Assembly (NCBI GenBank): GCA_016779485.1
Contig: JADHNN010000003.1
Location: 1 to 64,000, forward strand
Source of the DNA: Gammaproteobacteria bacterium
Lineage (GTDB): Bacteria > Pseudomonadota > Gammaproteobacteria > GCA-002705445 > GCA-002716945
Direction of reading: 5' to 3'
Length of the DNA stretch: 64,000 nucleotides
Part shown: one piece after another, positions 1 through 64,000 of the stretch
How the letters are laid out: every line of letters begins with the position of its first letter
Position numbering within the stretch: the first letter of the stretch is position 1
Notes under the pieces: model-generated
Seen by the model: only the letters and a program-made list of their open reading frames with translations
Databases searched by the model: none
Told to the model about the DNA's origin: nothing
Position numbers and translations under genes: made by a program

Positions 1-142
1 CAAAAACTTTATATCTTAACTGTTGCGCTTGACGTTGTTCTTTTTTGGTATCAGCAGTTTTGATAATATATTTAGGATAAGTATCTTTGAATCGAATCAG
101 ATTCATTAATTCAGTTCTATTAGAATAGATTTTCTCAAACAC
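1..142 (-). CDS. N-terminal fragment of a GNAT/hemolysin-type acyltransferase (cut by window edge)
   Basis: Only the first ~47 codons lie in the window; the gene continues past position 1. The readable end, KTADTKKEQRQAQQLRYKVF, resembles the start of the hemolysin-like N-acyltransferase family (OlsB-type, acyl-ACP dependent), where an LRYxVF motif opens the GNAT fold. The start is uncertain: a GTG at 142 or an in-frame ATG at 106, neither with a strong ribosome binding site. The next gene on the same strand, 63 bp upstream, is an LpxH-like phosphoesterase, and the two families often neighbour each other in lipid-related loci. The function is inferred from a short fragment. Confidence 0.5.
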   Translation of the reverse strand, partial: MFEKIYSNRTELMNLIRFKDTYPKYIIKTADTKKEQRQAQQLRYKVF

Positions 143-205
143 AACTTAATATTATCTTAAAAAGATGATTATTATTTGACATAAATGTTTAACTTTTGTT
201 AAGTA

Positions 206-985
206 TTAATTATGAAAATCATTGAGGTCAATATTTAACTGTTTGTGTTTTTCTCTCCAATAAATTAATTCAAAATTAACTGAAAAATCCTCAACTAGTG
301 CCGAACAACTGTCTACCCAATCTCCGTCATTCATATATCTTATAGTTTCTATATCTCTAATTTTGGCTGTATGAGTATGGCCACATATGACTCCTGAAAA
401 ATTTCTAGATTTAGCATGCTTACAAATATATTCTTCAAACTCATATAAATATTGTAGATACCCCTTGGCCTTAGTCTTCATCATTCCAGAAAAACTCCAG
501 TATGGTCTATTAAAATACTTTCTAATCCTATTTATGACACCGCTAGTCCATACCGCATAAGAATATGCTCTATCACCAAAGTATGATAGCCATGGGTATT
601 GCATGGTTTTATCAAAATAATCACCATGAGTGATTAGATACTTTTTATCGTCCACTCCAATATGAATAAACTCATCAACGATGGATATTGATCCGAAATT
701 TATATCAAATTCAAGATATTTACGGAGCGCTTCATCATGATTGCCAAGCACATATATAACTTTTGTGCCACGTTTAGCAGCAGTAAGAAATCTTCTGATT
801 ACATTCGTGTGTTCTTGTGGCCAATGAAAACCATTATTGACTTGCCAGCCATCTATAATATCACCTATGAGATATAAGTTTTGAGATGTATTTCTTTTTA
901 GAAAACTCAATAGTACATCAGCCTGGCACCCTGTAGTGCCTAGATGTATATCTGATATAAAGATTGAACGGTACTGCTGTTCCAC
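206..985 (-). CDS. LpxH-like metallophosphoesterase (UDP-2,3-diacylglucosamine diphosphatase family)
   Basis: A 259-aa calcineurin-like phosphoesterase. The dinuclear metal site is complete: DIHLG (residues 12-16), GDIIDGW (41-47), GNHDE (81-85), a THGD near 120 and GHTHT near 203. The length and the spacing GD-x2-D / GNHD match COG2908, which includes LpxH, the enzyme that hydrolyses UDP-2,3-diacylglucosamine to lipid X in lipid A synthesis. Other members of this subfamily lie beside acyltransferases and are not proven LpxH, so the substrate is uncertain. No signal peptide is seen, so it is cytoplasmic. It precedes the acyltransferase fragment at 1-142 on the same strand and may be cotranscribed with it. 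Confidence 0.8.
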   Translation of the reverse strand: MEQQYRSIFISDIHLGTTGCQADVLLSFLKRNTSQNLYLIGDIIDGWQVNNGFHWPQEHTNVIRRFLTAAKRGTKVIYVLGNHDEALRKYLEFDINFGSISIVDEFIHIGVDDKKYLITHGDYFDKTMQYPWLSYFGDRAYSYAVWTSGVINRIRKYFNRPYWSFSGMMKTKAKGYLQYLYEFEEYICKHAKSRNFSGVICGHTHTAKIRDIETIRYMNDGDWVDSCSALVEDFSVNFELIYWREKHKQLNIDLNDFHN

Positions 986-1046
986 TAATGAATGATTAAA
1001 TTTTTAAATTACAAGGTAATTACGTTTTCTTTAAATAATTGTGAAA

Positions 1047-2057
1047 TTAATTTGGCATATGTTTATTTATAAACATCATAAGTATTTTTTTTGCATCAAT
1101 ACTAGGTTGGGAATTATATTGAACATATGCACCCTGAGAAGTGCATTCGTCAAGAAACCTAGTCCTATTTTTGAGACTACTTAGGTCCATGTTGTCATTT
1201 AGATTGACTGTTTGAAATATGGGGCTTATTTTCAATAGACATTTATCAGTGTTAGCATTAAGAACAGGTTGCCAAGGAAGATAAGATCCAAAGAAAAAAG
1301 CATAATTGTCAAAACCATGATATGCATCAGCAAGTATATGATACTCAATATTTTCATCATTAAGTTTAGAAATTAATTCTGAGCAATAAGAGGCAGGTGT
1401 AATTTTATCTTTGTTTCCACTAATTAGTAGCATAGGTATATCAGTTACATTTTCTTTATCAATATCAAATCCACAATAAGTATACATACCAGCTAAAAAT
1501 TCAAAATCATTTTTGTAAACGAGTTTGTCATAAAGATGTTTATTTTTTAGTAGAATAGGCCCTATACCTCCCTTGGACCAACCAATATAACCAATTTTCC
1601 CATTTAATCTTGGATGTGTTCTTAGTATTTTTGCAGAATTTATAACATCAGACACCATCATCGGTTCTGTGACATATTTGAATGTAAAATCTATGATAGT
1701 ATCCCTTGGTGTAAAGTGATCAATTATTAGCACTGCATACCCATGTCTTAGCATCATATCCTTATAATCATAATGAAAACGAAAGATACCTCCAGCGCCA
1801 TGAGATATTATGATTAACGATACAGGGGTGTCAATATTTGGAGGAAAGTATAAGTGGCCTGGGATAGCGATGTTTTCAGGATCATTGTCATTGAAATCAT
1901 AGATATTCTTACTATCTATACAAATAGTTGAGGCCTCTTTATCGGAGAACAAAGAAGTTGGATGTTGGTTCTCACATGCACTTACAGGATAAATATCTGG
2001 TTTGACAAAGATAATTATTAAAAATAAAACAAGCAGCACATAGAATATTTTTTTCAT
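1047..2057 (-). CDS. Secreted or membrane-anchored dienelactone-hydrolase-like alpha/beta hydrolase
   Basis: A 336-aa protein with a hydrophobic N-terminal segment (about residues 4-20) that is either a signal peptide or an anchor. The hydrolase core shows an oxyanion region ISHGAGG, the nucleophile elbow GWSKGG, an acidic strand LISGNKDKITP and the catalytic His in DAYHGFDNYAF. This triad and order match the dienelactone hydrolase family; the nucleophile is Ser rather than Cys. The substrate is unknown. The C-terminal ~60 residues (from about 275, with two Cys) extend past the catalytic His. It is followed by only 61 bp before the LpxH-like gene, so cotranscription is possible. Confidence 0.7.
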   Translation of the reverse strand: MKKIFYVLLVLFLIIIFVKPDIYPVSACENQHPTSLFSDKEASTICIDSKNIYDFNDNDPENIAIPGHLYFPPNIDTPVSLIIISHGAGGIFRFHYDYKDMMLRHGYAVLIIDHFTPRDTIIDFTFKYVTEPMMVSDVINSAKILRTHPRLNGKIGYIGWSKGGIGPILLKNKHLYDKLVYKNDFEFLAGMYTYCGFDIDKENVTDIPMLLISGNKDKITPASYCSELISKLNDENIEYHILADAYHGFDNYAFFFGSYLPWQPVLNANTDKCLLKISPIFQTVNLNDNMDLSSLKNRTRFLDECTSQGAYVQYNSQPSIDAKKILMMFINKHMPN

Positions 2058-2574
2058 CAGTTATTAATATACAACACATTTATTATCAATTTGTGAAATA
2101 AATACCTATAATTGTTTCATGAAGTATACAGAAGTCCCCTATACATTCATATTCTTATATGCGTTTTCTGTAGCATTAAATGACTAACAGTTAAAAATGA
2201 CCAGAATAAAGGTTTTTGACCCTAGTAATGCAAACATTATCTACACTAACATTAGAGAGACGCTGAATAATTATAAATGGAGAGAATAATATACCCAGCG
2301 CCCTACACTTGGAGGTTATAAATTATTCTAGGAGGTATATGTTAAAGAAAAATTAAAGGTTTGTTTTTGTTAGTTTAAATATTTTGTACTAGAAGTGTTT
2401 TATTCATATCTTAATCATAACAAGAAAGTGTGTGGCTAGAGTAGTCTTTTAATCAAATTTACTCACTATAAATAGTAGCAATATGGAGTGTATTGTGTGC
2501 TTGTGTACTGTGTGTCTTTACTTGATTAATAAAACAAATCTTTTAGCTCTTTATTCTTTTCAAGTAAGTCTTTC
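2058..2574. other. 517-bp gap with no convincing gene
   Basis: The gap separates the hydrolase and alcohol dehydrogenase genes. It contains repeat copy 1 (2428-2450). A 30-codon plus-strand reading frame at 2197-2289 and an AGGAGG before a five-codon frame near 2341 look like chance: the first has no ribosome site and the second encodes almost nothing. A plus-strand frame from 2483 into the dehydrogenase gene is its antisense shadow. No RNA gene was recognised. Confidence 0.5.
2428..2450. repeat. Intergenic repeat, copy 1
   Basis: A 23-bp core: GTGTGTGGCTAG, then AG, then TAGTCTTTT. It is identical to copy 3. The flanks CAAGAAA on the left and AATCAAA on the right are shared with copy 2. It lies about 125 bp past the stop of the alcohol dehydrogenase gene. 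Within the core GGCTA and TAGTC can pair around a 3-nt loop, followed by a T run on the plus strand, but the flanking genes are on the minus strand. Confidence 0.8.
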
Positions 2575-3582
2575 TTATATCGTTCTTGATAAAACCGCAC
2601 GATATCTAATTTTGTTTTCCTTAACTTTCTTTATGGCTTTATTAACATCAGAAAATTTAAATTGCTCTACTATAGGCTTAATATTTTTTTCAGCAGCAAT
2701 TTTCAACATTTCTTTCATCATTTTTCTGCTGCCGCCTGGGTTACCAGATATCTTGATTCTTTTCATGATCAAACTAAATGCATGGATGCTAATTGGGCTT
2801 GGCGGTATTCCAACAAAACAAATATTTCCATCTACATCTAGGGTATTAGCGAGACTAGTCCAATCAAGGTCTGCGTGAGCAGTCACAAGTATAAAATCAA
2901 ATTTATTTTTTAATTTAGAAAGATTTTTATAATCTACTGCAATAGTTGCTCCAAACTTTTTAGCTTCAGTTTTCTTGCTTAATGATGATGTTACTGCTGT
3001 AACGTGATAACCCATGGCTTTGCCATATTGAATTGCCAGATGACCCAAGCCACCTATTCCTATCACAGCAACACGGTCCTTTGGCTTAACCTTGTAACCT
3101 CGATAAGCACCATGTACAGTCCATCCAGCGCACATTAATGGGGCTGCATGTTCCGATTTTAACTTTTCAGGTATAGGATATATAACGCTTTTATCAGCCT
3201 TAACATAGTCTGCAAATCCACCATTGCGACCAACAGCTGTCATCTCAGGAGATGCACACATATTATCTCTATCAGTTTTACAGTATGTGCATTTTTCACA
3301 TACTTTAGAGAACCATCCGATCCCAACACGTTGTCCTAATTTTAAATTTTTTACCTGAGAACCTTTTTGTATTATGAAACCAACAATTTCATGACCTGGA
3401 ATAAAAGGATAATTCGAGATGCCCCAGTCATTATCTATTAGATGTATATCGCTATAGCAAATTCCGCAGTGACTTATTTCAACAACTACCTCTTTAGGTG
3501 CTATCTTCTTTATTTGATAACTTTGAGGTAACAATTTTGAATTAGCTTTTTTAGCACCATATCCACTAACGATTCTATCCAT
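2575..3582 (-). CDS. Zinc-dependent NAD(P) alcohol dehydrogenase (cinnamyl/YahK-type MDR family)
   Basis: A 335-aa medium-chain dehydrogenase/reductase. The catalytic zinc site reads HCGICYSDIH followed by PGHEIVG. The structural zinc lobe carries the four cysteines C-x2-C-x2-C-x7-C in the stretch CEKCTYCKTDRDNMC. The Rossmann glycines read GIGGLGHLAIQYGKAMG. The layout fits NADP-preferring aldehyde reductases of the cinnamyl alcohol dehydrogenase/YahK group, which interconvert alcohols and aldehydes in the cytoplasm. The physiological substrate is not deducible. Repeat copy 1 follows the gene and copy 2 precedes it, so it sits as one unit of the repeat-separated array. Confidence 0.88.
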   Translation of the reverse strand: MDRIVSGYGAKKANSKLLPQSYQIKKIAPKEVVVEISHCGICYSDIHLIDNDWGISNYPFIPGHEIVGFIIQKGSQVKNLKLGQRVGIGWFSKVCEKCTYCKTDRDNMCASPEMTAVGRNGGFADYVKADKSVIYPIPEKLKSEHAAPLMCAGWTVHGAYRGYKVKPKDRVAVIGIGGLGHLAIQYGKAMGYHVTAVTSSLSKKTEAKKFGATIAVDYKNLSKLKNKFDFILVTAHADLDWTSLANTLDVDGNICFVGIPPSPISIHAFSLIMKRIKISGNPGGSRKMMKEMLKIAAEKNIKPIVEQFKFSDVNKAIKKVKENKIRYRAVLSRTI

Positions 3583-3658
3583 TTATATTTCCTTAAAATT
3601 ACATTATATGCTTCTTAGATCTTATGTATTTGTTAATTTCGTTAATTATACCAAGAAA

Positions 3659-3681
3659 GCATGTTGCTAGGGTAGTCTTTT
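3659..3681. repeat. Intergenic repeat, copy 2 (diverged)
   Basis: It matches copies 1 and 3 at 19 of 23 positions (GCATGTTGCTAG, GG, TAGTCTTTT) and shares the longer flanks CCAAGAAAG and AATCAAA with copy 1. It abuts the 3' end of the ATP-grasp gene: the stop codon at 3684-3686 falls in the conserved right flank. It lies 77 bp upstream of the alcohol dehydrogenase start. Confidence 0.75.
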
Positions 3682-3683
3682 AA

Positions 3684-4781
3684 TCAAAAAGATAATACTT
3701 GTCTGTTAACTTGGGTACATAACCCCAAGCCATTATTTGTAATGGTCAGAATCATTTGTTCATAGCTCATACCAAGATTGAGCAAACATGATCTATAAAA
3801 ATAACCTTTCTGAAGACCTGGCATAAGGTTAGCTTCAATAAAATGAGGAACGCCGTTATGATTCATTTTAATGTCAATTCGTCCCAGTGACTTACCGTCC
3901 AATGCTTTAAATGCGTCCTTTGCAAAATCAGAAAGTTGATTATAAATCTTTCTATCTGTAATCGGAATGACACTTTCTTGATCATTTTTTTTAATATCAT
4001 AGTCAAGAATATAATGACCATTTATGTTTTTATCTACAATAATTTCTATCGGCATTGCTCTTAGATTTCCATTAGAGTTATCTTGAAGAATACTGACAGT
4101 GTACTCTTTACCAGGCAAGTACGTCTCTACCATAGAACATGAATTTTGATTATGTTTAATATCTAATATCTTTTTTTGAAAACTTAAAAAATCATACACG
4201 ATAGACTCTTTATCTACTCCTCTACTGTCTCCACCTGTTAAGGGCTTTATGAAAAGAGGAAATGCAATAGGAATCGACATTTCAGTTAGGTACTCGTTAT
4301 GCTCTGTTGTAAAAAAATCAGCTGTCTTAATATTAGCTTTTTGCATAATTTTTTTGGCTATACTTTTATCATGCTCATTATGGAGTGCTTCTCTGTTTGA
4401 AGCGATGTATGAAATATCATAACTTTCTAAATAGTCATTAAGCCAAATAATTCCATCATCAAAATAAAAGTATTTAACACCCGAGAAAACTAAATCTGGT
4501 TTTCTTAATGCTAATTTTTTCAAATCATTTTTAGTATTGATTGTGGTAATTGAAACATTTCTATAATGCCTTGATAAAATTTCTAAAATGAGATTTTCAT
4601 CTAATTTAATCGCGACGTTTTTTTGACTTAGTGCTATGTCATCTAATTTAGGAACAATAACAATTTCAATTGTTTTATCTATTTTTTGCGGAAAAACATA
4701 CTTTTTATCAAAGGGTAAAATCTTTTGTACATTATTAGATGTTGCTACAATTTCTATATTTTTTATTTCTTCTATATTCAA
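3684..4781 (-). CDS. D-Ala-D-Ala-ligase-like ATP-grasp protein
   Basis: A 365-aa ATP-grasp protein. The C-terminal two thirds match the D-alanine:D-alanine ligase fold: lysine strand FPLFIKPLTGGDSRGV, hinge MVETYLPGKEYTVSIL, and metal-binding strand GRIDIKMNHNGVPHFIEANLMPGL with the expected Asp, Glu and Asn. The N-terminal ~75 residues are not typical Ddl sequence. The gene is far from any cell-wall operon and sits in the repeat-separated array. A specialised carboxylate-amine ligase is therefore more likely than the housekeeping Ddl. The stop codon lies within the flank of repeat copy 2. Confidence 0.75.
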   Translation of the reverse strand: MNIEEIKNIEIVATSNNVQKILPFDKKYVFPQKIDKTIEIVIVPKLDDIALSQKNVAIKLDENLILEILSRHYRNVSITTINTKNDLKKLALRKPDLVFSGVKYFYFDDGIIWLNDYLESYDISYIASNREALHNEHDKSIAKKIMQKANIKTADFFTTEHNEYLTEMSIPIAFPLFIKPLTGGDSRGVDKESIVYDFLSFQKKILDIKHNQNSCSMVETYLPGKEYTVSILQDNSNGNLRAMPIEIIVDKNINGHYILDYDIKKNDQESVIPITDRKIYNQLSDFAKDAFKALDGKSLGRIDIKMNHNGVPHFIEANLMPGLQKGYFYRSCLLNLGMSYEQMILTITNNGLGLCTQVNRQVLSF

Positions 4782-5047
4782 AATAAATTCTTATGCTCCA
4801 TCTACGCACGGTTTTCTTGTGAACCCGATTGGTACTATAGTCTAGTATTGGTTGATAATATTTACTAAAATATTCAGGTTTGCAGAGTGTTGATTCTACG
4901 GCAGTGAAACACACACTAGCATGATTTGCGGGGAATAGATATGAATACTATCTATATATTTATTGTATATATCTTTTTCTAAAGAAGATAGACCCTTTAA
5001 ACATGGTTGGTAACCATAAACAAACCTAAATATATACAGCCGTGTGA

Positions 5048-5070
5048 GTGTGTGGCTAGAGTAGTCTTTT
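5048..5070. repeat. Intergenic repeat, copy 3
   Basis: The core is identical to copy 1. On its right it continues as TGTAAAGTTAA to 5081, shared with copy 4. It lies about 57 bp past the stop of the 97-aa membrane protein gene and 266 bp ahead of the ATP-grasp gene. Confidence 0.8.
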
Positions 5071-5105
5071 TGTAAAGTTAAAGCACGACAATAATGCAGT
5101 AAGAT

Positions 5106-5130
5106 AATCTATACAAAGTGTGTATAGATT
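5106..5130 (-). terminator. Perfect 10-bp hairpin after the 97-aa membrane protein gene
   Basis: AATCTATACA and TGTATAGATT form a perfect inverted repeat around a 5-nt loop, 8 bp past the minus-strand stop. The stem is AT-rich and the minus-strand tail is only weakly T-rich, so it may be an RNA-stabilising hairpin rather than an efficient intrinsic terminator. Confidence 0.4.
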
Positions 5131-5137
5131 GTTGCTA

Positions 5138-5431
5138 TTAATAGTTAATGCATTTTTTTACAAAAGTATTTGAGATTATAATACCTATTAAAAAAGCTGG
5201 TATTGATATATAAGTATAAGTCCAGTCACCATGCATGAATGCTGGGTAGAAAGGTATTATATAAAACAGTTCTAGCATAAAGAAAAACCATGCTAAGAAA
5301 ATAAATATTCCATAGTCAGGATAGATGTCTACTAAGAGTTCATGACCTGCAGCAAATCCAACCAAAAACCCAATTGCATAGCATATATTTGTTAAAAGCT
5401 TGAAAAACCATACATGCGAATTTCCCATCAT
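5138..5431 (-). CDS. 97-aa membrane protein of unknown function
   Basis: A small protein with about three hydrophobic segments (residues ~10-28, 40-58 and 72-90), probably in the inner membrane. I recognise no family. Two ATGs stand in tandem at the start; an AGGGGG Shine-Dalgarno a few bases upstream supports initiation here, with the second ATG (5428) equally possible. It is bracketed by repeat copies 3 and 4, making it the shortest unit in the repeat-separated array. It has no operon partner on either side without an intervening repeat. Confidence 0.6.
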   Translation of the reverse strand: MMGNSHVWFFKLLTNICYAIGFLVGFAAGHELLVDIYPDYGIFIFLAWFFFMLELFYIIPFYPAFMHGDWTYTYISIPAFLIGIIISNTFVKKCINY

Positions 5432-5506
5432 ATACCCCCTAGCTACAATTAGTATATTATGGTTATATTTAAAATTACAAGCAATTACTGTTATGTTCCC
5501 CCTGAG

Positions 5507-5529
5507 GTGTGTGGCTAGACTAGTCTTTT
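5507..5529. repeat. Intergenic repeat, copy 4
   Basis: It differs from copies 1 and 3 by one base (GAC instead of GAG in the middle), which makes AGACTAGTCT a perfect palindrome. The right flank TGTAAAGTTAA (to 5540) is shared with copy 3, so copies 3 and 4 match over 34 bp with one mismatch. It lies between the AhpD-like gene and the 97-aa membrane protein gene. Confidence 0.8.
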
Positions 5530-5585
5530 TGTAAAGTTAAGATACAACTATTTAGATAATAATAAAGTCTATCAATTTATAATAG

Positions 5586-6140
5586 TTATTTACCCCATGC
5601 ATTCGTTTCGAATACTTCATCAATCTTTGTATCTGTTATATGGTTAGTGTAATTTGACATGACTTTCATTGCAGTTCCTACAATAATATCTAATATTACC
5701 TCTTTGCTATAACCAGCAGCAAGAAAATCATTTACTTCATTTTTACTTGGCCATCCACGTGTCTCATTTATGATAGAAGTAAATTTACGCAAAGCCTCCA
5801 ATTTTTTGTCTTTAATTGGTTTGTTGTCCCTCAGAGACTCAATTACATCATAAGGAATTTTTGCCATTTGTGAGACAGTTGTATGTGCAGCCATGCAATA
5901 GGGACATTCATGTTTATTTGCATTGGTCATGAGGATAATCTGTCTTTCCGTTTCTGTTAATGAAGTTTTGTCAAAGATATCATTAATTGCCATATAACTT
6001 TCTAGCATTGCTGGAGATTCTGCTATAACCGCCATGAAATTTGGTATAAAACCCCATTTATCATTAATTTTTTGTAAGATATCTTTTGATTCATCTGGTG
6101 CTGTCTCAACTGTGTGTATTTTAAAATCACTCATATACAT
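5586..6140 (-). CDS. AhpD/carboxymuconolactone-decarboxylase-like peroxidase
   Basis: A 184-aa protein with the alkylhydroperoxidase-D core: a helix ending HECPYCMAAH supplies the redox-active C-x2-C followed by the conserved His. This matches the peroxidase-related CMD subfamily. Members reduce peroxides using the CxxC disulfide, but the reductant and substrate here are unknown. It has no signal peptide. The start is either 6140 or the third codon (6134), which is better spaced from a GGGA ribosome site. It is the first gene of the repeat-separated array in the direction of transcription; repeat copy 4 lies about 55 bp past its stop. Confidence 0.8.
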   Translation of the reverse strand: MYMSDFKIHTVETAPDESKDILQKINDKWGFIPNFMAVIAESPAMLESYMAINDIFDKTSLTETERQIILMTNANKHECPYCMAAHTTVSQMAKIPYDVIESLRDNKPIKDKKLEALRKFTSIINETRGWPSKNEVNDFLAAGYSKEVILDIIVGTAMKVMSNYTNHITDTKIDEVFETNAWGK

Positions 6141-6191
6141 TTCCCATAAGATTTTATAAATTATTTATTAACTTTATTATATCTCAGTGGA

Positions 6192-6341
6192 ATGAAGTCA
6201 CAATATCTGATTACCAATCAGGATGAAAATACTATTGAGGGTTATCATGAGATATTAGGTTATGTTGTGTTTCACAAAAAGCTAGAAACTCTTTATCAAA
6301 AATTACTAATTCTAGATCCACTTGTAGGCAATTATAAGTGA
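6192..6341 (+). CDS. Possible 49-aa small protein
   Basis: A short plus-strand frame lying entirely between two minus-strand genes. It encodes a mixed, non-repetitive peptide beginning MKSQYLITNQDENTIEGYHE and ending LDPLVGNYK. There is only a weak purine stretch ahead of the ATG. Amino acid composition looks protein-like rather than antisense-like, and it nearly fills the gap. It ends one base before the stop of the convergent lipoprotein gene. No family recognised; it could also be a remnant of a longer gene. Confidence 0.35.
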   Translation: MKSQYLITNQDENTIEGYHEILGYVVFHKKLETLYQKLLILDPLVGNYK

Positions 6342-6342
6342 A

Positions 6343-6801
6343 CTAAATACCTCTAGTAAAACAACCAGATAGATCAGTGCCACTTATTAGTAATTTACCT
6401 GTACTAGGGCTTTTGATGAATTGATAAACCTGACAAGTACGTGTAAGCATTCTATCTGTACCTCTATACATACCGCCAGTTGTCAATTTAACAAAACAGG
6501 TATTATTATCCATAATAATTTTTGTACTAACTCCATTAGCATTAGCAAGTGCTTTAAAAGCTGGGCCTACTGAATAGGAGGTGGCTACAAATTTTGTAAC
6601 ACCAATATCATCTGAAGATTCACAAATTTCATTTATAAATTCTTTTGTTACACATTTATTATTGTCTCTATCTTTACATGATCCGTCAGGATAATAAGTG
6701 TATTGAATACCTGTTTCCATATCATCAGCTGGATTAGATGAACAAGCAGATATAATTAAAGTTAACATTACCATATAGACAATTTTTAGATTAGATTTCA
6801 T
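6343..6801 (-). CDS. Putative lipoprotein of unknown function (152 aa)
   Basis: The frame is open further upstream, but the ATG at 6801 is chosen. It is preceded by AGGA at good spacing, and it begins MKSNLKIVYMVMLTLIISAC, a lipoprotein signal with lipobox ISAC and the lipidated Cys at residue 20. The mature part is Cys-rich (six further Cys) and ends in CFTRGI. No enzymatic motif is visible. The start lies 7 bp past the stop of the 601-aa gene upstream, so the two form an operon and probably act together in the envelope. Confidence 0.65.
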   Translation of the reverse strand: MKSNLKIVYMVMLTLIISACSSNPADDMETGIQYTYYPDGSCKDRDNNKCVTKEFINEICESSDDIGVTKFVATSYSVGPAFKALANANGVSTKIIMDNNTCFVKLTTGGMYRGTDRMLTRTCQVYQFIKSPSTGKLLISGTDLSGCFTRGI

Positions 6802-6808
6802 TTTTTTC

Positions 6809-8614
6809 CTAGTTGCTGATAACAATAGCGCGGTACTTAGCAGCACTTTTATTAAATAATACTTTATTAGTTAATCTGTCGTATATTTTAACATCTAAAA
6901 TTAGAGTATCAGCAGAGTTTTGTGCTTTTATTTTAAAGTTAGATTTTAAATCAATTACAAGGCCTTCTCTAGTCTCTCTCCCGGCACGATTAACATTATG
7001 TGATGGATATAGTTTATAAAATGAACCATTAGTGATTTCAAGTTGAGTATCGGCACCGTATCGTCCAGCACCAACAAAACATGCCATTATATTCAGGTGA
7101 TTACCATTCATGCCACATGAAATTACAGCCTTATAAGGGTGTTCTTTAGCATATCTTGCAGCTTGCTCTTTTCTTCTAATTGCCACCTCCTCAGCATCTT
7201 TTTTTCTTTGAGCATCAGCAATTTCTTTTGCTTTCTTTTCTTTTGCTAATCTAGCATCTCTTTGCTTTAAAATATCAATCCCTTTTTCTCGAGCTACCTG
7301 CAGATCTTTCAAGTACATAAGTACATTTTTTATTCCTTTATCTTTAGAATAATCAGACTTGATCATCTTTGATTCAAGCTCATAAAACTTATCTATATTA
7401 GTAACTTTAAACTTTTTAAGCTGATCAAGTTGTGATTTATTACCTTTGAGGGCACTGATAAAACTATAGTCTGCATATGATCGATAACCTTGATATAACG
7501 CAAATCTCTTTAAGGTTTCATCGCTAGAAATAGATGTAGAGTAAGTTGTTATAATTTTATCCGATTTAAGAGCATCATGAAGCTTTACAATATTTTTAGG
7601 ATAGTCAATGAAATAAGAACATTGAGATTTGTTTTCTTTAATTTCTAAATATGCATCATTAATATCTTTGTAAACTTTTTTAAATTGATGAGATGGTTTT
7701 TTATCATATTTATCAGATAATATTAGATTGTGTCCAATTACTTTTGGGCCACTATCGTTTTCTGATGAATAATCTAAAGTGCAACGGTTTTGTCCATCTT
7801 GATTTAATCTCAATCCAACGGTGTATTTAATATCGTCGGTATTAGCTTGTTGTTTAATTTTTTCCACAAACTGATTGTATTTATCAATTTTAGCTTGCTC
7901 TTTTTTCTTAATAGCATTGGACATTTCAAGAAGAGAGTCATATGAAACTGTGTGTATGACATCATTCTTACTAAATGAGACAACATTGTTGTATTGATCA
8001 AACCACATATTAAAGATATCAAACATATATCTTGGTAGAACTACAATCTCATCTTCGAACCAATTAAAGGAATCTTTGTTTACCTTTCTTGGTGTAGGAG
8101 AACCTGGTTTTTGCCTGATGAGACGACAGTTTACACTTAAATCAAGACCTTTGCCCAAGCTTGATAAATGCATACTTACTTTTTCAGAGCCTAATGTAAG
8201 AACATCATGTATACCAACACCCTGATAATTTTTGTGAACATCAAGAAAAAATAATTTGTCTTTATCTACCTTAGTTTCAATAAACGTAAAAACCTTATCA
8301 TATTGTTCTCTTTCATTTCTATCAAGAAGACTGCACGTATCAATGTCTATACCTTTTATTTTTGAGCTAATGACTCTATTGCCATCAATATCTTTTATAA
8401 ATACAGGCGGTTTAGCATTGGGGTTAGATATTATCAGTAAATCAAATAGTTTCTTATTCTCTTCTGATACTTGAGATAGTGCAACTGAAGAGAACAGCAA
8501 GAAGGGTAGTAGAATTAATTTTAAATAAAGCAATATACAAATACGCTCTTTGTTAGAATTTATAATTAAATGAGGAATTAGCTGATTCATTTCTATATTA
8601 TTGGTTACAAGCAT
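6809..8614 (-). CDS. Large exported protein of unknown function with coiled-coil segment (601 aa)
   Basis: A hydrophobic stretch at about residues 26-47, ending VALSQ, looks like a signal peptide or anchor. This suggests that translation starts at the ATG at 8590 rather than 8614. The middle has no motif I recognise. Residues ~445-500 are rich in Lys, Glu, Arg and Ala and predict a coiled coil. The C-terminal ~100 residues, from PYKAVISCGMNG, look like a beta-rich domain with two Cys. It is cotranscribed with the downstream lipoprotein gene and diverges from the PQQ-type dehydrogenase gene across 37 bp. Probable periplasmic or membrane-attached role; function unknown. Confidence 0.6.
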   Translation of the reverse strand: MLVTNNIEMNQLIPHLIINSNKERICILLYLKLILLPFLLFSSVALSQVSEENKKLFDLLIISNPNAKPPVFIKDIDGNRVISSKIKGIDIDTCSLLDRNEREQYDKVFTFIETKVDKDKLFFLDVHKNYQGVGIHDVLTLGSEKVSMHLSSLGKGLDLSVNCRLIRQKPGSPTPRKVNKDSFNWFEDEIVVLPRYMFDIFNMWFDQYNNVVSFSKNDVIHTVSYDSLLEMSNAIKKKEQAKIDKYNQFVEKIKQQANTDDIKYTVGLRLNQDGQNRCTLDYSSENDSGPKVIGHNLILSDKYDKKPSHQFKKVYKDINDAYLEIKENKSQCSYFIDYPKNIVKLHDALKSDKIITTYSTSISSDETLKRFALYQGYRSYADYSFISALKGNKSQLDQLKKFKVTNIDKFYELESKMIKSDYSKDKGIKNVLMYLKDLQVAREKGIDILKQRDARLAKEKKAKEIADAQRKKDAEEVAIRRKEQAARYAKEHPYKAVISCGMNGNHLNIMACFVGAGRYGADTQLEITNGSFYKLYPSHNVNRAGRETREGLVIDLKSNFKIKAQNSADTLILDVKIYDRLTNKVLFNKSAAKYRAIVISN

Positions 8615-8651
8615 ATTATATTTTATTCTAGACGGTAATTAAAATTATTTT

Positions 8652-9749
8652 ATGCTTTTTTTTAATGTTATGAAAAATATTGTATTTATATTAATGCTTT
8701 CTGTGTGTGTACATCATGTGCATGCATCTGAGAGTAGCTATAGTGTCATTGAAATCTCTAGCAATCTTAATGAGCCGTGGGGTATGACATTTATAGATCA
8801 TAAATCATTGCTTATTACAGAAAAAACAGGTTCTTTAATTAATGTCAATAGCGTAACAGGCGATAAATTTGAGATTGAGCATGACTTAGATTTTTATTAT
8901 TACGGTCAAGGAGGATTACTTGATATTTTATATCATGATGACTATGTATATGTTAGTTACTCTGAAGACAGAGGTGATGGAAAGTCATCAACATCTATAG
9001 CAAGAGGATTATACAATGATAGAAAAATAAATTTCCAAAATATCTTTAGAGCAGAACCTCCGATCGATAGTGGATATCATTTTGGCTCTAGGATTGTTAT
9101 CAAAGATGATTACTTGTATGCAACTGTTGGTGAACGTGGAAAAGGTATGATTGCACAAGATGTAACGAACCATCCAGGTAGTATAATAAGAATACATTTG
9201 AATGGATCAATACCAAAAGATAATCCAAAGTTTATTGATAAACCAGATTGGTTACCAGAGGTTTATCAAATTGGCGTAAGAAATCCACAAGGAATGTCCC
9301 TTTCCCCATTTGATAATAAGATTTATATTTCAAATCATGGAGCTAGAGGTGGTGACTTCTTTGGAGAAGTTAAAAAAGGAGAAAATTATGGGTGGAAGAT
9401 TATAGGCTGGGGCGGAAAGAACTATGTAGGAACTAAAATTGGAGATGGAAGTAACTGGAAGCTAGGCTTTACAAAACCATTATGGACATGGGTGCCTTCA
9501 ATAGCACCAAGTAATATACTCATTTATAGTGGTAATAAGTTTCCCGAATGGGATGGTGATGTATTAGTAACCTCTCTGAAAAGCAAAACTTTGTTTAGAC
9601 TCGATTTTGAAAAAGGGGTTATTAAAAATCAATATATAATTTTTGAAGATCTTATAGGAAGAATTAGAGATATTGAAATAAATAATAATGGAGAAATTTT
9701 CTTAATAGATTCAGATAGTTCCGCAAGTTTATGGCAATTGAAAAAATAA
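8652..9749 (+). CDS. PQQ-type soluble aldose sugar dehydrogenase (beta-propeller)
   Basis: A 365-aa exported protein (or 359 aa from the ATG at 8670, which gives a cleaner signal peptide ending VHAS). It shows hallmarks of the soluble glucose/aldose sugar dehydrogenase family (YliI/Asd type): LNEPWGMTFI with ITEKTG near the N terminus, GQGGLLDILYHDDYVYVSYS, HFGSRIV, and IGVRNPQGM before GENYGWKIIGWGG. These enzymes oxidise sugars in the periplasm with a PQQ cofactor. No PQQ synthesis genes are in this window, so cofactor source is unknown. A small outer-membrane-like gene follows 13 bp downstream, suggesting an operon. Confidence 0.82.
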   Translation: MLFFNVMKNIVFILMLSVCVHHVHASESSYSVIEISSNLNEPWGMTFIDHKSLLITEKTGSLINVNSVTGDKFEIEHDLDFYYYGQGGLLDILYHDDYVYVSYSEDRGDGKSSTSIARGLYNDRKINFQNIFRAEPPIDSGYHFGSRIVIKDDYLYATVGERGKGMIAQDVTNHPGSIIRIHLNGSIPKDNPKFIDKPDWLPEVYQIGVRNPQGMSLSPFDNKIYISNHGARGGDFFGEVKKGENYGWKIIGWGGKNYVGTKIGDGSNWKLGFTKPLWTWVPSIAPSNILIYSGNKFPEWDGDVLVTSLKSKTLFRLDFEKGVIKNQYIIFEDLIGRIRDIEINNNGEIFLIDSDSSASLWQLKK

Positions 9750-9762
9750 ATGGGAGAGATAA

Positions 9763-10131
9763 ATGTTCAGAATAATTCAATTTTTATTGGTATATATTTT
9801 TATAGTACCTACATCAAGTGCAGAAACATATATAGCAACAAGGCAGGAGTTGTGGTTCAATGATTCAAGCTACACTAAAACTTCACATCATATTAAAGTA
9901 GGAAAAAATTTCATAATGGGTGATTATAGATTTTTTGGTGAGCTGGGCGTTGGTGAAGATATAAGTGAAGGGACGCCTATAGGATCAGGGTTATCTTATG
10001 ATTACTTGCGTTTTGGTGTTACTAGAAAGTTTTTTAATTCACTAAGGTTAAACGTGAATTATCGAAGTAAAATGAAATCTGTTGGAAAAGACCTTAATTG
10101 GATTGTTATTAATACTAAATACACATTTTGA
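9763..10131 (+). CDS. Small exported beta-barrel-like protein (122 aa)
   Basis: It begins with a signal peptide ending PTSSAE. The mature part has alternating hydrophobic/polar strands such as YDYLRFGVTRKFF and LRLNVNYRSK, and finishes IVINTKYTF. A C-terminal Phe preceded by alternating residues is the classic outer-membrane barrel insertion signal. At ~100 mature residues it could form a small eight-strand barrel. The family is not recognised. It follows the PQQ-type dehydrogenase by 13 bp with a GGGAGAG ribosome site, so it is probably cotranscribed. Confidence 0.6.
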   Translation: MFRIIQFLLVYIFIVPTSSAETYIATRQELWFNDSSYTKTSHHIKVGKNFIMGDYRFFGELGVGEDISEGTPIGSGLSYDYLRFGVTRKFFNSLRLNVNYRSKMKSVGKDLNWIVINTKYTF

Positions 10132-10143
10132 CTATAATCGGTT

Positions 10144-10320
10144 ATGAAAGATATCTTTATTTTAGTTTTATTATTTTTTATAGCAATAGTATTATTGAAT
10201 AATAAAATACTTAATAGAAACCTGAGTTATCTCTTGGCAGGAATAGTTTCCTTCTTTTTTGTGATCATGTTAATTTATTTAGTCATGGAAGAGATAATGA
10301 TGTATTTTTTAAATATATAG
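10144..10320 (+). CDS. 58-aa membrane peptide
   Basis: A short frame starting 12 bp after the barrel-like gene and ending 5 bp before the next gene. It has two hydrophobic segments (residues ~4-18 and 30-47) separated by a polar turn with NNKILNRN, typical of a small two-helix inner membrane protein. No family is recognised. Tight spacing on both sides supports it as a real operon member. Confidence 0.55.
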   Translation: MKDIFILVLLFFIAIVLLNNKILNRNLSYLLAGIVSFFFVIMLIYLVMEEIMMYFLNI

Positions 10321-10325
10321 AGATC

Positions 10326-10775
10326 ATGATTACAGATAAAAATATAACAGAATTCATTTCTTCGTGGAAGGATGGAATAATACTTATTCAGGAAGCATAC
10401 ATCACGAATAACGATTATAAAGAACTGGCACGTAACTTTGTTGATAATCATTACCTCTTTAATGAAGAATTGGTTTTATTTAAACCTACACTAACTAATG
10501 ATGTAGTTTTTCGAAATACTTCGGATGATGCTCTTTCATATTTTATCGGAGGTAAGTACCCAGAAGATAAAGGTTTTGCATTAAATGATTTTGAAGATAT
10601 TGAAATTGATGAGATAAATACAATCATAGAAAAAGAGCTTATAGCTGTAATGGGTGTTTTTATTCTTAGACTAAAAAATACTAATGATCCTCTTAGGATA
10701 GCATTTACTTTTATATTGAAATCTACCAATATTGGCTTAAAAATTAAGATTCATCACTCATCACTAATTAAATAA
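10326..10775 (+). CDS. NTF2/SnoaL-like small protein (149 aa)
   Basis: A 149-aa soluble protein. The pattern of an N-terminal helix with FISSWKDGI, a mid region around FKPTLTNDVVFR, then paired strands ending RIAFTFILKS and LKIKIHHSS resembles the SnoaL-like/NTF2 fold, whose members commonly finish with such an HHSS strand. No catalytic assignment is possible. It is the last gene of the plus-strand run from 8652 and converges on the helicase gene with 10 bp between stops. The fold call is from pattern only. Confidence 0.45.
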   Translation: MITDKNITEFISSWKDGIILIQEAYITNNDYKELARNFVDNHYLFNEELVLFKPTLTNDVVFRNTSDDALSYFIGGKYPEDKGFALNDFEDIEIDEINTIIEKELIAVMGVFILRLKNTNDPLRIAFTFILKSTNIGLKIKIHHSSLIK

Positions 10776-10785
10776 AGATTTAATC

Positions 10786-12204
10786 TTAGCGACTGCTGTG
10801 CCTAGATACTTTAGATCTTCCTTTAGCTTTACTAAAGAATGGTTTTTTGCTAGCTGATCTCGAATTAGTTTTACTATAGGGTTCTTTTTTACCGGTATCG
10901 GTTTTTGTAGATCTAGATACTGTATTTTTTGAATGTTTCTTTTGATTAGATTTTTTTTTACCCTCTGATTTTTTTTGTGTGTCTTTTCCTATGATAGAAT
11001 TATTTCTTCTTCTTGGACCGTTACTTTTTGAAAAGCTTCTTGTGGGTTTTTTTTGTCTCAATGATTCCCTACTTCTTTTTCTTACAGCTCTACTATTAGT
11101 CTTTTTTGGTTTCTTAGCTGTATCAGGATGTAGAAGATAATATATTTCATCCCAAATATTCTGCTCTTCTGATGAAACAAAACATATAGTAGAACCAGAT
11201 GATCCTGCTCTACCGGTTCTACCAATTCTATGAATATAATCTTCTGCAACCTGAGGCAGATCATAATTTATAACATGTTGAATGTGATCTATGTCAAGTC
11301 CTCTTGATGCAATATCTGTTGCGACAAGGACTTTAAATTTCTTAAACCTAAAGTCTGACATTACTCTATCTCTTTTGTTTTGATTTAGATTTCCATTAAG
11401 AGCGTCAGCTTTAAAACCATCTTCACAAAGTTTTTTTGCCATCCTTTGTGTACCAAATTTAGTTTTTGTAAATATTAATACTGAACCTTCACGAGTAGAA
11501 AGCTGATTAAGTAATTCTTTATATTTTTTATTGTGATCAATATTAAGAATATTATGATCAATATTAGTAAGCAGGACATTGTCTGACTTTATTGCTACTC
11601 TTTCAGGCTCATGTAAATATTTTTTTGATAATTCTATGATTTTATCTGGTAAAGTTGCTGAAAAAAGCAGTATTTGTTTTTTAATAGGGAGATATTTAAA
11701 TATCTTATCAATTTGTTTGCCAAAACCCATATCTAACATTCTATCGGTTTCATCTAAAACTAAATAAGTACAATTATTCAAATCAATCTTTTTATTTTCT
11801 AGATGATCATTAATTCTCCCAGGAGTTCCAACTATAATCCTAGGGTGATCTTTTAATTGTCTAATCTGAATTCTTAATGCTTCACCGCCTATCAAACATG
11901 CTGATTTAATCTTATCGCCATTATTAGTTAGTTGATTAATTACATCTATAACTTGTCTGGCTAATTCCCTTGTTGGCATCATAATTAAGGCTATAGATTT
12001 TTCATCTTTTGATAACATTTCTATGATTGGTATACAAAAAGCAGCAGTTTTACCTGTACCAGTTTGAGCTGAGCCTAATATATCTGAACCATTTAATACA
12101 ATTGGTATAGCTTTTATCTGAATAGGAGTAGGTTTTACAAACTTCATGTCTGCTAATGCATTATTCATTTTCTTAGACAATCCAAAGTTTTCAAAATTAT
12201 TCAT
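10786..12204 (-). CDS. DEAD-box RNA helicase, RhlE-like
   Basis: A 472-aa helicase. The core (residues ~1-370) has the Q motif TPIQIKAIP, Walker A AQTGTGKT, PTRELA, motif II, SAT, and the C-terminal lobe with ATDIASRGLDI and YIHRIGRTGRAG. Motif II reads DETD in place of the usual DEAD, an accepted variant. Residues ~375-472 form a Lys/Arg/Ser-rich disordered tail, as in RhlE and other RNA-binding helicases. It probably acts in ribosome assembly or RNA turnover, especially in the cold. The next gene in the same direction is absent, so it is monocistronic. Confidence 0.88.
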   Translation of the reverse strand: MNNFENFGLSKKMNNALADMKFVKPTPIQIKAIPIVLNGSDILGSAQTGTGKTAAFCIPIIEMLSKDEKSIALIMMPTRELARQVIDVINQLTNNGDKIKSACLIGGEALRIQIRQLKDHPRIIVGTPGRINDHLENKKIDLNNCTYLVLDETDRMLDMGFGKQIDKIFKYLPIKKQILLFSATLPDKIIELSKKYLHEPERVAIKSDNVLLTNIDHNILNIDHNKKYKELLNQLSTREGSVLIFTKTKFGTQRMAKKLCEDGFKADALNGNLNQNKRDRVMSDFRFKKFKVLVATDIASRGLDIDHIQHVINYDLPQVAEDYIHRIGRTGRAGSSGSTICFVSSEEQNIWDEIYYLLHPDTAKKPKKTNSRAVRKRSRESLRQKKPTRSFSKSNGPRRRNNSIIGKDTQKKSEGKKKSNQKKHSKNTVSRSTKTDTGKKEPYSKTNSRSASKKPFFSKAKGRSKVSRHSSR

Positions 12205-12409
12205 TTATATCCTTACTGTTAAATTAAAAATTATCTTATTAGAGATATTTACTGGTTCTATCTATTTAAAGTTGCGGAAAAATATTGAGTTATGTAATTG
12301 ATAGCCAATAACTGAGATCAATTTACACCTCATAGAGAAGAATACAAGTTATTATTGTAAACTTACACCTAAATAGTTATAAATATATTAGATAAACGAG
12401 AGAGTGATA
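12205..12409. promoter_or_regulatory. Divergent promoter region of the helicase and MazG-like genes
   Basis: About 200 bp with no credible frame. On the minus strand AGGTGTAAGTT and AGGTGTAAATT occur about 46 bp apart, a possible paired regulator site. No clear sigma-70 pair was identified with confidence. Confidence 0.3.
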
Positions 12410-12712
12410 ATGACAGAAATGAATTATGAACAATTAATTGCACAATGGCATCAAGATAGAAACCTTATTGATGGAAGTACAGATAAAGATCAATATCTTA
12501 AATTAATACAAGAGGCAGGAGAGTTATCCGATAGTTTATGTAAAGGGAAAGATATACGTGATGACATTGGAGATATGATGGTAGTGTTAATTAATATTAT
12601 GGTTAGAAATGGATTGAAAATGAATGATTGTCTTGAAGTGGCTTACAATGATATTAAAGATAGAAAAGGAAAAATGGTGGATGGTGTTTTTATAAAAGAA
12701 GGTGATAATTAG
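12410..12712 (+). CDS. MazG-like nucleotide pyrophosphohydrolase (100 aa)
   Basis: The frame opens with a GTG six bases earlier, but the ATG at 12410 has a GAGAG ribosome site at better spacing. The protein carries the all-alpha NTP-pyrophosphatase signature: a helix LIQEAGELSDSL with metal-binding acidic residues, then DIRDDIGDMMVVL. It resembles the single-domain, phage-type MazG-like family rather than full-length MazG. These enzymes hydrolyse (d)NTPs to monophosphates, often as house-cleaning enzymes. Convergent with the flavoprotein gene downstream, 27 bp apart. Confidence 0.75.
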   Translation: MTEMNYEQLIAQWHQDRNLIDGSTDKDQYLKLIQEAGELSDSLCKGKDIRDDIGDMMVVLINIMVRNGLKMNDCLEVAYNDIKDRKGKMVDGVFIKEGDN

Positions 12713-12739
12713 TAAATTGTTATCGCTTTTGTAATATGA

Positions 12740-13921
12740 TTAAGTATATTGTCCAGCGACATAACCAGATGACCATGCCCATTGGAAATTGTGTCCGCCA
12801 AGATGGCCTGTGACATCAACCACCTCCCCTATAAAGAAAAGGCCATGATATTTCTTAGACATCATGGTTTTTGATGATAATTCATCTGTATCGACTCCAC
12901 CTCTCGTCACCTCAGCTGTGCGGTAGCCTTCAGTATCTTTTGGAGCTATAGTCCATTTTGTAAAATGATTGCGAATATTATCTATTGACTGCTTTGAAAT
13001 CTCAGAGATATTTCCTGAGTAGTTATATTTCTTACAAAACATACTAACAAATCTTTTCGGAAGAAATTCAGATAAGATATTTACAATACTTTGTTTTGGA
13101 CTTGTGGCTCGCTTTTGATTAATAGTATGATCAAAATTATGATTCGGAAGGAAATTAATATTTATGTTGTTTCCCTTGTTCCAGTAGGATGATATTTGTA
13201 ATATTGATGGACCGCTAAGTCCACGATGTGTAAATAGCATTCCTTCTTCGAACGAAATATTTTCATAAGATATTTTTGAATTAAATGACAATCCTGATAA
13301 TTGATTACACATATCTAATATTTCATCTGTAAATGTAAATGGTACCAATGCAGGTGACGTGTTAATTACATTTATATTAAATTGCTTTGCAAGCTTATAA
13401 CCAAAGTCAGTTGCGCCTATTTTTGGTATGGAGAGTCCTCCAGTTGCAATCACAAGAGATTTTGAAATATAAGTATCATCATTGCTAATAACAGAATATT
13501 GATTATCAATATTTTCTACTTTATCAACAGTGAATTCTTTCTTTATTGTGACATTTGCTTTATTGCATTCTGACAGAAGCATATCTATTATCAATTGAGA
13601 TTTATCATCACAAAATAATTGACCAAGAGTTTTCTCATGATAGGCGATATTATGCTTTTTAATTAGTTTGATAAAATCAAACTGAGTATATTGAGTAAGA
13701 GCAGATATAGAAAAATTAGCATTTTGTGATAAAAAATTATTCGAACTAGTATGTAAATTCGTAAAATTACATCTACCGCCACCGGATATACGGATTTTTT
13801 CGCCTATTTTATTTGAATGATCAACAACAATGACTGACTTTCCCCTCTTTCCAGATTCGATAGCGCACATTAGACCTGCAGCTCCACCGCCTATAATCAG
13901 AACATCAACATTATAATTCAT
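12740..13921 (-). CDS. HI0933/YhiN-family FAD-dependent oxidoreductase
   Basis: Translation is placed at the ATG at 13921, which begins five residues before the dinucleotide fold; the frame extends to 13936. The N terminus VLIIGGGAAGLMCAIESGKRG is the FAD-binding motif, followed by GEKIRISGGGRCNFTN, a family hallmark. The C terminus has TRGGVDTDELSSKTMMSKKYHGLFFIGEVVDVTGHLGGHNFQWAWSSG, shown here by its parts GGVDTDEL and GGHNFQWAWSSG. The 393-aa length is typical. The family is widespread and its physiological reaction is unknown. Confidence 0.85.
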   Translation of the reverse strand: MNYNVDVLIIGGGAAGLMCAIESGKRGKSVIVVDHSNKIGEKIRISGGGRCNFTNLHTSSNNFLSQNANFSISALTQYTQFDFIKLIKKHNIAYHEKTLGQLFCDDKSQLIIDMLLSECNKANVTIKKEFTVDKVENIDNQYSVISNDDTYISKSLVIATGGLSIPKIGATDFGYKLAKQFNINVINTSPALVPFTFTDEILDMCNQLSGLSFNSKISYENISFEEGMLFTHRGLSGPSILQISSYWNKGNNININFLPNHNFDHTINQKRATSPKQSIVNILSEFLPKRFVSMFCKKYNYSGNISEISKQSIDNIRNHFTKWTIAPKDTEGYRTAEVTRGGVDTDELSSKTMMSKKYHGLFFIGEVVDVTGHLGGHNFQWAWSSGYVAGQYT

Positions 13922-14004
13922 AAGACATATTAACAATAAATTTAGTGAGAAAATAAGTTTTAGTATAATTATGTTAAGATATTTTTTTATATATTTAAAT
14001 TAAC

Positions 14005-14166
14005 ATGCATATAGAAAAGAAAGATTCAAAATTTTGGAAAGATACGGATACCTGGCGTAAAGAACCTGATTTTTGGCGAAAAGGCATAATGAAAAAGTTA
14101 CCTGTTTTGGCATCATTATCATTTGTTATGTTCGTAGGAATTATTTTAACAATTATCTTTAAATAG
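14005..14166 (+). CDS. 53-aa single-span membrane protein
   Basis: A short frame, too small for routine gene calls. The N-terminal half is charged and aromatic, with a repeated FWxK/WRK pattern (FWKDTDTWRKEPDFWRKG). The C-terminal half is a hydrophobic span of about 20 residues ending in FK. It is followed 5 bp later by a lipoprotein gene on the same strand. The topology suggests a cytoplasmic N terminus and one inner-membrane helix. Function unknown. Confidence 0.55.
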   Translation: MHIEKKDSKFWKDTDTWRKEPDFWRKGIMKKLPVLASLSFVMFVGIILTIIFK

Positions 14167-14171
14167 CTAAA

Positions 14172-14642
14172 ATGCGATATATTATTCTTCTAGTTTTTAT
14201 CAGTCACCTGGGAAGTTGTTCAATTTTTAATAATTCCAATCTAAATGGAAAAGAGTTTTTGTGTACTTTCAATAACGCATCTAATGAACTAGTAGACTTC
14301 TCATTAAAGTTTTCTGATAACAAAGTTCATATAATTTCATGGTGGATAGACCGCGAATATAAAAATTTAGTAATAGATTATCAAAAAGGTGAAAGTGATA
14401 TTTTTAGAGAATATAAACTTAATAAGAGTATTAATATTTTGGGCAAGAATGAAGATTTTAAAAATAAAGCTTATTTGAAAATAGACAATAATACATTACG
14501 GGGAGAATATATTAATAATGATGTTAAGAGGGAAGAATTAAAGTGTTTCGTTGACCCTAGGGCTAGTTATAAAATGAGTCTTAAAATTGCTATCGGTAAG
14601 AAAAATTATGCTGCTTATGCGAAACAGAAAGGTTTTAAGTAA
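14172..14642 (+). CDS. Putative lipoprotein (156 aa)
   Basis: The N terminus MRYIILLVFISHLGSC is a lipoprotein signal with lipobox LGSC and Cys at residue 16. The mature part is rich in Lys, Asn and Asp, with short beta-like segments such as DFSLKFSDNKVHIISWW, and two further Cys. No family recognised. It lies 5 bp downstream of a 53-aa membrane protein gene and is likely cotranscribed. It converges on the photolyase-like gene. Confidence 0.6.
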   Translation: MRYIILLVFISHLGSCSIFNNSNLNGKEFLCTFNNASNELVDFSLKFSDNKVHIISWWIDREYKNLVIDYQKGESDIFREYKLNKSINILGKNEDFKNKAYLKIDNNTLRGEYINNDVKREELKCFVDPRASYKMSLKIAIGKKNYAAYAKQKGFK

Positions 14643-14684
14643 AGTTACTCCTAATAGTAATGGAAATTCTTTAAAAAATAATAG

Positions 14685-15833
14685 TTAATCTTTAAGAAAT
14701 AAATCTTTTGTTCTAATAACTTTATCTATAATAACAGGTATGTTTTTTTTGAAATTAAAAAATCCTTTCTTAGAGAATTTCCAACAAAATAAATCTTCCT
14801 CCCTATAAATATAATTTATTTTTGTCTGATTTCTATATCTTTCGATGAAAGAGTAATTCTCACCTATACATGGATAAATAACATCAACCTTTTCAGAATT
14901 AGTTAGAATTTGATTTAAATTAGTCTCATTTATTATTTCTGCTTGATTAAAATTTTTTTTACAATCATTGAGACATAAATATTTGAACTTTAATACATTA
15001 TCGCTAAGTTTAATATTACGGCTTTGATTAGAAATATGAATTAGATAAATATTCTCATAGTTATTATAAACACTCTTTCTATCTTTGATTGACAAGTCAT
15101 TGTCAAAGATAATTAATTTAGAACTGGATGGTTTAGATTTGACTATATTTAAATCTATAGGACTATATGTAATATCTTCTTTAATTGGGTCAGCATATTC
15201 ATCCAAATCATTTGCAGAATACTTGCCATTAGTAAATTTGTTAATATTTGATGTTGTTGCTAAATAATGTTTACCAACTGTTTGTAATCCTGCTACCCAC
15301 CTCCAACTAAGAGTATTAGAAGCACTGTCTCCATCTAAGAGATGTTCCATAAAGAAATTTGCTCCTAACTGCCATGGTAATTTTAGAGTAAATATCCAAA
15401 TGCTCGCAAACCACATGCGAGTATGGTTGTGAAGATAGTTATTATTAATCAATTCAGAAACCCAGCTATCAAAACAATCAATGCCTGTATTTCCCTCAAT
15501 TGCTTTATTTAATTTATCAGTATTTATTTCTTTTGGTTGATAATTGTAATAGTCTTCCCAAACTTTAGGTCGATGCTCGAGCCATCCTTTCCAATATACT
15601 CTCCAGAATACTTCTTGCACATATTTGTCTATTTTAGAAATTGGGTGCTTAGACAAGGCAGTATTTATGATATCGTATTCTACAAGAATTCGGTGAGAAA
15701 CATACTTTGAAAGAACTGAGACATTATTTCTCTTATCAGGACCATAATCATAATTCCTTTCTTTAGAATAAGAAGGGAGATTTTTATTGATGAAGTTATT
15801 TAACTCATCTTGAGCTTGATCATATACATCCAT
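14685..15833 (-). CDS. Photolyase/cryptochrome-like FAD protein with FAD domain N-terminal
   Basis: A 382-aa protein. Residues ~35-225 match the helical FAD-binding domain of DNA photolyases: FWRVYWKGWLEHRP, NNNYLHNHTRMWFASIW, then LLDGDSASNTLSWRWVAGLQTVGKHYLA. The usual N-terminal alpha/beta antenna domain is missing. Instead an alpha/beta-looking segment (about 236-345, from KLIIFDNDL) follows the FAD domain, ending near GFFNFKKNIP. This order characterises a poorly studied photolyase-like group in marine bacteria. DNA repair or light sensing are both possible. It is divergent from, and its 5' end close to, the DsrC/TusE-family gene. Confidence 0.75.
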   Translation of the reverse strand: MDVYDQAQDELNNFINKNLPSYSKERNYDYGPDKRNNVSVLSKYVSHRILVEYDIINTALSKHPISKIDKYVQEVFWRVYWKGWLEHRPKVWEDYYNYQPKEINTDKLNKAIEGNTGIDCFDSWVSELINNNYLHNHTRMWFASIWIFTLKLPWQLGANFFMEHLLDGDSASNTLSWRWVAGLQTVGKHYLATTSNINKFTNGKYSANDLDEYADPIKEDITYSPIDLNIVKSKPSSSKLIIFDNDLSIKDRKSVYNNYENIYLIHISNQSRNIKLSDNVLKFKYLCLNDCKKNFNQAEIINETNLNQILTNSEKVDVIYPCIGENYSFIERYRNQTKINYIYREEDLFCWKFSKKGFFNFKKNIPVIIDKVIRTKDLFLKD

Positions 15834-15857
15834 GGTATTATTAATAATATTATATTT

Positions 15858-16187
15858 ATGATAGATAAAAAAGATATGAGGGACATAAGTGGTTTTATAA
15901 CTGATAGTAATATGTGGAATATCGATTTCGCTAATCAGGTAGCTGATGAGTTTGACTTAAGTTTAACCGAAAAACATTGGGAAATAATAAATCTGATTAG
16001 AGAACTATATGAAAAAACCCAAAAAGTTCCGGAGCTTCGAACTGTGCTCAAAAGTGTCAGGCTCAAAAATACTGAATTCGAAATAGATAGAAAATATATA
16101 TATAATCTTTTTCCATATGGATATGGTCAACAAGCCTGTAAAATAGCTGGAATGCGTGAACCCAAAAAATTATGGCTAGATTTATAG
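15858..16187 (+). CDS. DsrC/TusE-family sulfur-carrier-like protein lacking the C-terminal cysteine
   Basis: The frame opens at 15810, inside the divergent gene, but the ATG at 15858 gives the family length of 109 aa. Helical core W-N-x-D-FA, LTEKHWEIINLIRELYEKTQKVP and YLFPYG-like segment (YNLFPYGYGQQACKIAG) match DsrC/TusE. In the family a penultimate Cys carries sulfur, and DsrC has a second Cys 11 residues earlier in ACKIAG. Here the ACKIAG Cys (C94) is present, but the tail MREPKKLWLDL has no Cys. Normal TusE relay in tRNA 2-thiolation is therefore doubtful. A channel gene follows 12 bp downstream. Confidence 0.75.
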   Translation: MIDKKDMRDISGFITDSNMWNIDFANQVADEFDLSLTEKHWEIINLIRELYEKTQKVPELRTVLKSVRLKNTEFEIDRKYIYNLFPYGYGQQACKIAGMREPKKLWLDL

Positions 16188-16199
16188 ATTAGGCAAGTT

Positions 16200-16562
16200 A
16201 TGGTTTTAATATTATTGACAGTCTTAATTATTTTATTATGTGTACAGTCTCATAAAATTTTTTTAAATTTATCAAATGAATTAAATATATCAATAATACT
16301 AATTATCATATCTCATTTTCTACATGTTCTACTATTTACATTATTATATTACTTAGAAATAGATAATATGATGGGTACGCATGATAATGCTTATATTGAT
16401 TTAATTTACTATTCAATAAGTACATATACAACACTTGGTATTGGAGATATTTATTTTATTGGAGATGCAAGAATTATTTCCGGTATACAAGCAATAATCG
16501 GACTAATAATGATCGCCTGGTCAGCTTCACACATATATCTTAAGATTAAAAAGGAAATATAA
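16200..16562 (+). CDS. Two-TM potassium-channel-like protein
   Basis: A 120-aa membrane protein with the Ion_trans_2 arrangement: a first helix block (two hydrophobic stretches within residues 1-58), a pore loop YYSISTYTTLGIGDIYF, and a final helix IIGLIMIAWSASHIYL. The filter TLGIGD is a variant of TVGYGD, so a K+-selective or related cation channel is likely. No cytoplasmic regulatory domain is present. It follows the DsrC/TusE-family gene by 12 bp and may be cotranscribed. Confidence 0.75.
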   Translation: MVLILLTVLIILLCVQSHKIFLNLSNELNISIILIIISHFLHVLLFTLLYYLEIDNMMGTHDNAYIDLIYYSISTYTTLGIGDIYFIGDARIISGIQAIIGLIMIAWSASHIYLKIKKEI

Positions 16563-16564
16563 AA

Positions 16565-16598
16565 AGAGGAGCAATAGTATGAGAGAACTAATGCTCCT
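16565..16598 (-). terminator. Intrinsic terminator of the 129-aa gene
   Basis: GAGGAGCA and TGCTCCTC form an 8-bp stem, with an inner TAGT/ACTA pairing. Read on the minus strand the stem is followed by TTTTTATAT, a good U-tract, 57 bp past the stop of the 129-aa gene. On the plus strand the tail is poor, though the hairpin begins 3 bp after the channel stop and could also protect that transcript. Confidence 0.65.
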
Positions 16599-16654
16599 CA
16601 AATATCTTTATCCAGTCAACAATTGTATATATGGGTTAAAGGCGGACAAAGATA

Positions 16655-17044
16655 TTATTTACATCCTGAATTTGGATCAACAGCTCGATTCTTGGCATCT
16701 TGAGCTAATGTGTTACCGACCCATTCACTAATATAATCAACCTCTTCAATTCTATTTGCTCTTGACGCAACCAACGCTTGGCCAAATTTATCAACTCCCC
16801 AAATTATATAAGCAATAAAATCCTTTAAATGTATGGGTACCTGCTCCTGATGGGGTACACCAAATTTGGTTACAAAGTTACTTCTCGGACTTCCGTTAGA
16901 CTTTTGTTCAGATTGTATGCGTTGAATCTCTTTTTGAAGATCTTTTATATGATCACCATTCCATGATCCAACAACAGCACCATCCGGAAGGGTTATTTGA
17001 TCTTCAACGGGAATGTTAACCAATGATTGTTCTGTACTATTCAT
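16655..17044 (-). CDS. Conserved-looking hypothetical protein (129 aa) under FNR-type control
   Basis: A soluble 129-aa protein with no signal peptide. N-terminal PVEDQITLPDGAVVGSWNGDHIKDLQKEIQRIQSEQ suggests a short beta segment then a helix. A central FGVPHQEQVPIHLKDFIAYIIWGVDKFGQALVASR is the most family-like part. I do not recognise the family. It has a strong ribosome site (GGAGG, about 6 bp before ATG) and an intrinsic terminator. It is transcribed divergently from the FNR-like regulator over a region with two FNR-type boxes, which suggests expression in response to oxygen or redox. Confidence 0.65.
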   Translation of the reverse strand: MNSTEQSLVNIPVEDQITLPDGAVVGSWNGDHIKDLQKEIQRIQSEQKSNGSPRSNFVTKFGVPHQEQVPIHLKDFIAYIIWGVDKFGQALVASRANRIEEVDYISEWVGNTLAQDAKNRAVDPNSGCK

Positions 17045-17093
17045 ATTTTCCTCCTTGTTGGATTTATATTACTTAAAATAAAGTTATTTTTAA

Positions 17094-17107
17094 TTGACCT
17101 AAATCAA
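17094..17107. promoter_or_regulatory. FNR-type box (near-consensus)
   Basis: TTGACCTAAATCAA matches the FNR consensus TTGAT-N4-ATCAA at 9 of 10 specified positions. It lies 50 bp upstream of the 129-aa gene start and 40 bp upstream of the regulator start, in their shared divergent promoter. Confidence 0.65.
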
Positions 17108-17118
17108 TTTCTATTAAT

Positions 17119-17132
17119 TTGATTTGCGTCAT
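17119..17132. promoter_or_regulatory. Second, weaker FNR-type box
   Basis: TTGATTTGCGTCAT has a perfect left half-site and a partial right half (GTCAT). It is 11 bp from the first box and only 14 bp from the regulator ATG, a position that would suit autorepression. Confidence 0.4.
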
Positions 17133-17146
17133 AATATGCTTATAGT

Positions 17147-17836
17147 ATGAAAACTGATTGTAAATATAACATTGACTGTACTCATTGCGAGATAAGATCA
17201 AAACTCTTTTGTAGTAAGCTAAAAGAAAAAGAGCTGGAGCAATTATCTAAATCAGTATCACAATTAGAATATCCAAAAGATAGTGAAATATTGTCCCAAG
17301 GGGAAGATATAACTCATATATACAATGTTGTAAATGGCATGGTAAAAGTTTATCAAATCAATGCTAAAGGTGATGAACAGATTATTGGATTTTTGTATCC
17401 AGGTGATTTTTTTGGGTCACATGAAGGTGGTAAATATGATTTCTACACAAAGACGATTGTACCTACAAGATTATGTAAAATCCCAATAATAGACTTTAGA
17501 AAGCATCTTAATGATAATATTCCAATTTATGAAGATTTTTATGATGCAGTTGTTAATGAACTTAAACTAGCAAGAACACAGATTAATATACTCGCAAAAA
17601 AAAATGCGGATGACAGAGTTCTAGATTTCTTTAAGATATTATCAAACAAACAGATTTCTTATGGCCAGCCTAGTTCGCCAATTACACTAGCAATGTCTAG
17701 AAGTGATATAGCTAATTATCTTGGTTTGACAACTGAATCAGTTAGCAGATCACTTACTCGATTGAAAACAAATCAAATTATAAAGGCAAGATCTACAAAT
17801 CTTTTTGAATTAAATTTTAGCAATGCTGATATTTAA
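17147..17836 (+). CDS. FNR-like oxygen-sensing transcriptional regulator
   Basis: A 229-aa CRP/FNR-family protein. Cysteines C11-x2-C14-x7-C22 at the N terminus and C110 in the effector domain supply four ligands for an oxygen-labile 4Fe-4S cluster; this spacing is like FnrL. Residues ~30-125 are the cyclic-nucleotide-like beta roll. The C-terminal winged helix contains MSRSDIANYLGL then TTESVSRSLTRLK; the recognition-helix E, S and R match FNR residues that read TTGAT. Two FNR-type boxes lie just upstream. It likely controls itself and the divergent 129-aa gene under low oxygen. Confidence 0.88.
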   Translation: MKTDCKYNIDCTHCEIRSKLFCSKLKEKELEQLSKSVSQLEYPKDSEILSQGEDITHIYNVVNGMVKVYQINAKGDEQIIGFLYPGDFFGSHEGGKYDFYTKTIVPTRLCKIPIIDFRKHLNDNIPIYEDFYDAVVNELKLARTQINILAKKNADDRVLDFFKILSNKQISYGQPSSPITLAMSRSDIANYLGLTTESVSRSLTRLKTNQIIKARSTNLFELNFSNADI

Positions 17837-18175
17837 TTATAAATTGAAATATATAATGAAGGGAACAGAAACGCCTAAACTAATGCCGCCAAAGAAAAAG
17901 AATGCAAAGTGAGATACCCAAATTCCGGTAATTATTTTTCTTGAAATACTGCTCATATGATTAAGTTTTTCATCTACAGATTCTTTTGAAAACATGTATT
18001 CATAATTTGCATTCACCCATTTGCAGTAATAAACATAAGCGATAGAAACAATTACAAATACAAACATATTCGTTAGCAGAATATCATAATAAAAGGATAG
18101 CCAGTACAAGGATGATATCAGTACTGGTAAAATGATATCTCTCATTAATATAGGCATTAAAATATAATACATCAT
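17837..18175 (-). CDS. Membrane protein of unknown function (112 aa)
   Basis: Three to four hydrophobic segments: residues ~4-24, 32-50 and 86-110, separated by a charged stretch with EYMFSKESVDEKLNHM. Probably an inner membrane protein. No family is recognised. It begins one base after the stop of the FNR-like gene on the opposite strand (convergent). It is the last of a group of three small membrane-protein genes on the minus strand downstream of efp. Confidence 0.55.
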   Translation of the reverse strand: MMYYILMPILMRDIILPVLISSLYWLSFYYDILLTNMFVFVIVSIAYVYYCKWVNANYEYMFSKESVDEKLNHMSSISRKIITGIWVSHFAFFFFGGISLGVSVPFIIYFNL

Positions 18176-18220
18176 TATATGATAATTGCATGAACTAAAT
18201 TTGATGTAGGTTAAGTGTGG

Positions 18221-18415
18221 TTAAAATAAGTGGTACAGAAAGTAACTGGAACAGCTAATTATAGTCAATACTCCCCAGCTTTTTATCCAAAGTTTTTTGG
18301 CTTTTATACCAAAATAAAGAAATATAAAACCTATAATAAGTGTATATATGACAGTTCCATCAACAATATTTTCTGTCGTGAAAGGACCATGTTGAGGATT
18401 GATACTATATCTCAC
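18221..18415 (-). CDS. 64-aa membrane protein
   Basis: A short protein with a polar N-terminal ~18 residues, then two hydrophobic helices (about 20-36 and 47-63) separated by KAKKLWIKSWG. Positive-inside topology places that loop in the cytoplasm. No family recognised. It starts 5 bp after the 126-aa membrane protein gene on the same strand, supporting an operon. A 64-codon frame on the opposite strand over the same bases looks like its shadow. Confidence 0.5.
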   Translation of the reverse strand: MRYSINPQHGPFTTENIVDGTVIYTLIIGFIFLYFGIKAKKLWIKSWGVLTIISCSSYFLYHLF

Positions 18416-18420
18416 AGTTT

Positions 18421-18801
18421 CTAAATAACGGTCTGTAAGAGTTCAGCAAATTTAAATATCACAATAAACATTCCAACAAGTGCGCAAAAGAATATAAATG
18501 ATATGACCGGTAAAACTAAATGCTGAGCGCTAGAACCTAAAAAACTAATAACTCCTTTTTCAATAATCTTTTGAAGAAAAAACATTATATTCCCAAAAAC
18601 AATCGATGCAAAAACGGGGCCTACTATGAAGTATACAAATGGTTTTAATGAATATACATCTGAAAAGCCTTCATCGATTGAATATAAATACAAGCTAGAC
18701 AGAAACCAAAAAACTGCAGCAATAATATATTTATTTTTTTTAGCTTTATGCTCTTGTATAGCCTGCTCTACTGCTTTTCTACGTTCTTGTGCTTTACTCA
18801 T
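18421..18801 (-). CDS. Membrane protein of unknown function (126 aa)
   Basis: The start is placed at the ATG at 18801, giving MSKAQERRKAVEQ; the frame is open further upstream into efp. The N-terminal ~22 residues are highly charged and helical, followed by three to four hydrophobic segments (about 24-40, 55-77 and 95-115). The start codon lies within the last codons of efp as ATGAGTAA, an 8-nt overlap implying translational coupling. No family is recognised. Confidence 0.6.
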   Translation of the reverse strand: MSKAQERRKAVEQAIQEHKAKKNKYIIAAVFWFLSSLYLYSIDEGFSDVYSLKPFVYFIVGPVFASIVFGNIMFFLQKIIEKGVISFLGSSAQHLVLPVISFIFFCALVGMFIVIFKFAELLQTVI

Positions 18802-19360
18802 TCTTTGCTCTTGATGAATATTCACCTGTAGATGGATTAATTTTAATATCTTCATCTTGCTTTATAAACGCAGGAACTTTAACCGTGATACCATTATCAA
18901 GTTCCGCATCTTTAAGTGTAGAAGATACTGTATCACCTTTTGCAACGCTCTCTGTTGATACAACTTTACAAACAACAAAGTTAGGAAGCTCCACATCGAT
19001 TATTGCATCATTCCATATGATTACGTCACACTCATCTCCATCATTAAGCCACCTTGGATCAAAATCAATAGATGAGACATTAAGCTCTAATTGTTCATAT
19101 GTTTCAAGATTCATGAAAAATAGATTATCTGACTCTTGATAAAGAAATTGCATTGAAGTATTTAATACATCTGCCTCATCTAATTCCTCACCAATTTTTA
19201 CAGTCTTTTCTATTGTTTTTTTATTTAAAAGATTTTTAATTTTAATCTTAGTGAAAGCCTGTCCCTTACCAGGATTAACAAAATCGGTATCCATTATCAG
19301 ATATGGCTGATTATCAACAATTACTTTGTTGCCATTTCTTAAAAGGGAATGATCAACCAT
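18794..19360 (-). CDS. efp: Elongation factor P
   Basis: A 188-aa three-domain EF-P. The tip loop FVNPGKGQAFTKIKIKN carries the conserved Lys in PGKG, the residue modified by beta-lysylation in many gammaproteobacteria. The C-terminal OB domain has DTVSSTLKDAELDNGITVKVPAFI and the family ending DEDIKINPSTGEYSSRA. EF-P relieves ribosome stalling at proline runs. It begins one base overlapping the htpX stop and overlaps the next membrane gene by 8 nt, so it sits inside a parE-parC-htpX-efp operon. No modification enzymes are in this window. Confidence 0.96.
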   Translation of the reverse strand: MVDHSLLRNGNKVIVDNQPYLIMDTDFVNPGKGQAFTKIKIKNLLNKKTIEKTVKIGEELDEADVLNTSMQFLYQESDNLFFMNLETYEQLELNVSSIDFDPRWLNDGDECDVIIWNDAIIDVELPNFVVCKVVSTESVAKGDTVSSTLKDAELDNGITVKVPAFIKQDEDIKINPSTGEYSSRAKNE

Positions 19361-20274
19361 CAGTTGATTTGTTCTTGTGATACTGATTGGATATCAGAGT
19401 TTTCAAGAGCTTCTATTCTTTTTCTTAAAGGTGGATGTGTAGAGAATAATTTTTGTAATGTGCTTGATTGACCTTTATTGGAGATACCGAAAGCTAGCAT
19501 TTGATCTGGTAGAGGTGCTGCTACTTGTCTTTCAAGTGCTTTCAGTGCATTAATCATTTTAGCTTTAGATGTTAGTTGTGCACCACCAATATCAGCTCTG
19601 AATTCTCTCATTCTTGAGAACCAACAAACTATTGTAGATGCTAGAATACCTAAGACAACCTGTGCAAATATAACAGTGAAAAAATAACCTATTCCATACC
19701 CTCTTTCATTTTTTAGAATTACTCTATCAACAAAATGTCCAATTATACGAGAAAAGAAAATTACAAATGCATTGACTATACCTTGTACTAAAGTAAGTGT
19801 AACCATATCGCCATTAGCAACATGGCTCATTTCATGTCCTATTACAGCTTCAATTTCGTCTCTACTCATAGCGCTTACAAGGCCTGTGCTTAGAGCAACT
19901 AGAGAATTATTTTTTGAAGAACCAGTAGCAAAAGCATTTGGTTGCGGAGAATTGAATATGCCTACTTCGGGCATTTTCAATCCAAGCTGTGATGACTGTT
20001 GTTTTACAATATCTACATACCATCTCTCAAATTCATTTGATGGTGAGGTTATTAATTTTACACCAGCCATAGATTTGGCCATCCATTTAGACATATATAA
20101 CGAAATAAATGAGCCACCCATGCCAAAGACGAGCGAAAACAGCATCAATGAATCATAATCCAAATCAATACCATTGGATTGCAGTATGCCAGTGAATCCA
20201 GTAAGCGATAAAAATATGCTCAATACTAATAATATTGCTATGTTTACAATGATAAAATAAAAAATACGTTTCAT
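19360..20274 (-). CDS. htpX: Protease HtpX (membrane zinc metalloprotease)
   Basis: A 304-aa M48-family protease. Two N-terminal helices (residues ~4-24 and 37-58) precede the zinc motif HEMSH within EAVIGHEMSHVANGDM, two more helices (~160-180 and 195-217), and the third zinc ligand Glu in FRADIGGAQL. The C-terminal FSTHPPLRKRIEAL is also typical. It degrades damaged inner-membrane proteins. It lies 2 bp after parC and overlaps efp by one base. Confidence 0.96.
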   Translation of the reverse strand: MKRIFYFIIVNIAILLVLSIFLSLTGFTGILQSNGIDLDYDSLMLFSLVFGMGGSFISLYMSKWMAKSMAGVKLITSPSNEFERWYVDIVKQQSSQLGLKMPEVGIFNSPQPNAFATGSSKNNSLVALSTGLVSAMSRDEIEAVIGHEMSHVANGDMVTLTLVQGIVNAFVIFFSRIIGHFVDRVILKNERGYGIGYFFTVIFAQVVLGILASTIVCWFSRMREFRADIGGAQLTSKAKMINALKALERQVAAPLPDQMLAFGISNKGQSSTLQKLFSTHPPLRKRIEALENSDIQSVSQEQIN

Positions 20275-20276
20275 AA

Positions 20277-22529
20277 TTAACCTATATTATAATTTAATTT
20301 TGCATTCTTGTGGATAAATTTCTGTTCAATCTTTTTACCACGTCTCGTCCTACCCATAATATATGGTTGAAGGTCTTTAAATTCAATGAATTTACTTCTT
20401 TTATTTTCTGCAGATATCTCTAGTCGCTGACCTTTTTTTATTACCCCAGAAAATATAATATTTTCTTGTTTTTCAGACTTAGGAATATTGATTAATTTGA
20501 CACCCTTACCTTTTGATAATATTGGTACGTCATCTAACTTGGCAACTATCATGTAGTGATTATCTGTAATCAAGACATAGTAGATATAAGATTTAATATC
20601 AACTGATATAGGTTTGATAATGTTAGATGATTTATTCTTTACAATAGATTTACCATTACGGTTTGAGGAAGATAAATCTTTATTTAAACATAAGAAACCG
20701 TAACCAGACTCCGTTACTAACATTGTATGTTTGTCTTCAGATGAATTAATCATGCCTGTAACTTGTATTCCATCAGCAATATTAAAATATTTTTTCAAAG
20801 ACTCTCCATAACCCCTTCCAGAAGGGACATCATTAACCAGCATTGAATATAAGAAACCATTTTGATCAAAAAATGATACTTCTTGATCATTATTAATATT
20901 TATGTGTGAATGATAATAATCGCCAGATTTAAAAGACAGTTTATCTATAGACTCAGTTTCTCCTTTATTAGATTTAATCCAACCGTTGATTGACAGAATC
21001 AATGACATTGGCTCGGCAGAAACTTTGACCTCTTTAATTATTTGTTTTGATGATATTGCATCCTCAAGAATATTTGTTTTTCTGTCATAAGCATACTCAT
21101 CACTTAAATTATCTAGTTCATCAATAATCAATTTATTTAATTTTGATTTAGATTTTAGAATTGAATTTATTTCTTTATTTCTAAGTTTGAGCTGATCATA
21201 TTCATCTTTGATTTTAACTTCTTCAAGTTTTGCTATATTTCTAAGTCGCATATTAATAATTGACTCATATTGTTTTTCAGAAAATTTAGCAATTTTAATT
21301 ATTTTAGGTTTAGGGTTATCTTCATTTCTCAAAATTTCAATAATCTTATCAAGGTGCTTATATACAATTAAAAAGCCTTCGAGAATATGCAACCGATCAA
21401 GTATCTGTGTATTTTCGTGATTTAGCTTACGCTTATATGTTTGGATTCTAAATATCACCCACTCAGATAGGACTTCTTTTAGATTCATTACTTTTGGCTT
21501 TCCATCTGCTGAAATCATATTTAAGTTGACTCTATAGTTTCTCTCTAGATCAGTAGTGAAATATAAATGATTCATAACATCTGCTTGATTATGGCTATTA
21601 CCTTTAGTTTTAATTATAATTTTTACAGGGCTTTTCTCATCGGACTGATCTTCAATAGAACTTATGAAAGAAATTTTTTTATCAATTATTTGAGATTGTA
21701 TTTGTTCAATAATTTTTGTTGTTGATGCCTGGTATGGTAAAGAATTTATCTCTATGTATTTTCCATTGGTATTATATTCAGCTCTTAATTTTATATTACC
21801 GGTTCCTTCTTGATATATTGCGTCAATATCAGATTCGTTTTTAATCAGTTGCCCAGCAGTTGGATAATCAGGAGCAGGGATAAAATCCATGAGTTCGTTT
21901 ACAGTACATTGAGGATTATTAATGACATACTGGGTGGCAAGAACTACTTCTCCTAAGTTATGTGGCGGAATATCGGTAGACATACCTACTGCTATACCAG
22001 AACTACCATTAATAAGTATATTTGGAATTTGCGATGGTAAAAATTTAGGCTCATTTAATGTTCCATCAAAATTAGCAATCCAATCGGCGGTACCATTCTT
22101 TAGATCTTTAAGGAGTAATTCAGAATATTTTGTGAGCTTAGATTCTGTATACCTCATAGCCGCAAAAGATTTTGGATCATCTTGTGTTCCCCAATTACCT
22201 TGCCCTTCAATTAATGGCATATTGTAAGCAAATGATTGAGCCATAATAACCATTGCTTCATAACATGCTGTATCACCATGAGGATGAAATTTGCCTAATA
22301 CATCGCCTACCGTTCTTGCAGATTTTTTATACTTAGTGGAGTGTTTTAAACCAAGTTCACTCATCGCATAAATAATTCTTCTTTGCACTGGTTTTAAGCC
22401 ATCTAACAAACTTGGGAGAGCTCGATCCAATATGACATACATCGAATAATTTAAATAGGCGTCTTCACTGAAGCTTCCTATGGAAACTCTATCAATATTT
22501 GTTAAAAATAAATCTCTATTCTTTGTCAT
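20277..22529 (-). CDS. parC: DNA topoisomerase IV subunit A
   Basis: A 750-aa type II topoisomerase A subunit. The N-terminal winged-helix region reads [22 protein letters not shown], followed by [18 protein letters not shown] and the active-site tyrosine in [12 protein letters not shown] coiled-coil hinge lies around 380-480. The C-terminal pinwheel is short and lacks a GyrA box, favouring ParC over GyrA. It pairs with ParE, encoded immediately upstream with a one-base overlap, to decatenate chromosomes. The [14 protein letters not shown] stretch covers the quinolone-resistance region. Confidence 0.95.
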
Positions 22530-24430
22530 TAACTTGTTTGTGCTAGATTACCTTTTTTTTCTAACCATAATTTTCTATCTGCTGCAGTTTTCTTAGAAAG
22601 CATCATATTGAGTTTTTTTAAATCTTTACTTTTATCATCAAGAGATAACAAGAGAAGTTTTCTTGATATTGGACTTAATGTTGTATCTCTCAACTGCGAA
22701 GGATTCATCTCCCCAAGACCTTTAAATCTAGTAATAGCTAAATTATTATTATCAGACTTTATTTTATGCTTATTTAATAGTTCATTCATGTGATCATCAG
22801 AAATAGCATACAAAGTACTATTTTTATAATCTAAACGATATAAAGGTGGTAGTGCAACATAAATATGATCATTTAATACTAAATCGGGAAAGTGTTTTAC
22901 AAATAATGCGATAAGTAGAGTTGCTATGTGAAGTCCATCAGAGTCAGCGTCTGCTAATATACATATTTTTCCATATCTCAAAGACGACAGATCGCTATCC
23001 CCAGGTCGAACTCCTATAGCAGTAGTAATGTCTTGAACTTCTCTGGATTCTAATATTTTAGAGGAACTTACCTCCCAGGTATTAAGAATTTTTCCTCTTA
23101 AGGGTAGAATAGCTTGGAACTTTCTATCTCTAGCTTGTTTAGCAGAGCCGCCAGCAGAATCACCTTCAACAAGAAACAATTCATTTATATTAATATCTTT
23201 ACTAGAACAGTCGGACAGTCTACTTGGCATTATAGAATTTTTTGTTGTGTTTTTAGTTGTTTTATTCTTACTATTTGTAAGCCTTTCTTGGGCATTTTGA
23301 ATAGCAAGGCTACATATTCCCTCAGCAGATTCAGAGTGATTATTTAGCCATAATTCTAGTCTATCTTTTAGTTGACTTGATAACTTAGAGGCAATAGATG
23401 TAGATTGCAGTTTATTTTTTGTTTGCCCTACAAACTGGGGGTCTGATAATTTGATCGACATCAGATATGATGTGTTTTTCCAAATATCATCAGGGATAAT
23501 TTTTAAATTTTTTGGTGTAATTTTATGTGAAATCATAAAATCGCGAATAGAGTCAGCTACAGCTGATTTTAGAGAATTTACATGAGTGCCTCCATCAGAT
23601 GTTGGAATTAAGTTCACATAACTATCTTGAATAATATTTTCAAAATTATTGTGCCAGCAGACAGTGGCAGCTACCTCAAAAGAGTCGTTTTCTAATTCAA
23701 TTAATAAAGGTTTTTCAGGGAGAAGATTAGACAAATTAAGTTTACTTTTTAAAAATTTATCTAATGAGCCGCTATGACAATATACTTTCTTACCTGTGTT
23801 ATATTTAGAATCATCAATCGTTATTTCTAGACCGGGTTTTAGAATCGATTTAGCTTCTATTAGCTTATGTAATCTAGTAATTTCTATATCTTGGCTATCA
23901 AAATATTCATTATTAGGCTTAAATGTGATACTCGTACCATGAGAATTTATAGATGATTTACCTATGGCATTTAGTTTGTTTTTTACTAGACCATTAGAGA
24001 ATGTAATTTGATAGAGGTTTGTATCACCGCTCCTCTCTATATTAATAATTAATGATTCTGATAAAGCGCTAACTACAGAAACACCTACGCCATGTAAGCC
24101 TCCTGAATATTTGTAATTTTTATTACTGAATTTAGCTCCAGAGTGTAAATTAGTCATAATTACCTCTACGCCTGTTTTTTTATATTCAGGATGTATATCA
24201 ACAGGCATGCCTCTTCCATCATCACTAACTGTATACGATCCATCATTATTAATTTGAACATCAATGCTGTTACAAAATCCAGCTATTGACTCATCAACGC
24301 AGTTATCAATCACCTCTTGCAGTAGATGATTTGGGTTAGATGTATCTGTATACATGCCTGGTCTTTTTTGAACCGGCTCGATGCCCTTTAAGATTTCGAT
24401 ATCAGATGCAGTGTATGTTTTTTTAACCAT
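22529..24430 (-). CDS. parE: DNA topoisomerase IV subunit B
   Basis: A 633-aa GHKL-ATPase topoisomerase subunit. The start at 24430 gives [20 protein letters not shown]; an upstream in-frame ATG at 24463 would add residues not seen in the family. ATP-binding motifs are [21 protein letters not shown] and [14 protein letters not shown]. The toprim domain has [17 protein letters not shown] and DADSDGLHI, with the C-terminal [12 protein letters not shown]. The length and lack of a long insertion fit ParE. First gene of the parE-parC-htpX-efp operon and divergent from sbcB. Confidence 0.95.
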
Positions 24431-24472
24431 TTTTGTGTATAATAAGATTACACTATCCCACATGCAATATAA

Positions 24473-25891
24473 ATGAATTATGTATTTTATGATTTTGAAA
24501 CCTCAGGGTTAAATTATTACTTTGATCAACCTATCCAACTTGCAGCAAAGTTAGTTGATGAAAAATTTAATCTTATAGACAAGTTTGATGAAAGATGTCG
24601 TCTCAGAGACGGTGTTATTCCGTCTCCTATAGCAATGTTGATAACAAAAACTAATTTATGTCAGTTAAATCAACAACAATCCTTCTATGAATTTATGGAT
24701 AAAGTACATAAAAAATTTACATCATGGTCGCCTGCTGTATTTATTGGGTATAATAATATTAATTTTGATGAGAAGTTTTTAAGATCAAGTTTATATCAAT
24801 CTTTGCATGCACCCTATCTAACTAATACAAATAAAAATTTAAGAGCTGATTTATTTAAGATGATCCTGACTCTTTGTAATTTGAAAAAGTCATATTTAAA
24901 CATACCTACCGATAGTATTTCAGGAAAAAGAAGTTTAAAGCTTGAAAAACTATCGGAAAATAATGGAATTAAGCATGAATACGCACATGATGCTATGAGT
25001 GATGTAGATGCAACTATTGGAATTGCAAATATCATAAAATCTAACGAGCCAGAATTTTGGGAGCATATGATTCAGTTTAACAATCATAATAATGTTAGTA
25101 AGTACATTGATGAAAATAATATTGTTATCATGCCACCATCAACCGCTACTGGTGAGTATATCCCAGCGTCGTTCATAACAAGGAATCCTGATAATGCTAA
25201 AGAAATGATATTTTATAATTTAAATGAAGATGTAACAGATGATGTGATAAATTCAAGAACGAGAGGTATTGGAGGTCTATTTAGAAATAAAACTTTAAAA
25301 AAAGTTAAAAGTAATGATTATCCTATATTTCTAAAAATAGAACATATGAGTGATGATCTAAAAAAGAAATTTATTAAGAATAAAAAAACTTATATTGATA
25401 AAGCTAAGACTATTCAATCATCCAGTAACTTTGTAATGAATATAAATCAATATCTTGTGGATCAACTTGCTGATTATCAGGTAGATAATAGAGATTATCT
25501 ATCTGCTTCGGAGCACGTAGATGAAATGTTATATAATGGGTTTACGGGATCAAGCGATTGGTTAAAAATAGATGATTTAAAAAAAATCAACGATCCGATA
25601 GAGTTAACTAAACAATTAAATACCATAGAAGATAAAAGACTAGTCGAACTATTTAAAAGAAAAATGTTTTCTGATAAAAAATATATACTTACAAATGAAG
25701 CATTAGACAAACATAAACAATATATCAGTCAGAAAATATTCAACGAAGAGGAGAAATTGCCTTGGACTACACTTTCAAAAGCTAGACAAGAGTTAATCAA
25801 AGCATCAAGTGATGAGAGATTTGAAAACATGTCTGATGAATTTACTGCTATAGAGAACTATCTTGATGAGATTGAAAATGAATTTTCATAG
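24473..25891 (+). CDS. sbcB: Exodeoxyribonuclease I
   Basis: A 472-aa 3'-to-5' single-strand DNA exonuclease of the DnaQ superfamily. DEDD acidic residues are visible in FYDFETSGLN, FIGYNNINFDEKFLR and HDAMSDVDATIGIA. The remainder follows the Exo I architecture with the SH3-like and helical domains, including the region starting ARQELIKASSDERF. It acts in recombination and mismatch repair. It is transcribed divergently from parE across 42 bp and converges on dsbC. SbcB is mainly gammaproteobacterial, which supports the lineage call. Confidence 0.93.
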   Translation: MNYVFYDFETSGLNYYFDQPIQLAAKLVDEKFNLIDKFDERCRLRDGVIPSPIAMLITKTNLCQLNQQQSFYEFMDKVHKKFTSWSPAVFIGYNNINFDEKFLRSSLYQSLHAPYLTNTNKNLRADLFKMILTLCNLKKSYLNIPTDSISGKRSLKLEKLSENNGIKHEYAHDAMSDVDATIGIANIIKSNEPEFWEHMIQFNNHNNVSKYIDENNIVIMPPSTATGEYIPASFITRNPDNAKEMIFYNLNEDVTDDVINSRTRGIGGLFRNKTLKKVKSNDYPIFLKIEHMSDDLKKKFIKNKKTYIDKAKTIQSSSNFVMNINQYLVDQLADYQVDNRDYLSASEHVDEMLYNGFTGSSDWLKIDDLKKINDPIELTKQLNTIEDKRLVELFKRKMFSDKKYILTNEALDKHKQYISQKIFNEEEKLPWTTLSKARQELIKASSDERFENMSDEFTAIENYLDEIENEFS

Positions 25892-25895
25892 TTAA

Positions 25896-26600
25896 TTATT
25901 TTTTGATAAAAGCTATAATATTTTCTGCACTTTGATACCCTGGAATAATTCTTCCATCTTCAAGAAAAATAGTTGGAGTACCTTCAACTGATAACAAACC
26001 TGCATGTTCTAGATTTTTAGCAATAGGATTATCGCATGGCTCTGCATCATCCAATATGTCGCCAGCAAATAAGTTTTCTAAAGCTTCGGTCTTATTTTCT
26101 GAGCACCATGCTGATACTAATTGACTATATGCATCAACATCATTCCCATTCCTTGAGAAAAGAACATATCTAATTTCAATATTATTATCCAACAAGTCTG
26201 GTATCTCATTATGCAGTTTTTGACAATACGGACAAGAGGTATCAGTAAATATTGTTAATATATGATCCGTTTTTTTAGGTTTATAGATAACAAAATTTTC
26301 TTTATTAATAGAGTCAATAATAGACAGTCGTTGATTCATTTTAGTATTTTCAGTAATGCTTTCTTTGGTATCTAAATCAATCACGTTACCTATAATTAGA
26401 TACTTACCATCGTTAGTTGCATAATAAACTTGGTTGTTAATGATTAATTCATGAAATTTATCGTCTATTTTCCTAATTTTATCTATAGAAATAGACGGAT
26501 ATGCATCAGAAACTTTTTTACCAATATCTATGTCAGTATTTTCTTTTTTTGCACAGGAAACTAATATTGTTAGTGCCAATGACAATAATACATATTTCAT
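25896..26600 (-). CDS. dsbC: DsbC-family disulfide isomerase, apparently lipid-anchored
   Basis: A 234-aa protein. The thioredoxin active site CPYC is in FTDTSCPYCQKLHNE, and the cis-Pro loop reads VEGTPTIFLEDGR. An N-terminal DsbC dimerisation-like segment spans ~25-90 (IRKIDDKFHELIINNQVYY and DGKYLIIGNV). A second Cys pair (WCSE and EPCDN) corresponds to the structural disulfide. Unusually the signal ends LVSC followed by AKK, a lipobox, so the mature protein would be lipidated at residue 16. It lies 2 bp after xerD, the gammaproteobacterial xerD-dsbC order. Confidence 0.88.
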   Translation of the reverse strand: MKYVLLSLALTILVSCAKKENTDIDIGKKVSDAYPSISIDKIRKIDDKFHELIINNQVYYATNDGKYLIIGNVIDLDTKESITENTKMNQRLSIIDSINKENFVIYKPKKTDHILTIFTDTSCPYCQKLHNEIPDLLDNNIEIRYVLFSRNGNDVDAYSQLVSAWCSENKTEALENLFAGDILDDAEPCDNPIAKNLEHAGLLSVEGTPTIFLEDGRIIPGYQSAENIIAFIKK

Positions 26601-26602
26601 AA

Positions 26603-27511
26603 TTATCCTCTTGGATGATATTTTTGATGAAATTTAACTAATCTATCTTTTGCAATATGAGTGTAAATTTGCGTTGTTGATAGACTAGCATGTCCTAACA
26701 GCATCTGTACAGTCCTTAAATCAGCTCCATTATTAAGAAGATGAGTAGCAAATGCATGTCTTAAGTTATGAGGTGAAATCTTTTTATTAATATTTGATGC
26801 TGATGCATATTTTTTAATCATCTTCCAACACTCTTGTCTTGAGATTACAGTTCCTGTTTCTTTAATAAATAGCATTTCAATATTATTAATATTTTTAATA
26901 TTACATCTATACGTATCTATATATGTAAGTAATGAAGACATAGCTGATGATCCTATCGGTACAAGTCTCTCTTTACCTCCCTTACCTTTTATTTTTAAAA
27001 ATGACTTATCATGAGTTATTTGATTAACTTTTATGTTTAGCAATTCGCTTATTCTCAAGCCAGAAGAATACAGTAGCTCAAGTATACACTTATCTCTCAT
27101 ACCTGAACTCGTGCCTGTATTCGGACAAGATAATAAAGCTTCAATTTCATTTTCACTAATAATAATTGGTAGTTTTCTTCGCTTCTTAGGATTATCTATA
27201 AGCTGAGCAGGATTAGATTGAATAAAGTTATTTTCATATAAAAATAAATAAAATGATTTTATGCATGTGATTATTCTTTGAATAGTACTAACAGATACAC
27301 CTGAATCAAGTCTTGAAGCTAAATAATTGTTAATTACAACTCGATCAACATCACAAAATTTATTGTTATTATTGGATATCCATGACAGAAAAATCTTAAG
27401 GTCTGATTTATAAGCAATAATTGTGTTTTGTGTTAAATTATTTTTAAAAGACACATAATCACAAAACTGATCTATAAATTGAGATTCAATTGAATTATCT
27501 GATATTGACAT
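26603..27511 (-). CDS. xerD: Site-specific tyrosine recombinase XerD
   Basis: A 302-aa tyrosine recombinase. The N-terminal SAM-like core-binding domain covers ~10-95. The catalytic set is complete: Arg in LLYSSGLRISELL, Lys in KGKGGKERLVP, H-x2-R in SPHNLRHAFATHLL, His in LLGHASLSTTQIYTH, with the nucleophilic Tyr in QIYTH. XerC and XerD are similar; the adjoining dsbC gene decides for XerD. It resolves chromosome dimers at dif. No dif site was recognised in the window. Divergent from moeA across 45 bp. Confidence 0.92.
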   Translation of the reverse strand: MSISDNSIESQFIDQFCDYVSFKNNLTQNTIIAYKSDLKIFLSWISNNNNKFCDVDRVVINNYLASRLDSGVSVSTIQRIITCIKSFYLFLYENNFIQSNPAQLIDNPKKRRKLPIIISENEIEALLSCPNTGTSSGMRDKCILELLYSSGLRISELLNIKVNQITHDKSFLKIKGKGGKERLVPIGSSAMSSLLTYIDTYRCNIKNINNIEMLFIKETGTVISRQECWKMIKKYASASNINKKISPHNLRHAFATHLLNNGADLRTVQMLLGHASLSTTQIYTHIAKDRLVKFHQKYHPRG

Positions 27512-27556
27512 AATATTTGATATACTAATTATACATAAATTACTAAATATAAAATA

Positions 27557-28810
27557 ATGAAAGATAGTTGTTTTAATGAATTTGATCCATCTGCAATAAA
27601 TGTTGATAAAGCTATAAGCAAGATTTTATTTGCGTCTAAAATAAAAAATAGAGTTGAAAGTGTTCCTCTCAAAAAAGCTTATGGGAGAATATTGGCAAAG
27701 AGCATAAAATCTAATAAAAATATACCTAATTATAAAAATTCAGCAATGGATGGATATGCAGTAAATTTTATAAAACAAAAAAATAATAAATATATTTTTG
27801 ATTGTGTTGGTGAATCATTTGCAGGACATCCTTACAGAAAAAAAATAAAAAAAAATCAAGCTATAAAAGTAATGACTGGGGGAATGGTTCCTAATAGTTG
27901 TAATGCCGTTGTTATGAAGGAGCTGGCTAAAGAAGATAACGATAGAATTACAGTAAACTCAATCATTGTAGAAAATCAAAATATAAGATTTCCTGGAGAA
28001 GATATATTAAAGAATCAGGTTGTTCTGCTAAAAGGTAAAGAGATTGACGAAGTAGATATCGGTATTTTAGCATCTCTTGGTCAATCAAATATTTTAGTTT
28101 ATTCAAAACCATTAATAGGATATTTTTCAACAGGTGATGAATTGGTTAGCGTTACTCAAAAAATTAAAAAATCACAAGTTTATGATAGCAACAGGTATCT
28201 ATTACATGGATTATTGCAAAAATATCCTATTAATATCAAAGATTATGGAGTAGTAAAGGACAATTTAGTTAGTGTAGAAAAAAAGTTAGAGAAAGCATCT
28301 AATGAATGTGATTTACTTATTACGACTGGTGGTGTTTCAGTAGGAGATGCAGACTTTGTAAAAAATGCATTAGATAAAATTGGAAAGGTAGATTTTTGGA
28401 AAATAGCTGTCAAACCTGGAAGACCTTTGGCTTTTGGAAAAATAAAAAAATGTTTATTCTTTGGATTACCTGGCAATCCTGTATCAGTTGTAGTTACATT
28501 CAATTTATTTGTTCAGACTGCTATTAGAAAGATAACGGGGCAAGAATATAAAAATGAATTATCACTTGATGCAAAACTGGAGTCAGAGATAAATAAAAGA
28601 AAAGGAAGAAAAGAATTTAAAAGAGGTATTTTAAGAAATAAAAATGGAAAGTTTTTTGTTAAAACAGCAGGAGCACAAGGGTCAAATATTCTATCGAGTT
28701 TGAAAGATGCTAATTGTTATATAGAGCTTGATGAAAACATCAATAAGATAAAAAAGGGTGGCTTCGTTAAAGTCATTCCATTTTCTGTTTCTAGTGAATA
28801 TTATGAATAA
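27557..28810 (+). CDS. moeA: Molybdopterin molybdenumtransferase
   Basis: A 417-aa MoeA protein. Signature stretches are NSAMDGYAV, VMTGGMVPNSCNAVVM, RFPGEDI, the GDELV and YDSNRYLL region, TTGGVSVGDADFV, and KPGRPLAFG followed by FGLPGNPVSVVV. It inserts molybdate into adenylated molybdopterin to make Moco. The presence of MoeA implies at least one molybdoenzyme elsewhere in the genome. Its last codons overlap the next gene as ATGAATAA (8 nt). Confidence 0.95.
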   Translation: MKDSCFNEFDPSAINVDKAISKILFASKIKNRVESVPLKKAYGRILAKSIKSNKNIPNYKNSAMDGYAVNFIKQKNNKYIFDCVGESFAGHPYRKKIKKNQAIKVMTGGMVPNSCNAVVMKELAKEDNDRITVNSIIVENQNIRFPGEDILKNQVVLLKGKEIDEVDIGILASLGQSNILVYSKPLIGYFSTGDELVSVTQKIKKSQVYDSNRYLLHGLLQKYPINIKDYGVVKDNLVSVEKKLEKASNECDLLITTGGVSVGDADFVKNALDKIGKVDFWKIAVKPGRPLAFGKIKKCLFFGLPGNPVSVVVTFNLFVQTAIRKITGQEYKNELSLDAKLESEINKRKGRKEFKRGILRNKNGKFFVKTAGAQGSNILSSLKDANCYIELDENINKIKKGGFVKVIPFSVSSEYYE

Positions 28811-29186
28811 ACATGTTAGCTTTCTAAAAAGATTGTTAATAAACTTTTATGATTTAATCTTATTATTTGCAGTTCTTTATTTTTTTACCATTCCTATAAT
28901 ATTTTTGACTGAAGGAAATGCAGTATTAGATAGTATAATTTATCAAATGTATCTTTTTATTATAATATACCTTTATTATGCTTGGTTCTGGAAGAAATAT
29001 AATCAAACTTTAGGAATGAAAATATGGAAAGTAAAAATATATAGTAAGTATTCCCTTGAAATTACATATATTCAATCAATTAAAAGAATTGTCTTTGCAT
29101 TACTGGGGGGGCATCTTCTATTATTTTTCCAATCCGAATCATTGCAAGATAAAATATCGAATACATATCTTGAACGTATAGACTAA
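28803..29186 (+). CDS. RDD-family membrane protein
   Basis: The start is placed at the ATG at 28803, inside the moeA stop (ATGAATAA overlap); the frame is open further upstream. The 127-aa protein begins MNKHVSFLKRLLINFYDLILLFAVLYF: R, D and hydrophobics arranged as in RDD domains. A second helix lies at ~40-58, then YNQTLGMKIWKVKIYSK, the family's central loop, and a third helix ending with QDKISNTYL. Function in this family is mostly unknown; some members are implicated in ion transport. It overlaps lptG convergently by 4 bp. Confidence 0.8.
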   Translation: MNKHVSFLKRLLINFYDLILLFAVLYFFTIPIIFLTEGNAVLDSIIYQMYLFIIIYLYYAWFWKKYNQTLGMKIWKVKIYSKYSLEITYIQSIKRIVFALLGGHLLLFFQSESLQDKISNTYLERID

Positions 29187-30250
29187 ATAGGAATATTTGT
29201 TTTTACAAGTCTATTAAATAGTAAAAAACCGAACATGATAAATATACCCATTGAAATAAGTACAGATACTAGTGCAGGGATATTAAGAATCAGAAATGCA
29301 TTAATTAAAATACTTGAGATAACAAAATATGTTATTCCAAACAGTATACCATAAATGATTCTTTGGCTTTGATTAGTGGATCTAGCTTTTGTAAACAAAA
29401 AAGGTATTCCAATAAAGACAATTATACAACAAGAAAAAGGTAGAAATATTTTTTGCCAAAATACTATCTTATGATCTTCGTAATATATTCCTCGCTCATC
29501 AAAATAAGCAATATTTGTATATAAATCTTGAATAGAGTGATACCTTTTTTTATGGAAGGAGCTTTTGAGTACCTGAAATGGAATAAAGTTATCGGATGAT
29601 ATAGTCAATGATTTTTTATTTATAATCTTATTACTATTGATGTCAATTATTTTTATAGACTCTAAATTCCATTCTTTGTTATAGGTGCCTTTATCAGCTG
29701 TCACGATTGAGGACATCATTCCATTATCTATATAATAAATTTCTATATTTTTAAGATTGTATTCTGTAAGTACATTCTTAACATTAATAATAGTATTTTT
29801 TCCTTTGAACCAAACTTCCTTATTGTTAGTATTTTTATTCAATGCTATGTTTTTAATATTTTGAGCATGAATAGCACTATCTGATGCAAAATGATTACCA
29901 GAAAAACTAATGATTATTGATATAAAGAAAGTCTGGAAAAGTATAATGAATATAATTTTCTTAATACCTATGCCTATAGAATTTAATGCTACAATTTCCG
30001 AATGATGTGACATCGAACCAAAAGCAATCATGCTACCAATTAATAATGCGTATGGAAAAATGTCCAAGATGTTCTGTGGAACTAGAAAGATTATATATTT
30101 AACAAGTAGAATTAAATCATACTGACTAATGCCAAGATTTTTTAGCTCAGATAAGAAAATAATAAGCAAATTTATACTCAATAAAATACTGATAGCTAAC
30201 GTAAAACCAATTAGGTACTTTCTAAACATATATAAGAATATTTTAGTCAT
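29183..30250 (-). CDS. lptG: LPS export permease LptG
   Basis: A 355-aa YjgP/YjgQ-family permease. Three N-terminal helices (~10-32, 50-75 and 95-118), a periplasmic jelly-roll domain (~130-265), and three C-terminal helices (~273-345) are seen. It partners LptF and the ATPase LptB to extract LPS from the inner membrane. NILDIFPYALLIGSMIAFGSMSHHSEIVALNSIGIG is the conserved coupling-helix region, seen here as FGSMSHHSEIVALNS. It follows lptF by 3 bp. The order lptF-lptG, divergent from pepA, is characteristic of gammaproteobacteria. Confidence 0.92.
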   Translation of the reverse strand: MTKIFLYMFRKYLIGFTLAISILLSINLLIIFLSELKNLGISQYDLILLVKYIIFLVPQNILDIFPYALLIGSMIAFGSMSHHSEIVALNSIGIGIKKIIFIILFQTFFISIIISFSGNHFASDSAIHAQNIKNIALNKNTNNKEVWFKGKNTIINVKNVLTEYNLKNIEIYYIDNGMMSSIVTADKGTYNKEWNLESIKIIDINSNKIINKKSLTISSDNFIPFQVLKSSFHKKRYHSIQDLYTNIAYFDERGIYYEDHKIVFWQKIFLPFSCCIIVFIGIPFLFTKARSTNQSQRIIYGILFGITYFVISSILINAFLILNIPALVSVLISMGIFIMFGFLLFNRLVKTNIPI

Positions 30251-30253
30251 GTA

Positions 30254-31291
30254 TTATCCCGGTCGATTGAAGAATATATAAAACTTATAAGTAACATATA
30301 AGTACATTAAATGAAGATTCAATAGACTTAAAAAAACATACAACTTATTATCAAATGATTTAGAAAGAATATTGATGAATATTACGTAACTAAAATAGAA
30401 TAATACTGCTGTAAATATATTTCTATACTTATCCTCTCTTGCATTAACGTGACTTAGTGGTATCGCCATATAACCTAAAATAAATGTTGCAATAATTAAA
30501 GAGAATCTCTTAATTGATTCTTGAAATGATTCGACACTATTATTTTTTAGTAAATCAAGAATTGATTTTGAATCTATATCATTATTTATTTTGTCTGGTA
30601 CTTGATTGGATAATTGAATATTTTGACTGGAGTACTTCGTATAACTTAATCCATCATTGGGTTTATATAGATAAGATATTCCGTCTATAAGGGTTAGGTG
30701 ATTATTATCAGATGATTCTAATCCTGACGATATATCAATTCTAACTGACTCATTGTTTTTTGACTTAATAAATATATTGCCTGGTTCAATTTTATTTTTA
30801 TTTGAAACATAGAAAATCTTAGAACCATTATTATTTTGATTGAAGTTTTTTTCTTGTAGGAAATATATTTTTTGTTCATATAGTATTTTATGCTCTATAT
30901 ATGATCTAAAATTTATTGCATAAGGAGTTACAAAAAAATTAAAAAGCATAACTATCATAGTTGCCCCAAGAATAATTTTTGAGAGTACACTAGATATTGC
31001 TTTACATGAAAAACCTCCTAGTTTCATAATTAGCATTTCGTTTGATATATATAATCTATTTAATGAGATAAGGATGCCAAAAAATAAACTAACAGGAATT
31101 ATAAGAGAGGAATACTGTATAATTTTTAAAAACAGGAGTTGAAGTAGGAATAATGACGGCAGGCCGCCCTCATTTACACTTTCCATTAGCCTTAGCCCAG
31201 TATTAGCGGTTAATATTAGCAGTAGAATTAAAAAAACAGAAATAATCGTCTGAAGGCAGTTTTTAAATATATATTGACTAATTAAATTCAA
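30254..31291 (-). CDS. lptF: LPS export permease LptF
   Basis: A 345-aa permease, paralogous to LptG. N-terminal helices lie at ~10-28, 55-78 and 100-122, with coupling region LNRLYISNEMLIMKLGGFS. A periplasmic beta domain (~130-245) has weak sequence conservation, and three C-terminal helices follow from ~265, beginning GYMAIPLSHVNAREDKYRNI. First gene of the lptFG operon. Its start is 75 bp from the divergent pepA start, so both promoters share that interval. Confidence 0.9.
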   Translation of the reverse strand: MNLISQYIFKNCLQTIISVFLILLLILTANTGLRLMESVNEGGLPSLFLLQLLFLKIIQYSSLIIPVSLFFGILISLNRLYISNEMLIMKLGGFSCKAISSVLSKIILGATMIVMLFNFFVTPYAINFRSYIEHKILYEQKIYFLQEKNFNQNNNGSKIFYVSNKNKIEPGNIFIKSKNNESVRIDISSGLESSDNNHLTLIDGISYLYKPNDGLSYTKYSSQNIQLSNQVPDKINNDIDSKSILDLLKNNSVESFQESIKRFSLIIATFILGYMAIPLSHVNAREDKYRNIFTAVLFYFSYVIFINILSKSFDNKLYVFLSLLNLHLMYLYVTYKFYIFFNRPG

Positions 31292-31366
31292 AGTAATAAT
31301 TACAAGGTCTTATAAAAATGTTAATCTTTACTCTTTAGTAGTATAACTTTATTATTTGGAAATATC

Positions 31367-32809
31367 ATGAAATACAATAAATTCAAAAAAAATGACAAGT
31401 CAGATTATAACCTAGTTTTCATATATGAGGACAAACTCTCAGGAATTAGTAAATCTATTGACTGCTCCACTGCACTAAAAGATATTAAAGAAGCAGTCTC
31501 TAAAAAATTATTGTGCGGAAAACTTGGTTCAATGGAAACATTCGTTAGCACTATGTATGATAGTAACTATTTCCTTATAGGATTAGGTAAAAAAAATGAA
31601 CTAACTATTCAAAAGTTTGAAAAACAACTAAGCTCGACAATCAAGAAAATAAATAAATATAATATAGACAAGGTAGCAATAGACCTAAATAATATATCAA
31701 TTAATAACTATAATACCCTTAAAGGCACCATCATTGAATTTGAAAAAAGTAAGTATAGTTTTAGAAAAGAAAACATAAATCATTTGAAAGAATGTTCTAT
31801 AAAAGTTCCTAGTAATATTACTAAGAGAACTTTTGATAACACTAAAGTAATTTCTATAGCAGTAGCGCATGGGCTTAATACTGCAAGAAAATTAGGAGAT
31901 ACACCACCAAATATATGTAATCCAACATTTTTAGCTAATGAATCTAAAAAACTTGAAAAACTACATAAGAGCCTTAAAGTAGAAATCCTTGATGAAAAAC
32001 AAATGAAGATATTGAAAATGGGCTCACTTCTGTCAGTCTCACAAGGAAGTTTACAACCTGCAAAACTGGTAATTATTAAATATATGCCAATAAAAAACAA
32101 ACAGCCTATAGTATTAGTTGGAAAAGGTATTACTTTTGATACTGGAGGTATATCTCTTAAACCATCATCTAGTATGGATGAAATGAAGTATGATATGTCA
32201 GGTGCTGGATCTGTTGTGGGTACCATGCAAGCATGTGCAGAAATGAATTTAAAAAATAATGTTATAGGGATTTTAGCTTGCGCTGAAAACATGCCAAGCG
32301 GAATAGCTACTCGACCAGGCGATGTAGTAGAAAGTATGTCGGGTATATCTATAGAGATACTTAATACTGATGCTGAAGGAAGATTAGTTTTATGTGATGC
32401 ACTAACATTTTCTAAAAAATATAAACCTAAATACATTTTAGATATGGCAACATTAACAGGAGCATGTTTGGTTGGTTTGGGAAAATATCCGTCTGGTCTA
32501 TTTTCAAATGATTCAACCTTAACGCAAAAAATTAAAAAATCCGCTGATGTTACGGGGGATCGCGTATGGGAACTTCCGTTATATAGTGACTATTTTGATG
32601 AGTTAAAAAGTAACTTTGCAGATATACAAAATATTGGTGGACAATATGGTGGAGCAATTACTGCTGCAGCATTTTTAGCAAACTTTACTAAAGATGAAAA
32701 ATGGGCTCATTTGGATATTGCAGGGACTGCATGGGAGTCAGGTAAGAATAAAGGATCCACAGGTAGACCGGTAAAATTACTTACCGACTTCGTAATGACA
32801 AATAAATAA
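31367..32809 (+). CDS. pepA: Leucyl aminopeptidase (cytosol aminopeptidase)
   Basis: A 480-aa M17 metallopeptidase. The two-metal site is clear in GKGITFDTGGISLKPSSSMDEMKYDMSGAG (seen as GKGITFDTGG and MKYDMSGAG) and in the signature NTDAEGRLVLCDAL. The N-terminal ~165 residues are the variable alpha/beta domain. It cleaves N-terminal residues from peptides; in E. coli PepA is also an accessory protein at Xer sites. Followed by holC 2 bp later, then valS: the classical pepA-holC-valS order. Confidence 0.95.
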   Translation: MKYNKFKKNDKSDYNLVFIYEDKLSGISKSIDCSTALKDIKEAVSKKLLCGKLGSMETFVSTMYDSNYFLIGLGKKNELTIQKFEKQLSSTIKKINKYNIDKVAIDLNNISINNYNTLKGTIIEFEKSKYSFRKENINHLKECSIKVPSNITKRTFDNTKVISIAVAHGLNTARKLGDTPPNICNPTFLANESKKLEKLHKSLKVEILDEKQMKILKMGSLLSVSQGSLQPAKLVIIKYMPIKNKQPIVLVGKGITFDTGGISLKPSSSMDEMKYDMSGAGSVVGTMQACAEMNLKNNVIGILACAENMPSGIATRPGDVVESMSGISIEILNTDAEGRLVLCDALTFSKKYKPKYILDMATLTGACLVGLGKYPSGLFSNDSTLTQKIKKSADVTGDRVWELPLYSDYFDELKSNFADIQNIGGQYGGAITAAAFLANFTKDEKWAHLDIAGTAWESGKNKGSTGRPVKLLTDFVMTNK

Positions 32810-32811
32810 AA

Positions 32812-33261
32812 TTGAAATCAACTGCGAATTTTTATTCACTTAATAGAAATCATAATTTAGATTTATGCATTTGTAGTTTTGTAAAGTTTCTATATAAGAA
32901 AGAAAATAAAATAATAATAATATCTTCAGATCATAAAATTGAAAAGATTGATAAATTATTATGGACATTTGAACAAAATAGTTTTTTACCTCATAAGATC
33001 TACAAAGATGGAGATAAAGTTGATACGCCAATATTACTATCAACCTTAAATGACATCAATAACATGGAAATATATGGTGAATACAAGTCAATTATTAATA
33101 ATCAATCAGCCGCTATTTTAAAATTAGCTGGTGATACAAATATATATGAGTTTGTAGAAGATGATGAAACTAATAAATCAATAAGTAGAAATAAATACTC
33201 GGACTATAAAAAATATAACTTTACTTTGTTACATAAGACATATGATGAACAAGCAATATAA
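32812..33261 (+). CDS. holC: DNA polymerase III subunit chi
   Basis: A 149-aa protein with start codon TTG two bases after the pepA stop. Sequence conservation is low, as usual for chi, but the CSFVKFLYKKENKIIIISSDHKIEKIDKLLWTFEQNSFLPHKI region is typical, visible as DKLLWTFEQNSFLPH. Chi links the clamp loader to SSB. The gene position between pepA and valS confirms the call. Its 3' end overlaps valS by 20 nt. An in-frame ATG is not available near the 5' end, so TTG initiation is inferred from spacing. Confidence 0.85.
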   Translation: MKSTANFYSLNRNHNLDLCICSFVKFLYKKENKIIIISSDHKIEKIDKLLWTFEQNSFLPHKIYKDGDKVDTPILLSTLNDINNMEIYGEYKSIINNQSAAILKLAGDTNIYEFVEDDETNKSISRNKYSDYKKYNFTLLHKTYDEQAI

Positions 33262-35980
33262 ACCAAAAGAGATAGAAAAAAGAATATACGAAGACTGGGA
33301 AAAGAATAAATCATTTTCCCCAAAAGAGTCTACATCTAAATTTTCAATTGTACTTCCTCCACCAAATGTTACTGGCACTTTGCATATGGGTCATGCTTTT
33401 CAACATACAATTATAGATGTACTAGTTAGATATCATCGTATGTTAGGAAAAAGTGTATTATGGCAACCGGGGACTGATCACGCAGGAATTGCAACCCAAT
33501 TGGTTGTAGAGAATCGATTATCATCCCAAGGTAAAGATATTAATAATTTAAGCAGAGAAGAGTTTATTGATGAGGTTTGGAAATGGAAAGATATATCAGG
33601 TAATACGATTATAAATCAAACTAAAAGAATCGGGTCATCTGCCGACTGGTCAAGAAATAGATTTACAATGGATGAGGGACTTTCCGATACTGTAAAAAAT
33701 ATTTTCATACAACTTTATGATGATAATTTAATATATCGAGGTAACAGACTCGTGAACTGGGATATAAAGCTTCAAACCGCTGTGTCAGATTTAGAGGTAT
33801 TAAGTGAAGAAAAAGAAGGATTTCTATATCATCTAAAGTATAAGATTGTCGGATCCGATGAATGTGTAATTGTGGCAACCACTAGACCAGAGACTCTTTT
33901 TGGTGACACTGCTGTATGCATAAATCCAACGGATAACCGCTATAAACACTTAGTTGGTAAGAAAGTCATGATTCCAATGATACATAAGGAGATACCAATC
34001 ATTCTTGATGAAATTGTAGACAAAGAGTTTGGAACAGGTTGCTTAAAAATTACACCTGCCCATGATTTTAATGACTATAAAGTTGGAAAAAAACATAAAC
34101 TTCCATTCATAAACATTCTAAATAAAGATGGCACGTTAAATGATAATGTAGATAAAGCTTATATTGGAAAAAATATTCATGATGTTCGAGATCAACTTAT
34201 TGGTGATCTTGATAAGATTGATGCGTTCGTTGAAAAAGTTCCATATAAAACAACTGTTCCTGTTGGAGAAAGAACTGGAGAGATAATTGAGCCATTACTA
34301 ACTAATCAGTGGTTTATGAATATGAAAGACCTTGCAAATGATGGCATAGAAGTTGTCAAAAACGGTAAAGTGACATTTGTTCCGGATCACTGGGAAAAGA
34401 TTTACTTTAACTGGCTTGAGAATATTGAAGACTGGTGTATAAGCAGACAAATAATGTGGGGCCATAGAATACCAGCTTGGTATGATCATAAAGGTAATAT
34501 ATATGTTGGTGAAAGCGAGGAATCAATAAGAAAAAAATATGATTTAAGTAATAATATAGAATTAAATCAAGATATAGATGTGCTAGATACATGGTTCTCA
34601 TCTGCACTATGGCCATTTTCAACACTTGACTGGAAAAAAAACGATGCTTTTTTCGAAAAATACTACCCTACAAATCTACTGGTAACTGGTTTTGATATTA
34701 TCTTTTTTTGGGTTGCAAGAATGATAATGATGAGTATCAAATTTACTAATAATATTCCTTTTAATAAAATTTATATTCATGGTCTTGTTAGAGATGCTGA
34801 AGGGAAGAAAATGTCTAAATCAATTGGAAATGTTATTGATCCATTAGATGTTATAGATGGAATAACTCTAGATGACCTCCTAGAAAAAAGAACAGGAAGT
34901 TTAATTAGTGAAAAACAAAAAACAAATGTTATTAAGAAAACAAAAAAAGAATTTCCTAATGGAATAAAAGAATTTGGAGCTGATGCGCTAAGGTTTAATT
35001 TCTGTGCAATGGCATCAACTGGTAGAGATATTAATTTTGATCTTAAGAGAATTGAAGGCTATAGAAACTTTTGTAATAAACTTTGGAATGCATCTAGATT
35101 TATAATGCTGACATGTAATGACTATCACTATGAGGAAAATCTTACTACAACAGATGCAACAATATTTGATAAATGGATCATGTATAAATTAGATTATGTT
35201 ATAAGTGATTTTAAAAAATACTCATCTACATATAGATTTGATTTAATGGCAAATAGTATATATGAGTTTGTATGGAACGAGTATTGTGATTGGTATTTAG
35301 AAATAGCTAAAAATAATACATCTGATACTACAAAGAAATTTTTAATATACTCGTTAATTAGAATTTTAAAAATATGTCATCCCATAATACCATTCATTAC
35401 AGAAGAAATTTGGAGTGAATTATCTAGGAATGATTTTGTCTCAGAAGATAGTCTAACAAACAGCTCATTCCCCTCTCAAGTAAGGATTTCAAAAGAGAAT
35501 GACATCGATAATCGAGTGACCGATATCAAGGAGGTTATTAAAAAAATTAGAAAGACTCGTACCGAATTAGGAATACATCCTAAAAATAATTTTAAAGTTG
35601 AAATAGTCATAAGTAATAGAGTTTTGGCTGGAGATGTACTTGATAATATTATGCTAGTAAATAGCCTCTCGGGCATAGAATTAACGATTATGGATGAAGA
35701 GGAACCTGAATCTAATGATTTTATTCAACTTATCGATAGCAAATTTACTTTATATCTTCATATAAAAAATATGATTAATATTAAAAATGAAATCAACAAA
35801 ATAGAAAATAATATTCTCCATTTAGAATCTGTGTTAAAGAAAATAGATACTAAGCTTAACAATAAAAGTTTTATTGAAAAGGCGCCCAGCGAAATTATTA
35901 ACCAAAATATTTCTAATCGTGAAAAAATTTCGAATGAGATTTTATCTTTAGAAAACCTAAAATCAAATTTATCTAATTAA
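33242..35980 (+). CDS. valS: Valyl-tRNA synthetase
   Basis: A 912-aa class I synthetase. The HIGH-type motif is in PPPNVTGTLHMGHAF and the KMSKS motif in GKKMSKSIGNV. The editing domain holds TTRPETLFGDTAV and the tRNA-binding domain follows from ~640. The C-terminal coiled coil (~845-910) is rich in Lys, Ile and Asn, as expected in ValRS. It starts inside holC (20-nt overlap; two tandem ATGs) and its stop overlaps the convergent MerR-like gene by 12 bp. Confidence 0.97.
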   Translation: MMNKQYKPKEIEKRIYEDWEKNKSFSPKESTSKFSIVLPPPNVTGTLHMGHAFQHTIIDVLVRYHRMLGKSVLWQPGTDHAGIATQLVVENRLSSQGKDINNLSREEFIDEVWKWKDISGNTIINQTKRIGSSADWSRNRFTMDEGLSDTVKNIFIQLYDDNLIYRGNRLVNWDIKLQTAVSDLEVLSEEKEGFLYHLKYKIVGSDECVIVATTRPETLFGDTAVCINPTDNRYKHLVGKKVMIPMIHKEIPIILDEIVDKEFGTGCLKITPAHDFNDYKVGKKHKLPFINILNKDGTLNDNVDKAYIGKNIHDVRDQLIGDLDKIDAFVEKVPYKTTVPVGERTGEIIEPLLTNQWFMNMKDLANDGIEVVKNGKVTFVPDHWEKIYFNWLENIEDWCISRQIMWGHRIPAWYDHKGNIYVGESEESIRKKYDLSNNIELNQDIDVLDTWFSSALWPFSTLDWKKNDAFFEKYYPTNLLVTGFDIIFFWVARMIMMSIKFTNNIPFNKIYIHGLVRDAEGKKMSKSIGNVIDPLDVIDGITLDDLLEKRTGSLISEKQKTNVIKKTKKEFPNGIKEFGADALRFNFCAMASTGRDINFDLKRIEGYRNFCNKLWNASRFIMLTCNDYHYEENLTTTDATIFDKWIMYKLDYVISDFKKYSSTYRFDLMANSIYEFVWNEYCDWYLEIAKNNTSDTTKKFLIYSLIRILKICHPIIPFITEEIWSELSRNDFVSEDSLTNSSFPSQVRISKENDIDNRVTDIKEVIKKIRKTRTELGIHPKNNFKVEIVISNRVLAGDVLDNIMLVNSLSGIELTIMDEEEPESNDFIQLIDSKFTLYLHIKNMINIKNEINKIENNILHLESVLKKIDTKLNNKSFIEKAPSEIINQNISNREKISNEILSLENLKSNLSN

Positions 35981-36985
35981 GCTATACAGTCTTTCTAGAG
36001 TAAGTCTAAAGCTTGTAAGATCCGATGAAATGTTTATGTTGAAATCATTTGATAATTGTTTATATTCACTGCACTGAGAACCTATTAAGATAATATCCTC
36101 TGTTTTATTTGCATGCTCCCTTATATGCTTTATTTCATATATTTTTCTTGCAATATCTCTCGGATTATTAATAGCAAGTACAACTAACTGAGCATTAACA
36201 GATGAAGCTGCATAAGTTATCTCATCATGGGGAACTCCATTACCAATGTAAGTTAAATCCCAACCAATATTCTGCGCAACAATCATATGCATTATTGTAT
36301 CGAGGTGTTCATATTCCGATAATAGTGAGGCAATTACTAATCTTGGGCAATCTTCCTTAGAAGACCTAAGCTTTAAATAAAGATTATTTAAACATGTCCT
36401 AATGCATAATTTGGACATCTTTTCTTGTGCGTATCTTATGCTGCCCCTTGAGCATTCGTCTTGTATGTAATTGCTGAGAGGTTTAATAAATTCAATCAAA
36501 AGATCATTAGTACTTAATACAGCAACTGCATTAGATAATACATTATCAAGTTTCCAGCTGTTCATTTCTTTTATGCATGATACAGATTCGTCAAATAATT
36601 CCATGATTGTGCCAGTGTTAGGCCTCTTATATCCTATTGATGCGCTGGATTCATCACCCATTACAAGCTCAAAAAGATCATCGTATGATAATGCGGCTAT
36701 ATCTCCAATTCGTCTGCCGGCAGCTATAGCTCTTTTGAGCAATGTAAGTTTATCAATATCTTTATCTGAGTATAATCTTCGGTTGGTTTCATTTCGATGA
36801 GAAATCACAGCTTGGTATCTTTTTTCCCACACTCTAATTACATCTGAACTCAGACCAGTACGTCTATTAACGACTTGAATTAAATGACGTGGTTTTGCAG
36901 ATAAATCTTCTTTCATTTTCCTGCTAATATTGGACTTATCCTTGTCATTGTTACTAATTATTATATTTTCCATATGATTTGTCAA
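35969..36985 (-). CDS. MerR-family regulator with cobalamin-domain-like C terminus
   Basis: A 338-aa protein. Residues ~35-105 are a MerR winged helix (RHLIQVVNRRTGLSSDVIRVWEKRYQAV, then NRRLYSDKDIDKLTLLKRAI). The rest matches the CarH/LitR layout: a helical bundle (~145-215) and a Rossmann-like domain (~220-335). In CarH the bundle bears W-x9-EH for adenosylcobalamin light sensing. The aligned stretch here, ECSRGSIRYAQEK, has Cys for Trp and EK for EH, and the DxHxxG-type loop reads EYEHLDT. B12-dependent photosensing is thus doubtful. Upstream lie many TGTC/GACA half-sites. Confidence 0.78.
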   Translation of the reverse strand: MTNHMENIIISNNDKDKSNISRKMKEDLSAKPRHLIQVVNRRTGLSSDVIRVWEKRYQAVISHRNETNRRLYSDKDIDKLTLLKRAIAAGRRIGDIAALSYDDLFELVMGDESSASIGYKRPNTGTIMELFDESVSCIKEMNSWKLDNVLSNAVAVLSTNDLLIEFIKPLSNYIQDECSRGSIRYAQEKMSKLCIRTCLNNLYLKLRSSKEDCPRLVIASLLSEYEHLDTIMHMIVAQNIGWDLTYIGNGVPHDEITYAASSVNAQLVVLAINNPRDIARKIYEIKHIREHANKTEDIILIGSQCSEYKQLSNDFNINISSDLTSFRLTLERLYSLIR

Positions 36986-37056
36986 AGTAATGTCTAATAT
37001 TTAACGGACAATATCATTATTTATCTTATTTGTATAGTTTTTGTTTATATTTGATG

Positions 37057-37085
37057 TTGACATGTCTATTTTATTGAGATATTGT
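37057..37085 (+). promoter_or_regulatory. Strong sigma-70-type promoter of a candidate small RNA
   Basis: A consensus -35 TTGACA (37057-37062), a 17-bp spacer, and -10 TATTGT (37080-37085). No coding frame follows; transcription from about 37092 would end at the terminator at 37132-37164. GACATGTC and other TGTC/GACA half-sites overlap the promoter, so the adjoining MerR-type regulator could bind here. Confidence 0.55.
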
Positions 37086-37091
37086 CATAGA

Positions 37092-37164
37092 CAGGATACA
37101 GACAAATTGTCATATCCCCACCCCTTTAATGAAAGGCCGAACCTACCCCCTTCGGCCTTTTTTT
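37092..37164 (+). ncRNA. Candidate small RNA (~70-75 nt), undescribed
   Basis: The interval begins 7 bp past a near-consensus promoter and ends at a strong intrinsic terminator, and it holds no reading frame of note. A small GACAA/TTGTC inverted repeat sits near its 5' end, followed by a pyrimidine- and C-rich single-stranded linker (CATATCCCCACCCC) before the terminator. C-rich unpaired stretches are common in sRNA seeds, because they can bind G-rich Shine-Dalgarno sequences. This is inference from architecture only. The gene lies between the MerR-type regulator and dinB. Confidence 0.45.
37132..37164 (+). terminator. Strong intrinsic terminator
   Basis: AAAGGCCGAA and TTCGGCCTTT form a 10-bp stem with a 9-nt loop, followed by four more T, giving seven T after the last GC pair on the plus strand. 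The minus strand also has a short T tract, so it may additionally stop lexA-dinB transcripts, whose stop codon abuts it at 37163. Confidence 0.85.
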
Positions 37165-38383
37165 ATACTGACTTTCTATATCCAACAGGCCTCCAAGCAG
37201 GGGCTATAACATCAGGGCTATCTTTATCATCACTCATCAAACGAGCAGGCTTAATAGTATTAGGACCAAACTTATCACTTATATTATCTAATGCCTGCTC
37301 TAAAACTAGATTCTCATTCTTTTCTTGGTTAAAAATATCAATTTGTATATTTTTCCTTACCGGATTTAAAGCTGTAACCTGTACTTGAAACATACCAATA
37401 TTTTTATCAAATAAGTTGAAATAAAATAAACAAGCATTAAATATATCACTTTGATTGCATGTCGGTTTCTCCAACTTTATTTTTTTTTGTACCCAACCTG
37501 CTTTTATTTTTATGCCAATCAAAAAAATATTTGATTCATAATTAGATTTACGTAAACGCAATGATAATTTATTAGACATTCTTAAGAATATTTTTTTTAT
37601 TAAGTAACGACTTTTTGTATTAGGCATTAGTACTTTTCCATGTCCAAGGCTCTTTGGGTGAACAGGGTCTGGAGTAAGGCCTTCGAAATCATTTCCGTTT
37701 GCCATTAGCCATATCTTTCTACCTACATTACCGAATCTATTAGCAAGTATACTTATAGGAAGATTTTTCATATCAGAACATTTGTAGACATTATGGTTAT
37801 TTAAGAAATTTTTAATTCCTCTTGATACGCCACATAAAGTGTCTATTGAAGAATTATCTAAGTATTTATGATAATTTTTCTTAGTTATATAAGTTATTCC
37901 GTCTGGTTTATTAATTTTTGAAGCATACTTTGCTAACGACTTGCTAAATGATACACCAATGGAACATTTAAGATTTACGTTTTGATATATAAGATCTTTA
38001 ATTTTGTACACAACATGGCTAATTTCTTTATAGATTTTCATGCAATGTGTTAATTCTAAAAATGCTTCATCAACGGAGTATATTTGAATATCAGGAGTTA
38101 TATTCTGTAATATATTCATTATTTTTACTGATGTATCTGCGTATATTTTTGGTCGTGATGTTCGTTGAACTAGATATGGACAAATCTTCTTTCCATCACG
38201 AATTTTCATACCTGTCTTGATTCCAAATGCTCTAGCTTCATATGATGAGGTAATGATGCATGATCCGTGTTTGCCATTAGTAACAGCCACAGGTTTTCCT
38301 ATCAAATCAGGATAATCTCTTTGCTCTATTGAAGCAAAAAACGCGTTCATATCAACATGAATAAAAATCTTTTTATTCATCAA
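37163..38383 (-). CDS. dinB: Y-family DNA polymerase IV (DinB-like)
   Basis: A 406-aa translesion polymerase. The catalytic acidic residues appear in IFIHVDMNAFFASIEQRD and YSVDEAFLEL. Thumb and little-finger regions follow, with the helix-hairpin-helix at IDTLCGVSRGIKNFL. A beta-clamp-binding-like motif QIDIF occurs near 354, before a conserved LDNISDKFGPNTIKPARL tail. It overlaps the lexA stop by 4 nt (ATGA), so it is part of an SOS operon. UmuC/DinB2-type assignment is an alternative, since the tail resembles those families. Confidence 0.88.
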   Translation of the reverse strand: MMNKKIFIHVDMNAFFASIEQRDYPDLIGKPVAVTNGKHGSCIITSSYEARAFGIKTGMKIRDGKKICPYLVQRTSRPKIYADTSVKIMNILQNITPDIQIYSVDEAFLELTHCMKIYKEISHVVYKIKDLIYQNVNLKCSIGVSFSKSLAKYASKINKPDGITYITKKNYHKYLDNSSIDTLCGVSRGIKNFLNNHNVYKCSDMKNLPISILANRFGNVGRKIWLMANGNDFEGLTPDPVHPKSLGHGKVLMPNTKSRYLIKKIFLRMSNKLSLRLRKSNYESNIFLIGIKIKAGWVQKKIKLEKPTCNQSDIFNACLFYFNLFDKNIGMFQVQVTALNPVRKNIQIDIFNQEKNENLVLEQALDNISDKFGPNTIKPARLMSDDKDSPDVIAPAWRPVGYRKSV

Positions 38384-38982
38384 TATATTCTTACTTGTCC
38401 GACTACATATCCTTGAATAGAAATTCTTTCAACAGGGTAAATTTTTTCTTTATATGCTTTATTTGCAGGAATTAATTTTATTTCTTCTGAGTTTATTTTT
38501 TCTATATATTTCAAGGTAACATCTTGATTATCAACTAAAATTACATGAACTTTTGATTTGTAGAATTTTTTGCTTTCCTCAATTATTACCCAGTCGCCAT
38601 CGTTTATGCCTGCATCAATCATTGATTCTCCTTTTACCTTGAGTGCATATGATTTTTTATTAGTAAATAAGTATTCAAGTTCAATTCTTTGTTGGTCACT
38701 TATCGCTTCAATAGGTCCCCCGGCTGCAATCCTCCCCAAAGATTTTAAAAAAAGAGGTCTTTTTTCTATTGTAGAAATGCCACGATGTTTATTTGAAAAT
38801 CTTAGTATTTTACCTGCTTTTTCTAATGATTTAACGTATCTATGCGCTACACCTTTTGATGTAATTCCTATACCCTTTGCAATTTCTGTTAATAATGGAT
38901 ATTTTCCATACTTTTTTGAATATCTAACAATAAAATCATAAGTCTTTTGTTCCTTGGTAGTTAAAGTAGAATATTCTTTCAT
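38380..38982 (-). CDS. lexA: LexA-like SOS repressor with divergent DNA-binding domain
   Basis: A 200-aa S24-family autoproteolytic repressor. The cleavage bond is Ala-Gly in LGRIAAGGPIEAI; the catalytic Ser is in VKGESMIDAGINDGDWV and the Lys in VTLKYIEK. The N-terminal wHTH (residues ~5-70) keeps the LexA frame (TTKEQKTYDFIVRYSKKYGKYP), but its recognition region GITSKGVAHRYVKSLEKAGKI is unlike the usual RSPNAAEEHLKAL. That fits the non-gammaproteobacterial operator found just upstream. It controls dinB in the same operon through a 4-nt overlap. Confidence 0.9.
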   Translation of the reverse strand: MKEYSTLTTKEQKTYDFIVRYSKKYGKYPLLTEIAKGIGITSKGVAHRYVKSLEKAGKILRFSNKHRGISTIEKRPLFLKSLGRIAAGGPIEAISDQQRIELEYLFTNKKSYALKVKGESMIDAGINDGDWVIIEESKKFYKSKVHVILVDNQDVTLKYIEKINSEEIKLIPANKAYKEKIYPVERISIQGYVVGQVRIY

Positions 38983-39003
38983 AAGTTCTCATTAAGTTCT
39001 CAT
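38982..39003. promoter_or_regulatory. LexA operator: tandem TAAGTTCTCAT, GTTC-N7-GTTC
   Basis: An 11-bp perfect tandem repeat gives GTTC-N7-GTTC at 38985-38999, one helical turn apart. It sits between the lexA -10 element and the ATG, so bound repressor would block transcription of lexA-dinB. GTTC-N7-GTTC is the arrangement described for alphaproteobacterial LexA. No CTGT-N8-ACAG box is seen. Confidence 0.7.
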
Positions 39004-39032
39004 ATAATACATGAACTATTCAAGTGGAACAA
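39004..39032 (-). promoter_or_regulatory. lexA promoter
   Basis: On the minus strand -35 TTGTTC (39027-39032), a 17-bp spacer and -10 TATTAT (39004-39009). Two more GTTC sequences occur, at the -35 and in the spacer. The transcript would start near 38997, giving a very short leader that overlaps the operator. Confidence 0.55.
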
Positions 39033-39042
39033 GATTAAATTT

Positions 39043-39393
39043 TTATATAATTCTCAGGATAGCTTCAGGAGGACGTCCAATAATTGCTTTATTATTGTAA
39101 ACAAGTACTGGACGTTGAAGTAGTTTAGGATATTTGACTATAAGATTCAGAATATCATCTTGGGTAAGATTAAGATTATCTAGGTTATTTTCTTTATACT
39201 CCTTTTCATTGCTTCGAATAATATCTCTAACTGATAGCTCAGACAAATCAAGTATTTGTTGAAGCATGCTTTTGGTAAGTTTATCCTTAAGATAAAGTAT
39301 TACTTTAGTATTAATATTTTGGTTTTCAATTATTTCAAGGGCTTTTCTTGATTTACTACATTTAGGGTTATGATAAAAAAATGCTTCTGACAT
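39043..39393 (-). CDS. ArsC/YfgD-family arsenate-reductase-like protein
   Basis: A 116-aa thioredoxin-fold protein with the family's opening FYHNPKCSKSRKALEII (catalytic Cys12) and the arginine stretch PKLLQRPVLVYNNKAIIGRPPE. The three arginines used for arsenate binding (in SVRDIIRS, LLQRP and GRPPE) are present. Glutaredoxin-dependent arsenate reduction is the biochemical activity of the family, but many small genomes carry YfgD-type members with no proven role. It lies one base past the VanZ-like gene, so the pair is an operon, and is followed by lexA. Confidence 0.82.
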   Translation of the reverse strand: MSEAFFYHNPKCSKSRKALEIIENQNINTKVILYLKDKLTKSMLQQILDLSELSVRDIIRSNEKEYKENNLDNLNLTQDDILNLIVKYPKLLQRPVLVYNNKAIIGRPPEAILRII

Positions 39394-39747
39394 TCAATAA
39401 GAATAATATTTTCTGAGAAAATCTGCAAAAGTTATTGCTAATAGAATGCCGATAGAATTGGCTAGAATATCAAATAATTCAAAATAACGATCGAAATATG
39501 GTTGTATTAATTCAATTGCGAGTCCGAAAAAAGAAAAATAACTAAATATCAGAATATAATTAGTTGGCTTTCTAAGTGAAGCAGAAAAGCTTAAAAATAG
39601 ATATGCAACTGTATGTAAATACTTATCAGTATACTGTATTTTCGAGGGTGTGTTAACTGAAAAGAATGAGAAAAATATTATGATAAACGATAATGCAACA
39701 GTAATAACTAACCAATTGTTATAAATAAAGTTAAGATTATATCTCAT
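39394..39747 (-). CDS. VanZ-like membrane protein
   Basis: A 117-aa protein with four hydrophobic segments (~13-30, 45-60, 65-82 and 95-110). YTDKYLHTVAYLFLSF and FFGLAIELIQPYFDRYFELFDILANSIGILLA carry the VanZ hallmark D-K-x-x-H and the E-x-x-Q then D-x-x-A-N-x-x-G pattern. Function outside teicoplanin resistance is mostly unknown. It is the first gene of a VanZ-like/ArsC-like pair. Its start lies 30 bp downstream of the second copy of the guaA-end repeat, in the direction of transcription. Confidence 0.75.
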   Translation of the reverse strand: MRYNLNFIYNNWLVITVALSFIIIFFSFFSVNTPSKIQYTDKYLHTVAYLFLSFSASLRKPTNYILIFSYFSFFGLAIELIQPYFDRYFELFDILANSIGILLAITFADFLRKYYSY

Positions 39748-39776
39748 GTAATCGAAAATATTTTAAAGCTGAAAGT

Positions 39777-39827
39777 TTACTCCCACTCAGTAACGACGTA
39801 GTTTTTATCTAGTTTAATATCAATCAC
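39777..39827 (-). CDS. Tiny reading frame ending in the duplicated guaA tail (16 aa)
   Basis: A GTG 6 bp after GAGGTGA opens a 16-codon frame whose last residues, TEWE, mirror the IEWE terminus of GuaA because of the 11-bp duplication. It is best read as the far junction of an integration event. Actual translation is uncertain. Confidence 0.25.
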   Translation of the reverse strand: MIDIKLDKNYVVTEWE

Positions 39828-39916
39828 TTAGATCACCTCAGTAGTGCGTGTGTAACAAATGTGTAAGTCACCAACCACACTGCACGTTTTTTCTACGCTT
39901 GTGTAACTATTGCAAT

Positions 39917-40090
39917 TCAATAGTTTACGCAATCCCTTGTTGCACATTGTAAGACGAGGAACGTGCTTAAACCACACGTTCTTCTGTTCTTTCTGTTCAC
40001 TTGTTCTTTTGTGTTACTCGTCTGCCAAACTGCGCTTGCTTCTCTATCAGCACCTCTTATGCGTGATTTAATTAAAGTCAAAGCCTTCAT
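39917..40090 (-). CDS. Possible 57-aa protein in the guaA-adjacent segment
   Basis: A minus-strand frame with a GAGAGGG ribosome site 7 bp ahead of its ATG. It starts MKALTLIKSRIRGADREASA and ends CATRDCVNY, is basic and hydrophilic, with three Cys near the end. It is the longest frame in the segment. No similarity is recognised; it could be a remnant of an island gene. Confidence 0.35.
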   Translation of the reverse strand: MKALTLIKSRIRGADREASAVWQTSNTKEQVNRKNRRTCGLSTFLVLQCATRDCVNY

Positions 40091-40171
40091 TTAGCCCTCT
40101 CTGAGTTACTACGAGTTTCAGTAGTCACACGTTTGTGCAACATTTTGTGTAACTGTATGAAAAAAGACTAA

Positions 40172-40192
40172 AGAAATCAACAATTGATTTCT
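40172..40192. repeat. Perfect 9-bp inverted repeat
   Basis: AGAAATCAA and TTGATTTCT flank a CAA loop. It lies 62 bp past the guaA stop, within the guaA-adjacent segment. Possible protein-binding site or RNA hairpin. Confidence 0.5.
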
Positions 40193-40206
40193 GAGCGTGA
40201 AAGTAA

Positions 40207-40246
40207 TGTGTAAGTCATTAAATTAATTAAATCAATGACTTATACA
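40207..40246 (-). terminator. Long imperfect hairpin right after guaA
   Basis: TGTGTAAGTCATT pairs with AATGACTTATACA (13 bp, one mismatch) around a 14-nt AT loop, 8 bp past the guaA stop on the minus strand. The tail is weakly T-rich, so it may terminate guaBA transcripts, but its arms are also members of the iterated motif family and could be recombinase sites. Confidence 0.4.
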
Positions 40247-40253
40247 AGAAAAA

Positions 40254-41798
40254 CTACTCCCACTCTATTGTTCCAGGTGGCTTTGATGTAATATCATAAA
40301 CTACTCTTGCTACACCATCGACTTCATTTATTATTCTTGTAGAAATTTCGTTTAATATTTTGTGACTTATATGAGATGCTGTTGCAGTCATAAAATCAGT
40401 AGTGTTTACGGCTCTTAATGCAATAACATAATCATATTGTCTTTTATCTCCCATAACTCCAACAGATTTTGAGGGTATTAATACCGCCAAGGCTTGATCT
40501 ATTTTATTGTATAGATTACGACTCCATAGTTCTTCAATAAATATATAGTCTACATTTTGAAGAATTCTTATTTTCTCATGATTGATCTCACCTAATATTC
40601 GTACTGCTAAGCCTGGCCCTGGAAATGGGTGTCTATTGATAACGGTTTTAGGAAGACCTAATTCAAGGCCTACTTTTCTGACTTCGTCTTTAAATAAATC
40701 TCTTATTGGCTCGACAAGCTTCAGCTTCATTTTCTTAGGAAGGCCTCCTACGTTATGGTGAGATTTAATAACATCTGATTTGGAATTTTTAGAAGATGAT
40801 TCAATTACATCTGGGTAGATAGTGCCTTGTCCAAGATATCTCACATTTTTAATTTTCTTCGCTTCAGCGTTAAAGGTGTCTATAAAGCACTTGCCAATAA
40901 TTTTTCTCTTTTTCTCTGGATCGCTAACGCCTCGAAGTGCTAATAAAAATTTTCTGGAAGCATCTACAATTATTAGATTAATTTTTAAGGATGATGTAAT
41001 TTTTTTTACTTCTGATACTTCATTTTTTCTTAAAAGCCCAGTATTTATAAATATGCATGATAGCTGTTTTCCTATAGCTTGATTTAAAATTGCTGCTACG
41101 ACTGAAGAATCAACGCCTCCAGAAAGCGCTAGAATTACTTTTTCTTTTCCAATATCTGATTTGACTTTATTAATCATCTCATTACTAATGTTCTTTACAG
41201 TCCAGGATTTTTCACACTCACATATTTCAATAAAATTTTTGAGAATTCTCTTTCCTGATAATGTATGTGTGACCTCAGGATGAAATTGAATACCAAATAT
41301 TTTTTTATTTTGATTTTCAAATGCTGCTATTTTAGAATTTGTACTCTCACCAATTCTGATGAAGTTTTTAGGTAAGTTACTTACTTTATCAGCATGACTC
41401 ATCCAAACTTTATGTTCTATTTTTATTTCAACTCCATCAAATAATTTGGTTTTTTTTGTAATTATAAATTTCGAATCACCAAATTCTTTTTTGTTTGATT
41501 TAATTACTTTTCCCCCAAACTCTTTTGCTAATAATTGCATACCATAACATATGCCTAATATCGGTATCTGTAATGAAAAGATTTTTTTGTTTGGTTTAAG
41601 TGTTTGTTTAAAGTTCACAGAATTCGGTCCACCACTTATGATAATTCCTTTTGGGTTTAAGTTCTGTATGTCCTTAATGTCAGTATCATATGCCTTTACA
41701 AGGCTATAAATTCCTAGTTCGCGTATTCTCCTAGCAATTAACTGTGTGTATTGAGAACCAAAGTCTAATATTAGAATTAAATCTTTTGCTAATGTCAT
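40254..41798 (-). CDS. guaA: GMP synthase (glutamine-hydrolysing)
   Basis: A 514-aa enzyme making GMP from XMP. The class I glutaminase domain has nucleophile Cys in GICYGMQLL and His in FGIQFHPEVTHT. The PP-loop ATPase motif reads ALSGGVDSSVVAAI. The dimerisation domain ends TSKPPGTIEWE. The final codons E-W-E are the core of a known island attachment site and are duplicated downstream. The start overlaps the guaB stop by one base, so guaB-guaA is an operon. One slight oddity: the C-terminal residues before EWE could come from a past island. Confidence 0.97.
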   Translation of the reverse strand: MTLAKDLILILDFGSQYTQLIARRIRELGIYSLVKAYDTDIKDIQNLNPKGIIISGGPNSVNFKQTLKPNKKIFSLQIPILGICYGMQLLAKEFGGKVIKSNKKEFGDSKFIITKKTKLFDGVEIKIEHKVWMSHADKVSNLPKNFIRIGESTNSKIAAFENQNKKIFGIQFHPEVTHTLSGKRILKNFIEICECEKSWTVKNISNEMINKVKSDIGKEKVILALSGGVDSSVVAAILNQAIGKQLSCIFINTGLLRKNEVSEVKKITSSLKINLIIVDASRKFLLALRGVSDPEKKRKIIGKCFIDTFNAEAKKIKNVRYLGQGTIYPDVIESSSKNSKSDVIKSHHNVGGLPKKMKLKLVEPIRDLFKDEVRKVGLELGLPKTVINRHPFPGPGLAVRILGEINHEKIRILQNVDYIFIEELWSRNLYNKIDQALAVLIPSKSVGVMGDKRQYDYVIALRAVNTTDFMTATASHISHKILNEISTRIINEVDGVARVVYDITSKPPGTIEWE

Positions 41799-43288
41799 TA
41801 CTTTGGTTGGTAATTAGGGGGTTCTTTCACAATTGTTACATCATGAGTATGACTCTCTATCTTTGATGAATTAGATATTTTTATAAAATTAGTTTTATTC
41901 TTCATAAGCTTAATATTTTTACATCCCACATAACCCATACTAGATCTTAGACCTCCAGTTAACTGATGAAGAATTGCTTTAATAGAACCTTTGTAAGGCA
42001 CTCTTCCCTCGATACCCTCAGGAATAAGCTTTTTGCTATCACTGTGATGATCTTGGAAGTATCTATCTTTAGAGCCACTCTCCATGGCAGCTATCGAGCC
42101 CATTCCCCTGTATGACTTATAAGTTCTGCCTTCAAATATCTCAATATCACCGGGTGATTCATCTGTTCCAGCTAAAAGACCACCTAGCATAACTGAATCT
42201 GCGCCAGCAGCAATCGCCTTGGCAATATCTCCTGAATATCGAATACCTCCATCAGCAATAAGAGGTATTTTATATTTTTTAGCTATTTTGGCTGTATGAT
42301 ATATTGCTGATAGCTGAGGCACCCCTATTCCTGCAACTATTCTAGTTGTACATATCGATCCAGGACCAATGCCAACTTTGATAGCATCAGCGCCAGCCTT
42401 TATAAGAACTTCAGCTGCATCTGCTGTAGCAATGTTGCCAGCTATCACTTGTTGATGTGGATAACGTTGTTTAATGTATTTTAGTGTGTCTATTACAGAC
42501 TTAGAGTGTCCATGTGCTGTATCAATTGTAATAATATCAACTTTCTCACTGACAAGTGCATCTATTCTTTCAATCGAGTCTTTACTAGTGCTTACAGCAG
42601 CACCAACAAGCAGGCTTCCGTTATCGTCTTTAGAGGCATTAGGGTAGGTTGATGCTTTTTGTATATCTTTAAACGTAATCATACCTTTCAATTGATATTT
42701 TTTATTTATGATGAGTACTTTTTCAATTCTATTCTTTTTCAAAAGATTTATAACTTTCTTTTTAGTATAATTTTCACCAACTGTGATTAATCTGTCTTTA
42801 GGGGTCATTATTTCTTTTACTTTAGTTTTTGGATTTTCTACAAACCTTAAGTCTCTATTCGTAACTATCCCAACTAGATTTTTATTATCTGTTATAGGCA
42901 CTCCTGATATTCCAAATTTTTCAGTAATTTGATTTATTTCGTACACTGTTGAATTAGGTGAAGCTGTAATAGGGTCATTTATAACCCCATTTTCATATTT
43001 TTTTACAAATCTTACTTGTTTACTCTGTTCCTCAATAGACAAGTTTTTATGTATGATTCCTATACCGCCCTCGCTTGCTAGGGTAATAGCCATTTTTGAT
43101 TCAGTAACGGTATCCATTGCAGCTGATAGTATCGGGGTTTGCAGAACTATAGATTGAGTCAAATGTGATGAAAGATCTACATTTACAGGTAAAATATCAG
43201 AGTAGGCAGGGACTAATAATACGTCATCGAATGCGAGGGATTCATCAGAAAATACTTTAAGTCGAGATTGATGTATACTTACTACCAT
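41798..43288 (-). CDS. guaB: Inosine-5'-monophosphate dehydrogenase
   Basis: A 496-aa IMPDH. The TIM barrel opens [17 protein letters not shown]; two CBS domains occupy ~95-210; the catalytic Cys loop is [20 protein letters not shown] and the flap contains [18 protein letters not shown]. It converts IMP to XMP with NAD+. First gene of the guaBA operon, divergent from xseA across 42 bp. The start with [10 protein letters not shown] is the first ATG of the frame; a later start at the conserved [10 protein letters not shown] would be too short. Confidence 0.96.
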
Positions 43289-43330
43289 TCTATATTATAC
43301 ATAGAATTACTATTTACAAAAAGTCTAAAA

Positions 43331-44653
43331 ATGAAAATATATTCCGTATCAGAAATAAATACCGAAGCCAGGCAGGTAATGTTGCTTGCATTTGAGTACC
43401 CAATAAATGTTAAAGGAGAAATATCTGATTACAGACAGTCACGAGGACATCAATATTTTAAGTTAAGAGATGTGAATGGAAACTATACAGTCAGTTGCGT
43501 AATGTGGAAAGGGTCTTATGGAAATATTAACATATCACAGTATTTAGATATGGAGGTTATAGTAACAGCTAAGGTTGATTTTTATGCTGGGTTTGGACAA
43601 TTTCAGTTAAATATAATTGAATTATCTGAGTTTGGCGATGGTTTTTTAAAAAATGAAATAGAAAAAATTAAAAAAAGGTTATCTGATGAAAGTGTGTTCA
43701 GCAATAAAAGAAACTTACCTAAATTCCCAAAAAAAATAGCAGTCTTAACAGCAAAAGATAGTCATGCATTAAAAGATGTCTGTTCAAAACTAAACGAAAA
43801 ATATTGTATGGCAGAAATTCTTATCTACCCCTCCACTGTTCAAGGACCACAAGCGCCTGAAAGCTTAATAAAACAGCTAAAAAAAATTAATCAGGATTCA
43901 TTAGCAGATATAATTCTTATTGTAAGAGGTGGAGGTTCTCTTCAAGATTTAATGGCATTTAACAATGAATTATTAGTTAGAGAAATATCCCAATCAATTA
44001 TCCCAACAATAACTGGTATTGGGCACAAACCAGATATTACTCTTGCAGATTATGCATCTGATTCTGCACAAGAAACTCCTACTGCTGCTGCTGTACATGC
44101 CGTACCCGATAGTCAAATGCTTAAACAAGACATAATACATTACGAAAATTCTATTACAAAGTTGATAAATAATATGATTTTGAAGACAGAAAACAAAATC
44201 AAAGGAAACTATCTTATTATTAAAATGACAAATCCATTCAAAACTATAGAATCCTTATCAAAGGATTTCATTCAAAGAAAAAAAATATTTAAAAAAATAA
44301 TACAAGATAAGGTTGTAAACAATCAAGACGATCTAAAATATGAAATAACAAGACAATCGCATATTCTTAAGAAGATTACATCTAGGCTAAAAGAATATAT
44401 TGAAACTGTTGAAAAAACTTATAAAAACGTTAATAAGCTATTGAAAGTAAAGATACACTTTAATAACAATATGCTTATTTCCAAAATACAACAAGTTAAA
44501 CAAATGAATCCTGAACTACTGTTAAAGAAAGGTTACGCTATAGTTCGTAATACTAACAATGATATCATTAAAAGTATCAAAGGTATTCCTAATAAATCTG
44601 AACTCAGGATTCAAGTGAGTGATGGTATTATAAAAGTTAAGAGAAAAGAGTAA
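43331..44653 (+). CDS. xseA: Exodeoxyribonuclease VII large subunit
   Basis: The start is placed at the ATG at 43331, giving MKIYSVSEINTEAR; the open frame upstream overlaps guaB. The 440-aa protein has the N-terminal OB fold (VKGEISDYRQSRGHQYFKLRD), then the catalytic region with LIVRGGGSLQDLMAFNNE and PTITGIGHKPDITLADYASD followed by ETPTAAA. A coiled-coil stretch spans ~300-390. Processive ssDNA exonuclease acting with XseB, which is not in this window. It is adjacent to divergent guaB, as in E. coli. Confidence 0.94.
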   Translation: MKIYSVSEINTEARQVMLLAFEYPINVKGEISDYRQSRGHQYFKLRDVNGNYTVSCVMWKGSYGNINISQYLDMEVIVTAKVDFYAGFGQFQLNIIELSEFGDGFLKNEIEKIKKRLSDESVFSNKRNLPKFPKKIAVLTAKDSHALKDVCSKLNEKYCMAEILIYPSTVQGPQAPESLIKQLKKINQDSLADIILIVRGGGSLQDLMAFNNELLVREISQSIIPTITGIGHKPDITLADYASDSAQETPTAAAVHAVPDSQMLKQDIIHYENSITKLINNMILKTENKIKGNYLIIKMTNPFKTIESLSKDFIQRKKIFKKIIQDKVVNNQDDLKYEITRQSHILKKITSRLKEYIETVEKTYKNVNKLLKVKIHFNNNMLISKIQQVKQMNPELLLKKGYAIVRNTNNDIIKSIKGIPNKSELRIQVSDGIIKVKRKE

Positions 44654-44702
44654 AAAAACACTTGATAAGAGCCTTAGTAAATAGCAAAATAATCTATCAG
44701 CC

Positions 44703-45134
44703 ATGGCTACTACAAACCTACAGAAATACTTAGATTTTAAACCATATAAACCTAAAAAAGGTGAAGAGTATATGTCTGTCGACCAGATTAATCATTTTAA
44801 AAATATTCTATACTCTTGGAAGAAGCTTCTTATGACAGAAGCAGAAAAAACCATGGATCACATGAAACAAGATTCATCAAAATTATCTGATCCTAATGAC
44901 GCTGCAACCCAGGAAGAAGAATTTAGACTTGAGTTAAGAACTCGTGATAGAGAAAGAAAGTTAATATCTAAGATAGATCAAGCTTTAAATCGAATCAAAG
45001 ACGGATCATATGGTTATTGCGAAGATACTGGAGAGCCAATAGGTATCAAAAGATTAGAGGCAAGACCTATTGCAACTTTATCCATAGAAGCACAAGAAAG
45101 ACATGAAAGAATGGAAAAGACTCAGGTAGATTAG
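44703..45134 (+). CDS. dksA: DksA, RNA polymerase-binding ppGpp cofactor (zinc-less type)
   Basis: A 143-aa protein. The coiled-coil with the acidic tip DPNDAATQEEEF contains the DxxDxA motif needed for the secondary channel. In E. coli the globular end has four Cys binding zinc; here the stretch GYCEDTGEPIGIKRLEARPIATLSIEAQERHE keeps only the first Cys, with T, S and A at the others (shown by CEDTG and LSIEA). This zinc-free form is known in alphaproteobacteria and some gammas. It acts with ppGpp on rRNA and amino acid promoters. Convergent with pnp, 9 bp apart. Confidence 0.93.
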   Translation: MATTNLQKYLDFKPYKPKKGEEYMSVDQINHFKNILYSWKKLLMTEAEKTMDHMKQDSSKLSDPNDAATQEEEFRLELRTRDRERKLISKIDQALNRIKDGSYGYCEDTGEPIGIKRLEARPIATLSIEAQERHERMEKTQVD

Positions 45135-45143
45135 ATAATCTTA

Positions 45144-47216
45144 TTAATTTTGGTCTATTCCTTTCATTGTAAGTTTAACTCTACCTTGTTTATCAACTTC
45201 GAGTACTTTAACTTTTACCATATCACCTTCTGATAGAACATCTTTTACATCTTTTACTCTATCTTCACTTATTTGTGATATGTGTACTAATCCATCTTTA
45301 TTTGGAGTAATAGCTACGAATGCACCAAAATCCATTATTTTAGCCACTTTACCTTCATAGATTTTATCGACTTGAGGTCCTGCTGTAATTTCTTCAATAA
45401 TAGATTTTGCATGATCACTTTTAGATTGATCAGATGCAGCAATTTTAATTACTCCATCATCATTAATATCAATAACAGCGCCTGTCTGCTCGACTATTGA
45501 TTTGATAACTGCTCCTCCCTTACCTATCACTTCTGCAATCTTAGACTGATCAATTTTCATGTGAGTATATCTAGGTGCAAACTGAGAAACATCATCTCTT
45601 GGCTTACTTAGTTCTTTATTCATCTCACTTAATATATGAAGTCTTGCATCTTTTGCCTGAGATAATGCTGTTTCCATAATGTCTGATGTAATTCCATCTA
45701 TTTTGATATCCATTTGCAATGCATTTATACCTGATTCTGTACCTGCAACTTTAAAATCCATATCTCCTAAGTGATCTTCATCTCCAAGTATGTCTGTAAG
45801 AACAACATGTCTATCACCCTCTTTAACTAATCCCATAGCAATACCAGCTACAGGGGCTTTTAAAGGAACTCCTGCGTCCATCATAGATAAGCTAGAACCG
45901 CATACAGATGCCATTGAACTAGAACCATTTGATTCTGTAATTTCAGATACTACTCTTATTGTATAAGGGAAATCCTCTAGTGAGGGCATGACAGCTTGAA
46001 CGCCTCTTCTTGCAAGCTTTCCATGGCCTATTTCTCTCCTTTTTGGAGAGCCTATCATTCCAATTTCACCTACTGAGTAGGGCGGGAAGTTATAATGAAA
46101 AATAAAAGAATCATCGACTCTTCCATTAAGTGAATCAATTATTTGAGCGTCTTTATTCGTACCAAGAGTAGTGACGACCAATGCTTGTGTCTCACCTCTT
46201 GTAAATAATGCTGAACCATGCGTTCTGGGTAAAACTCCCGTTTGAATACTAATAGGTCTTACGGTAGCATTATCTCTTCCGTCAATTCTTTTTTCACCGT
46301 TGAGAATTCTCTCGCGTACTAAATCTTTTTTTAAATCGTTAAATACTGAAGCTATCTTATCAGAATTATCATCTTCATCAGATGTTTCATTTGTTAATAT
46401 TGTCTCTTTTAATAAAGAAAGCTTTTCATAACGATCTTGTTTGATAGTTATTTGATAAGCATCTGATATTTTTTTACCATATTTTTCTTTAATAGAAGCA
46501 TATAATTCTGAGTTGTCCTCTGCTGGAGTAGGTTCAATAGGCGTGACACCTATTTCGTTAACTAAATCATCAATTGCTTTAATGATATCTTGCATTTTTT
46601 CGTGGCCAAAATTTACTGCATCTAACATTTGTTTTTCAGTAAGTTCTTTAGCTTCTGATTCAACCATAAGGACAGCATTGTTAGTTCCAGCAACTGTTAA
46701 ATCCAAAAGAGATGACTCTAATTGAGTTGACGTAGGATTAAGTATAAATTCATCGTTATGGTAACCAACTTTCACTGCACCCAATGTTCCGTTAAATGGT
46801 AGGCCTGCAAGTTTCACCACAGTTGACGCCGCTATCAATGAAGGTACTTCAGGATCTATCTCTGGGTTATAAGAAACTAACGTTAAAACTATCTGGACTT
46901 CCTGATTATAAGTAGATGCAAATAATGGTCTAAGTGGTCTATCTATTAAACGACTTATTAACGTTTCTTTTTCACTAGGTCTGCCTTCACGTTTAAAAAA
47001 ACTACCTGGAATTTTTCCAGCAGCATATGATTTTTCATTATAATTTACTGTTAATGGAAAAAAGTCTCTTATATTTGGCTCTGTTGATGCAACTAATGTA
47101 CCTAAAATTACTGTGCCATCAATCTCAACTGTAACAGATGCATTTGCCTGCTTGGCAATTAATCCTGTTTCTATTTTTACTGTTTGTTCGCCTAATTCAA
47201 ATTGTTTTGTATGCAT
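45144..47216 (-). CDS. pnp: Polyribonucleotide nucleotidyltransferase
   Basis: A 690-aa PNPase with two RNase PH domains (~1-215 and 300-540; [29 protein letters not shown] and [14 protein letters not shown] are hallmarks), a KH domain ([11 protein letters not shown]) and a C-terminal S1 domain ([15 protein letters not shown], ending LTMKGIDQN). It degrades mRNA phosphorolytically. One-base overlap with rpsO, the normal rpsO-pnp order. No obvious leader hairpin for autoregulation was seen because the genes abut. Confidence 0.97.
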
Positions 47217-47485
47217 TATTTCCTCAGTCCTAGTTCCTTAATTACCTTCTCATATGTATTAATATCTTTTCTTTTTAAATATTTCATGAGCGATCTTCTT
47301 TTCATAATCATCTTTAAAAGCCCTTGTCTTGAATGATTATCTTTCTTGTTTTTATTAAAGTGATCAGAAAGCTTATTGATATTTTCTGTAAGAAGAGCAA
47401 TTTGGACTGAACTAGAACCACAGTCATTACTAGACTGTTTAAATTTCTTTATAATTTCAGCTTTTGAATCATTGTTTAATGCCAT
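47216..47485 (-). CDS. rpsO: 30S ribosomal protein S15
   Basis: An 89-aa protein of normal length with the conserved core [34 protein letters not shown] and [12 protein letters not shown]; the DHSRRGLL-type stretch binds 16S rRNA helix 22. It lies between truB and pnp, the conserved order. A promoter is apparent in the 65-bp gap upstream. Confidence 0.97.
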
Positions 47486-47514
47486 TATATCTTTTCTATT
47501 TCTTTAACGTGTGG

Positions 47515-47542
47515 ATTTTATCATGTCCATAAGCTTTTACAA
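47515..47542 (-). promoter_or_regulatory. Probable rpsO promoter
   Basis: Minus strand: -35 TTGTAA (47537-47542), 16-bp spacer, -10 TAAAAT (47515-47520). It would give a leader of roughly 20 nt before rpsO. Confidence 0.35.
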
Positions 47543-47550
47543 ACTAAATA

Positions 47551-48438
47551 TCATCTTTTCATCAATCTTTTAGGGTAAAGACAGTTATTTTTATATATTC
47601 CAACCCCATGGCATACATTTTGAATATCTATAATCAAACATAAAGATTGATCTGCATGAGAAACAAGTTGTTTGATAGAAAGGCCGCAATACAACTTATC
47701 AATTTCTTCAACCCTACATATTTTTTTTGGCAACTTATGCAGCATACTAGGAATTGAAATAATATATTTTTGATAGCAATCAGATTCTAGTTTATCTATA
47801 GGTATTGTCGTAAAATTATCAAAAGGCTCAACTTTAGATCGATGTAACTCATATAAACATGAATGAAGTTGCCATTTTTCAGAAATATCTTGGATGAGAG
47901 TTCTGATATATGTACCTGAAGAACATATGACAGACATCTCTAAAATATCATCTTTGAGAGATATTAGCTGTAAATCATAAATAATTCTTCTTTTTGGTTT
48001 ACGCTCTATATTAATATTTTTACGTGCATAGCTATATAAAGGTTTGCCGTTATACTTCGTGCTACTATACATAGGTGGAGTTTGCATGTATTCTCCAATA
48101 AATGTCTTAAGAGTAGTTATAATGTTCTCATTATTAAGTTTAGATATGATATTTTTTTCATCATCGTATTCTATGGGGTCAGATTCAAAATCTCCGCATT
48201 CACTGAATACACCTAGTTTTGATTTTATTTCATATTTTTTTTTATCATTTTCTATATATTGTATAAATTTTGTAGCTTCACCAAAAACAATTGGCAGAAC
48301 GCCAGTTGCTAAGGGGTCAAGTATTCCCATCAGTCCTGCTTTTTGGATGCCTGTTTTTCTTTTAAAGATAGAGAGTATTTCATTAGATGTAACAAACTTA
48401 TGCTTTTCAATTAAAATTACACCATTTAGCGCGTTCAA
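47551..48438 (-). CDS. truB: tRNA pseudouridine(55) synthase
   Basis: A 295-aa pseudouridine synthase. The catalytic Asp lies in GLMGILDPLATGVLPIVFGEATKF; the usual G-T-L-D reads G-I-L-D here. Other conserved stretches are TPPMYSSTKYNGKPLYSYAR and SSGTYIRTLIQDI. The C-terminal ~60 residues form the PUA-like part, weakly conserved. Modifies U55 in the T-loop of tRNAs. One base downstream of rbfA. Confidence 0.94.
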   Translation of the reverse strand: MNALNGVILIEKHKFVTSNEILSIFKRKTGIQKAGLMGILDPLATGVLPIVFGEATKFIQYIENDKKKYEIKSKLGVFSECGDFESDPIEYDDEKNIISKLNNENIITTLKTFIGEYMQTPPMYSSTKYNGKPLYSYARKNINIERKPKRRIIYDLQLISLKDDILEMSVICSSGTYIRTLIQDISEKWQLHSCLYELHRSKVEPFDNFTTIPIDKLESDCYQKYIISIPSMLHKLPKKICRVEEIDKLYCGLSIKQLVSHADQSLCLIIDIQNVCHGVGIYKNNCLYPKRLMKR

Positions 48439-48768
48439 TTATTTTAATGAATCTAAAAGTTTATTAATACGCTGCCCTTTTAAGACAGTGTCATCATGTA
48501 TAAATTTCAAATCAGGTATTCTTTTCAAGTGAACGTTTTTTGAAAGATAGAATTTTATAGTAGATTTAAGTGCATTAATGGATAACTCAATTTTTTTATA
48601 ATTATTTTGAAGTGTAGTAAAATATACAATCGCACTTCTGATATCTTTGCTGACTTTTATATCTGTAATAGTAACATTATTTTTAATGTCCTGATTATCA
48701 ATGCGAGTAACAAAAATATTTGCTATCTCTTTGTGAAGAAGGTCTTCAATTTTATTCATTCTGCTCAT
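48439..48768 (-). CDS. rbfA: Ribosome-binding factor A
   Basis: A 109-aa KH-like protein needed for 16S rRNA 5'-end maturation and cold growth. Conserved parts are KIEDLLHKEIANIFVTRI, VTITDIKVSKDIRSAIVYFT and the end LKRIPDLKFIHDDTVLKGQRINKLLDSLK, here shown by IPDLKFIHDD. It sits between infB and truB as in most gammaproteobacteria. Confidence 0.94.
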   Translation of the reverse strand: MSRMNKIEDLLHKEIANIFVTRIDNQDIKNNVTITDIKVSKDIRSAIVYFTTLQNNYKKIELSINALKSTIKFYLSKNVHLKRIPDLKFIHDDTVLKGQRINKLLDSLK

Positions 48769-48769
48769 T

Positions 48770-50941
48770 CTAAATAGAGCGCTTTATTTCTGTTCTCTTG
48801 TAGACCTCAATTTGATCACCTGATTTAATATCGTTGTAATCTTTAACCCCAATCCCGCATTCAGTTCCACTTTTTACTTCTTTAACATCTTCTTTGAACC
48901 TTCTTAATGATTCTAGTTCTCCCTCATAGATGACTGTATTATCTCGCAATACTCTTATTTGCTGATCCTTCTGAATAGTTCCCTCAATTACAATTGAGCC
49001 GGCAATAGCGCCCAATTTAGATGAACGAAATACATCTTTAACAGTTGCTATACCAATAATTTCCTCTTTTACTTCAGGTTCAAGTTCACCTGATAAATCA
49101 TACTTTACTGCATCTATCAAATCATAAATAATGCTAAAATAATTCAAAGATATATCATTCATTTCGATTAGTTTCTTTGCTTTACTATCTGCCCGTACGT
49201 TGAAGCCTATAACATGAGCTTGGGCGCTTATTGCAAGATTTATATCTGATTCAGTTATTCCGCCTACACCACTGTATATAATTTCCAATCCAACATCTGG
49301 GTTTTCAATTGATTTTAAACTGCTAATAATTGCCTCACAGCTACCTTGGACATCAGTCTTGATTAGGTAGTTTATGATTTTTTTATTATTTGCTGAATTT
49401 CCAAATGATTCAATTGAAAAATTCTTCTGTTTAGACTGCATATCAATTTCTTTTTGTTTCTTCTCTCTTGATGAAGCAATATCTTTTACTTTTTTCTCAT
49501 CATCGGTAGATATTAATTGATCACCCACATTTGGTGTGGCTGAAAGACCAGTAAGTACAACAGGAGTACTTGGCCCAGCATTGTTAACAGATTTACCAAA
49601 TTCATCAAATAATGCTCTAACCCTACCAAATGTTTGTCCAACTAGTACAAAATCTTTTTTATTGAGAAGTCCGTTTTGAATAAGCACTGTCGCTACCGGA
49701 CCTTTACCTTTATCTAATGATGACTCAATAACAACTCCAGTTGCCGACCCTTTATCAAGAGCTTTAAGCTCAAGCATTTCTGCTTGCAACACTACTGAAT
49801 CTAGCAGTGCATCCACGCCTTCACCTGTCAATGCTGAAATTGGAATAAATATAGTATCGCCGCCCCACTCTTCAGGAATTACATTTTTGGCAGCAAGATC
49901 ATTTTTAACTTTTTCTTGATCTGCGTTTTCTTTATCAATTTTATTGATTGCTACTATCAGCGGAACATTGGCAGCCCTAGCATGTTCTATAGCTTCTTCT
50001 GTTTGTGGCATTACTCCATCGTCTGCAGAGACAACAAGTATTACGATATCAGTTACTTGAGCACCTCTAGCTCTCATACTTGTAAATGCTGCGTGGCCAG
50101 GTGTATCAAGAAATGCAATTTCACCATTATTTGTTTTTACTCTATATGCACCGATGTGTTGAGTTATTCCGCCGGATTCAGTATCAGTAATTTTCGATTC
50201 CCTAATATAATCCAAAAGTGAAGTCTTCCCATGATCAACATGACCCATTATCGTAACAATTGGTGCACGTGGTTGACCATCAGTAATTTTAATTTTTGTT
50301 GGAGCAGTAATCTCATCCTCATTATCTTTAACTATCACAGGATTATGTCCAATTTCTTCTGTAATTAATACTGCCGTATCTTCATCAAGCGACTGATTAA
50401 CTGTAGCCATAACACCTAGACTCATCATTTTAGCTATTAAATCTGTATTTTTTAAAGCCATTTGATTAGCGAGTTCTGCTACAGTCATTGATTGGCTAAT
50501 CTTCACATCCCTTTTAATTGGTTCTGTAGGTTTTTCGAATTTATGGGCTGGAGCCATATCTTTGATATCGCTTTTATTTTTATTATTTTTATCTTTCTTT
50601 TGTTTAGGTAATTTGAGATGAAGTTCTTTATTCTCTAATTTCTCAATTTTTTCATCTTTATCTATTTTTTGTTTCTTAGGAGTTTTATTATCAATGACGT
50701 ATGCTTCTGATATTTTAGGCGATTCTTTAGTTATTGATTTTGTAGTGGCAATTTTATCTTCAGAGGGTCTTGAGTTTTCCTTTTTTTCTACAACGCTAGT
50801 ATCATTTATTTTTTGATCTTTAATAGCCGGTTTAGCTATGATTTTTCTTTTTCTTTTAACATGCACACCTAAAGCAGGTGATCCGCTTTTTCTAGTTGAT
50901 AAAGTATCGGTTTTAAGTTTTATGTTGTCTTTTTCTGACAT
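48770..50941 (-). CDS. infB: Translation initiation factor IF-2
   Basis: A 723-aa GTPase. A Lys/Glu-rich disordered N-terminal region (~1-150) is shorter than in E. coli; an IF2_N domain follows ([24 protein letters not shown]). G motifs: [12 protein letters not shown] (G1), DTPGHAAF (G3), NKIDK (G4), SALTGEG (G5). C-terminal domains include the fMet-tRNA-binding end [18 protein letters not shown]. The start overlaps the nusA stop by one base. Internal initiation sites were not judged. Confidence 0.96.
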
Positions 50942-52446
50942 TATTCCTCTTCTGACCAGCTCTCGCGCGCCTGCATAATAACTTTTCCTGCAGATTCATT
51001 AGATATATCTATAAAATCAAGTAATTCATCTATAGATAAGTCCGCTACATCACTTATAGTTAATATATCATTGTTTTTAAGTAATGTTATATGATCATCA
51101 TTTAATTCATTAAGATTCGAGAGAGATTTTTTTTCATCTAACTCTTTTTGTTTCTTCTCGTATACGTCAATCGCTCTTTTTCTAAGCTCATTGACTAAGT
51201 CATCATCGAAGCTATTTATTTCTTGAAGCTCTTCTATTTCGCATAATGCTATTTCATCTATTGAACTAAAACCCTCTTCAGCGAGTATCTTAGCTACATC
51301 ATTATCTACATTAAGTTCAACTTGGAATTTTGTTGCTGTTTCTTCCTCTTCCTTATTGTTTTTGTCATCTGCATCGTCTTTACTCATCACATTAAGATTC
51401 CAGCCAGTTAATTCACTTGCTAATCTAACGTTTTGGCCACCTCTTCCAATAGCTTGAGATAGCTGTTCTTCAGCAACTGCAATATCCATCGTTTTATTTG
51501 TTTCATCTACAACTATTGATAAAACTTCTGCTGGAGACATTGCATTAATAACAAATTTCGCAGGATCTTCATCCCAAGCTATTATATCAATCCTCTCTCC
51601 TGCAAGCTCATTAGAAACTGATTGAACTCTCGATCCACGCATACCTACACATGCTCCAATTGCATCTAATTTTGGATCGTTTGATTTAACTGCAATCTTA
51701 GCTCTTAGACCCGGGTCCCTTGCAGCTCCAAGTATTTCAATGATCCCTTGACCAACTTCAGGAACTTCAAGTCTAAATAGTTCAATTAAAAATTCAGGAC
51801 ATTTCCTAGAAATATATAACTGAGGACCTCTTAGTTCGGACTGTACATCCATTAAAAATCCTCTAATTCTGTCACCAGGTTTGATATTTTCTCTTGGTAT
51901 TAGATTTTCTTTAAGAATCATTGCTTCATCGGATAGGCTTCCACCTTCATTGGAATTAAGGTCAAGAAAAACGTTATTTTTATCTACTCTTCTGACGATA
52001 CCAAATAATAATTCACCAACACGAGGAGCATATAAATCGACAATTCTATTTCTTTCTGCTGCTTTTAGGCTCGCCACAATATTCTGCTTCGCAGTCTGAG
52101 CAACAATTCTTCCAAACTCAACAGATTCTATTTCCTCAGTAATATATTCACCTACATTTATGTCATTATTTTTTTCTTTAGCAAATTCAATTAACATTTT
52201 CTTTTCATATTCGTCATCAATTAGTATTTCATCAACAACTTCCCACTTTCTTATTGTCGTGTATGTCCCGTCATCTTGATTTATAGTTACTTCAACGTCT
52301 ATTTCATCTTGTGTTTTATTGTCTAGCTTGTATTTCTTTTTTACAGCAGATGCAAGTGCAGTTTCCATAGCGTTAATGATAATTTCTCTATCGACATTTT
52401 TTTCATTAGAGACTGTATCGATAATTAAAAGTATCTCTTTGTTCAT
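50941..52446 (-). CDS. nusA: Transcription termination/antitermination factor NusA
   Basis: A 501-aa NusA with the N-terminal RNAP-binding domain (~1-125), S1 domain (~135-200, GIVRRVDKNNVFLDL), two KH domains (ACVGMRGSRVQSVSNEL and QAIGRGGQNVRLASELTGW) and a C-terminal pair of acidic helix-hairpin repeats (~385-500), the arrangement seen in gammaproteobacteria. Overlaps rimP by 4 nt and infB by 1 nt. Confidence 0.96.
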   Translation of the reverse strand: MNKEILLIIDTVSNEKNVDREIIINAMETALASAVKKKYKLDNKTQDEIDVEVTINQDDGTYTTIRKWEVVDEILIDDEYEKKMLIEFAKEKNNDINVGEYITEEIESVEFGRIVAQTAKQNIVASLKAAERNRIVDLYAPRVGELLFGIVRRVDKNNVFLDLNSNEGGSLSDEAMILKENLIPRENIKPGDRIRGFLMDVQSELRGPQLYISRKCPEFLIELFRLEVPEVGQGIIEILGAARDPGLRAKIAVKSNDPKLDAIGACVGMRGSRVQSVSNELAGERIDIIAWDEDPAKFVINAMSPAEVLSIVVDETNKTMDIAVAEEQLSQAIGRGGQNVRLASELTGWNLNVMSKDDADDKNNKEEEETATKFQVELNVDNDVAKILAEEGFSSIDEIALCEIEELQEINSFDDDLVNELRKRAIDVYEKKQKELDEKKSLSNLNELNDDHITLLKNNDILTISDVADLSIDELLDFIDISNESAGKVIMQARESWSEEE

Positions 52447-52898
52447 ATTTTTATCTCCCTAACTAAGTTGGCTTTTTTGATATCACTAAATGATATTTCA
52501 ATTGTTTCTTTTTTATCTTTAATACAGATTAAACCCTCAATAACTTCATAATATCCTTTAAAGCGTCTCTGATTATTTATGTTTCTTTTTAATTCTATAA
52601 ATACTTTTTCGCCTTGAAATTTAATAAAATCTTTAATACTAAATAAAGGTCTATTTATACCTGGTGACGACACTTCTATATTATAGTTATCGTCAACAAA
52701 TTTATGCATAATAATTATGTCTTCAGCTAGTCTTGATGTATCAACACAATCATCTACTGTAATGCCTTTTTCAGACTCAATCATTATTTGAATTTTTTTT
52801 ACCCCACTGTTGGAAAATATACCTACATGGATTGCTGATATATCATTAGTTAACAGCTCATTAATTTTAATCATCATATTTTCTTCAATTTCATTCAT
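52443..52898 (-). CDS. rimP: Ribosome maturation factor RimP
   Basis: A 151-aa protein. The stretch VDDCVDTSRLAEDI, then YNIEVSSPGINRPLFSIKDF, are the family's hallmarks. It supports 30S assembly. First gene of the operon rimP-nusA-infB-rbfA-truB-rpsO-pnp. It is preceded by a leader hairpin and the initiator tRNA gene, the same order as in E. coli. Confidence 0.93.
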   Translation of the reverse strand: MNEIEENMMIKINELLTNDISAIHVGIFSNSGVKKIQIMIESEKGITVDDCVDTSRLAEDIIIMHKFVDDNYNIEVSSPGINRPLFSIKDFIKFQGEKVFIELKRNINNQRRFKGYYEVIEGLICIKDKKETIEISFSDIKKANLVREIKI

Positions 52899-52915
52899 AA
52901 TTCACGCATTAAAAT

Positions 52916-52934
52916 GGCCCCATTAGGAGCCGTG
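52916..52934 (-). promoter_or_regulatory. rimP-leader-like hairpin (attenuator or terminator)
   Basis: On the minus strand GGCTCC-TAAT-GGGGCC forms a 6-bp stem (one G-U pair), followed by ATTTTAAT, 17 nt before the rimP ATG. Position and sequence resemble the rimP leader motif described in gammaproteobacteria, a terminator-like hairpin between tRNA-fMet and rimP. Its U-tract is weaker here. Confidence 0.6.
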
Positions 52935-52987
52935 TTTGTATTGTATATTAAAATATCTAAAATGCGAGAGCGAATTTTATAAATCTA

Positions 52988-53064
<77 letters not shown>

Positions 53065-53103
53065 CTGCTATGAAGTCTATAATTTATAGATTTTATTTTC
53101 AAG

Positions 53104-54537
53104 TTAAAAAGAGATGGCAAAAAGTAAGCCGATTAAGTAGCTGCTAAGATCAAATAGATAATATGGAAAAATCCCTAGAATCAACAAAGATATACTATTC
53201 AAAGATAAAATAAGGGAATCATTGGAATATACTGATATGAGATCTTCTCTACTATCAAAGTAAATAGTTTTAATGATTTTGAGATAATAGTACGCTGATA
53301 TTACTGTCATTATAACGACTATAACCGACAGAATGATATACGAACTATCTATCAATGCAGTTATCACAATTAGTTTTGCATGAAACCCAATCATTGGAGG
53401 AATGCCTGCAGATGATAGCATTGTGATAAGAATAAGAATTGCATAATATGGATGAGTTTGAGATAAACCAGACAAATCGCTTATTTTCTCAATTCCATGA
53501 CTATTACATGTAATATGAGTGATTATCCCAAAAGATGCTAAAGCAGTTAAGCTATATACGATTGTGTAATAAAGTGATGCTTGAATACCTTCATTCGATA
53601 CAATTCCAAGTGCTAATATTATAAAACCAATATTTGAGATTGCTGAATAAGCTAACAACCGCTTAATATTTGTCTGAGTTAATGCAAAGATACTTCCTAT
53701 AACAATAGAAAGCATACCTACAAAGAGAAGTATATCTGACCACATGCTCTTCATGCTTATAAAAGGTATATAGTAGAGTTTTAAAAAAACTATAAATACT
53801 GCGATTTTCGGCAATGTACTTAATAGTGTAGTCGTACTGACAAGTGAACCTTGGTATATATCTGGAACCCACATATGGAAAGGAGCTGCACCAAATTTAA
53901 AACACAGACTTGCAGTGATAAATACAATACCAAATATTATTCCAAAGTATTCGACAGAATTCATTTCAGTAGCATTTATTACTTCAGCAATGTCAGAGTA
54001 TATAATAGAACCTGTGAATCCATATATAAGTGAAATTCCAAACAATAAGATACCTGATGACATTGCTCCTAAAACATAATATTTGATTGCAGCTTCTGAA
54101 GAAAGCGATGAGTTTTTATTAAAACCAATTAACGCATATAATGATAATGATAATAGTTCAATTCCAAGGTAAAGCATTAACATACTATTTGCTGAAATCA
54201 TTATCATGGTCCCAATTAAACCAAGAATAGAAATAGTAAAATATTCTATTTTAAGATTATTTAAATACTTTAAATGTTTGTATGTGTAATGAAAAATAAT
54301 AAATGATCCAAATAATAAAATAAATTTTATAACATTTAGAAATTCGCTAAGCTCATATGATTGATATATTGATGATACTTGTCCATTAATAGAATAATAA
54401 CCGCTCAGCAATAAAAGTAATTGTATAAATTTAAATGTAATTCCTTTATGACTTTGTAAAAATAAATCAATCACAATGATTATCATTACGCCAATGGATA
54501 ATATAATTTCAGGTATAAATAGTAAATTGAAAATCAT
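53104..54537 (-). CDS. nuoN: NADH-quinone oxidoreductase subunit N
   Basis: A 477-aa antiporter-like membrane subunit with about 14 hydrophobic helices. The conserved helix with YLGIELLSLSLYALIGF, the Lys/His region KFGAAPFHMWVPDIYQGS and KRLLAYSAISNIGF are typical of NuoN. It is part of complex I's proton-pumping arm. Last gene of the nuo operon; overlaps nuoM by 4 nt. tRNA-fMet follows 39 bp past its stop. Confidence 0.96.
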   Translation of the reverse strand: MIFNLLFIPEIILSIGVMIIIVIDLFLQSHKGITFKFIQLLLLLSGYYSINGQVSSIYQSYELSEFLNVIKFILLFGSFIIFHYTYKHLKYLNNLKIEYFTISILGLIGTMIMISANSMLMLYLGIELLSLSLYALIGFNKNSSLSSEAAIKYYVLGAMSSGILLFGISLIYGFTGSIIYSDIAEVINATEMNSVEYFGIIFGIVFITASLCFKFGAAPFHMWVPDIYQGSLVSTTTLLSTLPKIAVFIVFLKLYYIPFISMKSMWSDILLFVGMLSIVIGSIFALTQTNIKRLLAYSAISNIGFIILALGIVSNEGIQASLYYTIVYSLTALASFGIITHITCNSHGIEKISDLSGLSQTHPYYAILILITMLSSAGIPPMIGFHAKLIVITALIDSSYIILSVIVVIMTVISAYYYLKIIKTIYFDSREDLISVYSNDSLILSLNSISLLILGIFPYYLFDLSSYLIGLLFAISF

Positions 54538-56036
54538 GTTCTTCCTAAATTAATAGAATCTATAAGATTAATTGTAGTATGGTCAATAATCTTAAATAAA
54601 TAATCAGGAGTTAACCCAAGATAAAGGATAAATATAACCAACACTCCAAGTACAAATTTTTCATTAATTGTGCACTCTTTGTATCCTTGGATATTTTGAG
54701 TGTTTTCACCAAATAATACATTTTTCCCTAACTTTAGTGAATATGATGCAGATAGAAGTAGTGATATGGCAGCAAGAAATCCAATTATGATATTTGATCC
54801 AAGTGCAGATGTTATAACAAGAAATTCTCCTACAAAACCAGATGTGCCTGGCAATCCTGAGTTAGCCATTAAAAAAAATAACATTAAAAAAGAAAATAAA
54901 GGCATAAATGTTACAACACCATAATTGTCTTTAAGTAATCTTGATTTAGAGTGTTTATAGATAATCCCAATACAAAAAAATAATGCTGCTGATATTAATC
55001 CATGAGAAATCATTTGAATTATTGCGCCCTCAAGCCCAATCACTGCTGCATTTAGATTATTTCCCAACAAATGAAATACTAAAAATATGCCTAATGTAAC
55101 AAATCCCATATGTGCAACAGATGAATAAGCAATGAGTTTTTTCATATCAGTTTGCGCGTAAGCAACAAAACTTATATATATAATTGCTATTAGAGATAAA
55201 TAAATCATATATTCACTCAAAAAGATTCCTGCTTCAGTAGTAATGGGCAGCATAAATCTAATCATTCCATATCCGCCAACTTTTAGTAGAACAGACGCAA
55301 GGATTACTGATCCGCTTGTTGGAGCCTCGACGTGTGCATCTGGTAGCCATGTATGAACTGGCCACATAGGAATCTTTATGCCGAAACCGATTAAAAATGC
55401 TAAAAGAATAAACAATTCCTCCTCGAAAGATAAATTAAGCAAGTAAAAATCTCTTATTGCAAATGATCCGGCTAAGGTAGATAAATATATAATCGCAATT
55501 AACATGAGCACAGATCCAAATAGTGTATAGAGAAAAAACTTTATTGTGGCATATTTTCTATTTTTACCTCCCCATATACCTATGATTAAAAATAATGGTA
55601 TTAATAGGCTTTCAAAGAAAATATAAAAAAGGATGCTATCAAATGCTGTAAAGGTTCCCATTAAAAGGCCTTCTAAAATTAAGAAATAACCTAAATATGC
55701 TGATTTATTCTTGTACGTCTCCGATGATGCATAAATAGCTATAAGAAAGTTAATAAATGCTGTGAGTAAAATCAAAGATACAGATATACCATCTGCAGCA
55801 AGATAGTAAAATATATTTAAACCGTTTATCCATTCAATACGTTCGATAAATTGCAGTTGACTTAATGACTGATCATAGTTGTTAGTCAAACTTAAGGAAA
55901 GAAGTAATACTAGAAAAGTTATAATGAGCGTTAAATATTCAGAGAGTTTATTGCTCAGATTATTTGAGATAACTAAAAATAATCCTACTAATATAGGGAT
56001 CCATATTAATAAACTTAGTATTGGAAAATTAAACAT
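54534..56036 (-). CDS. nuoM: NADH-quinone oxidoreductase subunit M
   Basis: A 500-aa antiporter-like subunit with about 14 helices. Signature stretches: FESLLIPLFLIIGIWGG with the conserved Glu, FGIKIPMWPVHTWLPDAHVEAPTSGSVILA, and KKLIAYSSVAHMGFV. It pumps protons in complex I. Nuo operon member with a 4-nt overlap into nuoN and abutting nuoL. Confidence 0.97.
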   Translation of the reverse strand: MFNFPILSLLIWIPILVGLFLVISNNLSNKLSEYLTLIITFLVLLLSLSLTNNYDQSLSQLQFIERIEWINGLNIFYYLAADGISVSLILLTAFINFLIAIYASSETYKNKSAYLGYFLILEGLLMGTFTAFDSILFYIFFESLLIPLFLIIGIWGGKNRKYATIKFFLYTLFGSVLMLIAIIYLSTLAGSFAIRDFYLLNLSFEEELFILLAFLIGFGIKIPMWPVHTWLPDAHVEAPTSGSVILASVLLKVGGYGMIRFMLPITTEAGIFLSEYMIYLSLIAIIYISFVAYAQTDMKKLIAYSSVAHMGFVTLGIFLVFHLLGNNLNAAVIGLEGAIIQMISHGLISAALFFCIGIIYKHSKSRLLKDNYGVVTFMPLFSFLMLFFLMANSGLPGTSGFVGEFLVITSALGSNIIIGFLAAISLLLSASYSLKLGKNVLFGENTQNIQGYKECTINEKFVLGVLVIFILYLGLTPDYLFKIIDHTTINLIDSINLGRT

Positions 56037-57950
56037 TTAATATCTTATCCGTATTATTAGTAAAGCTAAGATTAATGCAGAGATAATTGTAAGCGAATAA
56101 TGATAAATATAGCCTGTTTGGAATTTTCTTACTGTGTTAGAAATTTTATCAAACATTAGAGAAGTATTATTAATAATTCCGTTATCAATAGTTAAAATAT
56201 CTATGTTTTTCCATAGATATTTAGTAAGTAAGTTTTGGAATTTTGGGATAAACTTTGTTGATAGATTATTAAAACCGTATTCATTTTTGAGAATAGTACT
56301 CAAAATATTAGGAATTGATATATTGAAAGATTTTTTATAATAGTAATAATAACTAAAAATAAGCGCTATTAACAAAATAAAAAAATTTATAGTCATAAAG
56401 GAGTGCAAAAAGAAATAGAGAGAATTTATGACATAATTATTATAAAAATCTAAAACAACAGTATTCGACATTAATGAAGCGCCAAATAGTGTACCTGAAA
56501 GTAGTGAGTCAAATATAAATAATCCTAGAAATACTGAAGGCGCTGTAAGTATGAAAAGTGGGACTAACATTTCTTTATCATTCTCTTTTTCATTCCTATC
56601 ATGTAATGTGCACTCTCCAAAAAAAACTTTGAAAAATATTTTTGACGTATAAAGTGTAGTGATAAATATTCCAGCTAGAAGCATTGTGTACGGGATTGTG
56701 TGATTATAGTATCCAATTGCATCAATAATTACTTCTTTAGAATAAAACCCGGACGTAAGTGGAAAACCTATAAGCGATAATGATGCATATAAGAAAGCCA
56801 AATAAGTTATTGGCATAAATTTCCTTAGTCCTCCTATTTTTCTTATATCTTGCTCATGATGACATTTGATAATTATTGACCCAGCACATAGAAATAACAA
56901 AGCTTTAAAAAATGCATGTGTTATTAAATGAAATATTGCAAGAGAATATAATGATGCCCCCAGTGCCGCGGTCATATAGCCTAGTTGAGAAATGGTGGAA
57001 TATGCAATGATTCTTTTAATATCATTTTGAACAAGCGATACAAGTCCAAGAAAAAATGCTGTAACTGATCCAACATAAAGTATGAATATCGAAACATCCT
57101 CTGCTAAGACATACAGTGGCGATAGTCTAGCAACCATGTAGATGCCAGCGGTGACCATAGTTGCAGCATGAATAAGTGCTGATATAGGTGTTGGGCCCTC
57201 CATTGAGTCTGGCAACCAAAAATGAAGCGGTACCTGAGCAGATTTTGCCATAGCACCAACAAAAAGAAGTAAACAAATTGAACTTAGTAAATTAAATGAA
57301 GTTCCAAAAATGTCTAATTCAGAATTATTTATAGTATCTTTTAAGTTAAAAACTTCTGTATAGTTTGTTGTTCCATAGGTAACAAAGACCAAGCATAAAC
57401 CGAGTAGTAAACCTATATCGCCTACTCTATTAACTAAAAATGCCTTATAGTTAGCTTTAATGGCAGATTCCTTACTCGTCCAAAACCCAATTAATAGGTA
57501 ACTAGATAATCCGACTAGTTCCCATCCGATAAATAATTGAAAAAAATTGTTAGATAGAACTATCAGTAACATAGAAAAAGTAAAAAAGTTTGTGTATATA
57601 AAGAACCTGTTAAAAGAAGATTCATCTTTCATATATGAAATTGAATAATAATGAACTAAAAACGAAACTGATGTCACAACAGTTGACATTACTAGCGATA
57701 GAGAATCTATATAGAGCCCAAATGACAATGAGTATAGTTTCGTGTCTGCAAATACAAGTACATCTTGCGATACTGGCAAATAATTGCAACTGAAGTATAA
57801 AAATAATAAATATATTGAAACAAAAAAGGATATCAATATAGAAGAATTAGAAATAAATATGGATAGTCTTTTAGAATTATTTTGAGTATAAAGCAGCAGT
57901 AAAGTACCCACTAATGGCGCTAGTAATAATATAAGTGCTAAATATATCAA
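56037..57950 (-). CDS. nuoL: NADH-quinone oxidoreductase subunit L
   Basis: A 637-aa subunit, the distal antiporter with the long lateral helix at its C terminus (~480-637). Conserved parts: [53 protein letters not shown] and [15 protein letters not shown]. The 4-nt overlap with nuoK shows translational coupling. About 15-16 hydrophobic helices can be counted. Confidence 0.97.
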
Positions 57951-58252
57951 CCTTTTAACTCCGATAAATCATCGACATCTATGGTTTTTTTATTTCTAAA
58001 CAGAACTATCAGTAACGCAAGCCCAATTGCAGACTCTGCTGCAACGACAGTTAGAACAAAAAATACAAAAACTTGGCCAGTAAGATCGCCTAAATAATTA
58101 CCAAGAGTGATTAAATTAAAATTGACTGACAAAAACATTAATTCAAGTGACATCAATAATACGAGAATATTTTTTCTATTTAGAAAAATACCTGCAATCG
58201 ATATTGCAAATATAATCGTGCTTAATATTAAATAATAGCTAATCGGAATCAT
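57947..58252 (-). CDS. nuoK: NADH-quinone oxidoreductase subunit K
   Basis: A 101-aa three-helix subunit of normal length. The conserved acidic residues lie within [18 protein letters not shown] and [18 protein letters not shown], both on the proton path of complex I. One base after nuoJ and 4-nt overlap with nuoL. Confidence 0.97.
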
Positions 58253-58253
58253 G

Positions 58254-58850
58254 TTATTCTTTCAATCCGGTTATTACTTTGAGTCTGTCTTTTTTAGATA
58301 CAGATATTTGGCTTGTTGGGTTTTGATATTTATTTTTTGGATTCTTTTTATATGTAAGGATGATTGCAGAAATAATACCTAATAAGAGAATCAATCCTGC
58401 TATCTCAAATTCAACTAGATATTTTGTAAATAACAAATACCCTAAATTTTCAGTATTACTTGTACTTATAATTTCAATATTCTTAACAGCATTGTAATCA
58501 ATATTTTCGAATGTGTTTACAAAAAAGAAAATTACTAGTGCATTAAATGCTAGAAATATCCCAATGCCTAATGGTAAATAATTAATATATGCGGCACTTT
58601 TTTTAGCTATATTTATATCAAGCATCATTACAACAAAAAGAAATAGAACCATTACTGCACCAACATAAACTAAAATTAAAATAATTGATAAAAATTCTGC
58701 TCCAAGAAGAAGCCATAATACTGCAGATAAAAAAAATGAAAAAACAAGATTAACTGCAGACAGAACAGGATTTGACGATGTTATAACTTTTAAGCATGTA
58801 AAAACAAGTAGCAAACTAAATATGAAGAATGTAATTAATTCAATATTCAT
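58254..58850 (-). CDS. nuoJ: NADH-quinone oxidoreductase subunit J
   Basis: A 198-aa subunit with five helices. The key helix [30 protein letters not shown], seen here as [19 protein letters not shown], has the pi-bulge Tyr-Gly region important in complex I gating. The polar C-terminal tail (~160-198) is Lys-rich. It overlaps nuoI by 4 nt. Confidence 0.95.
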
Positions 58851-59335
58851 AACTTGTTCACACTTCTATCCTTTAATTCTTCTTTTTCATATAGATCACC
58901 TATCTTTAGAAGATCTATTTTACTCATAACGCTATCTTGTCTATTTTCAAAATGATATTCAAATATACTCGTTTCAACTATTGCGTCAACAGGACATGCT
59001 TCTTCACAGAAACCGCAATAAATACATTTAAATAAATCAATATCATACTTTGTTGTCCTTCTTGTTTTATCACTTTCTCTCTCTTCAGTCTCTATAGTTA
59101 TAGCAAGTGCCGGGCAAACTGCTTCACACAATTTACAACCTATACAACGCTCTTCTCCATTTGGATATTTTCTTAAGGCATGCAATCCTCTAAATCTAGT
59201 TGATAGTGGGGTTTTTTCATCTGGATACTGAATTGTAATAGGTTTTTTATATATTTTTTTTCCCGTGATTCTAAGGCCTTTGAGAATCTCAATAAAAAAT
59301 AAACTTTTGAGAAAATTAATTATGTTCTTTATCAT
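58847..59335 (-). CDS. nuoI: NADH-quinone oxidoreductase subunit I
   Basis: A 162-aa ferredoxin-like subunit. Two 4Fe-4S motifs: [12 protein letters not shown] and [12 protein letters not shown], binding clusters N6a and N6b. The N-terminal amphipathic helix and [18 protein letters not shown] are usual. It overlaps nuoH and nuoJ by 4 nt each. Confidence 0.97.
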
Positions 59336-60348
59336 GATAGCGGTAAATACTTAAGAAATATCAATATTCCAATTATGCTAAGCCAAAAAAATGTAATAGG
59401 TAAAAAAACTTTCCATCCTAATCTCATAATCTGATCATATCTATATCTCGGGAGTGTAGCTCTTAGCCATAGAAAGACAAATATAAACATTAGTGTTTTT
59501 AGAGATAACCAGAAAAATCCTGGTATGAAAGATAAGTATGAATCAATAATCGTACCTTGAAATGGAGATAACCATCCTCCGAAAAACATTATGCTACATA
59601 AAATGCTAATTAAAATTAGGTTCATGTATTCTGCAAGGAAGAACATTGCAAAAGCCATCCCAGAGTATTCAACATGAAACCCTGCTACAATTTCTGATTC
59701 ACCTTCAGATACATCGAATGGGGCTCTATTTGTCTCGGCTACTCCTGCAATAAAATATATCAAAAATAATGGAAATAGAGGCAGCCAAAACCAACTAAAA
59801 ATATTTCCTGATTGAGCATAAATAATATTCTGTAGATTTAAACTTCCGGATAGCATAAGAACGCCAACTAGTGCAAAGCCCATTGCTATTTCATAAGCTA
59901 TTATTTGTGCAGCTGATCTCATAGATCCAAGAAATGCATATTTTGAATTAGAAGCCCAACCAGCAAGAATAACACCATAAACACTCAGTGAAGTGAGAGC
60001 TAATATAAATAATAAACCTGCATTAATATTTGAGATAATAAAATATTCAGATAATGGAATAACAGACCAAACCATTAGTGATGGTACAAGCATTAATATT
60101 GGTGCTGTGAGAAAAATACCTTTGTTAGCGTTTGTTGGTATTATTATTTCTTTAGATACCAGTTTAAGAACATCTGCAATAGGTTGAAGTAAGCCTGAAG
60201 GGCCAACTCTCATAGGTCCCATTCTTGACTGCATAAAGCCAATAATCTTTCGTTCTGAATAAGTGACATAAGCTACAATGAGAAACAAAGGAACAACAAC
60301 TATCAAAATTGATAATAATGTCTTAATTATATAAAAAATAGGTTCCAT
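59332..60348 (-). CDS. nuoH: NADH-quinone oxidoreductase subunit H
   Basis: A 338-aa subunit with about eight helices that forms the quinone pocket. Conserved: [34 protein letters not shown] (shown by [14 protein letters not shown]), the loop [26 protein letters not shown] (shown by [20 protein letters not shown]) and [15 protein letters not shown]. Overlaps nuoG by one base and nuoI by four. Confidence 0.97.
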
Positions 60349-62588
60349 TATTCGATATCAATAACTGAGTTACAGCTACCAAGTTTTTGTTTATATCTTC
60401 CGCTAAACTTTAATAATATAGTATTTTCAGGTTTAGAATGTGTTTTAATATTTGTATTAATTTTAATTTGTTTACTGTGTTCTGTAAGAGTAACTTTCTT
60501 ATCTTCTGTAATATTCATATCCATAGGTAAACTCATAAAGTTATCTGCATCATGAGTATTTAATAACGATTCACATCTTCTTAATGTTGGATTATTAGTA
60601 TTTGGACTTCTAATAATATATTTTTCTAATATGTCTTTTTCTTTAGGTACTCTAAGATTTTCAGTAATCACATAATTATCTGTAATATTAATAGAAGATA
60701 ATATCTTACTTATATCTTGGGATATTTGTTTATTAGAAATATCTAACCCTAAAGCTTTAGAAATATTATGTAAAAAGTCTAACCCTGGTTTAGCTTTTTC
60801 TTTTGGAAGGATTACCGCTTCAGATTTTTGTAATTGTTTATTTGTATTTAAATGAGTGCCAGTTGATTCTTGTTGGACAGCAAGGGGGAAAACAATATCC
60901 GCATATTTTTCTATTGCATCTGTAATATATGATGAAAAGAAAATATTATATTTAGATTTTTTTAGTTTATCTAGAATTTCAATATCATTCGAAAAATCAT
61001 ATTCAGGTTCTAAATTATAAACTATAAACATGTCATTAGATGGATAAGCAGATACATAATTTTTTTCTTTGTATTTATCGCATTGAATGCCTCCCGGTAA
61101 ACGATGCGGAATTATACCCATAGCCCATGCTCCAGATGAATTACTTAAATCACCAAGAAGAGCTAACTTTGAATTTGTTAATTTAGCGAAGTTACTTGTG
61201 CTATTAAGTATCTCCGTGTAATTTTTTAAATGAGTTGAAGACGGTCCTAAAATTATAAGATTCTTATGGTTACTCTCAATGCTAGCTAACTGGTTATTTG
61301 CGCTATCTCTTAGATATCTGACAAGATCAGTAGGACTAAAAATTTCGTTTATATTTGTGTCAAAATTTTCAGAATAATTATAGGTTGCAAGTGAAAACAC
61401 ATTTGTTGAATTATTTTTAATAGCATTTCTCAGATAGATAGATAGAATAGGAAATTCTTTGCTTATATTTGTATTTACAAGAATAATATTATCCATCTTG
61501 GCTAAATCATTAATTTTGATATCAAATGATGGGATTACAGGATAATTCTCTTGATATCTAAAATCACATTCTTTAGTGCGATGATCTATATTTGTTATAC
61601 CATTTTCTCTAAGAATCTTTTGATACAAATACATTTCCTCACAAGATGATTGAGCTGACATAATAGCTGTTGTGTTTGGAGAAAACTCTTTTATTTTTTC
61701 TGCTGTAATAGAGTACAAAGAATTAAGGTCAGACTGTATAAGTTTATTATTTTCTTTGATCATTGGAAGAAGTATCCTTTCGTTAGATTCTATACCTTCA
61801 TGACCAAATCTATCTCTATCTGATAACCATGATAAATTTATTTGCTCATTTTCTTTTGGAACAGCTCTTTTTATAGAATTTTTATAGATATGATAATAAA
61901 TATTTGAACCTAAACAATCGTTAAAGGATATCGAATTTTTTTGCTCTAAATCCCATGTCCTAGCACTATACTTATATAAGTTATTATTCAATGCGCCAAC
62001 AGGGCATAGATCAATGACATTTCCTGACAGTTCAGAAGTAAGACTTTGGTTAACAAATGTTTCAATTTTAGTTTTTTCACCTCTTCCTGTCATTCCAAGT
62101 TCTTTAATACCCGCGACTTCTTCACCGAAGCGGACACATCGACTACAATGAATGCATCTTGTCATTTCTGTACTAACTAAACTGCCTATATCTTTGTCAA
62201 TAACAGTTCGCTTCATCTCATTATAATTCGATTTATAATCTCCATGATCAAGAGATACGTCTTGGAGCTCACATTCGCCTGCTTGATCGCATACTGGACA
62301 ATCTAGAGGGTGATTTATTAAAAGAAATTCCATTGTACTTTTCTGAGCATCTTCAGTAACACTACCTGTAGTTTTAATTTTCATACCTTCTCTAACTAAA
62401 GTGGAGCATGCCGGTTGTGGGAACTTAGCACCTTCAACTTCTATAAGACACATTCTACAACTTGCAACAATACTTAGTCGTTTGTGGTAACAGAATCTTG
62501 GGATATGTATATTTAGACGATCTGTAACTTGAATTATAGTTTCATTATCAAATGCTTCATGTTTATTATCATTTATAAAGATTTCCAC
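60348..62588 (-). CDS. nuoG: NADH-quinone oxidoreductase subunit G
   Basis: A 746-aa iron-sulfur subunit. N-terminal 2Fe-2S ligands are in [15 protein letters not shown] and the Cys of PACST; the His-Cys 4Fe-4S cluster in [17 protein letters not shown]; the next in [16 protein letters not shown]. The remainder is the molybdopterin-oxidoreductase-like domain, here divergent and without extra N7 ligands that I could recognise. One base past nuoF and overlapping nuoH by one. Confidence 0.95.
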
Positions 62589-63854
62589 TTAGCCCACCAT
62601 TGATTCTTTTTTATCAACATAATATTCAAATTCGTTCCAAAAATTCTTAAGGAAACTAATCACAGGCATTGCTGCAGCATCGCCTAATGCACATATGCAA
62701 TGTCCTTCAATTTGATTTGCAATCCTGTTTAGAAGATCTAAATCAGATTGCGTTCCTCTGCCTGACTTAATTTTTACAAGTGTCTTGTATAACCACCCAG
62801 TTCCCTCTCTACAAGGCGTACATTGGCCACAAGATTCCGCATAATAAAACCTTGATATTCTCTCAAGTACTGAAACCATACAAGTTGATTCATCCATAAC
62901 GATTATTCCACCGGAGCCTAACATAGTTCCTATTGACATTAGAGATTCATAATCCATTGGTATGTTAATTATATCTTTACCCTTTACAACAGGGACAGAT
63001 GAACCTCCCGGAATAACGGCTTTTAGTTTTTTATTATCTAAAATTCCGCCACATTGATTTAATAACTCAGAAAATGGAATTCCAAGTGGCGCCTCAATAA
63101 CGTCCGGCCGATTTAAATGTCCGCTCATACAAAACATTTTTACACCAATAGAATCATTTAGTCCGAGATTTTTATACCATTCATCGCCATTTTTAAGTAT
63201 GTATGGAACAGTTGCTAGAGTTTCTGTATTATTAATAATAGTTGGTTTTCCATATAAACCTTGAACAGCTGGGAAAGGTGGTTTAATTCTAGGCATACCT
63301 CTCTTTCCTTCTATTGACTCTAACATTGCTGTTTCTTCTCCAACGATATATGCACCGGCACCAATTAGAGGGATTATGTCTATAGAAATATCAGAATTTA
63401 AAACTTTATTTCCAATGAGATTATTTTTATATGCTTCTTTTACAGCAGTATTAAAAACAATCCATTGATCACCGATAAACTCCCCTCTTAAATAATTGTA
63501 ACCAACGGATGCATCTATTGCATAACAAGCTATGAGCATTCCTTCTATAACTGCGTGAGGATTATATCTGAGTATATCTCTATCTTTACATGTACCAGGC
63601 TCACTCTCATCAGAATTACAAACTAAATATCGTTGTTTTTCAGCTGAATTTATAAAAGACCATTTCAATCCAGTTAAAAATCCAGCCCCTCCTTTTCCTT
63701 TCAATCCAGATTCTTTAACTAATCGAATAATTTCTGATTTTGGAGTTTTATCTCTAATGATTTTTTTCCATGAGTGATATCCATCTTGAGCAAGATAAGT
63801 TTCTATACTTGAAGGATTATCCAGAGAGAAGGTTGCGGTACATAATTTAATCAT
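62589..63854 (-). CDS. nuoF: NADH-quinone oxidoreductase subunit F
   Basis: A 421-aa flavoprotein subunit. The start at 63854 (MIKLC) is preferred; it overlaps the nuoE stop as ATGATTAA, while an in-frame ATG at 63866 would extend further into nuoE. NADH/FMN glycine-rich site: [21 protein letters not shown] region [13 protein letters not shown]-like ([17 protein letters not shown]); 4Fe-4S ligands [13 protein letters not shown] plus a later Cys in [10 protein letters not shown]. It is the NADH entry point of complex I. Confidence 0.96.
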
Positions 63855-64000
63855 TGGGTATCTCATCTAATATTTTATCTATTTTTTCATATGTAAGGTT
63901 TTCATAATTTATATGGTTAATTTGCATCATTGGAGCTCCATTACAAGCAGCTAGACACTCCATTTCATCTTTAAGATAAAATTTATTATCTTTAGTGGAT
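63847..64000 (-). CDS. nuoE: NADH-quinone oxidoreductase subunit E, C-terminal fragment
   Basis: The last ~50 codons of nuoE; the rest lies beyond position 64000. Cys ligands of the 2Fe-2S cluster appear in [15 protein letters not shown], matching the family's CLGAC-x2-APM. It ends ILDEIPND and overlaps nuoF by 8 nt. The operon order E-F-G-H-I-J-K-L-M-N is normal. Confidence 0.92.

Follow-up and report, generated by a model that had tools for sequence, protein, structure and literature searches.

Among described systems, the closest to the locus analysed here are integron and CALIN cassette arrays, pdif modules, additive flexible or tycheposon-like islands, and PICI/PICMI satellites. In pdif modules single genes lie between short sites, each built as XerC-6 bp-XerD and set in alternating orientation (PMC13141974). 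Additive flexible and tycheposon-like islands reside at the 3' end of a tRNA in streamlined aquatic bacteria, carry tRNA-end direct repeats and small cassettes and take part in transfer between genera, their tell-tale repeat being the tRNA fragment itself (PMC10872708, PMC7771536). The locus studied belongs to a window of 64,000 nucleotides (C2:1-64000) of a 0.91 Mb genome in 12 contigs, designated G000, and its recurrent element is a 23-bp repeat, hereafter M. With integrons and CALIN arrays it shares head-to-tail units of mostly one gene, fixed polarity, one site per joint and exchange between species. However, the M array has neither attC boxes nor an attC fold, and a PF00589 search of the window's genome found no integron integrase; its site is a short 23-bp sequence with a small dyad, its units often have a promoter-like box beside M, and it sits in a tRNA-targeted island. 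It resembles pdif modules in its single-gene modules between short sites, but M lacks both the XerC-6 bp-XerD layout and the alternation. Streamlined aquatic hosts, small cassettes and transfer between genera are common to the additive and tycheposon-like islands and to the present case, as is, in several relatives, an island at a tRNA 3' end with tRNA-end direct repeats; the M island has a second, unrelated 23-bp site at the unit boundaries. Finally, elements in two relatives (G005 and G002) are similar to PICI/PICMI satellites in having an integrase, a small terminase, a tRNA attachment site and a length of a few kb, while the array of the window consists of cargo and M, with neither integrase nor terminase. 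It looks like a gene-swapping system that matches neither the integron nor any other kind compared.

An earlier note on this DNA, made from the letters alone, had read the repeat as the mark of a cassette array or of serial site-specific insertions. That reading appears to be largely right, M being the joint where units are exchanged. Exchange of units at M, confinement to islands and a site other than attC were all borne out, while no recombinase was found linked to the array. We consider it somewhat probable that M is both the boundary and the crossover site of a gene-cassette array in a tRNA-Arg(CCT) island, with the enzyme acting in trans.

The M Repeat and Its Distribution

The four copies in the window were verified at the positions given in the earlier note, all on the plus strand (Table 1), and no further copy was detected at up to three mismatches (0.00 expected from shuffles). 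As also described there, copies 1 and 3 have the same sequence, from which copy 4 departs at one base and copy 2 at four, every copy is intergenic and follows a minus-strand gene, and the two flank classes are genuine, copies 1 and 2 having 47 bp in common at 87% identity. The reported overlap with a stop codon holds for the AATCAAA flank of copy 2 but not for the 23-bp core, which ends at 3681, the ATP-grasp gene lying at 3684-4781. The window's genome carries five copies in total; the fifth (C8:409-431, 3 mismatches) is located at the opposite end of the same island. The right flank of copy 2 recurs on C8, where the left side is different.

Table 1. Coordinates of the M copies, the mobile unit and the genes of the array in the window.
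Feature	Position	Strand	Remarks
Calcineurin-like phosphoesterase gene	206..985	-	At contig end
Dienelactone-hydrolase-like gene	1047..2057	-	Left of copy 1; no M found on the gene's left
M copy 1	2428..2450	+	23 bp, GTGTGTGGCTAGAGTAGTCTTTT; downstream of ADH gene
M copy 1 flanks			Left, class A TAATCATAACAAGAAA; right, AATCAAA
ADH gene, zinc-type alcohol dehydrogenase	2575..3582	-	Unit 2428-3659
M copy 2	3659..3681	+	GCATGTTGCTAGGGTAGTCTTTT; between ATP-grasp and ADH genes
ATP-grasp gene (D-Ala-D-Ala ligase C-terminal)	3684..4781	-	Unit 3659-5048
M copy 3	5048..5070	+	Identical to copy 1; left boundary of 97-aa unit
M-to-M mobile unit with 97-aa gene	5048..5529	.	Also in G001 (same genus) and G009 (other genus)
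97-aa predicted membrane protein gene	5138..5431	-	Within unit 5048-5529
M copy 4	5507..5529	+	One base different from copies 1 and 3; right boundary of 97-aa unit
AhpD/CMD-like gene	5586..6140	-	Right of copy 4; CMD E 0.022, below cut-off
GSDH gene	8652..9749	+	Right chromosomal edge of array in this genus

In an alignment of 19 copies the relative entropy exceeded 1 bit in all 23 columns, while the flank columns stayed below 0.85 except for one at 1.33. M is therefore conserved while its flanks vary, which points either to selection on M itself or to a very recent spread of M. Its centre is a small dyad, GGCTA-gag-TAGTC. The length of the centre varies in three further copies recovered by a gapped search, in which it is 1-3 bp shorter (L097:2240, L186:9729, L021:8907). 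An apparent half M at L186:8103 proved to be a degenerate full site bearing the AATCAAA flank.

Matches to M were found in six family members among the 57 genomes of the wider set, namely the window's genome, G001 of the same genus, and G009, G014, G022 and G024 of one other genus. A profile model revealed further copies in G018, in G005 and in G015, the last representing a third genus. An exact-core scan of 84,980 genomes, possibly not including the window's own, gave matches only in two MAGs of this family. Weak R1 matches (E > 0.005) were excluded as evidence, and at least one of them (G001:C8:229207) lies inside a reading frame. In the genome and its relatives the core is restricted to islands and not scattered genome-wide, as the cassette reading would have it. 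The host group comprises tiny-genome Gammaproteobacteria recovered exclusively from metagenomes; two of the relatives' records are MAGs and the others, being fragmented and incomplete, look like MAGs. Several arrays are interrupted by contig ends; copies 2-4 of the window sit 3.6-5.5 kb inside a 110-kb contig.

Exchange of Units Between Genomes and Genera

The cargo is mixed and includes ADH, ATP-grasp, an epimerase, an EVE/NOV_C protein and a cytochrome oxidase operon. All 21 genes in the 12 M-bounded units are oriented opposite to M, and within each array every M has one orientation. In the window, the 97-aa protein had no Pfam or PHROGs match. The AhpD-like gene has two homologues in G001, one of them with an M variant missing its centre. 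The dienelactone-hydrolase-like and the calcineurin-like phosphoesterase genes are presumably array cargo as well.

Homology between shared cassettes begins and ends at M. For the 97-aa unit, BLASTN of window positions 5048-5529 against G009 (L018:4733-5214) gave 94.2% identity over 483 bp, the match starting at the first base of copy 3 and ending at the last base of copy 4, with different neighbours on both sides in the two genomes. The match between G009 and G001 likewise runs from M to M (L018:4733-5212), and the 97-aa protein is 97.8% identical to its copies in G009 and G001. Similarly, the last base of copy 1 is the exact end of homology to L024, L021 and L018. A second copy of the ATP-grasp unit lies on C8 of the window's genome (97.8% amino acid identity) with a different left side, and ADH has a 95.8% identical copy in G018, from another genus. 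A 4-gene unit is common to G009 and G018 (93.5% at the nucleotide level), and a 178-aa gene to G009 and G022. Those core proteins of the window's genome that were compared are 34-78% identical to their counterparts in G009 or G018, far below the 95.8-97.8% of cassette proteins across genera, indicating that units moved recently between genera. Judged from these alignments, units travel between genomes and genera as M-to-M blocks, the independent junctions being few in number; ADH and the 4-gene unit in G018, as well as the AhpD-like gene upstream in the window, are without a recognisable M on one or both sides. Comparison of orthologous loci agreed with the earlier proposal in that gains, losses and sharing between genera concern whole gene-plus-repeat units joined at M.

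The Island and Its tRNA Slot

All five copies in the window's genome belong to one island beside tRNA-Arg(CCT). The array is bordered by this tRNA, which stands next to a TsaD-family gene, and in the window's genus by GSDH on the other edge. The tRNA end, with arm repeats and a repeat pair, is on C8, no second copy being present within the window, and the physical connection of the window to this end is inferred from synteny. Among relatives the same slot is empty, filled by a phage satellite (integrase and small terminase) with a variant M, or filled by an array of different cassettes; in five genomes of the same genus its whole content is a photolyase gene and a small ORF, and M is absent. 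That the array occupies a tRNA-Arg slot which in a relative carries an element of phage-satellite type is invisible from the window alone.

In G005, direct repeats of the tRNA 3' end (CGGGCGGGGAGG) flank the island, each end of which also has a pair of CCCCC-type direct repeats. Its genes include one for a tyrosine integrase (Pfam) and one for a small terminase, TerS. A related element at tRNA-Glu in G002 has an end gene (76-79 aa) near-identical to that of G005, and both elements carry an integrase and a packaging gene, neither of which is present in the array of the window. For a 257-aa satellite protein the AlphaFold pLDDT was 51, too low for use. Direct repeats of the tRNA 3' end were seen in G005, G001, G009 and G024; G009 has a further such repeat within the array, which tandem integration would lead one to expect. 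The array of G001 reads attL, repeat pair, M, 97-aa gene, M, AhpD, followed after a gap by AhpD, M, repeat pair and attR, and with M at both ends a simple gene element, whether 5' or 3', does not account for it.

Breaks Inside M and the Putative Enzyme

Three comparisons (L097/L188, L018/L186 and L020/L021) break in the central 4-5 bp of M. The end genes of G005 and G002 are 97.9% identical over 289 bp in a match that ends after GTGTGTGGCTA, the 4-gene unit of G018 begins at AGTATTTT and the second AhpD of G001 begins at TAGTCTTCT, so that three of three partial junctions fall within the central few bases of M. Such breakpoints suggest cutting at the centre of M, with few events behind the claim.

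According to the reading that we favour, each unit would be one gene or a short operon reading in the direction opposite to M, with head-to-tail junctions between units, the whole array lying in an integrative island at the tRNA-Arg(CCT) 3' end. M would be cut near the centre of its dyad and the ends rejoined M to M, which would keep all sites in one orientation. As no candidate enzyme lies inside the array, a satellite or helper phage would probably provide the activity in trans, in the form of a recombinase or of a terminase using M as a cos-like site. Against this reading, conservative recombinases leave no length changes at the crossover, and for tyrosine recombinases 3 bp would be an unusual spacer length. 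The search for a linked recombinase, advised in the earlier note, covered the whole genome and tied none to the array: PF00589 retrieved only two Xer-type tyrosine recombinase genes, the usual XerC/XerD number, one of which is in the window adjoining a DsbC-like gene, and no resolvase-family serine recombinase was found in 25 family genomes.

The impression of the earlier note that the site is unlike integron attC was correct. Each of the four copies was free of attC-type boxes (RYYYAAC/GTTRRRY) to a distance of 60 bp, and single-stranded DNA folding was not better than shuffles in five of six stretches (z 0.81 to -0.35), copy 2 giving z -1.69. An integron array was consequently rejected, given the lack of boxes and fold and the presence of two Xer-type genes only.

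Alternative Explanations

The strongest rival, and a serious one, is that M is a conserved linker at which units are swapped by short-homology recombination (RecA or a phage annealing protein), which would explain most junctions without any special enzyme. M is directly repeated, often within 45-60 bp of shared sequence, enough for annealing-type recombination, and the failure to find a recombinase is in keeping with this; boundary sequences of this type have been proposed for phage module exchange. However, the breaks and length changes in the central 4-5 bp look like cleavage, and M alone exceeds 1 bit per column while its flanks diverge. We regard the linker as a possible explanation, though one with about a quarter of the weight of belief.

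Slightly less credible, and in our opinion unlikely, is that the small terminase of satellites recognises M as a cos- or pac-like packaging site. Cargo units would then accumulate because DNA cut at M is religated, one M end to another, when a helper infects. The terS gene of G005, assigned by Pfam, PHROGs and PDB profile hits, is about 100 bp from an M variant, and in the satellites of G002 and G006 homology enters the left half of M and stops where the terS-side sequence differs. Packaging of PICMI satellites as concatemers (PMC10803314) also speaks for it. Against it, M lies downstream of terS, and ligation of whole satellites would not give bare cargo-M-cargo runs without att. Moreover, exact M patterns had 0 matches in IMG/VR, and in 79 viral contigs with TerS homologues no M was found close to these. 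Viral contigs also gave no match to the 97-aa or the 76-aa protein, and no phage records resembling the array were found.

A role of M in transcription or RNA processing (as promoter activator site, terminator or processing site), with an M beside every cargo gene and the junctions as a by-product of intergenic recombination, is quite improbable. A -10-like box directed towards the next gene is indeed present in many left flanks, but its distance from M is variable. The M at the left end often stands opposite a convergent gene or tRNA, and for the one at the right end no co-directed gene lies upstream. RNA folding at M gave z-scores from -0.66 to 2.37 with no consistent structure or hairpin, a terminator and promoter scan showed nothing specific at M, and Rfam matches in the window and eight loci were limited to tRNA and tmRNA, with none at M. 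The RNA-processing or terminator role mentioned as an alternative in the earlier note is therefore unsupported. Lastly, action of XerCD on M as on the pdif modules of Acinetobacter is very hard to credit and was rejected, even though the window's genome has no tyrosine recombinases other than the two Xer-type genes, since M has neither arm of the family's dif-like sites, which read CGTATAATATATATTATGT-like, and its orientation does not alternate.

Implications

Returning to the array with M as boundary and crossover site, a broader proposal, which we put forward tentatively, is that of a previously undescribed cassette system in streamlined bacteria for which the analysis found no integron, with a 23-bp dyad site that would be cut centrally by a satellite or helper enzyme, satellites acting as vehicles and tRNA islands as docks. 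The 23-bp M is specific enough to serve as a search probe. If the proposal is true, it would add a cassette system to integrons and dif modules. Obvious gene-capture systems are few in streamlined bacteria, in spite of the rapid turnover of their flexible islands. A site-bounded array by which single genes pass from genus to genus, and which has its dock in common with phage satellites, would provide a concrete mechanism for this turnover.

Repeats at the island ends

CCMCC direct repeats, paired at a 12-bp spacing, flank the direct repeats of the tRNA 3' end at the ends of islands. Such pairs were found in arrays of the window's own genome (G000), G001, G009, G024 and G005 (loci L025, L020, L018, L021, L024, L097), and they probably represent arm sites for an integrase or excision factor. 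Lipoprotein-like genes related at 44% identity are located on either side of the cassette-array island of G000. Elsewhere in the window, a Xer-type recombinase gene is followed by a DsbC-like gene, which is an ordinary housekeeping arrangement.

Satellite-like elements

The tRNA-Arg of G005 carries a small phage-satellite-like island with tRNA-end direct repeats on both sides. A related satellite is located at tRNA-Glu in G002, while G006 retains a deleted remnant of the G002 type, about 0.8 kb long.

Cargo genes and isolated copies of the 23-bp repeat

A single perfect copy lies about 30 bp past the tmRNA 3' end in G009, the only one of the genomes examined in which a tmRNA-adjacent copy was seen. 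In G014, a four-gene unit distant from tRNA-Arg is flanked by two copies. In G015, of a third genus, a gene whose product is similar to MkoA/MkoC defence models immediately adjoins a degenerate copy and tRNA-Arg. Finally, one cassette gene of G009 combines EVE and NOV_C domains and is possibly a defence gene.

Coordinates of the features discussed
Feature	Location	Content
Region of the tmRNA-adjacent repeat, G009	L019:5951-6350	
Helicase/PLD gene, G015	L107:2347-5616	1089 aa
Four-gene unit, G014	L022:6270-9184	products include a cytochrome c and subunit I of cytochrome c oxidase
EVE/NOV_C gene, G009	L018:5568-6413	
Lipoprotein-like pair, G000	window 6343-6846; L025:464-919	
Xer-type gene, followed by a DsbC-like gene, G000	window 26603-27511	
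Satellite-like island, G005	L097 (G005:C5:42500-53500), 1783-6235	integrase, small terminase, 257-aa and 209-aa proteins
Satellite, G002	L188 (G002:C3:20001-40000), 9028-13614	
Satellite remnant, G006	L225, 4862-5727
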